From the IMG/VR virus record IMGVR_UViG_3300001460_000074, positions 1 to 36,926 of that record: a stretch of 36,926 nucleotides of DNA. One strand, written 5' to 3'. A model generated the notes under the pieces. The model was not told where the DNA came from, ran no database searches, and saw only the letters and a list, made by a program, of their open reading frames with translations. Position numbers and translations under genes: made by a program. Origin of the DNA: a virus. Shown in pieces: positions 1 through 36,926 of the stretch; within the stretch, counting starts at the first letter, position 1, and each line of letters opens with the position of its first letter.

Positions 1-171
1 AGCTGTGCCTACATTTTCAACTCTACCCTTAATAGAATAGTCTTTATTAGAAAATAAATCTCTCATATCATCCCCATCTATTCTATAAGCATTTGGAGAA
101 TATTGTTGTTGAAGCATATCTGCTAAAACAGTTTTTCCAGCACATGGCTGACCAGTTAACCAGTATATCAT
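1..171 (-). CDS. cysC: APS kinase-like protein, N-terminal part (cut by window edge)
   Basis: The first 57 residues are visible; the gene runs off the left end. It starts at the ATG at 169-171, two bases from the stop of the preceding glycosyltransferase, so the two are probably translated together. Residues 4-15 carry a P-loop (LTGQPCAGKTVL, fitting GxxxxGKT). Residues 31-37 read IDGDDMR, the position of the LDGDNVR motif of adenylylsulfate kinases, and GRVENVG follows where that family has DRxENIRR. Known APS kinases phosphorylate adenylylsulfate to PAPS, the universal sulfate donor. With two sulfotransferases in the same gene run, PAPS supply is the natural role. The C-terminal half, including the lid, lies outside the window, so the gene could be broken there. 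Another small P-loop kinase is possible, but the DGDDMR plus ENVG pair favours APS kinase. Confidence 0.75.
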   Translation of the reverse strand, partial: MIYWLTGQPCAGKTVLADMLQQQYSPNAYRIDGDDMRDLFSNKDYSIKGRVENVGTA

Positions 172-172
172 A

Positions 173-1048
173 TTATTGTTTATTTATTGATTCTATAATT
201 TTATTTACATTAAATACCTCATTTAAATCATTATAGGGTATAGATGAAATATCTTGTGCTAAATTAAAGGGTTGATAAGCAGAATTTTGTAGTTGGGGTT
301 CTTTTGTAAAGGGTTCTGCTAAAATATTATCGTGTAATTTATAACCAAATATTTTTGGTTTTGTAGTAACCCAACAAACTGTAGATTTTTTACCTACAGC
401 CGCAGCTAAATGTTGACCAAAAGAATCTATTAATAAACTTTTTTTAGACAACTGTAATAATATAGCTATACTTCTGAATCCATCTAATGCTTGCATGGTA
501 TCAGGGTATGTATATTGATCTTTTCTTTTTACATGAATAACAGTATAATCATTTTTGTAATATTGGATTATTTCATTTATTATAGGTAAAGGAACATCTC
601 TTGTCCATGAATATTGAAAACCTTGACCTTGAGGCCCCCCATTAGGTTGAATAACCATTATAGGTTTTTCAGTATTATAAAAAGGTTTAAAATAATCTAT
701 TTCAGGTTGGGTAAGATAAATTTCGGGTTGTTCATTATTATAATGAAGCCCATAAATTTTACACCAAGTTTTTAACAAATGTTCTTTTTCAGTAATAAAA
801 GATGAGTTAGAATAAGGATCAGCAATAAAGACTTTACAATCTTGGTCTTTAACATATTTTAAATAAGCTCCCCCCATTTTTACTGTTTCAAAACATTCAT
901 TAATGTAAGGGTTGTTTAAAAATACATCAGGATAAGATGTAGCAACTATAATGTGGGCATTTTTATAGCGTTTTCTTAAAACTTTAACCATAGCTGTTGC
1001 CATGATACTTTTTCCTAAACCTCCATCTATCTGAAATATAATATTCAT
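173..1048 (-). CDS. Glycosyltransferase family 9 (heptosyltransferase-like)
   Basis: A 291-residue protein with the two-domain GT-B look of family 9 (ADP-heptose:LPS heptosyltransferase type). The N-terminus has a glycine-rich loop followed by a helix (GGLGKSIMATAMVKVL, residues 9-24), typical of where these enzymes begin their first Rossmann domain. Residues 131-140 (MVIQPNGGPQ) open the second domain. Residues 205-220 (LLIDSFGQHLAAAVGK) match the family's conserved D-S-x-x-x-H-L-A-A-A-x-G-K donor-site motif. The sugar and acceptor cannot be read from sequence. It lies between another glycosyltransferase and the APS kinase-like gene, which suggests a shared pathway making or modifying a surface glycan. 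The 84-base leader holds a hairpin and has no Shine-Dalgarno sequence. Confidence 0.78.
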   Translation of the reverse strand: MNIIFQIDGGLGKSIMATAMVKVLRKRYKNAHIIVATSYPDVFLNNPYINECFETVKMGGAYLKYVKDQDCKVFIADPYSNSSFITEKEHLLKTWCKIYGLHYNNEQPEIYLTQPEIDYFKPFYNTEKPIMVIQPNGGPQGQGFQYSWTRDVPLPIINEIIQYYKNDYTVIHVKRKDQYTYPDTMQALDGFRSIAILLQLSKKSLLIDSFGQHLAAAVGKKSTVCWVTTKPKIFGYKLHDNILAEPFTKEPQLQNSAYQPFNLAQDISSIPYNDLNEVFNVNKIIESINKQ

Positions 1049-1087
1049 TTGTAACTTTTTAATAAAATAATATATGTAACTTGTTTA

Positions 1088-1118
1088 AATATTCCTAATT
1101 ATCTTACTAAGGAATATT
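1088..1118 (-). other. Hairpin between two glycosyltransferase genes
   Basis: A perfect 9-base inverted repeat, AATATTCCT at 1088-1096 and AGGAATATT at 1110-1118, with a 13-base loop. It lies 14 bases past the stop codon of the 1133-1876 gene. No clear U-run follows on the transcribed strand, so a strong intrinsic terminator is unlikely. It could be a weak terminator, an RNA-processing site or an mRNA-stabilising end. It is the only intergenic stem of this length I noticed. Confidence 0.4.
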
Positions 1119-1132
1119 AAATTAAATAAACT

Positions 1133-1876
1133 TTATATACCACCCCAATTAACTGCTTCTGGGGATAAGTGTATACAAAAAGCGTCTAATGTAATAATTC
1201 TCCCAAATATTTTTGAGAATACTACATCATCAATCCCCGCATTATTAGATAATGAAGGATATATTTGATGTAAATTAGGATGTACTTTTAAATAAGTAGG
1301 TAAATGAAATAATTGAAAATACCCCCATCCTTTATCTTGGTCTTGAATTTTTTCAGTTTGGGTCCAATATTCTTGGGGATTAAAATTTTTAAGATCTATT
1401 TGTTCTTCTACATTAACCCTGCCCATAGTATATAAACAAAAAGATAGTTTTTTTCTATCTATTAATTCTTCATAAGGGGTATATGGACCATGTAGTTCAT
1501 AGCTTCTTACATTCATAAATTCCTTCTTTGAATACCCAATCATTTTAGGTCTTTTTAAAACAGGGTCTATTTGAATTATATTAGGAAAAAAATCAGGTAA
1601 AAGAATATCAGCATCAATATGTAAATACCATTCTTTATCTTTTCCTAAATAATCAAAAGCCTCATTAATAGCACATCCTTTAGCAAATTGTCTTGTGTAT
1701 AAAGTTTTTGAGAAGATATATTCTAGGTTGTGTTTTTTACATAAATTGATAGTGTCTACATCATCTTCAACTGTAACTATAACCCAACGTTTAAAAAAGC
1801 GTTTATTTGTTATACAATGCTTTAAAAAATGGGAATAAAAAACACATACCGTAATGGCATGTATATTTATGTTCAT
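1133..1876 (-). CDS. GT-A fold glycosyltransferase with DxD motif
   Basis: A 247-residue protein resembling GT2/galactosyltransferase-type enzymes. Residues 61-74 (TRQFAKGCAINEAF) match the segment these enzymes use to hold the nucleotide sugar. It is followed by HIDADILLP at 86-94, whose D88-A-D90 is the metal-binding DxD motif. Near the C-terminus, HLSPEAVNW (about residues 237-245) resembles the late His that completes the metal site in several phage glycosyltransferases. No membrane segment or signal peptide is seen, so it should act in the cytoplasm of the infected cell. It sits 18 bases after a sulfotransferase gene. Donor and acceptor are unknown. Confidence 0.75.
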   Translation of the reverse strand: MNINIHAITVCVFYSHFLKHCITNKRFFKRWVIVTVEDDVDTINLCKKHNLEYIFSKTLYTRQFAKGCAINEAFDYLGKDKEWYLHIDADILLPDFFPNIIQIDPVLKRPKMIGYSKKEFMNVRSYELHGPYTPYEELIDRKKLSFCLYTMGRVNVEEQIDLKNFNPQEYWTQTEKIQDQDKGWGYFQLFHLPTYLKVHPNLHQIYPSLSNNAGIDDVVFSKIFGRIITLDAFCIHLSPEAVNWGGI

Positions 1877-1894
1877 AACTATATTATATTTAAA

Positions 1895-2719
1895 TTAATA
1901 ACTATTCCAATTAGAGTAATCTAAATCGGGGTATAAAGCTTGGATAGCATCAACATCTGATTTAAAATATGTTTGTAAGAAAGATTTAGATGCATCATCA
2001 ATAGTAGTATCATATGATCCAACATGAACGCTTTTATATCCTGGGTCTGAATCTAATGTGTTTAATCCTAAAAATGTATATATTTTATTATACTCTCCTA
2101 AATTATCTGCTTCTATAGCTTCTTGGGTAGTTACATAAATGTTTTCTACCCCAAATGCATCTCTATAGGAAGTTAAATTTTCTAAATATAAACTTCTTTG
2201 TAAGAGGTTATTAGTTTCGGGGGTTAACCATTGTTCAGTACAATCATTAAATGTTAGATCTTTAAACTGGGCCCCGTATGATAAGTTAGGTCTTTGAAGA
2301 TGATTCCAATGACTAAATGCTCTTTTAATGGGATCTCTTAAAAAAATTAGAATTTTAACATCAGGTAAATCATTTTTTATTCTAGTAATTATTTGTGTTT
2401 GACCAGGTTCATTATTATAAAAATAATTTGGAGATGATTCACCAATAGCTTGCTTTCTTAGTGGGAAATATTGTGTATAAAAATCTAAACCTTGTTCATA
2501 ATTTAAATCTTTATTAAAATAATCAAGTTCTTTTGAATTAGGATTACTTAAACCCCCATCTAAACTATTAATGTCAATATTATAAAACTCATTAACCCTT
2601 TTTTTCCAATAAGGTTTAACACAATAAACATCTGAATGTAGACTTAAATTATGATTTGTGGCAGAAGTGCTGCCTTTCATTGTGCCCGCTATTATAAAAT
2701 TTGGTAAATTTGATTGCAT
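1895..2719 (-). CDS. Sulfotransferase (PAPS-dependent, heparan-sulfotransferase-like)
   Basis: A 274-residue protein with both PAPS-binding signatures. The 5'-phosphosulfate loop is AGTMKGSTSA at residues 11-20, corresponding to the family's GxxKxGTT/S with K15 as the catalytic-site lysine. The 3'-phosphate motif is FLRDPIKRAFSHW at 126-138, with R128 and S136. GESSPNYFY (93-101) matches the GExSPxY stretch common in carbohydrate sulfotransferases. The family moves sulfate from PAPS to a sugar hydroxyl or amine. There is no transmembrane anchor, unlike Golgi enzymes, as expected for a cytoplasmic phage enzyme. The acceptor is unknown; neighbouring glycosyltransferases suggest a glycan. A promoter-like element lies 18 bases upstream of the start. 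Confidence 0.85.
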   Translation of the reverse strand: MQSNLPNFIIAGTMKGSTSATNHNLSLHSDVYCVKPYWKKRVNEFYNIDINSLDGGLSNPNSKELDYFNKDLNYEQGLDFYTQYFPLRKQAIGESSPNYFYNNEPGQTQIITRIKNDLPDVKILIFLRDPIKRAFSHWNHLQRPNLSYGAQFKDLTFNDCTEQWLTPETNNLLQRSLYLENLTSYRDAFGVENIYVTTQEAIEADNLGEYNKIYTFLGLNTLDSDPGYKSVHVGSYDTTIDDASKSFLQTYFKSDVDAIQALYPDLDYSNWNSY

Positions 2720-2737
2720 AATATTTTTATTATTTGA

Positions 2738-2747
2738 TTATAAATAT
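2738..2747 (-). promoter_or_regulatory. Candidate late promoter element (ATATTTATAA)
   Basis: The minus strand reads ATATTTATAATC, and the 10-base core ends 18 bases before the sulfotransferase start. It is identical to five other intergenic copies in this window. The TATAA core resembles the T4 late promoter TATAAATA used by gp55-type sigma factors, one of which is encoded at 35300-36007. Confidence 0.45.
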
Positions 2748-2771
2748 ATTGAATTTAAGTTAATATTTATT

Positions 2772-3026
2772 TTATTTTAGATTATATGTTTTTTGCTCTA
2801 AATCTACAAACCCTTCCCCATGTTCTAATCTTAAATTTCCTAAAAGGGTGTTCTTCATATCCTGTAAATCAACATAATGTTGTTTTAAATATAATTCTCT
2901 TGTTTCTAATTCTAATTGATTCATTTTCATTTCTCCTAAGCTATGCATTAGCTCAGCCCACATTTTTTCAAAATGTAGGAGCTCTTCAATTTTTTCTTGA
3001 GTTAATGTAATTGTTTTATTTGTCAT
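2772..3026 (-). CDS. Small helical protein of unknown function
   Basis: An 84-residue protein, rich in Glu, Lys, Leu and Met, that looks almost entirely alpha-helical. Residues about 10-62 have the heptad spacing of a coiled coil, and the C-terminus (HGEGFVDLEQKTY) may be less helical. I do not recognise the family. The start overlaps the end of the upstream glycosyltransferase by 11 bases, which argues for a real, translationally coupled gene. Its place between a glycosyltransferase and a sulfotransferase would suit a small partner or scaffold for those enzymes, but nothing in the sequence shows this. An antisense reading frame over the same bases is a shadow. Confidence 0.65.
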   Translation of the reverse strand: MTNKTITLTQEKIEELLHFEKMWAELMHSLGEMKMNQLELETRELYLKQHYVDLQDMKNTLLGNLRLEHGEGFVDLEQKTYNLK

Positions 3027-4263
3027 TATTAGTATTTAAAAAATTTTGTAAGTTTAAAACATTAAAAGATGGATTTTCTTTGTCTGAAATTGTGAAATAT
3101 GGATTTGATTGAACACTTAAATTACATATAGGGTTATTTTCCAGGTATTCATAACAATATTCTGTTAAAAGATGAGGGTATAAATCTCTTAAATCAAACA
3201 AACCATAATTATTTATATAATATTTTGTATTTTTTTCAATGAATTTTATATTTGGTATTTTTTTTAATGCTCTAAGATATAATGTTTCTTTTAGGTTTTC
3301 AAATATATTTGGAAATTTTCTATAAACAATATGTACCTCATTGTAAATTTGGGATAAGTTAAAATAATTGATAAATGAGTCATACATTGATATATGAATA
3401 TTTTTTGGAATAGATGAATTTGTTTTAATTTTTTTTATTAAATTTGAAGGAATTCCTACTTCTTTTCCTTTTTCAGTTAAATGTTTACATAATACAGAAG
3501 GTACCATTAATATTTTTTTATCTTGTAATCTAACCCTTTTACTTATGTACCAATCGGGTCCTTTTTCATTTGAATCTGATTTTCTATCATCTAAAGGAAT
3601 AGTATTTTGTAAGATATTTGCAGGTAATAATACACACCCATTTCCTACAAAACCTACTTCTGTAGTGTTAGCGCTAACAAAATCATCTAAAGTACTACTT
3701 ATCCATTTTCTTTTATTAATACTTGCTACTAATTTTCTTTTGCTTTCATATTCACCTTTAATTGATGTATTCTTATGCCAGTTTTTACAAAAATAAAATC
3801 CTGATGTCATTCCTATATTACTATCTGATTTAAGTTTATAATATAAATCTTTTACAGCATTTATAGGAGGAATAGTATCATCATCTAAAATATGAATATA
3901 ATCATTAACTAAAGATGGTTGTAAAACTTTGGTTAAATTAACAGCAGTAGAACGGTGTTTTCCATAAGGGTTTTCTAAACGAACTTTATCTTCCCAATCT
4001 TCCCAACTATAATCATTATTAATTTTAGCGACTCCTGGTATTAAAGTAAGATTATATTTAGATTCTAAACCATATTCCTTAAATTTACTATCAAATAATG
4101 TTTTAAATTCTTCATTAAAAGATTGTACTATGTATAAATTAAGAGTTGTAATTTCTTTTGGAATTTCTACATTACTAATATAATTAAAAAGTGGGTCTAT
4201 AGTAGCTTTCCTACCTATCATAACAAGAGCTATGCCTAGACTTTTATTACTTTCCAAATTCAT
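3016..4263 (-). CDS. GT2-like glycosyltransferase with C-terminal extension
   Basis: A 415-residue protein. Residues 1-280 look like a GT-A glycosyltransferase. IHILDDDTIPP at 123-133 carries the metal-binding D127-D-D129. GFVGNGCVLLP near 205-215 and PDWYISKRVRLQDKKI near 236-251 match the acceptor and second-half motifs seen in GT2-type enzymes, with a late His (CKHL, about 262). The remaining 130 residues form a Lys/Asn/Tyr-rich helical region (about 290-415) that I do not recognise. It could bind the acceptor or a partner. The gene overlaps the upstream sulfotransferase by 17 bases and the downstream small gene by 11, so the three form one translational unit. Confidence 0.75.
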   Translation of the reverse strand: MNLESNKSLGIALVMIGRKATIDPLFNYISNVEIPKEITTLNLYIVQSFNEEFKTLFDSKFKEYGLESKYNLTLIPGVAKINNDYSWEDWEDKVRLENPYGKHRSTAVNLTKVLQPSLVNDYIHILDDDTIPPINAVKDLYYKLKSDSNIGMTSGFYFCKNWHKNTSIKGEYESKRKLVASINKRKWISSTLDDFVSANTTEVGFVGNGCVLLPANILQNTIPLDDRKSDSNEKGPDWYISKRVRLQDKKILMVPSVLCKHLTEKGKEVGIPSNLIKKIKTNSSIPKNIHISMYDSFINYFNLSQIYNEVHIVYRKFPNIFENLKETLYLRALKKIPNIKFIEKNTKYYINNYGLFDLRDLYPHLLTEYCYEYLENNPICNLSVQSNPYFTISDKENPSFNVLNLQNFLNTNNDK

Positions 4264-4855
4264 AATTAAATCTTTTTATATCTTTTTGGTATTTTTGCCT
4301 AACTAATTCTTCTATTTCACCTGTATAATATTCCCAATATGGTTTGTGGTTTGTTTTATTTCTGTGAGGTAATTTAGTTAATGGAAAACCAATTTTATTA
4401 CATACAAAATTAAAATCTTCTTGTAAGTTTTCAAATTGGCCTATAAAAATATCTTCTTCAATATTTCCATCTTCATCTTCAATCCATTCTAACGCTGGTA
4501 CGTTCCATATATCAAAATTAGAATGGTTGTTTTTTATATAGGTATCAAAATTAGTTGTTGGAGAAACTATACCTCTTTTTTTACCGAAAAAATAATCAGA
4601 TAGTTTTCTGTCCCAAGGATTTCGTATAAAAGTAAATTTAAAATATTGATCCCAATGTCTGTGTAATAAATTTATATACCCTTCTCTTTTACAACGCTTT
4701 AATCTTTCTTTTGTAGGGGTAGTATCATATAAATCAAAAAGTTCTTTTGAAGTTAAGTGATCTTTAATATCCCCAAATAAAGTAGAGCTAATGCTTCTTC
4801 CTGCAGTTTTATTTACATGGATAAAGATGCATTTATACTGTTGAGATATATTCAT
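4247..4855 (-). CDS. Sulfotransferase, chondroitin/dermatan 2- or 4-O type
   Basis: A 202-residue protein of the compact Sulfotransfer_2-like type. The 5'-phosphosulfate loop is FIHVNKTAGRSI at residues 11-22, with K16 in the P-loop-like turn (family: hxPKTAGTS/T). The 3'-phosphate motif is FTFIRNPWDRKLSDYFF at 74-90, with R78 and S86. Both PAPS contacts therefore look intact. It is the first gene of the cassette after the fibre genes and overlaps the next glycosyltransferase by 17 bases. It belongs to a different sulfotransferase branch from the enzyme at 1895-2719, which suggests two different acceptor positions. The leader has AAGG close to the ATG, the nearest thing to a Shine-Dalgarno sequence in the cassette. 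The acceptor is unknown. Confidence 0.82.
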   Translation of the reverse strand: MNISQQYKCIFIHVNKTAGRSISSTLFGDIKDHLTSKELFDLYDTTPTKERLKRCKREGYINLLHRHWDQYFKFTFIRNPWDRKLSDYFFGKKRGIVSPTTNFDTYIKNNHSNFDIWNVPALEWIEDEDGNIEEDIFIGQFENLQEDFNFVCNKIGFPLTKLPHRNKTNHKPYWEYYTGEIEELVRQKYQKDIKRFNYEFGK

Positions 4856-4908
4856 ATAACCTTAAATTGACCCCAATATAATAAGAAGAATTTAAATATC
4901 CTACCTAT

Positions 4909-5205
4909 TTACCAAGGTGTTCCAGCAATTGATTGGGTTGTTATTAATTTACTTAATGAAGAAGATAATTCAAGTTGAATAGCAGGTATATCAAAACTCC
5001 CTGTAATCCATCCTAATACTATATCTTGGGTTAAATCATCAAATGGGATATAATCAGGTTCAGATGCTGATCCAGTGACTATAATTGTACCCCCTTTACT
5101 TGCTGCTTGACCATTTGAGTAGGTCTCGTATGTATATTCTACATTATACACTAACCCATCAGATGAGTGTCTTGTTAAATTTCCTATGTTCCAAATATAT
5201 TCCAT
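4909..5205 (-). CDS. Small virion-associated protein (hypothetical)
   Basis: A 98-residue protein that begins MEYIWNIGNLTR and continues with alternating beta-strand-like segments (VYNVEYTYETY, KGGTIIVTG). It ends with a helical stretch and a Gly-Thr-Pro-Trp tail. In overall shape it resembles small proteins next to fibre genes in T4-like marine phages (an N-terminal W-N-I/S-x-L, a beta sandwich and a C-terminal GxPW). I recall this family only as uncharacterised, and the match is from memory. It is the last structural-looking gene before the sulfation/glycosylation cassette. A promoter-like element ends only 3 bases before its ATG, which would leave little or no 5' leader. Confidence 0.6.
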   Translation of the reverse strand: MEYIWNIGNLTRHSSDGLVYNVEYTYETYSNGQAASKGGTIIVTGSASEPDYIPFDDLTQDIVLGWITGSFDIPAIQLELSSSLSKLITTQSIAGTPW

Positions 5206-5208
5206 ATT

Positions 5209-5218
5209 TTATAAATAT
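5209..5218 (-). promoter_or_regulatory. Candidate late promoter element next to a start codon
   Basis: The minus strand reads AATATTTATAAAATATG. The ATATTTATAA core ends 3 bases before the ATG of the 98-residue gene. The spacing is much shorter than at the other copies (12-31 bases), so a transcript from here would be leaderless or would start inside the gene and mainly serve the cassette downstream. Confidence 0.35.
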
Positions 5219-5230
5219 TAAAAAATTAAG

Positions 5231-5947
5231 TTATGATATAACATCTAAAAATACAGAGAATGACCCTACATTACTCCCATAATGGGCAATTGCTAAATCT
5301 AAAGTATTATTACTTGAAGCAAAAGTAGTTGATGGTCCTCTAAACCAAAATCCATATCCAAACATATTAGCACCAGAAGTTTCAGTATAGGCAAAATATG
5401 GTGTACCGGTTACAGTTTGATCTACAGCTAAACCTGTGTCAGTAGAAGGGGGTTTAGTTGTAAGTCTTCTATTCCACCTACCACTACTAGTTCCAGTTGA
5501 TAAAGTATAAAAAGTAGCAGCGTCATATGCTGTTTTAGTAGCAGCAGTATTTGTTTGAGTAGTTTGCCAATTAGTCGTACTTGATGCAAAACTTAGGCTA
5601 GAATCCCCAAAATAAATATTTGCTCCTATTTGAAAATCACCTTGGTATGAAGTACCACTTGTTCCATTTGTATAATGAATTGCTAATCTACAAGTTTTTC
5701 CGTTATATATGCTACTAAAATCTTCTTGAACTATGTCCCAAGCTGTACTAGAATTTAAATTTTGTGTATATATAGCACTAGATAAACCCAAAGGAACATT
5801 TGAATATCCATAAAAATCAGATACAGCATCGGGGGCTGCAAATCCTGCAGTATCACTAAAGGTACCTAAAGATTGATCAGCGGATGATGCCCCTAATTCA
5901 ACCCTAATATCGTTTAAACTTAATTGTCCTGAACTTGGTAAAGCCAT
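5231..5947 (-). CDS. Fibre- or tail-tip-associated structural protein
   Basis: A 238-residue protein. The N-terminal 50 residues (MALPSSGQLSLNDIRVELG, then an Ala/Ser-rich stretch ending DFYGYSN) resemble the opening of many phage tail and fibre proteins. The rest is rich in Thr, Ser, Gly and aromatic residues with alternating hydrophobics, fitting an all-beta jelly-roll or lectin-like tip domain (for example GTPYFAYTETSGANMFGYGF near 182-201). No catalytic motif is visible. Its ATG overlaps the fibre stop by one base (TAATG), so it is made with the big collagen-like fibre and may cap or assist it. A role in receptor contact is inference. Confidence 0.6.
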   Translation of the reverse strand: MALPSSGQLSLNDIRVELGASSADQSLGTFSDTAGFAAPDAVSDFYGYSNVPLGLSSAIYTQNLNSSTAWDIVQEDFSSIYNGKTCRLAIHYTNGTSGTSYQGDFQIGANIYFGDSSLSFASSTTNWQTTQTNTAATKTAYDAATFYTLSTGTSSGRWNRRLTTKPPSTDTGLAVDQTVTGTPYFAYTETSGANMFGYGFWFRGPSTTFASSNNTLDLAIAHYGSNVGSFSVFLDVIS

Positions 5948-8900
5948 TATACTTTAGATTTAAGTTCGTCGATTTGTTTTTGTTGTTCTTTAATTGCTTC
6001 AATTAATAAAGGAACAATTTTTTCATAGTTAACGGCTTTATATCCATTATCCCTTGTGGTAACAGCTTCTGGTAGTATACTTTCGATTTCTTGAGCTATT
6101 ACACCTACATCTTTACCTATATTACCATGTATAGTTCTTATTTCTTCTTTAGTTAATTCTTTCCAATTAAATGTGTTACCTGTTACTCCAACTACTTTAC
6201 ATAAAGCATTTTCAATTGGTTGTATGTTTTCTTTTAATCTTCTATCCGAAGTAGCAAAGGCAATAATATCATTAGTTGCACTAATCTTTCCTATTGTTGA
6301 ACTCATTGTAGTAGTACCACCAACTTGTAAAGAACATGCTACTGTAGCATTGTTCATGTAAGTTGTTTTTGATGTAGTTGTGGCTAAATTGCAACCTATA
6401 ACCATTGAATGGTCATGTGAAACAGTGTTATTATATCCACCTAATATAGCACCACAATCACCAGTACTATTAATGTTGTTGCTTCTTCCACCTGCTATAG
6501 TGCCCATTGTTGCACTAACTAAATTACCACATCCTCCTCCTATAATACTACTACAACAGGTAGCATTGGTTATCATATTGCCAAAACCCCCTGCTATGGT
6601 TGCATTACGTTGTCCTGTTTGGTTGTTATATCCACCACCTATAGTTGAATGGTTGTTTGTTGATGTACCTGTACTATATATTTGGTTAAAATAACCACCG
6701 CCTATAATACTATATCTTTCACATATTTTATTAAATCTACCTCCACCTATAGTTGAAAAACAACTATTAACTGTTCCAGAATTAGTGCAAATTTTATTAC
6801 AACATCCTCCACTTATAGTAGAATGTTTTGACATATTACAATTACACTCACCCCCAGCAATTACATTAAATAAACTTTCAAAATATATACAGTTCTTACT
6901 ACCACCTCCAATAAAAGAACCATAATCGTTATGACTTGTATATGATAGGATTTTATTTTCGGAACCACCAGCAATTGTAGAATTTGCTATACTACCTGAC
7001 ATAAGATGATTTTGACCTGCTCCAATAAAATTACACCCATGTTTTGTACAAATTTTATTTTGGTCACCACCTACGATAGCATGATAATCTTCTCCAGCAG
7101 GGGATAAAATACAATTTTTTGTTCCACCTCCTACAAAACCTCCCAATACATGAGATTCATTACAACATCCACCTACTATAGTTTGATGGCATTTTGCATT
7201 AGTTACTAAATTACAATATCCTCCACCAATAAAACTATCACTGTTGTATAAGCCGAGGGGTCCTACTGATTCAACTTTGTTTGATGTTCCTCCTCCTATA
7301 AATACATTACAGTTAGAACTTTCAATACAATTCGATATACCACCACCTATTGAAGAATAATTAGCACATGGACTAATTCCACTATTATGACCACCTAATA
7401 TACTAGAATTTGAAGCATTTCCACTATGGCTAGATCCTATTCTAATTTGTTTAAAGCCTTCACTATATTGAACATAAGATGCACCACATATAGTTGAAGT
7501 ACCTGTAGCAAATAACATATAACTATTAACATTATTGCTTATAGTTGCTGATCCTCCTGAACCTTTAGAACCAGTTTGCCCTTTTTGACCCTTAGGTCCT
7601 GCTACTGCTGAATCACCTCCTGTTTGGCCTTTCTGTCCTTTTGGTCCTGCTGTTGATGAGGCAACACCTTTTTGTCCTTTTGGTCCTACTACTGTTGAGT
7701 CAGCTCCTGTTGTACCTTTTTGACCCTTAGGTCCTGTTGGTCCCACTACAGTTGAGTCAGCTCCTGTTTGACCTTTTTGTCCTTTCTGTCCTTTTGGTCC
7801 TACTACAGTTGAGTCAGCTCCTGTTTGTCCTTTTTGACCCTTAGGTCCTGTTGGTCCTACTACAGTTGAATCGGCACCTGTTTGTCCTTTTTGTCCTTTT
7901 TGTCCTTTAGGTCCTGTTGGTCCTACTACTGTCGAATCAGCACCTGTTTGACCTTTTTGACCCTTAGGTCCTGTTGGTCCTACTTCTGATGATGCAACAC
8001 CTTTTTGTCCTTTAGGACCTAGTTGACCTTTCTGTCCTTTAGGTCCCGTTACTGTTGAGTCAGCTCCGGTTTGACCTTTCTGTCCTTTAGGTCCGGTTGG
8101 TCCTACTTCTGTTGAGGCAACACCTTTTTGTCCTTTAGGTCCAATTGCTCCTTTCTGTCCTTTAGGTCCGTCTACTGTTGAATCGGCACCCGTTTGTCCT
8201 TTTTGACCCTTAGGTCCTGTTGGACCTACTTCTGTTGAGGCAACACCTTTTTGTCCTTTTGGTCCTGTTTGACCTTTCTGTCCTTTTGGTCCATCTACTG
8301 TTGAATCAGCTCCGGTTTGGCCCTTCTGTCCTTTTGGTCCTGTTGGTCCTACTTCTGATGAAGCAACACCTTTTTGTCCTTTAGGTCCAGTTTGTCCTTT
8401 TTGCCCTTTTGGTCCATCTACTGTTGAATCAGCTCCTGTTTGTCCTTTTTGTCCTTTAGGTCCTGTTGGTCCTTCTACTGACGAATCAGCACCAGTTTGT
8501 CCTTTTTGACCCTTAGGTCCTACTTCTGTTGAAGCAACACCTTTTTGTCCTTTAGGTCCTGTTGGTCCTACTACAGTTGAGTCTGCACCAGTTTGACCTT
8601 TTTGTCCTTTAGGTCCTACTACTGTTGAGTCAGCACCAGTTTGTCCTTTTACACCTTTAGAACCAACTGAGCCTTTAGGTCCAGTTGCTCCCGTTTGTCC
8701 TTTTTGTCCTTTAGTTCCTGTTTGTCCTTTTTGACCTTTAGAACCCGTTTGTCCTTTTTGACCCTTAGGTCCTACTACTGTTGAATCAGCTCCGGTTTGG
8801 CCTTTCTGTCCTTTAGGACCTTCTACTGTTGAATCGGCACCCGTTTGTCCCTTCTGTCCTTTTTGACCTTTATCACCTACTAAAGCAAAAGAAACAATAA

Positions 8901-10869
8901 TATCCTCTAAATTAGTAAAAGCACTTCCATCATTAGCTTCTTCACTAACACCTAATGTCCAATAATTCCCAGAATCGGTTGCTGTTGATATTGCAAATAA
9001 AATAAAATCTCCTGGATTAAATTTATCTGCTATTCTCATGTGTCCTAAAACTGCACCAGTTCCACTTCGTATTGATTGAAGGAAATCTCCTATATCTGAC
9101 CCACCACCATCAAATTGGCTAATGTAAGATACTGTAGCAGAGGTTTGTGTAGAATTATTTAATCTTATACACCCTGTTGAGGCTCCCGCTGTAGTTGAAG
9201 TTTCAAAGAAATAATCAAATGTTGCTCCCCCAAAATTTCCATCTTGTCCTTCTTGGCCTTTTTGACCTTTAGAACCAGTTTGTCCTTTAGGTCCTACTAC
9301 TGTTGAGTCTGCACCAGTTTGTCCTTTCTGTCCTTTTGGACCCTCTACAGTTGAATCAGCTCCTGTTTGACCTTTTACACCTTTAGTACCAACTGAGCCT
9401 TTAGGTCCAGTTGCGCCCGTTTGTCCTTTTTGACCTTTAGTTCCTGTTTGTCCTTTTTGACCTTTAGTTCCACCAATTCCTTTTTGACCTTTTTCACCTT
9501 TTGGTCCCACTACAGTTGAGTCAGCTCCTGTTTGACCTTTTTGTCCTTTAGGTCCTGTTACTGTTGAGTCAGCACCTGTTTGTCCTTTTTGACCCTTAGG
9601 TCCTGTTGGTCCTACTACAGTTGAGTCAGCTCCTGTTTGTCCTTTTTGTCCTTTTGGTCCTGTTGGACCTACTACCGTTGAATCGGCACCTGTTTGTCCT
9701 TTTTGACCCTTAGGTCCTGTTGGTCCTACTACTGTCGAATCAGCACCAGTTTGACCTTTTATACCTTTAGGACCTATTTCACCTTTTACACCTTTAGGTC
9801 CTACTACAGTTGAATCGGCACCCGTTTGTCCTTTTTGTCCTTTTGGTCCTGTTGGACCTTCTACTGTCGAATCAGCACCTGTTTGTCCTTTTTGTCCTTT
9901 AGGTCCTGTTGGTCCTACTTCTGTTGAAGCAACACCTTTTACACCTTTTGGTCCTATTTCACCTTTTTGTCCTTTAGGTCCTACTACAGTTGAATCGGCA
10001 CCCGTTTGTCCTTTTTGTCCTTTTGGACCCTCTACTGTCGAATCGGCGCCCGTTTGTCCTTTTACACCTTTAGTTCCATTAATTCCTTTTTCACCTTTTG
10101 GACCTACTACAGTTGAGTCTGCACCCGTTTGTCCTTTTTGACCCTTAGGTCCTGTTGGTCCTTCTACAGATGAATCAGCTCCGGTTTGACCCTTCTGTCC
10201 CTTTGGTCCTGTTGGACCTTCTACAGTTGAGTCTGCACCTATTTGTCCTTTTTGTCCTTTTGGTCCTATTTCACCTTTTACACCTTTTGGACCTACTACT
10301 GTTGAATCAGCTCCTGTTTGTCCTTTTTGTCCTTTAGGACCTTCTACTGTTGAGTCTGCACCAGTTTGTCCTTTTGGTCCTGTTAAACCCGTTTGTCCTT
10401 TCTGTCCTTTTGGTCCTGCTACTGTTGAATCTTCTCCTGTTTGACCTTTTTGTCCTTTAGGTCCTGTTGGACCTTCTACTGCTGAAGGTGCTCCTTTTAT
10501 TCCTTTAGGTCCTGTTGGTCCTGCTACTGTTGAGTCAGCTCCGGTTTGACCTTTTTCACCCTTGGGGCCTATTTCACCTTTTTGACCTTTTGAACCAGTT
10601 TGACCTTTTTGTCCTTTAGGTCCAGTTGGACCTTCTACTGTTGAATCAGCTCCGGTTTGACCCTTTATACCTTTAGGACCTATTTCACCTTTTACACCTT
10701 TTTGTCCTTTTTGGCCTTGTAAATCTAAATCTGAACGGGTTTTTATGTTTCCACTACCATCTGTTACTAATATGGTAGTTTCGCTAGTTCCTGTTGGGGA
10801 ATCTGTAAGTTTTAGTGTACTTAATTCAGCATCAGAACCGCTGATTATTAATTTTTTCCAATTTGGCAT
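5947..10869 (-). CDS. Giant collagen-like tail fibre with beta-roll and S74 chaperone
   Basis: A 1640-residue modular fibre. Residues 1-51 form an N-terminal anchor (MPNWKKLIISGSDAEL) shared with the 573-residue protein. Residues 52-544 and 665-1106 are collagen-like Gly-x-y stalks dominated by GPKGQKGQT. Residues 545-664 form a globular beta domain between them. Residues 1107-1540 hold about 20 [IVF]-x-G-G-x-x-N repeats typical of a trimeric YadA-type beta-roll, with about 25 cysteines. Residues 1541-1640 are an intramolecular chaperone of the endosialidase (peptidase S74) type, with SDRRLK at 1541-1546 and a final coiled coil (EAIKEQQKQIDELKSKV). Such proteins trimerise, and the chaperone then cuts itself off at the serine. 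This is the most likely receptor-binding fibre of the phage. No enzyme motif for glycan cleavage is seen. Confidence 0.9.
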   Translation of the reverse strand: MPNWKKLIISGSDAELSTLKLTDSPTGTSETTILVTDGSGNIKTRSDLDLQGQKGQKGVKGEIGPKGIKGQTGADSTVEGPTGPKGQKGQTGSKGQKGEIGPKGEKGQTGADSTVAGPTGPKGIKGAPSAVEGPTGPKGQKGQTGEDSTVAGPKGQKGQTGLTGPKGQTGADSTVEGPKGQKGQTGADSTVVGPKGVKGEIGPKGQKGQIGADSTVEGPTGPKGQKGQTGADSSVEGPTGPKGQKGQTGADSTVVGPKGEKGINGTKGVKGQTGADSTVEGPKGQKGQTGADSTVVGPKGQKGEIGPKGVKGVASTEVGPTGPKGQKGQTGADSTVEGPTGPKGQKGQTGADSTVVGPKGVKGEIGPKGIKGQTGADSTVVGPTGPKGQKGQTGADSTVVGPTGPKGQKGQTGADSTVVGPTGPKGQKGQTGADSTVTGPKGQKGQTGADSTVVGPKGEKGQKGIGGTKGQKGQTGTKGQKGQTGATGPKGSVGTKGVKGQTGADSTVEGPKGQKGQTGADSTVVGPKGQTGSKGQKGQEGQDGNFGGATFDYFFETSTTAGASTGCIRLNNSTQTSATVSYISQFDGGGSDIGDFLQSIRSGTGAVLGHMRIADKFNPGDFILFAISTATDSGNYWTLGVSEEANDGSAFTNLEDIIVSFALVGDKGQKGQKGQTGADSTVEGPKGQKGQTGADSTVVGPKGQKGQTGSKGQKGQTGTKGQKGQTGATGPKGSVGSKGVKGQTGADSTVVGPKGQKGQTGADSTVVGPTGPKGQKGVASTEVGPKGQKGQTGADSSVEGPTGPKGQKGQTGADSTVDGPKGQKGQTGPKGQKGVASSEVGPTGPKGQKGQTGADSTVDGPKGQKGQTGPKGQKGVASTEVGPTGPKGQKGQTGADSTVDGPKGQKGAIGPKGQKGVASTEVGPTGPKGQKGQTGADSTVTGPKGQKGQLGPKGQKGVASSEVGPTGPKGQKGQTGADSTVVGPTGPKGQKGQKGQTGADSTVVGPTGPKGQKGQTGADSTVVGPKGQKGQKGQTGADSTVVGPTGPKGQKGTTGADSTVVGPKGQKGVASSTAGPKGQKGQTGGDSAVAGPKGQKGQTGSKGSGGSATISNNVNSYMLFATGTSTICGASYVQYSEGFKQIRIGSSHSGNASNSSILGGHNSGISPCANYSSIGGGISNCIESSNCNVFIGGGTSNKVESVGPLGLYNSDSFIGGGYCNLVTNAKCHQTIVGGCCNESHVLGGFVGGGTKNCILSPAGEDYHAIVGGDQNKICTKHGCNFIGAGQNHLMSGSIANSTIAGGSENKILSYTSHNDYGSFIGGGSKNCIYFESLFNVIAGGECNCNMSKHSTISGGCCNKICTNSGTVNSCFSTIGGGRFNKICERYSIIGGGYFNQIYSTGTSTNNHSTIGGGYNNQTGQRNATIAGGFGNMITNATCCSSIIGGGCGNLVSATMGTIAGGRSNNINSTGDCGAILGGYNNTVSHDHSMVIGCNLATTTSKTTYMNNATVACSLQVGGTTTMSSTIGKISATNDIIAFATSDRRLKENIQPIENALCKVVGVTGNTFNWKELTKEEIRTIHGNIGKDVGVIAQEIESILPEAVTTRDNGYKAVNYEKIVPLLIEAIKEQQKQIDELKSKV
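5950..6249 (-). other. Peptidase S74 intramolecular chaperone domain of the fibre
   Basis: Residues 1541-1640 of the fibre. The SDRRLKENI start supplies the Ser/Lys pair five residues apart (S1541, K1546) that performs self-cleavage in endosialidase chaperones. GVIAQEIESILPEAV and YEKIVPLLIEAIKEQ are the other family hallmarks. Cleavage would leave a mature fibre of 1540 residues per chain and release about 100 residues. Confidence 0.85.
6250..7551 (-). repeat. Cysteine-rich GGxxN beta-roll repeat region
   Basis: About 20 imperfect peptide repeats of the form [IVF]-x-G-G-x-x-N-x-[IVL], such as SIGGGISNCI, FIGGGSKNCI and TIGGGRFNKI, spaced about 14-25 residues apart. This pattern is known from the left-handed beta-rolls of trimeric autotransporter heads and some phage fibres. 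About 25 cysteines cluster here, often in the same slots (GGCCN, NCI, NKIC). Confidence 0.75.
7552..8877 (-). repeat. Collagen-like repeat block 2 of the large fibre
   Basis: About 442 residues of Gly-x-y triplets (fibre residues 665-1106), mostly GPK-GQK-GQT. They are broken regularly by 7-residue units with Ser at position four, such as GADSTVV and GVASTEV. The DNA is a tandem array of 16- to 36-codon units with mixed synonymous codons. Confidence 0.9.
9238..10716 (-). repeat. Collagen-like repeat block 1 of the large fibre
   Basis: About 493 residues of Gly-x-y triplets (fibre residues 52-544) with the same GPK-GQK-GQT composition and about 20 interruptions, mostly GADSTVV or GADSTVE. Near the end there is an interruption-poor segment of GxKGQKGQTG units. 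It is separated from block 2 by a 120-residue globular domain. Confidence 0.9.
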
Positions 10870-10977
10870 GTCAATGTTTTTATTATGGTTGGTTACTCAA
10901 AGAGCCCACTTCCGTTATGGCCTATAATATGGTTATACATATGTAACATTTATTAAATATTTAACATATAAAAAGAT
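10870..10977 (-). other. Leader of the large fibre, longest intergenic gap
   Basis: A 108-base gap between the 73-residue gene and the large fibre. The upstream half is nearly pure A/T. The downstream half has a GC-richer island (about 10888-10922, reading GGCCATAACGGAAGTGGGCT on the minus strand) that stands out from all other gaps. A promoter-like element lies just before the island, so the island would be 5' untranslated RNA of the fibre message. It could be an RNA control element; I see only short stems in it. Confidence 0.4.
10933..10942 (-). promoter_or_regulatory. Candidate late promoter element, one mismatch
   Basis: The minus strand reads CATATGTATAAC, one base different from the CATATTTATAAC copy at 35275-35284. 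It lies 63 bases before the fibre start, the longest spacing among the copies, and would produce a leader containing the GC-richer island. Confidence 0.35.
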
Positions 10978-11199
10978 TTATTTTAAAAGATTTTGTTTTT
11001 GATAAAATAAATAAAGATTTTGAAGTTTTAAAGTTAAACTGTAAATCTGTTCCATTTCTTTTCCTTTAAACTCCATATTTTCAAGTTTATGAAAAAGATA
11101 CGAAAATTCATCTTCTGAAAAAGATGGTAGACCCTTATATGGGTCTACCGATTCTTTTAGGATTTGTCCTATTACTGTTTTTCCAGATTTAAAACCCAT
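10978..11199 (-). CDS. Small helical hypothetical protein
   Basis: A 73-residue protein that begins MGFKSGKTVIGQILKE. It has a short, poorly structured middle (DPYKGLPSFSEDEF) and a helical C-terminal half rich in Leu, Glu and Lys (YSLTLKLQNLYLFYQKQNLL). GxxxGK near the start is too short and lacks context for a nucleotide-binding loop. I do not recognise the family. It lies 17 bases after the 573-residue structural gene and before the large fibre, so a fibre-assembly or chaperone role is possible but not shown. Its start has no Shine-Dalgarno sequence; the leader reads GGTCAAATTTAA before ATG. Confidence 0.6.
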   Translation of the reverse strand: MGFKSGKTVIGQILKESVDPYKGLPSFSEDEFSYLFHKLENMEFKGKEMEQIYSLTLKLQNLYLFYQKQNLLK

Positions 11200-11216
11200 T
11201 TAAATTTGACCATTTA

Positions 11217-12938
11217 TTATGAGTAAATATAAATATCCTCATTGGCTCCTACAAATATATTTCCTTTTTTAACATATCTAGTAACAGCTTCTGATGGTAC
11301 ATTACCAGCACCTTCAAGCACTTGTGCCATGAATGCGTCTGGGATGAATGAGTTTTGAGAAGCATCAAATGATCCAGATACACCCCAACGAAGTTTAACA
11401 GCATCAAATCCAAATACTTCACCATCCGTTGGTCCCGTTTGTTGAACAACAATACCACCATCTCCTGCTGAGTTAGAACCAGAAGCTAATCTGATAAATC
11501 TATCTTTAACATCTAAATCTTCTGTATTTTGGAACGAAGCTGTTCCTTGTACTGTTAAATTTCTTGTTATTACTACATCTCTACCAAAAGTAGAATCTCT
11601 AGTAACTGTTAAATCATTTCCAACTGTTAAATCATTTGTAATTGTTACATCATCAGGTAATCCAATTTGTAGTTTAACATCAGTACCTGCTTTAGTAACT
11701 GCTGTTTCTATTTCAGCAGAAGTACCTATGATTTGTAAATCATCTAATAATAAATTTACATCTTGTGAAGCTCCACCATCACTATCTATTGTTAAAGTTG
11801 AAGCTAATCCAGATAATCCTGAACCATCACCTACAAATGAACCACTAAATGATCCTGTAAAGCTATGACCAGCTAATGTACCTAAAGAAGCAGCAATTTT
11901 ATCTGTTGTTACAGCATCATCTGCAAGTTGAAGAGTATCAATCCCACCATCTTTAACTTGTACTACACCAGTTCCAGCTGCAACTTCAATTGTAGAATCA
12001 TCTACATTAATAGCAAGTTCTTCTGATGAAACGATAATACCAGCCCCATCAATTGTACTAATGTCGAAACCAACACCATTTGCACTAACTGAAACTGGTT
12101 TAGTATTACCACCTGTAGTTGAATCTGCTTGAACAGCAAATTCTCTAGCGATATTACCATCGTAAGCAGTTCCTGATAAACCGTCTCCAGCTGTTAAATC
12201 TTTTAAATTGATATCTACATCTCCTGTAAATGAACCACTAAATGATCCTGTAAATTGATTTGAACCAATTGTACCTAATGAGGTTGCAATTTGTGTTGTA
12301 CCAATTCCACCATCTGTTACTTTAATACCACTAGATCCTACAGTAATTGTAGAACCATCTGGTTGTACTGCTTGTACCCCACTTGTAGCTGTAATACCAT
12401 TTCCTGATATTCCTGCTACTAAATCTACAATTGAATCTTTTTTAGTAAGGTTAGAATCATTAGCATCTATAAATGCAAAACTATCTGCAGCAACATCAAT
12501 TGCTGTGTCTACTAGTTCTGTTAAATTAATAGATAATGGATCACCTGCACCACCTGCAATACCTGAACCAGCAACTGAAGATGCTAATTGAGTTTCTGTA
12601 ATCCCAGCGTCTGCTACTCCTACAGTTACACCTGAAGCTGCTCCATTATAACTAAAAGCAGTTATACTAGTTCCCTGAGTTAAAGCATTTGAAGCCTGAG
12701 CTACTACACCTGTTAATCCTGAACCATCTCCTTGAAAAGATCCACTAAAAGATCCTGAGTGGCTTAAACCAGTAGCTGCTGTTGTTGCTACTATATTTCC
12801 GGTACCATTAATTGCTGTTGTTGTTAGATTACTTGCACCCCCACCAATTACTACTTGGGAAGATGTTAAAGAATCAACTTGTAAATTAGCTAAATTTGCT
12901 GATGATCCGGAAACTATTACTTTTTTCCATTTTGCCAT
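11217..12938 (-). CDS. Fibre/tail structural protein with repeated GSFSGSF modules
   Basis: A 573-residue protein, poor in Cys and Trp and rich in Gly, Thr, Ser, Val and Asp. It opens with MAKWKKVIVSGSSANLANLQ, clearly related to the first 22 residues of the large collagen fibre, which suggests a shared docking tag. Three modules of the type GSFSGSFxGDGSGLxG recur near residues 60, 235 and 365, each followed by a beta-rich segment. DLTVxxDLTVTRDSTF near 445-465 looks like a beta-helical or shaft repeat. The C-terminal 100 residues (ASFQNTEDLDVKDRFIRLASG) resemble the end domains of T4-like marine phage fibres. It is probably a trimeric shaft or adaptor linking fibres to the baseplate. No enzyme motif is seen. 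Confidence 0.7.
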   Translation of the reverse strand: MAKWKKVIVSGSSANLANLQVDSLTSSQVVIGGGASNLTTTAINGTGNIVATTAATGLSHSGSFSGSFQGDGSGLTGVVAQASNALTQGTSITAFSYNGAASGVTVGVADAGITETQLASSVAGSGIAGGAGDPLSINLTELVDTAIDVAADSFAFIDANDSNLTKKDSIVDLVAGISGNGITATSGVQAVQPDGSTITVGSSGIKVTDGGIGTTQIATSLGTIGSNQFTGSFSGSFTGDVDINLKDLTAGDGLSGTAYDGNIAREFAVQADSTTGGNTKPVSVSANGVGFDISTIDGAGIIVSSEELAINVDDSTIEVAAGTGVVQVKDGGIDTLQLADDAVTTDKIAASLGTLAGHSFTGSFSGSFVGDGSGLSGLASTLTIDSDGGASQDVNLLLDDLQIIGTSAEIETAVTKAGTDVKLQIGLPDDVTITNDLTVGNDLTVTRDSTFGRDVVITRNLTVQGTASFQNTEDLDVKDRFIRLASGSNSAGDGGIVVQQTGPTDGEVFGFDAVKLRWGVSGSFDASQNSFIPDAFMAQVLEGAGNVPSEAVTRYVKKGNIFVGANEDIYIYS

Positions 12939-12977
12939 TTTGTACTATTGTTTTTATTTGTTATTAATTGTTATTTA

Positions 12978-12987
12978 TTATACGTAT
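12978..12987 (-). promoter_or_regulatory. Candidate late promoter element, two mismatches
   Basis: The minus strand reads AATACGTATAATAAAT, differing only in CG for TT from AATATTTATAATAAAT at 32036-32045 across 16 bases. It lies 39 bases before the 573-residue structural gene. The extended flanking match makes chance less likely than the core alone would. Confidence 0.35.
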
Positions 12988-12992
12988 TAAAT

Positions 12993-13982
12993 TTATTCTA
13001 ACCCCACATAAAGATTTGAACCACTGTATGCTATTCCTCCTTCTGTTGCTGTTGGTAAAGTATTTAAAAATTTACCAAAAATTGCTACCCCATCACTGTT
13101 TACTTTTAATGGATTAAAACTAGAAGATTTAATTAAAAAGAAATCTCCTGTCTGGTTGGGGTTTAAGGCAAAAGTAGAACTACCTGTAATGCTTAAACTA
13201 CCTGTTATTTGAGCTGATCCTGTAAATGGAAAAGCGTTACTTGAGGTTAATGCTTGATCAATTATCTCTGGAAGAGTTATTTGATAGGGAGCAATATCTG
13301 AACCCGCTGGAGTACCAAGAATTATATCATCACCATAAATTGTTACTTGGGATGATGTAGTTGACATCGCCCCAATAGCTAATGTTTGAGTAGCACCTGT
13401 AAATAATACTTCGTTACTATCCGATTCTTGACCTGGTTCACCCCATTCAATAAAAGCTGAGAATTCAGATGAACCTATGTCTCTATAAGTAACTTCAGTT
13501 ATTTTATATAAATGAAATTTTCCAGATATAGCAGAACCTCCTAATGTAGGGGATGCTTGTCCAACAATAGCATAAATTGGTGTAGAACCATCATAATCAG
13601 CATCAACACTACCTGTTATATCATTAACATTAAGATTATTTTGAGGATCATTAAATGAAGCACTATTAATAAAATATGTGCCTGCGGCCATATCCGCTGT
13701 AAAAATTCCTCCTGTTTGACTAGCTGCAGCAGTTGTATTTACTGTTAAAGTAGTACCACTTATATCAGTAATAGTTACATCACTACTAAAACCCCCACCT
13801 GTAATTGTATTTAGAGTTTGACCAATTCTTAATAAATTAACATCTTGAGTAGAATCAAAAGCTGCAACATTAGTAATAGTATTTTCTCCACTTACTGTTG
13901 TTCCAGTTATGGCAACTACATTATCATATAAGGGGGAAACTGATGGAAGTTTTCCTATAAAGAGTTGGGGTTGATATGACAT
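12993..13982 (-). CDS. Tail/fibre structural protein
   Basis: A 329-residue protein that begins MSYQPQLFIGKLPSVSPLYD. It is beta-rich throughout, with a Thr/Gly/Asp-rich first half (TITDISGTTLTVNTTAA), a middle with aromatic residues (GKFHLYKITEVTYRDIG near 175-191) and a C-terminal section with the ITGSLSITGSSTF shaft-like repeat also seen in neighbouring fibre proteins. The end (EGGIAYSGSNLYVGL) resembles the closing strand of several phage tail-spike and fibre head domains. No catalytic motif is visible. It is 13 bases after the second collagen-like fibre and shares its operon, so a fibre or fibre-connector role is likely. Confidence 0.6.
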   Translation of the reverse strand: MSYQPQLFIGKLPSVSPLYDNVVAITGTTVSGENTITNVAAFDSTQDVNLLRIGQTLNTITGGGFSSDVTITDISGTTLTVNTTAAASQTGGIFTADMAAGTYFINSASFNDPQNNLNVNDITGSVDADYDGSTPIYAIVGQASPTLGGSAISGKFHLYKITEVTYRDIGSSEFSAFIEWGEPGQESDSNEVLFTGATQTLAIGAMSTTSSQVTIYGDDIILGTPAGSDIAPYQITLPEIIDQALTSSNAFPFTGSAQITGSLSITGSSTFALNPNQTGDFFLIKSSSFNPLKVNSDGVAIFGKFLNTLPTATEGGIAYSGSNLYVGLE

Positions 13983-13995
13983 TTATTTTATATAT

Positions 13996-15732
13996 TTAAA
14001 AGTTAAATCTAATTAAATTATTAACAAAACTTGTAAGTGAAGTAACTGTAAATGTTGTAAATGTTCCACTTGTACTAATATTGCTTACATAAGAAGTTGC
14101 AACAAAATTACCATCATTTAATTTCCATACTTGTACAATAGGTGGATTTTGATCAGTAGCACTACTATTATCTCCAGCCCCATTATTTATACTACTAGGG
14201 ACTACTAATGCAAATATATTTGAATTACCAGCACCCGTTGTAGCAGTCATTGAAAGTAATTGGCAATTACCTGCACTTGGAGCATTAACAGTAGCTCCGG
14301 ATAAGGTATGTGAAGGAACCCCAAATGCTGGAATATAGGCTAAATCACTACCACTTGCGCCTGATGTACCACTAACAAAAGTAAACTCATTAGAATTTGT
14401 AACTGTGATTTCAGCATATAAATAAGAATCAGTACCACCTCTTATTACTACATAATCTCCAGTGGATAATCCATGAGAGTTTGAAGTAACTGTTACTGTA
14501 GTACCTACACTACTATATGATTTACCTGAAAATAAATCTCCAGAAGACATAATTACAATTTCTCTATCAGAAGTTAATGGCGAGGCAACATATCTAACTA
14601 TATTATTAACTACGTCACTTGATCCACCACCACCAGAACCTTCTGCACCTTTTTCTCCTTTTGGTCCTGTTGTGCCCGTTCCTGTTGTACCTTTTTCACC
14701 TTTTGGTCCAGCTACTGCTGAGGGTGCTCCTTTTATTCCTTTTGGTCCTGTTGTACCAATTGCACCTTTTGTTCCTTTATTACCATCATTCCCCTTTGGA
14801 CCTGTGGTACCAACTGCACCTTTTTCTCCTTTAGGTCCTGTTGGACCTGCCGTTGTTGATGCTGCACCTTTTTCACCTTTTGGTCCTGTATTACCTGTTC
14901 CTGTTTGACCTTTTGGTCCAGTTGGTCCTACTACAGTTGAAGCTTGTCCTTTTTCACCTTTATTACCATCACTTCCTTTTGGACCTGTTGGTCCTGCTGC
15001 ACCCTTAGGTCCTACTACAGTTGAGTCGGCACCAGTTTGTCCTTTTTCACCTTTTGGTCCTGTTGTACCTGTTCCAGTTTGTCCTTTAGGTCCTGTTGGT
15101 CCTACTGCTGATGAAGCTTCTCCTTTTTCACCTTTATTACCATCACTTCCTTTTATTCCTTTAGGTCCTGTTATACCATTTGTGCCTTTTTCACCTTTTG
15201 ATCCTGTTGTGCCACTTGTACCTTTTTCACCTTTTGGTCCTGTATTACCCGCCCCGGTTTGTCCTTTAGGCCCTGTTGGTCCTACTACAGTTGAAGCTTG
15301 TCCTTTTTCACCTTTATTTCCTGATGGTCCTACTGCACCTTTTTCACCTTTAGGTCCTAATGCACCTTTTGTTCCTTTAGGTCCAACTACTGATGAACCA
15401 GGTCCTGTTTGTCCTTTTGGACCTGTAGTACCTTTTTCTCCTTTAGGTCCTGGTGATCCACTACCAGCTCCACCATATGAACCTGTTGTATATAAAGTAT
15501 TTGTTGAAGGGTCTAAAACTATTACGTTTCCATCATTATCACTATCATTTCCTGAAATTCCTACTAAGGCTGTAGATCCCGAAAATATGGCAGAACCTGT
15601 TACAGTGAATGACCCAGATACTGTTATATCATAAGATTTAGCTCCTGTAAATGCATCTATAGATTGTGAAACCTGTAGTGCTTCTACCGTTTGTCCGGTT
15701 ACTATGCCCGTGTTTGATAATATTCTTGCCAT
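13996..15732 (-). CDS. Second collagen-like fibre protein
   Basis: A 578-residue protein. Residues 1-94 are an N-terminal beta domain (MARILSNTGIVTGQTVEALQ, later SGSFTVTGSAIFSG). Residues 95-365 are a Gly-x-y collagen-like stalk. Residues 366-578 are a C-terminal beta domain, in which VTVTSNSHGLSTGDYVVIRG resembles the HGL-x-x-GD beta modules found in phage tail proteins, followed by a Thr/Ser-rich end. Its stalk is built on GPKGEKG with GNKGEKG and GTTGPKG, so Lys is paired with Glu, unlike the Gln-rich stalk of the large fibre. There is no chaperone domain, so folding may be helped by a separate protein. A shorter side fibre or whisker is a reasonable reading. Confidence 0.8.
   Translation of the reverse strand: MARILSNTGIVTGQTVEALQVSQSIDAFTGAKSYDITVSGSFTVTGSAIFSGSTALVGISGNDSDNDGNVIVLDPSTNTLYTTGSYGGAGSGSPGPKGEKGTTGPKGQTGPGSSVVGPKGTKGALGPKGEKGAVGPSGNKGEKGQASTVVGPTGPKGQTGAGNTGPKGEKGTSGTTGSKGEKGTNGITGPKGIKGSDGNKGEKGEASSAVGPTGPKGQTGTGTTGPKGEKGQTGADSTVVGPKGAAGPTGPKGSDGNKGEKGQASTVVGPTGPKGQTGTGNTGPKGEKGAASTTAGPTGPKGEKGAVGTTGPKGNDGNKGTKGAIGTTGPKGIKGAPSAVAGPKGEKGTTGTGTTGPKGEKGAEGSGGGGSSDVVNNIVRYVASPLTSDREIVIMSSGDLFSGKSYSSVGTTVTVTSNSHGLSTGDYVVIRGGTDSYLYAEITVTNSNEFTFVSGTSGASGSDLAYIPAFGVPSHTLSGATVNAPSAGNCQLLSMTATTGAGNSNIFALVVPSSINNGAGDNSSATDQNPPIVQVWKLNDGNFVATSYVSNISTSGTFTTFTVTSLTSFVNNLIRFNF
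14638..15450 (-). repeat. Collagen-like repeat block of the second fibre
   Basis: About 271 residues of Gly-x-y triplets. As in the large fibre, the seven-residue breaks have Ser at the fourth position (GQASTVV, GEASSAV, GPGSSVV, GAASTTA, GAPSAVA). The repeats are less uniform than in the large fibre, with several shorter mixed units such as GTTGPKGNDGNKG. Confidence 0.88.
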
Positions 15733-15747
15733 TATTAATGTTGTTTA

Positions 15748-15757
15748 TTATAAATAT
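15748..15757 (-). promoter_or_regulatory. Candidate late promoter element (ATATTTATAA)
   Basis: The minus strand reads TATATTTATAATAAAC, with the core ending 15 bases before the start of the second collagen-like fibre. It is an exact copy of the core seen at five other gene starts in the window. Confidence 0.45.
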
Positions 15758-15765
15758 AAAAAAAT

Positions 15766-16782
15766 TTATTGTCTATCAATGTTTACTAAAATTGTTGTGT
15801 CAGTTGTTCTAGAAGTAGGAAGTGTTTTTCCTAATTTACCTACAGCTAACAATTCATTTGCACCATTATACATACCAACAGTAGTAACATATGGGTCAAA
15901 AAATGAACTAGTTGCAAAATTATATATTGATCCCTGTTTACTAGATGAAATTATACTTGGATTTAATGTAAAATTAAATTCACTTTCTCCTATTGTACAT
16001 TTATATTGTGTTTCATATATTCCAAAGGATGAAGAAAATGAACAAGTAACATTTGAACCTGTTACAAAATTTAAAATATCATCTGAATTTATTACTCTAC
16101 CTCCATATAATGCACTACCATAATCCCCTGTGCCATAAGGATCAGTTTCACCAATATATTCATTTCTTGTCCCCCCAGTTAAAATAATCATCCCATGTTG
16201 GTAAATTATATTACCTACAAAAGTTTCATTATTTAGAGTAGGGTTGATTCTTTTTAATCTTCCTTCTCCATCATCTATATAACTACCACTTTCAGTAGTA
16301 ATTTTAATAGAATTAGGTTGGATATAATCCCCAAATAAATTTTTAGGGATAGCTAAAACCCCAATAGTTTCTCCTGAACTTGTAGGAAAAAATTTATAAG
16401 GATTTAAATCAGTTTGATTATAGTTATCGTAACTAGGTTGGTATGTTTGAGAAGCACTTGGGGGAGGGGATATTGTATTATCTAAATTAGTTATATGATT
16501 ATTAACGGGTGATGTTTCTCCTCCACTTCCTGATATATAATTGCTATAATAAAGTTGTTTTATAGAATTATATACTGTAACCTGGTATTCTCTAAAATCC
16601 CCTAGGGATGATGAAATACCTGTTAATTGTCTGTCTGTTAAAAAATTATTATTTTTGCCTAAATACCTTGATATTACAACATCGGAACCTGTTAATTCAT
16701 TACCTCTAAAAGTAAAACTTTTGTTTACTTCTAAAGGAGAAATTACTATATCTTCGGAGTTGAATTGTTTAAAAGCTGCCAT
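15766..16782 (-). CDS. Structural protein, paralogue B of a duplicated pair
   Basis: A 338-residue protein. The start MAAFKQFNSEDIVISPLEV and the C-terminal module (ESEFNFTLNPSIISSS, then YVTTVGMYNGANELLAVGKL) match the neighbouring 353-residue protein, so the two arose by duplication. The conserved end, TTVGMYN with two charged or amide residues before L-AV-KL, resembles proteins of unknown function in tail regions of T4-like marine phages. The middle of the two proteins has diverged: this one has a Ser/Pro/Gln-rich stretch (ISPPPSASQTYQPSYDNYNQ, about 105-124). No enzyme motif is seen. A tail or baseplate-periphery structural role is inferred from position. Confidence 0.65.
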   Translation of the reverse strand: MAAFKQFNSEDIVISPLEVNKSFTFRGNELTGSDVVISRYLGKNNNFLTDRQLTGISSSLGDFREYQVTVYNSIKQLYYSNYISGSGGETSPVNNHITNLDNTISPPPSASQTYQPSYDNYNQTDLNPYKFFPTSSGETIGVLAIPKNLFGDYIQPNSIKITTESGSYIDDGEGRLKRINPTLNNETFVGNIIYQHGMIILTGGTRNEYIGETDPYGTGDYGSALYGGRVINSDDILNFVTGSNVTCSFSSSFGIYETQYKCTIGESEFNFTLNPSIISSSKQGSIYNFATSSFFDPYVTTVGMYNGANELLAVGKLGKTLPTSRTTDTTILVNIDRQ

Positions 16783-16789
16783 TCCATTT

Positions 16790-17851
16790 TTAAAAATCTA
16801 ATTTAACTCTAATAAGAGCTTCTTTTGTAAAATCTTTAGTAATTGGTTTTGATAATTTTGCTACAGCCATTAAATCATTTGAATCATTATACATTCCTAC
16901 GGTGGTAGGAAAGGTTTGTGGATTATCAATAAAATAATTATAAATTACTTCACCAGTTGAACCTGATATAAATGAAGGATTTTCTGAGTAATTAAATTCA
17001 GAATTTCTAGTTCTAACAAATACAAAATCAGATGTAACAGTTTCTTGAGAATTTAATTGGAAAATTCTACCATTTGAATCCCCATTTGATCCTGAAATAT
17101 GGTTATAAAGTTTTGTAGCATTATCACCATTAAAATCATTTTGTAAATTTGTTTTTAGATTAATTCCACCACCATCATCTAATCCTGTAGTACCTGGAGC
17201 AGAGTTATCATCTAATGCTGGTCCATTTAATAATATAGTAGAAATATCTGGTAAGAATAAACCGTAAGAACCACTATACGAGTATCCATTTCCTCTCCAT
17301 GAGGTTCCAAATGAGCCACTAATTACTTGATAAGCTCTCATTGTACCAAAAAATTGTGGAACCGTTACTTCATTTGAATTATCAGTTAATTGAATTGAAT
17401 TCAATTGGTTATTACTACTAGATAATACCAAATTAAAAGTACCAGGAAATAATGATTCTTTATACCTTGCTCTTTCAACATTAATAGCATAAAAATAACT
17501 TCCTGAAAAATTTAAACCATATACAAAATCAGCATTTTCATCTTCTAATACTAAAGTTCTATATTGTCCATAATTAACCCTTGAGGGTGTAAGTTGAGGA
17601 ACACCATTATCAAATTGTACAGCTCCTCTTCCTGTTTTATCTCCAAACGCAATAGCGAATTGTATTTCTGATCCAGCAGCTATTGATGATGTTTGAAATA
17701 TATTTAAATAATAAGGACCTGATGTTCCTTCTTTTTGTACAGAAGATGTAAAATAAGTATTTAGTGTTGGTTGAAAACCTGACCATACAGTTGATGTAAC
17801 TGTATCTGCACTTACTACAAAGTCTTCCGGATCGAATCTTTTAAAGCCCAT
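16790..17851 (-). CDS. Structural protein, paralogue A of a duplicated pair
   Basis: A 353-residue protein beginning MGFKRFDPEDFVVSADTVTS, aligned with the MAAFKQFNSEDIVISP start of the next gene. The C-terminal module (NSEFNYSENPSFISGS, then FPTTVGMYNDSNDLMAVAKL) is shared too. The central 200 residues are beta-rich, with many Ser, Gly and Tyr (GNGYSYSGSYGLFLPD near 190-205). It is 7 bases upstream of its paralogue and 2 bases downstream of the 223-residue gene. No catalytic residues are evident. It may form hetero-oligomers with its paralogue on the tail or baseplate; that is inference. Confidence 0.65.
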   Translation of the reverse strand: MGFKRFDPEDFVVSADTVTSTVWSGFQPTLNTYFTSSVQKEGTSGPYYLNIFQTSSIAAGSEIQFAIAFGDKTGRGAVQFDNGVPQLTPSRVNYGQYRTLVLEDENADFVYGLNFSGSYFYAINVERARYKESLFPGTFNLVLSSSNNQLNSIQLTDNSNEVTVPQFFGTMRAYQVISGSFGTSWRGNGYSYSGSYGLFLPDISTILLNGPALDDNSAPGTTGLDDGGGINLKTNLQNDFNGDNATKLYNHISGSNGDSNGRIFQLNSQETVTSDFVFVRTRNSEFNYSENPSFISGSTGEVIYNYFIDNPQTFPTTVGMYNDSNDLMAVAKLSKPITKDFTKEALIRVKLDF

Positions 17852-17853
17852 AT

Positions 17854-18525
17854 TTATTTAGTTAAACGGTTTTGTGTTATTGTTACTGGAATTGTTATTC
17901 TAGCTCCACTATCTAAACCAGTTACGGTTAATGTTGTTTTAAGTTGTGATTGTGTACCAAATAAAGTATTTACAGTTGTAGCAGTTATATTAATTTGTGT
18001 TCCTGTTACTGTTGTAGATATATTTGTTCCTATTGTTGATGTAGAAGTTGCATTAGAAGCCTGTGCTGCTTCCGTATTAACTCCTTGTCCTTGAAATTGA
18101 GAGAATAAACGTACGTCTCCTACTGTTGCGGTATAACCACTAGATTCAAAGGTTTGTGAATTTCCTAAATAATTTAAAGTTTGAGGTGTTATTGCTAATT
18201 GAGCTCCCTGTCTTAAATTGATAGATGCATAACCTAAATCAAGTACAGGTAGTCTAGCAGTACCACGAGGTAAAGTAGTTAACTTATATTTCATTATTTG
18301 TTGTTCATCCGGAAATGCTTCTAATAAAGGCATATTTTCTATTGCCTCTCCATAATATGCAGAACCTGAGGGATGGTTTGGATTATAAAGTGTATAATCT
18401 ATTTCATCATCGGCTAATGCAAATTGTGTAATTCTAAAAGAACCATCATTTTTTGCTAATAATTCTCTTCCTTTTTTAGTAAGAATAGCATCAACTGTTA
18501 TTACTGAATTGTTTAAATATCCCAT
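17854..18525 (-). CDS. Tail/baseplate structural protein (hypothetical)
   Basis: A 223-residue protein. The first 100 residues (MGYLNNSVITVDAILTKKGR, then FRITQFALADDEIDYTLYN) resemble proteins that precede fibre genes in T4-like marine phages, where function is unassigned. The C-terminal half is Thr/Ser/Gln-rich and beta-like (TGTQINITATTVNTLFGTQS), ending in a short Ig-like strand set. It follows the giant 3031-residue gene by 49 bases, with a promoter-like element in the gap, so it probably begins its own transcription unit with the downstream pair and fibres. Confidence 0.6.
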   Translation of the reverse strand: MGYLNNSVITVDAILTKKGRELLAKNDGSFRITQFALADDEIDYTLYNPNHPSGSAYYGEAIENMPLLEAFPDEQQIMKYKLTTLPRGTARLPVLDLGYASINLRQGAQLAITPQTLNYLGNSQTFESSGYTATVGDVRLFSQFQGQGVNTEAAQASNATSTSTIGTNISTTVTGTQINITATTVNTLFGTQSQLKTTLTVTGLDSGARITIPVTITQNRLTK

Positions 18526-18556
18526 TTTGTATTATTATATAAATTGTTATTATATG

Positions 18557-18566
18557 TTATAAATAT
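18557..18566 (-). promoter_or_regulatory. Candidate late promoter element (ATATTTATAA)
   Basis: The minus strand reads ATATATATTTATAACATA, and the core ends 31 bases before the 223-residue structural gene. It directly follows the giant 3031-residue gene, a logical place to restart transcription after a 9-kb message. Confidence 0.45.
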
Positions 18567-18574
18567 ATATTCTT

Positions 18575-21500
18575 TTAATTATTTATTATTCCTTTACTAA
18601 TTAAATCATTTATTATTATAGATGCACTATTTTCTATTCTATTTGATGGAAACTCTGGGAACATAATCCCTGCGGCACTAAATTCTGCTGGTACATTATC
18701 TTGTACAAGTACTGATTTTTGTCCTATATCTAAAGCTGTTAATTGTATTCTACCATTACCACCACCAATACCATCTATACTTAATAATTCATTAATTGTA
18801 TATCCATTCCCTGCACGGGTTATTTCAATATACGTAATATTTCCTGTTGCACCACTCCCACTTACTATTATAGTTGCCTGTGCACCCGAACCATTTCCTC
18901 CTATTGATGTTAAAGTAACATTTGTATATGAACCTGTAGGGGCAGCAGAAGGTTGTTGTTGAATTGATCCTAATAAAGCATCTTTGGTTCTAAGTAGTTT
19001 ACCAGTACGTTCTTGTGATTCAACATATGAAGCAGATATAGTTGCTAAATCATATGGGTATTCTAAATCTAAAATTACACTATTAGCACTTGCTACGTTT
19101 CTTCTTAATAAAAAGAAATCTTTATTAAGTGAAGATGATTGAGGTAATGAAGCATCTAATTCTAATTTAATACGTCCTATATCATCACCCATTATATTTT
19201 CTTGTGGAGCCCAAACTTTTACAATTTGATATGAATAGTTTTCATTATTACTAAATCTAATTTCATCTTGTTCCTGGATATTAAAATTTGCATAAGTAGG
19301 TCCTATTTTAGTTGAATTAGGTTCCATATTACCTGGGAAACCTTCATAAGGACCAGGGATATAAGGTAATTCTCCTTGTTTCCATGTATCACCAAATGCT
19401 TCATTTATTAAATTTGAAGTCATATATATATACCTGGATGAAGTATCTGTAGTTGGAATTGCTGCTGATGGTAAGTCGTTTGCAAATACCCAAAATGGAG
19501 CTGAAGCTGTATTTTCTGTTGCTAATAAATGAGATTTAGACCCTATCATTGTAAATTTAGTTGCATATTTAGGTCCTGGGAATGTTGCTGGGTTAATGGT
19601 ATTAGTACCATCATTACCAGGCATCATATTTCCTGTAATTTTCCATCTTAAATAACTATCTTTTTGGTATGTATTTTCTCCGGAATTTGCAACAAAAACC
19701 CATTCTAACCCCGTAATTCCATCTCTACCAAGCCCTCTTTGGTCTAATACTGCATAAAGTGCATCTTCATTAACATGCATATTAAGTTGGTTGTTTCTAT
19801 CTAAACCAATCCCTGATGATTGTTTACGATTTCTTGAACTAGTTGATTTCTTATTCCATCGTCCAGTTCCTCTAGTATTAGAAGATTGTGATTTAATAAA
19901 AACCACTTTATCTACTACTGAACCTGCGTCAAATGGGGTTGCGCCTTTCCATACTCTTAATTGCACATCAGTAGCTATAAAAGGTATATTTTTACTATTA
20001 TAACCAGTTCCAGCACTATTTAAATAATAATATTCTAAAGACAAGGCAGTTTTAAATTCTGTATATTCCTTTCTTTTTGTTTTTCTTTTCCAGTTTCCTT
20101 TTCTAAAATAATCCGCAGATGAGATATAGGTTGTTGGAAGTGAAAATTGTAAGTCTAAATATTGCATTTGTGAAGTGTCTTGACCCGCTGCAACATAACT
20201 TTCGCTCATAAATGTAACAGCTCCTTCTGGGATAGTATTGCCATTTGGTGCTTGTTCTCCACCAATATATGATCGTGATGCGTATGAACTTGTTTGATAA
20301 TTTGCTGAAGGGTTTAAGTATAAACTTATATTTCTACCACTATCATTAGTTCCAGAGGATGTTCCTTCTACAAGGAATGAATAATCAGTAAAACCAGTTC
20401 CTGGGTTATCATATAAACTAAGGCGTCCAGATCCTGAGAATGCTATTTGGTTAGAGTATCCTCTACTACTTGTTTGGGAATATAAAATAGGTACAGGGTA
20501 AGAACCAACTGTTAATATTGAATGTTCTTGATTTATTTCTTCTAAGACTTGTTCTGCAGCTTCTATATCTATTGATAATCTAGTTGTTTTAGCTATAGGA
20601 AATATTTTTTCTACAATATCCGCAGCTACCCCCTGTAATGAAGGTGGTAAAGCATTTCCTTGATCATCTATTAAGTATGATAAATTCATTCTAGTAACAT
20701 CATTTCTTAAAGGATAAGGGTCTTTAAATGAACTAAAATACCCAAAATATGCATTTCTTAATTCTATTACGGGTAATTGACCGTATGTTCCAAAATCACT
20801 TGGGGACCATACATTTAAAAATTCAGATTGAGCTTTAGATCCCTGATATCTTATATCTGTCCAAGTATGTTGAGTATAATTAGAATCGGGAACTGTAGCT
20901 CTTTGAGCACTACCTGATATTATTTGTTGAAGATTTACAGGTTTAAATACACCAAAAGAATTATTGTAGTCAACATCCATTAAATATGTATTCTGTCTTT
21001 GAAGATTAAAATTATTAATTAAGGGTTGACAATCTAATGCTAAAGCAAAAGGTAAAACATTTCCTGCATAAAAATTAGGAACAATTAATTCTGTTAAAAT
21101 TGGAACTGAATATATACCATATCCAGGGTTTAATACCGCTGTTGAACCTCCATAAACTTCTGAGGTTCCATATAAAGCATAACCATATTCTGTAGGATCA
21201 TCTACTATACTAGCAAATTTTGATTCTGATGGGAATATACTCATTGTATATTCTGTTATATCTAGGTATGACCCAACATTTTTACTTGCACCTATTGCTA
21301 TTCTAAAAGTATCATTATATTTAAAATTAGATACAAATGAACCACTAAGTTCTATATTTTGAATTGATTCACTATTAGGTACAATAAAATCTCTTGTCAT
21401 TATAGGATTTCCTATATTACTCTTGTTATCAGCATTTCCTTTATATATATGTAAAGAACCAGTAAATCTATACCCACTTTCTCCTGATGCTATAGAATTT

Positions 21501-24500
21501 GTTATTTGTAATGAAGGATTAGCAGTATTAAAAGCAGGTAATAAATAAGTAGTAGGAACGGCTTGTGTAACTCCACCAGGTGATACTGCTGCTTCATTTG
21601 GGTACCTACAACCTGAAATGAAAGTTTCTATAAAATACATACTACCCGTTGTATTAATAGTAGGATATAAAACATTAGTTTTGTTTAAGTTAACACCAAT
21701 ACTTCCTCCACCAGATGTTTGAGTTGGTATTGTTCCCCCACTCCTAACACTAACAACCATTTTTTGTTCGGATGTTAAAGTTTTTGTAAAAATTGTATTA
21801 GTACCAGCATCTGTATATTCAAAAGTAGCGGTATCTACACCCGATCCTGTAATACCATATCTAAGTTCGGTATATTGATTTGTTCTTTTAGGAACAATTA
21901 TTGGGCTATCAGGAAATGTTACTGTTGATCCAGGGCTAATATCTACATCATTAAGAAATAGTGAAGATGTTATTAATTGTCTAGGAGTATGATTAGATCC
22001 TGTTATCCATAATCTTTGTTGGACATTCCCATGTATTGCTAATGAGTTTTTAACCCCACCATATTCTAATTTACTAACATTATTAGCAGCACCTTGGGTT
22101 GCAGTAGTTAATGCAAAAGTAATATTTTGAAATGTTGAAGTACCTGAATAAGAAGTACCATCTTCTTCAGTAACACCTGCATTACCTTGCGCAGTATAAT
22201 CTGCATTTGTATTAGCTTCTTCGTCTACACCAATTTGTTCAGAAAACCCAATTCTACTAGAATAATTTGTAATCCAATAATTAAATACTTGGTCAAATCC
22301 TCTAAATACCATCATTATTTTCAAATCTTTCCCATCCCCAGATAAATTAGCTGGGTTTGTAATTATATCACCAAGTGAGAAGTCTACAGTCTGTTTAAAT
22401 ACATTCTGTGTGCCCGCTGATGTGTTAAAATTACTAAGAGTACCATTGATTCTTCTACTAACAACTTGCCCAGCATTTTGAGTAATTGGATCCCCATGAT
22501 CTACTATCTGATATGCTAGTAATACCTGATTATTTTGACCATTAGCAAAAATGTTGGGGTTATCAGGAGGAGGGAAACCAGGAATATGTGCATCTGAGCC
22601 AACTTGGTAATTAAAAAAAACAGATACAGTAGAAAGTACCGCACTAGAAGCTTGGTCTTGTATATCAGTTAATAAATCTTTAATTGGTATAGTTATTACT
22701 CCTACTCCGTTTTCTATATCAAATGTTGTATAACTTGTAGATGTTGTTGGTTGGAAATTTGAGTTAGACCAACCTGTAGGGGTATCATCAGTATTGCCTT
22801 GTTGTGCAAAAACATCAAAAAGACTAGGTTCAGGAATAGGAATTGATCCTCCTATATTAAATTCATCAAAGTTAAAATTAAATGATGCGGTACCTGCTTG
22901 GAATATTCTAGAATGACCCGATGCATCACTAATAGTATTAGGGATTGCGGTTATAGGATCATTTTCCGCAAAGCCGGCACCAAATAATTCTGCCTGCCCC
23001 GCTGCAAATTCTTTAATTACCCAGGCACCACCACTACCAATAAAATATGGTAATCCATTACTAGGATTAACTGTAGTAGCATTTGATACTGTAATACGGT
23101 TATTATCTGTATTAGGGTTAAAAACTGTAATGCTATTTGCATTATTAAAAGGAACCCAATCTACAGCACCAACTGCAGTATCAGTTAATGATATGTATAT
23201 TTGGGTGGCATCGCTAATATTAACATTATTAAAGGCTACGTTGCCAATGAAAGCAGAACCATTAGTATCAAAATTAGTATCTGTTGTAAATATATATGGT
23301 ATTCTAAAAGGATGGAGTTCATCTCCAAATGCCGCATTTGAAATATTATTATTAAAGAATGATGGGTCTAAACCTATTGAGGTAGGGGGAAGTATTATAC
23401 TTGCAGTATTTTGAAACCCAGGTTGAAGGGGGTAGTTTGATTTACTTAATTCCGATGTTTGACTACTACCTGAATGGTATATTCCTTTTGTTAAAATAGG
23501 AGTAGATATTAAACCACCTCCAGATGCACTATATGCTATAGAAGCTGATATTACCCATGGAACATTTGATGTTCTTGGTATTGTATAAACCCCCCAATCA
23601 TATGCTACTTCATTATTACCTAAACTAGTTGTTAAATAGTCTATTGAACCTGTATCAAAGAACCCTAAAGCATCTTGATATACATCATTATAAAATCTTA
23701 TAGTCTGTAATTGCTGGTTAGATTGAGCATGGAAATAGTTTTGAGAATTTACATTAAATCCAGGAAGGTTAGGATTATTAGATGATGATACATTTCCTGA
23801 AACCTTTAAACTCCAATTTTCTGTACCCCCATTAGAAGATGAAACAAATAGATAATCTCCTTTAGTAGTATCTACATTTAATAGTGCTGAGTTAGAATTA
23901 ATAATAGTACCTTCTATAAAATACTTTTTAAATCCTTCAGGGAATATAAATTGTATAAATTCTACTCCAATTAAATAATCTCTAACTTCATTCCCATCAT
24001 AATCTTTTTCAGCTAATTTAATTTTAACTACTTCATCTTGTCCTGTATTTGGGTTTCTATCTACAAACAACCAAGCATAACCAGGTAAAGGTTCATTTCT
24101 ATTATCTTGCCAAAATTCTAGGGTTGTTGTACCAAAAAAGAAATCATCTTGAGAATCAGAAAAAAATAGGGGATAATATCTAACTGGGTCATCTGGTATT
24201 TTATGGTAAGGTATACATCCAGGACTTATAGATTGGGTAACTACTGTTATATTAGATCCACTAAATTCACCGTTGTAAAACTCATCTTGATTCCATATAA
24301 GTTCTACGGATTGTCCTAGTTTTCCTTCTTTTTGTTCTAAAAAACTTTGAGTTAAACCAAATCTATTAGTTAAACCATAAGCCGAAGCTGATGGAGAGGT
24401 TTGTAAACCATTAAAGGCTTCTAATGATCCTCCAGTACCACCACTAAATCTATATATAGATGAACCTCCATAAAACTCGTATGCTCCTGTATCACCTGAT

Positions 24501-27500
24501 CCAGTGCTATAATCTCTTACTTGTGGTTTTAAAGTACCTGAATATGTTGCATTTAAACTAGATACTTGTGGAGGGCGTTGTCTATTTCTTTCTAGTAAAT
24601 GTTGTTTTACTACTACCCCAGATGATAAAGTTGATCTAGCCGGAGTATAGTCTTTAATCATCTTAAATAAAGAATTATCAAAGAATTTTATTAACCTTAC
24701 AAAGTCTACTAGGTCATAGCTCGCCATATATTTTTGAAAATACGCGTCTCTTAACGTATCTAAATCAGGGTAACTGCGACCCGATTGAGATATATGCCTA
24801 GGATCTCCTATGTATTCACCTATGTTAAAATACCCCATTTGGGAATTAATATCATCATTAATTTGATTTTGAGGTGAAAATGCTATTTCTAAATAATCTA
24901 TATCAGGAGTATAACTAGAGCTTAAAAATGAAGTTTGTTGTATTGACCTAATTGGTGATAAAGTATTACCTTCTGGTAGTATTGCCTCGTTTATAGTTAT
25001 TTTATCTGTTATTCTATTTTTTATACCACCTATTACTTGATCTTGATGTATTAATTCTCTATTGACTGAGAAATTAGAAGAACTAATATAAAAATCACTG
25101 CCCAAAGAAAATGAAGAAGTCATAAAAGTAGATGACCCTGTTATTTTTGGGTGGACTGATATTGTGCTACCCGTATTTAATAAAGTACCTAAATCTGCTC
25201 TAAAAAATAGCTCATTAGGAGCGGAGTTAATAGTATTTCCTTCAAAAGAGTAAGGATTCATAGTATAATCATAAAACACATCGTTTTTAATTTTACTATT
25301 ATAGTATCTTATTTCTTGATAAGACCCTGAAAATAATTCATAATTTTTTGTTCCAATACCATAATTACTGACTGCGGGGAATACTATTTCAGGAGCACTA
25401 AAATAATAAGAACTATCAAACCCTGTTGAGACTGAAGATCCACTAAATCCTAGTTTTTTATTAATTTGATTAGCTGCAGTTAAAGAAGCTGTATTTGATG
25501 CTTCTACTGTTGTTTGAACAGACCACCAATTTCCATCAAAAAATGGAAAATATAAACTTGAACTAATAGTAGCATTATTAAAATCGGGTATAAATTTTAA
25601 AGTACCATATTTGTTATAAGGAGAGGGTATTGAACCAGAATATGAACCACTAATTAACCCCGATCCTGTATATTCTAATAATACTGCTGATTTTTTGTTT
25701 AGGTGAAAAAGAGATTGAGAAAAATTTGTAGGAATACCATCGGTTTTAAATCTAAATTGTATTGTAGTTGGATTTGAACCCCCAAAATTTGTGTTAGAAC
25801 CAAGTGATGAACTTACAATATATTTTCCATCAGTATCAAACTTGTAATTAAATACCCTTTGTTGTAGATCCCAATCTTGTGAGTTTACTCGATCTTTACC
25901 TCCAAACTCATTTACTCTTAGAATAGTATCTGGTATACCATATATAGAAAGTATTGCTTCTAACCCAGCTATTGTACCTTTTGTTTTAAAAAGATAAGGT
26001 AAGTTATGGTAAAGACGTTTATATAAACGCTTATTAACCCCATCTAATGATATTGGGTCATTCGAACTAGATATTTCAGTATTTACGTACTCAAACCCAG
26101 AAGGTGTTGGTAAACTATTAGTCATTTCCGGAAATGGGAAATAACTTCCTGAGGGTGTGATTCCTAGTAAAGAAGTAAATATATTATTATTGTTAAAATT
26201 ATTAGAATATAATTTAACACCAAAATCTTTAAGTGCTGCTTCTACTAAATCTTTAGAAATACCATAATCTAAACGATTATCAGTTGAAAATTTATTAGTT
26301 ATATCTTTTGTGTGAACCCATACATCATCATAATATTGACCCGCCATATCTACAAATAATTTATATGGATCATTTGCGGGATCATCTCTTAAGTATTCAG
26401 GAATTGTGTTGAATAATCTATTACTATTATTTTCATCATATTCTGATGCCGAAAGAGCTTGTCCCCCATAATAGGCATTTCCAGTGTTTGTACTCCCTAA
26501 CCACGTAAGAACTTCTGTACTTCCTGTAGGGTATAAAATATAAGGTAAAGTTGATGTTTGTTTAGGCCATGTATCTTTTGACCCACTATTATAGTAAAGG
26601 AAGTAGTCATAACCATCAAAATTAGTTATAAGATCCTTAATATCTCTTTCATATACAGCTTTACTTGAACTATAGGCCGCTGTTTTAGTAGTATCACTTT
26701 GAATTTGACTTGAAAGTGCTTTGATTTGATTAGTGAAATATTCTATTCTTCCCGCTTTATAAGCAAAATTTTCTAAACGTGTTTGAGCTGAGCTAAATTG
26801 TACATATTCACTATATTTTTCATAATTAACATTAATTTGAATATCATTTTCATTTAATATACTTTGTATTTGATTAAATGAACTTGTTGAATTTGTATTT
26901 AGTAAAGTATTATAAGTTTCAAATTGACCTGATGCCCCTACTTGGTTTGTAATATCTAAGTTAAGATTTGGACCTTGTATGAAATTTTGAAATGTTTGTT
27001 CTTCTATTGTAAATGGAAAAGTTACTTTAAAAGCTAAAGAATCAGATAATTTTTCTACTACCCATAATTCATCCTTTACATCAAAGTTAGAAGGAAGGGG
27101 TTCATATAATTTAATTAATATTAAGGGATCATTTAATGTAGTTGTATCTAACTTAATATTATTAGCTATAACTTGTTCATTACTTCCAAAATTTAAAAGA
27201 AAATCAACAAAATAATCTGAATTTTTTCTATAGTTTTCAAAATTATTTGTAGAAGATATTATATCTTCATTTGCAATAACATTACTATCTAATTTTAATT
27301 CTGTTCTATCTCCAGATATTTCTTTTATAAAATACTTATTTTGAATATCCGAGTTTAGTTTTTTTCTATAAAAATTATAATTAATAATCCATGCACCTTC
27401 ATTAAATCCTAAATAATCTAAATCATCAGATGGATTTACATATACATCACCCTTTAAAATTGAAAAATTATCTAATGGAATTGGATTATCATCAGGGTAA

Positions 27501-27670
27501 ACTAAATTTTCATTAGAATCATATATATAGTATTCTATATAATCACCAGAACTAGACCAATTAGTATCTAATTCAGAATTTAAAATTAGATTATTATCTG
27601 CAGAAGAATAATTTTGAATTTCAAAACTATTGGGTTCTAAATTTTGTATTAAAATATCGTTTTCTTCCAT
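18575..27670 (-). CDS. Giant 3031-residue tail/baseplate protein
   Basis: One uninterrupted 3031-residue frame. Residues about 545-592 (KRLYKRLYHNLPYLFKTKG, then GLEAILSIYGIP) resemble the segment of gpI-like and wedge-type baseplate proteins where a K-G-T turn precedes a helix. Residues about 603-790 look like a concanavalin/LamG-type lectin sandwich, ending with LFSGSYQEIRYYNSKI. Residues about 973-1027 (LVDFVRLIKFFDNSLFKMIK, then TPARSTLSSGVVVKQHLLERN) recur in large tail proteins of Bacteroidota phages, as I recall. About 1800 mostly beta residues follow. Residues about 2907-2983 carry the Gly-rich GSGATGNITYIEITRAGNGY strand module common in phage tails. It lies where T4 has gp7/gp8, downstream of gp6, so a wedge that also carries peripheral domains is the likeliest reading. 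Exact homology is uncertain. Confidence 0.7.
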   Translation of the reverse strand: MEENDILIQNLEPNSFEIQNYSSADNNLILNSELDTNWSSSGDYIEYYIYDSNENLVYPDDNPIPLDNFSILKGDVYVNPSDDLDYLGFNEGAWIINYNFYRKKLNSDIQNKYFIKEISGDRTELKLDSNVIANEDIISSTNNFENYRKNSDYFVDFLLNFGSNEQVIANNIKLDTTTLNDPLILIKLYEPLPSNFDVKDELWVVEKLSDSLAFKVTFPFTIEEQTFQNFIQGPNLNLDITNQVGASGQFETYNTLLNTNSTSSFNQIQSILNENDIQINVNYEKYSEYVQFSSAQTRLENFAYKAGRIEYFTNQIKALSSQIQSDTTKTAAYSSSKAVYERDIKDLITNFDGYDYFLYYNSGSKDTWPKQTSTLPYILYPTGSTEVLTWLGSTNTGNAYYGGQALSASEYDENNSNRLFNTIPEYLRDDPANDPYKLFVDMAGQYYDDVWVHTKDITNKFSTDNRLDYGISKDLVEAALKDFGVKLYSNNFNNNNIFTSLLGITPSGSYFPFPEMTNSLPTPSGFEYVNTEISSSNDPISLDGVNKRLYKRLYHNLPYLFKTKGTIAGLEAILSIYGIPDTILRVNEFGGKDRVNSQDWDLQQRVFNYKFDTDGKYIVSSSLGSNTNFGGSNPTTIQFRFKTDGIPTNFSQSLFHLNKKSAVLLEYTGSGLISGSYSGSIPSPYNKYGTLKFIPDFNNATISSSLYFPFFDGNWWSVQTTVEASNTASLTAANQINKKLGFSGSSVSTGFDSSYYFSAPEIVFPAVSNYGIGTKNYELFSGSYQEIRYYNSKIKNDVFYDYTMNPYSFEGNTINSAPNELFFRADLGTLLNTGSTISVHPKITGSSTFMTSSFSLGSDFYISSSNFSVNRELIHQDQVIGGIKNRITDKITINEAILPEGNTLSPIRSIQQTSFLSSSYTPDIDYLEIAFSPQNQINDDINSQMGYFNIGEYIGDPRHISQSGRSYPDLDTLRDAYFQKYMASYDLVDFVRLIKFFDNSLFKMIKDYTPARSTLSSGVVVKQHLLERNRQRPPQVSSLNATYSGTLKPQVRDYSTGSGDTGAYEFYGGSSIYRFSGGTGGSLEAFNGLQTSPSASAYGLTNRFGLTQSFLEQKEGKLGQSVELIWNQDEFYNGEFSGSNITVVTQSISPGCIPYHKIPDDPVRYYPLFFSDSQDDFFFGTTTLEFWQDNRNEPLPGYAWLFVDRNPNTGQDEVVKIKLAEKDYDGNEVRDYLIGVEFIQFIFPEGFKKYFIEGTIINSNSALLNVDTTKGDYLFVSSSNGGTENWSLKVSGNVSSSNNPNLPGFNVNSQNYFHAQSNQQLQTIRFYNDVYQDALGFFDTGSIDYLTTSLGNNEVAYDWGVYTIPRTSNVPWVISASIAYSASGGGLISTPILTKGIYHSGSSQTSELSKSNYPLQPGFQNTASIILPPTSIGLDPSFFNNNISNAAFGDELHPFRIPYIFTTDTNFDTNGSAFIGNVAFNNVNISDATQIYISLTDTAVGAVDWVPFNNANSITVFNPNTDNNRITVSNATTVNPSNGLPYFIGSGGAWVIKEFAAGQAELFGAGFAENDPITAIPNTISDASGHSRIFQAGTASFNFNFDEFNIGGSIPIPEPSLFDVFAQQGNTDDTPTGWSNSNFQPTTSTSYTTFDIENGVGVITIPIKDLLTDIQDQASSAVLSTVSVFFNYQVGSDAHIPGFPPPDNPNIFANGQNNQVLLAYQIVDHGDPITQNAGQVVSRRINGTLSNFNTSAGTQNVFKQTVDFSLGDIITNPANLSGDGKDLKIMMVFRGFDQVFNYWITNYSSRIGFSEQIGVDEEANTNADYTAQGNAGVTEEDGTSYSGTSTFQNITFALTTATQGAANNVSKLEYGGVKNSLAIHGNVQQRLWITGSNHTPRQLITSSLFLNDVDISPGSTVTFPDSPIIVPKRTNQYTELRYGITGSGVDTATFEYTDAGTNTIFTKTLTSEQKMVVSVRSGGTIPTQTSGGGSIGVNLNKTNVLYPTINTTGSMYFIETFISGCRYPNEAAVSPGGVTQAVPTTYLLPAFNTANPSLQITNSIASGESGYRFTGSLHIYKGNADNKSNIGNPIMTRDFIVPNSESIQNIELSGSFVSNFKYNDTFRIAIGASKNVGSYLDITEYTMSIFPSESKFASIVDDPTEYGYALYGTSEVYGGSTAVLNPGYGIYSVPILTELIVPNFYAGNVLPFALALDCQPLINNFNLQRQNTYLMDVDYNNSFGVFKPVNLQQIISGSAQRATVPDSNYTQHTWTDIRYQGSKAQSEFLNVWSPSDFGTYGQLPVIELRNAYFGYFSSFKDPYPLRNDVTRMNLSYLIDDQGNALPPSLQGVAADIVEKIFPIAKTTRLSIDIEAAEQVLEEINQEHSILTVGSYPVPILYSQTSSRGYSNQIAFSGSGRLSLYDNPGTGFTDYSFLVEGTSSGTNDSGRNISLYLNPSANYQTSSYASRSYIGGEQAPNGNTIPEGAVTFMSESYVAAGQDTSQMQYLDLQFSLPTTYISSADYFRKGNWKRKTKRKEYTEFKTALSLEYYYLNSAGTGYNSKNIPFIATDVQLRVWKGATPFDAGSVVDKVVFIKSQSSNTRGTGRWNKKSTSSRNRKQSSGIGLDRNNQLNMHVNEDALYAVLDQRGLGRDGITGLEWVFVANSGENTYQKDSYLRWKITGNMMPGNDGTNTINPATFPGPKYATKFTMIGSKSHLLATENTASAPFWVFANDLPSAAIPTTDTSSRYIYMTSNLINEAFGDTWKQGELPYIPGPYEGFPGNMEPNSTKIGPTYANFNIQEQDEIRFSNNENYSYQIVKVWAPQENIMGDDIGRIKLELDASLPQSSSLNKDFFLLRRNVASANSVILDLEYPYDLATISASYVESQERTGKLLRTKDALLGSIQQQPSAAPTGSYTNVTLTSIGGNGSGAQATIIVSGSGATGNITYIEITRAGNGYTINELLSIDGIGGGNGRIQLTALDIGQKSVLVQDNVPAEFSAAGIMFPEFPSNRIENSASIIINDLISKGIINN

Positions 27671-27678
27671 ATACTATT

Positions 27679-28203
27679 TTAAAAATATCCTACTCCTGAT
27701 GTGTTTGTACTATTATCTCGTGCTGCAAAAGCTTCCTCGCTTGCTTTTTTAGCTTCTTCTTGTGCTGTTACTAATGAAGCATTATTAGCGTTTATATCAG
27801 CCCCTAAACCATTTATTTGGTTCTTTAATGCTGATGTGTCAATATTTAAGGCTGTTCCCGTTTCCAATTCAATATTTTTAATTTGTAATTCTAAAATATC
27901 TGTCCTTAATCTAGCTATTTCTTCTCTTAAAGCTTCTAATTCATCTAAATTTTCATCAAAATTTATATATTCTCCACTTTGGATTACTAAATACCTATGA
28001 GAATTAGTTTCACCCTCCGCTGGTATTTCATAAAATAATTCATTATAATATTGAAAAAATTCTTCAACACTAGTTTCATCTTGAACCTGTTCCGCTATAG
28101 ATTTAACCCCAAATTCAGTAAACCTGGTGTCAATGGTTTTAATATATTCTGTTTTATTAAAAACATCTTTTCTTAAATCTATTCTTTTATTATCTTCAGC
28201 CAT
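27679..28203 (-). CDS. Baseplate-associated coiled-coil protein
   Basis: A 174-residue protein. The first 80 residues (RIDLRKDVFNKTEYIKTID, EEFFQYYNELFYEIPAEGET) resemble a small conserved domain in baseplate operons of T4-like marine phages. Residues about 85-165 form a long coiled coil (LEALREEIARLRTDILELQI, later AQEEAKKASEEAFAARD). The protein ends with Gly-Val-Gly-Tyr-Phe. It lies between the DNRLRE-like protein (1-base overlap, TAATG) and the 3031-residue protein (8 bases), which suggests a complex with that giant. A trimeric connector is plausible. I do not know a named function. Confidence 0.6.
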   Translation of the reverse strand: MAEDNKRIDLRKDVFNKTEYIKTIDTRFTEFGVKSIAEQVQDETSVEEFFQYYNELFYEIPAEGETNSHRYLVIQSGEYINFDENLDELEALREEIARLRTDILELQIKNIELETGTALNIDTSALKNQINGLGADINANNASLVTAQEEAKKASEEAFAARDNSTNTSGVGYF

Positions 28204-29357
28204 TACCCATTAATTACTTTAAAGTAATAATCTTCATCCTTAACTATTACACTACTACTAATTGTAGTTTTTATTAATACCTTATAATATCTTTCGGGTT
28301 GTAAACCATTCATGTAAATATCAAAATAATTACTATTATTATCACAACTAATTTTTGTAAAATCTGTGTCAAAATCTATTACAAACTCATTAGTATCTAA
28401 ATCTTTTATAGCATAATATGAATCTTGGGGTAAAGCAAAATTAGTAGTGTATATAGATGCTGTTTGGAATGTACGAACTGGGAATTCAGGACGCACGTTT
28501 AATCTAAATCTATTTATACTATTTGCTCTAAATACTCCAGGATTTGAATCTAACCCTATAAATAAATCAGTTGTTGATATTTCAGTTAAAGTTGTATTAT
28601 AACTAACATCATCCCACTTTAAATTTAAAGTTGGGGGATAAATAGTATTAGTATCAACTGAATAAAATTTCATTATAGGTTGTACTGATCTATTTGCTGT
28701 AAATTCTAAATTGTCGGACCACTTTAAAATAAGTCCTTCATTTTTTACAGATACATACCCATCATCTAAATTTTTAGAAGATGAATACCATAAACTAATC
28801 TGATCCGTAATATTAATATTTAAATCTTTTGTTGATCTTTGAGAAAAAGATTGTGATTTTTCTACAGATATAATATTAGGATTATCTGACCCAGTATACC
28901 ATGTTCCACCTCCTCTTTGAGTTATATCAGGATATGAACTTGTAACAAATGTTCTTGTAGTATCAACATCCCATACACCAGAACCTGAGTTTTGGGTAAA
29001 ATCCCAACTAACCCCATTCATAGTTTGTGGTGAATCTAAATATCGTCCTGTTCCATTAACCCATGAACCTGTTAATGGGTAACAATATATGGTAGAAGTT
29101 TGAGTAACTCCTTCTGCTACTGATATAAATGTTTGTAAGCTAGAAGACCAATTTGAATTTAGTATTTTAGTATCGAAAACTTTGTCTATTTCCGTTTGAT
29201 CAAATTGAATTAAACTTCTAGCTACTCTTGGGCTAGGAGTTAATCTAATAGGAAATTCACTATTTACTTCTAATAATTCATCTAACCCCGTATTCATAAC
29301 TGGGTAGCCAGAATATATAGTTGCATCTTTAATTGGGAATAATTTATATACTGCCAT
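28203..29357 (-). CDS. Structural protein with DNRLRE-like domain
   Basis: A 384-residue protein. The start, VYKLFPIKDATIYSGYPVMN, then GLDELLEVN and RSLIQFDQTEI at 47-57, fits the DNRLRE-type beta sandwich, in which a D-A/T-x-I opening is followed by a Leu-rich strand and RSLIxFD. Many Trp and Tyr residues (SWVNGTGRYLDSPQTMNGVSW at about 92-112 falls in this section) suggest a carbohydrate- or protein-binding beta fold. The C-terminal 130 residues form a second beta domain (FPVRTFQTASIYTTNFALPQ). It follows gp6 by 2 bases, so it is probably built into the baseplate. T4 has no obvious equivalent in this place. Confidence 0.6.
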   Translation of the reverse strand: MAVYKLFPIKDATIYSGYPVMNTGLDELLEVNSEFPIRLTPSPRVARSLIQFDQTEIDKVFDTKILNSNWSSSLQTFISVAEGVTQTSTIYCYPLTGSWVNGTGRYLDSPQTMNGVSWDFTQNSGSGVWDVDTTRTFVTSSYPDITQRGGGTWYTGSDNPNIISVEKSQSFSQRSTKDLNINITDQISLWYSSSKNLDDGYVSVKNEGLILKWSDNLEFTANRSVQPIMKFYSVDTNTIYPPTLNLKWDDVSYNTTLTEISTTDLFIGLDSNPGVFRANSINRFRLNVRPEFPVRTFQTASIYTTNFALPQDSYYAIKDLDTNEFVIDFDTDFTKISCDNNSNYFDIYMNGLQPERYYKVLIKTTISSSVIVKDEDYYFKVING

Positions 29358-29359
29358 AA

Positions 29360-31213
29360 TTATAAGTTTACTACTCTTCCTTTTATATCCTGATTAGGGA
29401 ATTTTATTTCAAAAATCATAGGATCTAAAGATGGGTAGATTATTTGGTTTTGGGTAGCGCCCGCTATATCATAAGCATATTGAGAATATCCTAGATTTTC
29501 TCCTACTTTATTTACTATTTTTACATTTTTTACGGATTGTACTCCATCTATATTATCTAATAAAACTTGAATGTCCCTTAACATTATTGGTTGATTTATT
29601 TGAAATCTATCTATTTTAAAGAACTGTTTTAAAGAAAATATACAATTTTCTAATACTACATTATTATTTACATCTGGTCTAGAGACTATTTCAAATTCAC
29701 ACCCAATATTAATAATAAATCCATCTTTGATATTAATATTATCACCAATTGTTTTATAATTATTTATGTAAGTTTTTATATTTTGTTTTAAAGTATTACT
29801 TGACTTAGTAAGTTTACGTCTTTCATCATAAGCAAGGATATATAAATCTAATATAGAATTATCTAAATTGGTTGCAGATGGTTTTATAATATATGCTTTT
29901 GATATGTCACCGAACTTTCCAGGCATACTTAAAGCTCTAATTAGATAATCATCAGCCGTTACTGCTCTTAATTGAGTATTAGATTGTGCTAAAGTATTTT
30001 GTCTTATTTCAGCTGTTGTGTCTCCATTACTTCCACCAGTTGCTGCATTTTGGTTGTTAGATGCTATTGAATTAAAAATATAATTTGCAGTATTAGTATT
30101 TAGGTTATTTTTAAGAAATCTAATACCCGGGGTTGATGGGGTTGTTAATGTGTTTGCCTCAACATTAGACCCAATACCACCTCCTGCTAAGTATCTTACA
30201 GTTAAATCAGTATTACTTGGAGCAACTCCATAAGTATTTGTAAATATAAAATTAGTAGGTGAATAAGCAGTTGTTAATTTATCCTTTTTAAAAGGTAATC
30301 CTAAACCTACATTATCTGGGTTTGGAATAATATCTTCTGTTGTATCTTCTGGGTTACCTGAGCCAAATTGGATTTGTAATGTAGTTTGGTTTAAGTACCT
30401 AGTAATAAACCTATATTGTGTTTTTAATGTATTTAAAATATAAGGTACTTGTCCTACATTTTGATAATTATTAGGATCATTTACATTAGTATTTTTAGTT
30501 TCAAGAAAAACTAGTTCTTGGGCTAAATAATCTACTTCATAATATTTATTTCCTTCTGAATCTGTTATATCTATTATTTCTGCTATAGTTTCACTATCAA
30601 TTTCTATTGTAGGAAATTCTTCGTATTCCCCTATACTAAATGTCTTTGTAAATATATTCCCAGACAGAGCGTTTCTTTGTTTTCTTAATAAATAATATTG
30701 AGGCTCACCTCCAGATACTTGTGCTATAGTAATTGAAGTGGGGTCTTGTGACCCTGAGACTGTAAAATCTACTGGGTCTTCAATAATAAAGTTAGCTCCT
30801 CTTCTTGAAGATACTGTTGTATTTTGGGGTATATATAAAGCATAGTCATAATCTGGGAGGGCTTGACCATTAACAATTTTAGCAGGTAGTTGTTGATAGA
30901 AATCTATAGTAGTACTAGCTAGTCCTGTAATTTTAGGTTTATAACCAAACATATAAGCCATTTCAAATAGGTTGTTACTTTGCCTAGTGTATTGTAGATA
31001 TGTTTCCTGTACTTGATTATCTAAATAAAAAGAAAGAACATCTCCTGCGTATGCAATTTGTTCCATAAACATCATACCCGGGGATGTTGAGGAAAAATCA
31101 GTATAAGTGTTTGGGAAGTATGATTTAGAATAATTTATTAATCTATTTCTAATTTCATTAAAATCCCTATTTAAATAACTTATATTTCTTCTTATTATAT
31201 TTGTATTTGCCAT
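29360..31213 (-). CDS. 6: Baseplate wedge protein, gp6-like
   Basis: A 617-residue protein, close to T4 gp6 (660). The N-terminus is diagnostic of the gp6/gpJ family: ISYLNRDFNEIRNRLINYSK at 11-30, then a segment of the SSxSPGMMFMEQIAYAGD type at 41-58 and SFYLDNQVQETYL at 61-73. A later Q-L-R-A-V-T-x-D-D-Y-L-x-R-A segment near 414-428 matches the conserved middle of baseplate J-like proteins. Six wedges containing gp6 form the ring of the contractile-tail baseplate. The start overlaps the gp25 stop by one base (TAATG), the usual gp25-gp6 arrangement. Confidence 0.9.
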   Translation of the reverse strand: MANTNIIRRNISYLNRDFNEIRNRLINYSKSYFPNTYTDFSSTSPGMMFMEQIAYAGDVLSFYLDNQVQETYLQYTRQSNNLFEMAYMFGYKPKITGLASTTIDFYQQLPAKIVNGQALPDYDYALYIPQNTTVSSRRGANFIIEDPVDFTVSGSQDPTSITIAQVSGGEPQYYLLRKQRNALSGNIFTKTFSIGEYEEFPTIEIDSETIAEIIDITDSEGNKYYEVDYLAQELVFLETKNTNVNDPNNYQNVGQVPYILNTLKTQYRFITRYLNQTTLQIQFGSGNPEDTTEDIIPNPDNVGLGLPFKKDKLTTAYSPTNFIFTNTYGVAPSNTDLTVRYLAGGGIGSNVEANTLTTPSTPGIRFLKNNLNTNTANYIFNSIASNNQNAATGGSNGDTTAEIRQNTLAQSNTQLRAVTADDYLIRALSMPGKFGDISKAYIIKPSATNLDNSILDLYILAYDERRKLTKSSNTLKQNIKTYINNYKTIGDNINIKDGFIINIGCEFEIVSRPDVNNNVVLENCIFSLKQFFKIDRFQINQPIMLRDIQVLLDNIDGVQSVKNVKIVNKVGENLGYSQYAYDIAGATQNQIIYPSLDPMIFEIKFPNQDIKGRVVNL

Positions 31214-31620
31214 TAGTTAAAATTTAATACCAATTCATCGTTTATATTTGTATTGGGTATACTATAATTTATTTTTACTATAATAGTATTGTTATCTTCT
31301 TGACGTAATATATCTATAGATTGTAAAGTTATATTACTAAAATTTTGGTTAATTTTTAGCTGGATATCATTTTTAATAAAGTCTAGATTATTATTTTCTA
31401 TTTGGCTAAATATAAATCTTCTTAAACCCCCACCAAAAGTAGGATTTTCAAATCTTTCACCTGGGTTTGTTAATAAATAATTAACTAGGTTATTTTTAAT
31501 AGCGTCTTTAGTTTGATAATTTGGGGTAAATACCGACTCTCCATTAAATGGTAAATTAACCCCAATAGCTCGACTAGGGTCTAAATCATTAGGATATATT
31601 TGTCTAGCATCTATAGCCAT
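31213..31620 (-). CDS. 25: Baseplate wedge subunit, gp25-like
   Basis: A 135-residue protein, almost the length of T4 gp25 (132). LLTNPGERFENPTFGGGLRR at residues 49-68 contains the highly conserved P-G-E-R-x-x-x-P-x-F-G-x-x-L core of the gp25/GPW family, related to type VI secretion TssE. It joins gp6 and gp53-type proteins in the wedge and initiates sheath assembly in T4. The helical segment around residues 80-95 and the C-terminal beta strands are also as expected. It sits directly upstream of gp6, as in other contractile-tail phages, and 2 bases after the 132-residue gene. Confidence 0.94.
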   Translation of the reverse strand: MAIDARQIYPNDLDPSRAIGVNLPFNGESVFTPNYQTKDAIKNNLVNYLLTNPGERFENPTFGGGLRRFIFSQIENNNLDFIKNDIQLKINQNFSNITLQSIDILRQEDNNTIIVKINYSIPNTNINDELVLNFN

Positions 31621-31622
31621 AA

Positions 31623-32021
31623 TTATGCTTTATTATTCATTAAACTCATAATCTGATCCATTGATACATTCCCTTCAGGTAAACTACCGTTTGGACTTGT
31701 TGTATCCGTATTACCATTTACTTGTAATGGCATACTATTAGTATTTGCACTTATAGTACCATTAGCATTAGGCATCATAGATCCTAATACATTTTGTATA
31801 TTTTCCCTCATTGCCATTCTATCATCTTCAGGCATAGAAGTTTGCATTACTGGATTCATTGGACCAGGTGTTCCTGTTATTGGTGTAGGGGAAGCTGTTC
31901 TAGTTTCGATAACGGTTTGTTTAGGACTACGTACAGCTTCCATAAGGATGTCTTTCATCTCCTCTTGTATAGCCTCTTTTACGGCTTCTTTTACAATAGT
32001 TTTTAATTGACTTAATTTCAT
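31623..32021 (-). CDS. Small hypothetical protein with helix and disordered tail
   Basis: A 132-residue protein. Residues 1-31 form a charged amphipathic helix (MKLSQLKTIVKEAVKEAIQE, then EMKDILMEAVR). The rest is low-complexity, rich in Pro, Thr, Ser, Asn, Gly and Met, with no hydrophobic core, ending with a short helix (DQIMSLMNN). Similar helix-plus-disordered proteins occur in T4-like marine phage structural operons, again without function. It lies between the 527-residue protein and gp25, with a promoter-like element 14 bases before its start, so it opens a transcript that continues into gp25 and gp6. It could be an assembly chaperone or a capsid- or tail-bound linker; nothing decides this. 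Confidence 0.6.
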   Translation of the reverse strand: MKLSQLKTIVKEAVKEAIQEEMKDILMEAVRSPKQTVIETRTASPTPITGTPGPMNPVMQTSMPEDDRMAMRENIQNVLGSMMPNANGTISANTNSMPLQVNGNTDTTSPNGSLPEGNVSMDQIMSLMNNKA

Positions 32022-32035
32022 GTCTTATTGATTTA

Positions 32036-32045
32036 TTATAAATAT
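32036..32045 (-). promoter_or_regulatory. Candidate late promoter element (ATATTTATAA)
   Basis: The minus strand reads TTTAATATTTATAATAAATC, with the core ending 14 bases before the 132-residue gene that leads into gp25 and gp6. The flanks match the copies at 15748 and 12978 beyond the core. Confidence 0.5.
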
Positions 32046-32049
32046 TAAA

Positions 32050-33633
32050 TTAGTTAGCTTTTAAATTATTTTGTGTTATGTAAAATTTGAGTTCATCTAT
32101 TAAAATTTGATCACTAGCACTAAATGAAGGTTCTCCTCTTAATAGTATAACATTATCTTTATTTTTGGCTATTGCTTGTCTACGGTTTAAAGAACCAGTT
32201 CCAGTATTTGGAACAGCAATAACTTCAAATTCAAATCCATTTAAAAAAGGATCTAGGGGTGTTTCTTCTTCTTCTTTTAATGATTCTAATAAATCAGAAT
32301 TTAATTCTTCTAATGTTATTTCTTCGTTGTTTAAAAATTCTTCGGCACAAGTTTCTATCATCCCATCTAAACCTTTAAGTAAATCAATAGCCATTTTTAA
32401 AACTGCCCTTAATACAGTTAAAATAGCTAATACCATAATAGTTAAAAATTCATATTTTTGAATAATTTGTTCAAATTTACCTATAGCGTCCGCATTTTTT
32501 AATGTTGCACTCATAGGTTGAGAAAATGCTAAACCACCACCATCTTTTGCTGGGGGTAAACCTGTTGCTTGTGGAATTGGTAAATTTACTACTACACTTT
32601 TTACTAGTTTAAATAATTGAATTAATGTTAAAACAAGACCTGCTGCTTTTACTAAAGCATCTACAAATTTATATATAGCATTTAATATTTTAACAATTTT
32701 ATTTCTTTTTTTAATTAATTTTCTTAATTCTTCAGGGCTAGGACAATTCTTTTTGTCAAATTTTTTAAACCCATCTTTTAAAGCTTCAGTTAGTTTACTA
32801 ATCCCAAATTTAGCAATCATTCCTATAATTAAAGGAATAAATTTTCTAATAATATCTTGTATTTTTTTTCCTACTGCCTTTTGTAAGGCCTGCATTGGGT
32901 CTTTAGGAATTATATTTTTTAACTTATCAATTTCATCACCCGCAATATTTTTTAATTCAGTTGTTTGTTTTTTTAAATCCGGGATGAAGGGTTTCATTTG
33001 AATAATATCTAAACTAGATTTTACTGTTTTTATATCATTATCTCCTGCATAGGGTTTTCTTTTTTCTTCACCAAAAAGCATATCCTCACTTTCAAATATT
33101 ATATCTGGGGTTTCTATTACACTAAATACATCAGGGGTAACTTCTTCTGTTTCTATTTTAAAAGTTAATTCCCAAACACCATCTACATCTGATTTTGTTT
33201 CATAACCTTGCTTATAGGTTTCTGTAGAATTTGGATCTACTTCATTATCGGTCCCATAATTTTTCTCAGATATAGGTAAACTAGATGAAATATAAACTTT
33301 TATTCCCTGTATAGGCTCTTGGGTATTTTTGTCAGCAATTCTTCCTTCTACTGTATATAATTTAACAATAGGTGGAATTGCTGGGGGTGCTCCTACTTTT
33401 TCTACTATTGTAGGAACAACAGACCAATTATTGCTATCATTTTTTAACCCAGTAGGTTGATAATCTGTTATTATTTGATTAACTAGTTGAATTTCAGTTG
33501 CCCCGAAATTTTTTGGTCCTACTTGTATAGGAAAACCAATAGAATCTTTTAATACCGCCTGATTTTGGATACCGTTTGTTTGGATAGCAACGATGTAGTC
33601 ATTAGATAATATGTATTGGGAAATGATTTTCAT
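32050..33633 (-). CDS. Baseplate-region protein with CarboxypepD-reg-like domain and hydrophobic helices
   Basis: A 527-residue protein with an unusual combination. Residues about 91-160 form a carboxypeptidase-regulatory (transthyretin-like) beta sandwich: LYTVEGRIADKNTQEPIQGI followed by KVYIS and SDVDGVWELTF. Residues about 215-260 are Lys/Asp-rich helices. Three strongly hydrophobic segments lie at about 262-283, 312-350 and 394-420. A C-terminal domain (SLNRRQAIAKNKDNVILLRG, then SFSASDQILIDELKFYI) resembles the end of structural proteins in T4-like marine phages. The hydrophobic helices could enter a host membrane during injection or pack in a helical bundle like a tape measure. The gene abuts the gp5-like gene with a 1-base overlap (TAATG). 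Confidence 0.6.
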   Translation of the reverse strand: MKIISQYILSNDYIVAIQTNGIQNQAVLKDSIGFPIQVGPKNFGATEIQLVNQIITDYQPTGLKNDSNNWSVVPTIVEKVGAPPAIPPIVKLYTVEGRIADKNTQEPIQGIKVYISSSLPISEKNYGTDNEVDPNSTETYKQGYETKSDVDGVWELTFKIETEEVTPDVFSVIETPDIIFESEDMLFGEEKRKPYAGDNDIKTVKSSLDIIQMKPFIPDLKKQTTELKNIAGDEIDKLKNIIPKDPMQALQKAVGKKIQDIIRKFIPLIIGMIAKFGISKLTEALKDGFKKFDKKNCPSPEELRKLIKKRNKIVKILNAIYKFVDALVKAAGLVLTLIQLFKLVKSVVVNLPIPQATGLPPAKDGGGLAFSQPMSATLKNADAIGKFEQIIQKYEFLTIMVLAILTVLRAVLKMAIDLLKGLDGMIETCAEEFLNNEEITLEELNSDLLESLKEEEETPLDPFLNGFEFEVIAVPNTGTGSLNRRQAIAKNKDNVILLRGEPSFSASDQILIDELKFYITQNNLKAN

Positions 33634-34916
33634 TATTCTACTCTAGATTTAGAAGATAGTAATGGAGATTTTTCATCTGTTACTAAATTTAATATTTCTT
33701 CAATTACAGCTTTAGTTGCAGTCGCCATAGGGGGTACAATAGGGCTTGGTACTGGTACTCCTCCAGGCCAATCTTGTAAATTTTCTAATGTAGAGCTTAA
33801 ATTTTTTATTGATATTAACAATTGTTCAAATTGATCCATAAAATCAGCACCTAAAATTATAGGTTGATTAGCAAATCTACTTCCTAATTTAATATTATTA
33901 GCATCTACTACAAACTCTTTTTTAGAAGTTATACCTATAGTATCTTCTGCAGATAAAGCAATTTTTTGTTTTGAAGTTAAAATAATATCATTTAATGTTG
34001 TATTAAATATTAACCTCCCTGAGTTTAAAGCAATTTGAGGTTTATTAAAAAGTCTTTGTAATTTTGGTGGGTTTTTAAAAGCCTTATAATTTTCTATACT
34101 ATTAACTAAGGGTAATGTCTGTGTTGATGTCAAATATATAGATGAAAGGTCTTTATTAATATTTTCTGTAGTAGGTATAAAACCTAAAGTTGTTGATGGA
34201 ACATCTACCCCATTTCTTAAAATAACTATAGGATCTCCATTTTCTCCAGTTGTAGACCAATTATTTGTTATACTACTATTTGTAATAGCTGTACTTCCTA
34301 AACGTATTGAATTTGCATATCTTCCCTGAGTTATCACATCCCCTGAAAAGGGTAATAAAGGTTGTATATTACTTTTTTCAACAAAAGTTCCTGTGTCACT
34401 TATAGGATTTAATTGGATTGAAGTTTGATCTATTGGAGATTGGTTAACTTGACCTGCTTCTATCTGAGAATAGTTTTTTGATTTACCCTCAATAGGATTT
34501 GCTGTTTCTCTAGCAGCTGGATATGCATTGTGGTGTGGGTGGTTCCAAATCGAAATAGGATTTAAATAATAAAATTGGAAATCATCATTTAAAGAAGAAA
34601 CCTCTCTATTTGGTAATCTAAAACAAATAACTAATTCATTAGGGATTGGGTATTGATTAATATTAGGTATTAAAGGTGTTGCCTTTAAAAAGTTTTGAAA
34701 TTTAGTACCGGGTTTATCTATACTTTCAAAAAATATAGTCCCAATTCCATTCCAACCTCCTACATTATTATATTCAGGGTGTGTTTCATCCAAAATAATA
34801 TCAACAACCCTAGCAGAAATTACCAGTGACTTAAGTTCACTAATTGATTCTAATGCCGCATTATTACTATTACTATTATTTAGACCTTGATTTAGTCCAC
34901 CAAATCCACTACTCAT
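33633..34916 (-). CDS. Baseplate hub/spike protein, gp5-like
   Basis: A 427-residue protein. Residues about 30-65 (LVISARVVDIILDETHP, then GGWNGIGTIFFE) and 90-102 (IPNELVICFRLPN) look like an OB-fold of the gp5/VgrG type. FSGDVITQGRYANSIRLGST near 194-213 and DPIVILRNG near 232-240 match motifs of spike proteins in T4-like marine phages. Residues about 308-358 repeat short V/I-x-x-x-x-x-I/L strands (LIFNTTLNDIILTSKQKIAL) like the triple-stranded beta-helix of the membrane-piercing spike. No lysozyme motif is present, unlike T4 gp5. It starts inside the previous stop (8-base overlap), so translation is coupled. Confidence 0.7.
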   Translation of the reverse strand: MSSGFGGLNQGLNNSNSNNAALESISELKSLVISARVVDIILDETHPEYNNVGGWNGIGTIFFESIDKPGTKFQNFLKATPLIPNINQYPIPNELVICFRLPNREVSSLNDDFQFYYLNPISIWNHPHHNAYPAARETANPIEGKSKNYSQIEAGQVNQSPIDQTSIQLNPISDTGTFVEKSNIQPLLPFSGDVITQGRYANSIRLGSTAITNSSITNNWSTTGENGDPIVILRNGVDVPSTTLGFIPTTENINKDLSSIYLTSTQTLPLVNSIENYKAFKNPPKLQRLFNKPQIALNSGRLIFNTTLNDIILTSKQKIALSAEDTIGITSKKEFVVDANNIKLGSRFANQPIILGADFMDQFEQLLISIKNLSSTLENLQDWPGGVPVPSPIVPPMATATKAVIEEILNLVTDEKSPLLSSKSRVE

Positions 34917-35262
34917 CTTTTTTTTCCTCGAAGTTTTCGTTAAGCTTATCCAATTCAGCCATTAATTCTGCTTTTTCTCCATCAGTAAGCCCTAATGTAT
35001 CATCGCTAGAGCTATTATTAAGTACACGCTGTACTATAGTAGCCATTTTAATTAATTGTTCATCGTTACGAACACCAATATCCATATATTCTTTAATAAG
35101 TGGAACAATTAAAGTTGCGTCTCCTATATCTGATATAAGAGGTTTAAGTTCAGATATTAGACCCGATATTTGTTTTTCCTTTTTCTTTTGATTGTTGTAT
35201 ATCTCTTCTAAGATATTAGAGAATTTTTTCTTCCCAAATACAACACTTTCTAATGCTCCCAT
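34909..35262 (-). CDS. Small helical protein upstream of the spike gene
   Basis: A 117-residue protein, predominantly helical and highly charged. It begins MGALESVVFGKKKFSNILEE, then has a Lys-rich helix and a middle GDATLIVPLIKEYMDIGVRN, and ends with an acidic coiled-coil tail (LTDGEKAELMAELDKLNENF). I do not recognise a named family. Similar short genes precede the spike or hub gene in T4-like marine phages. The stop overlaps the spike start by 8 bases, and a candidate late promoter lies 12 bases before the ATG, so it begins the baseplate transcript. A hub-assembly factor is possible. The only GAGG stretch in front of a start in this region (GAGGAAAAAAAAG before the spike) is also part of this coding sequence. 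Confidence 0.6.
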   Translation of the reverse strand: MGALESVVFGKKKFSNILEEIYNNQKKKEKQISGLISELKPLISDIGDATLIVPLIKEYMDIGVRNDEQLIKMATIVQRVLNNSSSDDTLGLTDGEKAELMAELDKLNENFEEKKDE

Positions 35263-35274
35263 AATGTAGTTTTG

Positions 35275-35284
35275 TTATAAATAT
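35275..35284 (-). promoter_or_regulatory. Candidate late promoter element (ATATTTATAA)
   Basis: The minus strand reads CCATATTTATAACAAAAC, with the core ending 12 bases before the 117-residue gene at the head of the baseplate block. It separates the regulatory genes (sigma factor, membrane protein, HD protein) from the structural genes, where an early-to-late switch would be expected. Confidence 0.5.
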
Positions 35285-35299
35285 GGATATAAAAAAGTT

Positions 35300-36007
35300 T
35301 TAGAATCTAGTATACCCGTTTTCTAAATAAAATATATACTGTGATTTGAAGATATCATGAAGACGGTCAGCTATTTTAGTTATTTTAGGTGTTTTTACAT
35401 CTACCATTTCTCTTATATAAATATAAAGTGCTTTTTTATTAAATACTTCTAAGTCTTCTCTCTTACGAAACAATTCTAAAATTGCATCCGCTATTTGAGC
35501 ATCATTTTTTTTAGGGAATAATTCAAATATGTTATCTGATACATGGTCTATATAGATATCAACATATTTATCTAAATCACTTTTAATTCTATCATCCCCC
35601 ATACTATATATGTGTGATGATCCCTCTTTAGACAATTCATCTACTCCTACCTTATTTATTTTCTTTTTATAATTTTTAGTATTATATAGTATTAACCAAC
35701 GTTTAACTATAGTACCAAAATAAGAATATGCTTTTGCCCCTCTTGTTGGGTCAAACAAATGGATTTTAGATAATAAAAAAGTAATTATTTCATGTTGTAA
35801 GTGTTCTAAATCTGTTACTTCAGTATGATAAAACTTAAAAGTATGAATTATATTTTGTGTGAGTTTAAAAAAGGGGTAATGTATATGAGTTTCATATATC
35901 CTACTTCTTACTTCAGAATTAGGAGTATTATTATATAAAACAATATAGTCTTCTGTTTCTTGAGTAAAATAGTTTTTACTCTTTTTTTTTCTTTTCCTAG
36001 GAATCAT
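35300..36007 (-). CDS. 55: Late-transcription sigma factor, gp55-like
   Basis: A 235-residue protein with a basic start (MIPRKRKKKSKNYF). Residues about 67-110 resemble sigma-70 region 2: LEHLQHEIITFLLSKIHLFD, then PTRGAKAYSYFGTIVKRWLI, the aromatic-rich F-D-x-x-R-G-A-K-A-Y-x-Y-F helix that binds core polymerase and the -10 element. No region 4 helix-turn-helix is evident, which fits gp55-type minimal sigmas that recognise TATAAATA and rely on the sliding clamp. It is longer than T4 gp55 (185). The C-terminal 100 residues are helical and charged (DDRIKSDLDKYVDIYIDHVS). Immediately downstream lies the first candidate late promoter. Confidence 0.82.
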   Translation of the reverse strand: MIPRKRKKKSKNYFTQETEDYIVLYNNTPNSEVRSRIYETHIHYPFFKLTQNIIHTFKFYHTEVTDLEHLQHEIITFLLSKIHLFDPTRGAKAYSYFGTIVKRWLILYNTKNYKKKINKVGVDELSKEGSSHIYSMGDDRIKSDLDKYVDIYIDHVSDNIFELFPKKNDAQIADAILELFRKREDLEVFNKKALYIYIREMVDVKTPKITKIADRLHDIFKSQYIFYLENGYTRF

Positions 36008-36010
36008 AAA

Positions 36011-36286
36011 TTATTGGTCTAATTTAAAACGAGAGAGTTCGTTTTGAATTGTTTTTATTTGATTAAAAAACCAACCTATTTCATCATCTCCATGAAATGT
36101 ACCCTTTTGATCAATTTCTTCTAAACGTTTTTGAGAAATATTTATTTGTGATACTATATTATTAAAAAATTCAGATTGGGATGTTATAATGTCTTCTGCC
36201 TTTTCATTTTTACGAAGAAGGTTAAAGGTCGTATACCCTAAGGTAACGACCAATATTCCTAATACCCCTAATATAATTTCAATCAT
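36011..36286 (-). CDS. Small membrane-anchored coiled-coil protein
   Basis: A 91-residue protein. Residues 2-23 form a single transmembrane helix (IEIILGVLGILVVTLGYTTF), followed by basic residues (LLRKNEK) that should place the long remainder in the cytoplasm. Residues about 28-91 are helical, with coiled-coil character (NNIVSQINISQKRLEEIDQ) and a short FHGDDEIGWFF turn. The start overlaps the HD-domain stop by 4 bases (ATGA). Small anchored proteins of this form recur next to the sigma gene in related phages, as I recall, without known function. Superinfection exclusion or membrane tethering of the HD protein are guesses. Confidence 0.7.
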   Translation of the reverse strand: MIEIILGVLGILVVTLGYTTFNLLRKNEKAEDIITSQSEFFNNIVSQINISQKRLEEIDQKGTFHGDDEIGWFFNQIKTIQNELSRFKLDQ

Positions 36287-36926
36287 AAGTTATCTAACAT
36301 ATTCTTTAACCCAGGGCTAGATAGCGTATTTAATGCTTTAGTTTTGGATGATTTTATGTTGCCCTTTAATGTATAATTCTTTTTTGGCGTAGCCACGCTA
36401 TTTTGAGAAAACTTTGGTAACCATTCTACCTCAAATTCAATACGTGCTGCCATCATATCAGCTTGATGCAAAATAAATGGTAGGGATGTGCGAGGTTTTG
36501 TTTCTGGCATGAATGATTTTAAATATTTTTCATTGGCAGGATCATATAAACCATCATGTGTCTGGATAGCTAGCATTTCATTAAATGTATATTGTATCCC
36601 ATGTGATTGTAATAAAAATAATCCACGATCTGGAACAGCAGCAAATGCAATTTTCTTATTGTGCATATACTCTTCACCTAATTTATCACGTCTCCATTGA
36701 TCAGTCTGAGGGATGTAAGATTCATGTTCTTCATCTCCCATTTTACCTAAATCATGGTTAATAGCAGCAAATACTAATTCTTCTTGTGTAAATGTAGTCA
36801 TATCACATCCAAAACCTTCCCATACAGCAGACATTGATAATGCTGCTTTAACTACTCGATTAACATGATCAACATACCCACCTGGGAATGCTGAATGGTA
36901 TTCTTTCTTATGCGATGCTGGCATTA
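36283..36926 (-). CDS. HD-domain phosphohydrolase (cut by window edge)
   Basis: At least 213 residues are visible. The reading frame is open to the right edge: the codon before the first visible Met ends in TA and cannot be a stop. The visible Met is therefore probably internal, and the N-terminus lies outside the window. Counting from that Met, H20 (PGGYVDHVNRVV), H57-D58 (AAINHDLGKMGDEEH) and a later D near 175 (HQADMMAAR) form the metal-binding H...HD...D set of the HD superfamily, with a further THDG at about 137-140. Such enzymes hydrolyse phosphate esters in nucleotides or RNA. A nucleotidase role in phage metabolism is likely, but the substrate cannot be read. The C-terminal tail is basic (KKNYTLKGNIKSSKTK). 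Confidence 0.8.
   Translation of the reverse strand, partial: MPASHKKEYHSAFPGGYVDHVNRVVKAALSMSAVWEGFGCDMTTFTQEELVFAAINHDLGKMGDEEHESYIPQTDQWRRDKLGEEYMHNKKIAFAAVPDRGLFLLQSHGIQYTFNEMLAIQTHDGLYDPANEKYLKSFMPETKPRTSLPFILHQADMMAARIEFEVEWLPKFSQNSVATPKKNYTLKGNIKSSKTKALNTLSSPGLKNMLDNL

Follow-up and report, generated by a model that had tools for sequence, protein, structure and literature searches.

Results and Discussion

A cysteine-studded beta-roll in a phage fibre

We consider it moderately probable that the virus studied here builds a trimeric fibre in which a left-handed parallel beta-roll (LPBR) of the UspA1 type forms the shaft or adhesin section, and that the outward cysteines of this roll are individually kept for contact or reactivity and form no disulfide ladder. 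The window, which is the whole stretch of DNA analysed (36,926 nucleotides), represents a complete 36.9 kb virus record and encodes baseplate wedge homologues. The fibre protein and its parts are as follows.

5947..10869, minus strand: fibre protein of 1640 aa (ORF; PF01391 collagen and PF13884 Peptidase_S74; PHROG tail fibre matches)
10726..10869, minus strand: N-terminal module, starting MPNWKKLIISGSDAELSTLKL (translation)
7552..10725, minus strand: collagen G-X-Y, five stretches (PF01391, E=4.9e-67; translation)
6403..7401, minus strand: UspA1-type beta-roll array, aa 1157-1489, 333 residues, 19 layers, 22 Cys (phmmer to 3pr7, E=1.7e-15; register analysis)
6250..7551, minus strand: interval of the initial annotation, exactly aa 1107-1540, 434 residues, 25 Cys (translation)
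5950..6249, minus strand: Peptidase_S74 intramolecular chaperone and C-terminal helix (PF13884, E=1.1e-14, Pfam match aa 1541-1604)

Some 110 residues of non-collagen sequence, at about aa 552-661, interrupt the collagen region. The S74 domain opens with SDRRLKENI, and a Ser-Lys dyad, which we take to lie in SDRRLK by its spacing relative to endosialidase, accompanies the C-terminal PF13884 match. The protein thus resembles endosialidase-type fibres with an S74 chaperone tail, with autocleavage predicted from the sequence. Its C-terminus is Peptidase_S74 and no C-terminal YadA anchor beta-barrel is present in the fibre, which sets it apart from trimeric autotransporter adhesins. Together, the collagen stalk and the S74 chaperone point to a fibre that is trimeric and made in the cytoplasm. 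By eye, the N-terminus MPNWKKLIISGSDAELSTLKL resembles the N-terminus MAKWKKVIVSGSSANLANLQV of the adjoining ORF 11217-12938. The two virion proteins share a similar start, WKK.I.SGS.A.L..L (10726-10869 and 12860-12938), which is possibly a common anchor to the virion.

Relation to the UspA1 head and other known rolls

A phmmer search of the array against the PDB identified the Moraxella UspA1 head (3pr7, E=1.7e-15), with the best alignments over the YSTIGGGxxNxA repeats. A relative matched UspA1 at 4.2e-22 and additionally 3ntn, while the reversed array used as a control gave no PDB match. No PHROG or Pfam family reached the cut-off for the array alone. The homology and the 15-residue layers with the core pattern I-x-G-G-x-x-N-x-A place the array among the rolls of this type. 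The trimeric beta-roll proposed in the initial annotation is thus supported by the UspA1 homology, the empty reversed control and the collagen and S74 context, its trimeric state being probable.

UspA1 is an LPBR in which most layers span 15 residues and include an extra glycine (PMC9543794). Its head (3pr7, 3ntn), a trimeric roll, shares the YSTIGGGxxNxA repeat and the mostly 15-residue period with the phage fibre. However, it has no cysteine in the aligned stretches, lacks collagen and S74, and takes the type V secretion route. LPBR heads of the YadA/BpaC type follow the same layer logic, and their positions map one to one except for the extra glycine, but their layers comprise 14 residues as opposed to 15 in the viral roll (PMC9543794). 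We number the layer I1 x2 G3 G4 x5 x6 N7 x8 A9 x10 G11 x12 Y13 S14 T15; the transfer of positions from PMC9543794 to this numbering is our own mapping. Accordingly mapped, positions 1, 7, 9 and 14 point inside the chain, 15 and 2 into the trimer core, 3 is the invariant glycine, and 5, 6, 8 and 10-13 face outward (PMC9543794).

Two AlphaFold (AF2) monomer models are beta-solenoids with pLDDT values of 68 and 83, the higher value belonging to the shorter model. Both fit right-handed structures with an rmsd of about 3 Å, compared to 8-9 Å for left-handed ones, and UspA1 is not among their structure matches. The monomer models therefore appear to have the handedness opposite to UspA1, which we put down to predicting an obligate trimer from a single chain. 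Because of this better match to right-handed solenoids, the left-handedness proposed for the viral roll is based on sequence homology. Further structure matches, at E=2.4e-5 and 2e-3 and 27-30% identity, were obtained to collagen/S74 proteins of Klosneuvirus KNV1, Solivirus and uncultured Caudovirales (BFVD). Unlike the phage of the window, KNV1 and Solivirus are giant viruses. Giant virus proteins with collagen and S74 that match the roll model are found under the BFVD entries A0A1V0SIQ1 and A0A3G5AGZ1; the roll module may thus be shared by giant viruses and phages.

Cysteines are confined to the outward side of the roll

The initial annotation had estimated ~25 cysteines in ~430 residues and about 20 GGxxN repeats. 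The exact count is 25 in 434 residues (aa 1107-1540), with 17 separate GGxxN motifs and, including degenerate ones, 19 in-register layers spaced 15-23 residues apart. The recurring contexts GGCCN (twice), NCI (three times) and NKIC (three times) were found as described, and the other virion proteins are indeed nearly cysteine-free (0-0.6% Cys in the remaining phage structural ORFs). Outside aa 1107-1540, about 1200 residues of the fibre protein itself contain 2 cysteines.

Within the array, cysteines occupy register positions 5 (3), 6 (4), 8 (4) and 10 (3) as well as turn or loop sites. The eight core positions make up 152 of the 333 array sites but hold only 1 of the 22 cysteines (hypergeometric P=1.8e-5). 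We examined this pattern in three IMG/VR samples. Sample 1 (at least 120 stretches) was recruited with a Cys-containing pattern, which favours cysteine; sample 2 (72 arrays) with a Cys-neutral motif that does not require cysteine; and sample 3 only via the glycosyltransferase (GT)-like neighbour 173-1048, where 36 of 51 loci carry the roll, giving 28 non-redundant arrays. In 1252, 984 and 220 regular repeats, respectively, cysteine is found at positions 5, 6, 8 and 10-13. None of the 984 repeats of the Cys-neutral sample has cysteine at positions 1-4, 7, 9, 14 or 15, and sample 1 is similar; of these, the search motif itself sets 1, 3, 4 and 7 wholly or in part, which leaves only 2, 9, 14 and 15 as independent signs of exclusion. 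Positions 2, 9 and 15, which vary among small residues, lack cysteine in both sample 1 and sample 2; at position 14 it occurs in at most 0.2% of the repeats of these two samples and in two cases in the GT-recruited set. The sequence statistics hence place the cysteines at positions which published rolls put on the solvent side, away from core and trimer axis. The Cys-rich roll is real and no artefact, and it represents a known fold in a variant that is widespread among viruses.

Compared with the expectation from codon nucleotides, cysteine is 6-fold enriched at position 8, 1.7-fold at 12, 1.5-fold at 6 and 1.3-fold at 5; positions 10, 11 and 13 show no clear excess. Because of the excess at 8, 12, 6 and 5, composition alone is insufficient as an explanation, and the codon test rules out mutational drift as the only source of the cysteines.

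Viral rolls differ from bacterial homologues

Cysteine amounts to 4.3% of residues in the 72 Cys-neutral arrays and to 6.5% in the 28 GT-recruited ones, compared to 0.30% in 27 arrays of Bacteroidota homologues. The bacterial sample was drawn with a similar Cys-free motif from genomes of one phylum, that of a Bacteroidetes MAG; since viral and bacterial motifs fix some seed-repeat positions as non-Cys, the two motif-drawn samples can be compared like for like, with both percentages slightly too low. In these samples, cysteine in the viral roll reaches roughly 14-20 times the bacterial level. The earlier statement that such beta-rolls are usually Cys-poor consequently holds for the sampled bacterial homologues but not for the viral ones.

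Searches for relatives by the array itself contributed little. Two tblastn searches of a phage collection gave no match, probably due to low-complexity masking, another gave weak matches only, and a related-locus search with the array as query found no relatives. Five phage records with related C-termini or weak matches lack the roll, and bases 12000-36000 have no near match among 50,697 phage records. Matches of the Cys pattern in genome contigs were mostly chance.

Secreted adhesins cross the oxidising periplasm, where Cys-rich passengers would be harmful. We propose that bacterial rolls are nearly Cys-free because of this passage and that the phage roll is freed of the constraint: as its S74 chaperone would fold it within the reducing cytoplasm, the fibre would tolerate thiols, unlike secreted bacterial adhesins. 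Such relaxation might be all there is, the cysteines being tolerated surface residues without a role, as the low content of the secreted homologues and the location at variable positions would allow. We consider this unlikely, since the same proteins outside the roll and the neighbouring phage structural proteins are Cys-poor, cysteine exceeds codon composition (most strongly at position 8), and orthologues in the window's group retain it preferentially.

In three orthologous pairs from the window's phage group, 0.75-0.82 of cysteines are kept, compared to 0.58-0.64 of other surface residues. Across 13 orthologous pairs, residue-wise retention of cysteine is 0.72, second to glycine, and several pairs show the opposite. 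The two tests disagree in degree; the site-wise z-score of the 13-pair test is biased by the definition of Cys sites and was not used. An earlier comparison (0.40 for Cys versus 0.49) was dominated by repeat-confused, out-of-register pairs of 55-65% identity and was therefore replaced. Overall, orthologues conserve the cysteines to a moderate degree, with the clearest signal in the window's phage group. Such preferential retention argues for selection on individual cysteines, which is likely for this group and uncertain for viral rolls at large.

No statistical support for cysteine ladders

The initial annotation had predicted vertical or inter-chain cysteine ladders. Tenebrio antifreeze protein is an example of a beta-solenoid with a disulfide ladder, in which cysteines would recur at fixed partner positions of successive coils. 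Neither 226 viral arrays (3726 repeats, within-array permutation, 217 tests) nor the independent 28 arrays show this arrangement. In the permutation, no pair of positions co-occurs as disulfides would need, and cysteines at the same position in adjacent layers are not enriched overall (6-6: 176 observed, 159 expected). Adjacent 13-13 cysteines are depleted (21 versus 40.7), as are 12-13 and 6-8 pairs, and 6-13 does not co-occur at any layer offset (z -1.6 to +1.1). In the independent set of 28 arrays, 13-13 pairs are once more depleted (4 versus 10.9), 5-8 pairs are depleted as well (7 versus 21.5), and layers with one cysteine are in excess (238 versus 212 expected), the number per layer being slightly under-dispersed. 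Ladders are unlikely because no pair co-occurs as fixed partners would, 13-13 neighbours are depleted and one-Cys layers are in excess.

Three positive signals were seen. The 10-10 excess two layers apart (53 versus 32 in the 226 arrays) may stem from duplication of repeat pairs. We discounted the co-occurrence of 5-6 (CC), which the GGGCCN search produces and which is reversed in the neutral set (12 versus 21), and that of 10-11, an artefact of 14-residue repeats in the layer indexing. Odd and even cysteine counts (53:42) were uninformative.

These data bear on the idea that the cysteines staple neighbouring layers or chains by disulfides once the virion reaches oxic water. The local cysteine density is high, and in the BpaC structure positions 13 and 6 (3/14 and 10/14) adjoin each other at the interface between chains (PMC9543794). 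Furthermore, phage Milano, whose structural proteins are Cys-rich as here (2.1% Cys), has a virion-wide disulfide network (PMC10811340). However, the Milano disulfides are specific, mapped bonds in sheath, tube and baseplate, as opposed to a beta-roll surface (PMC10811340), and the missing co-occurrence, the 13-13 depletion and the unclustered distribution over layers speak against fixed pairing. We therefore give stapling a low probability; promiscuous or opportunistic disulfides may form on the roll. An array of metal sites along the fibre would be consistent with the many exposed thiols that the register and pairing analyses suggest for one rod, but these show no clustering or fixed spacing such as a site requires, which makes it highly improbable.

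Proposed role of the outward thiols

On its own, release from constraint fails to explain the enrichment, the restriction to the roll and the retention, which favours a use in surface contacts. We thus prefer the reading in which the UspA1-type roll, with layers I-x-G-G-x-x-N-x-A-x-G-x-Y-S-T, would be a rigid shaft or adhesin section and its thiols would be retained singly, each exposed on a receptor-binding surface for contact or reaction; disulfides formed after release, if any, would be opportunistic. The outward thiols are probably used in binding, presumably of a receptor. Sulfur-based receptor chemistry is, as far as we found, undescribed for phage fibres. Much more tentatively, and with considerable doubt, environmental viruses might have evolved a distinct Cys-studded UspA1 roll with about one outward thiol per layer and avoided neighbours, which would serve as a reactive-sulfur array for adhesion via mixed disulfides, metal or S-modification.

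The roll fold itself is already known. Its Cys-rich viral version spans more than 200 environmental arrays with cysteines nearly all on the outside, and no description of Cys-rich or UspA1-like phage fibres was found in open-licence papers. The contrast to the sampled bacterial rods opens the idea of exposed sulfur chemistry on phage fibres to testing. Thiols that stay free would mean that these fibres exploit such chemistry outside the cell; thiols that oxidise would make stapling a further means of hardening a fibre.

Neighbouring genes

The GT-like ORF 173-1048 recurs near beta-roll fibres: of the 51 loci for which it was the only bait, 36 carry the roll. This linkage, together with two sulfotransferases and other GT-like ORFs downstream of the fibre, could suggest that the cysteines are modification sites, for example for S-linked glycosylation by the linked enzyme. 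We consider this very unlikely: the GT assignment of 173-1048 has no Pfam match, the linkage may be plain synteny inside one phage lineage, and no sequon was found.

The two sulfotransferases (1895-2719 and 4247-4855; PF13469, E=8e-10, and PF03567, E=2e-10) could act on the fibre or on a glycan of the host. Directly after the fibre genes, 4909-5205 encodes a DUF7936 protein (PF25590, E=6e-14), relatives of which are located near six other roll loci. Rfam gave no match in the window. The structural region contains an ORF of 3031 aa (18575-27670) with only 3 cysteines.
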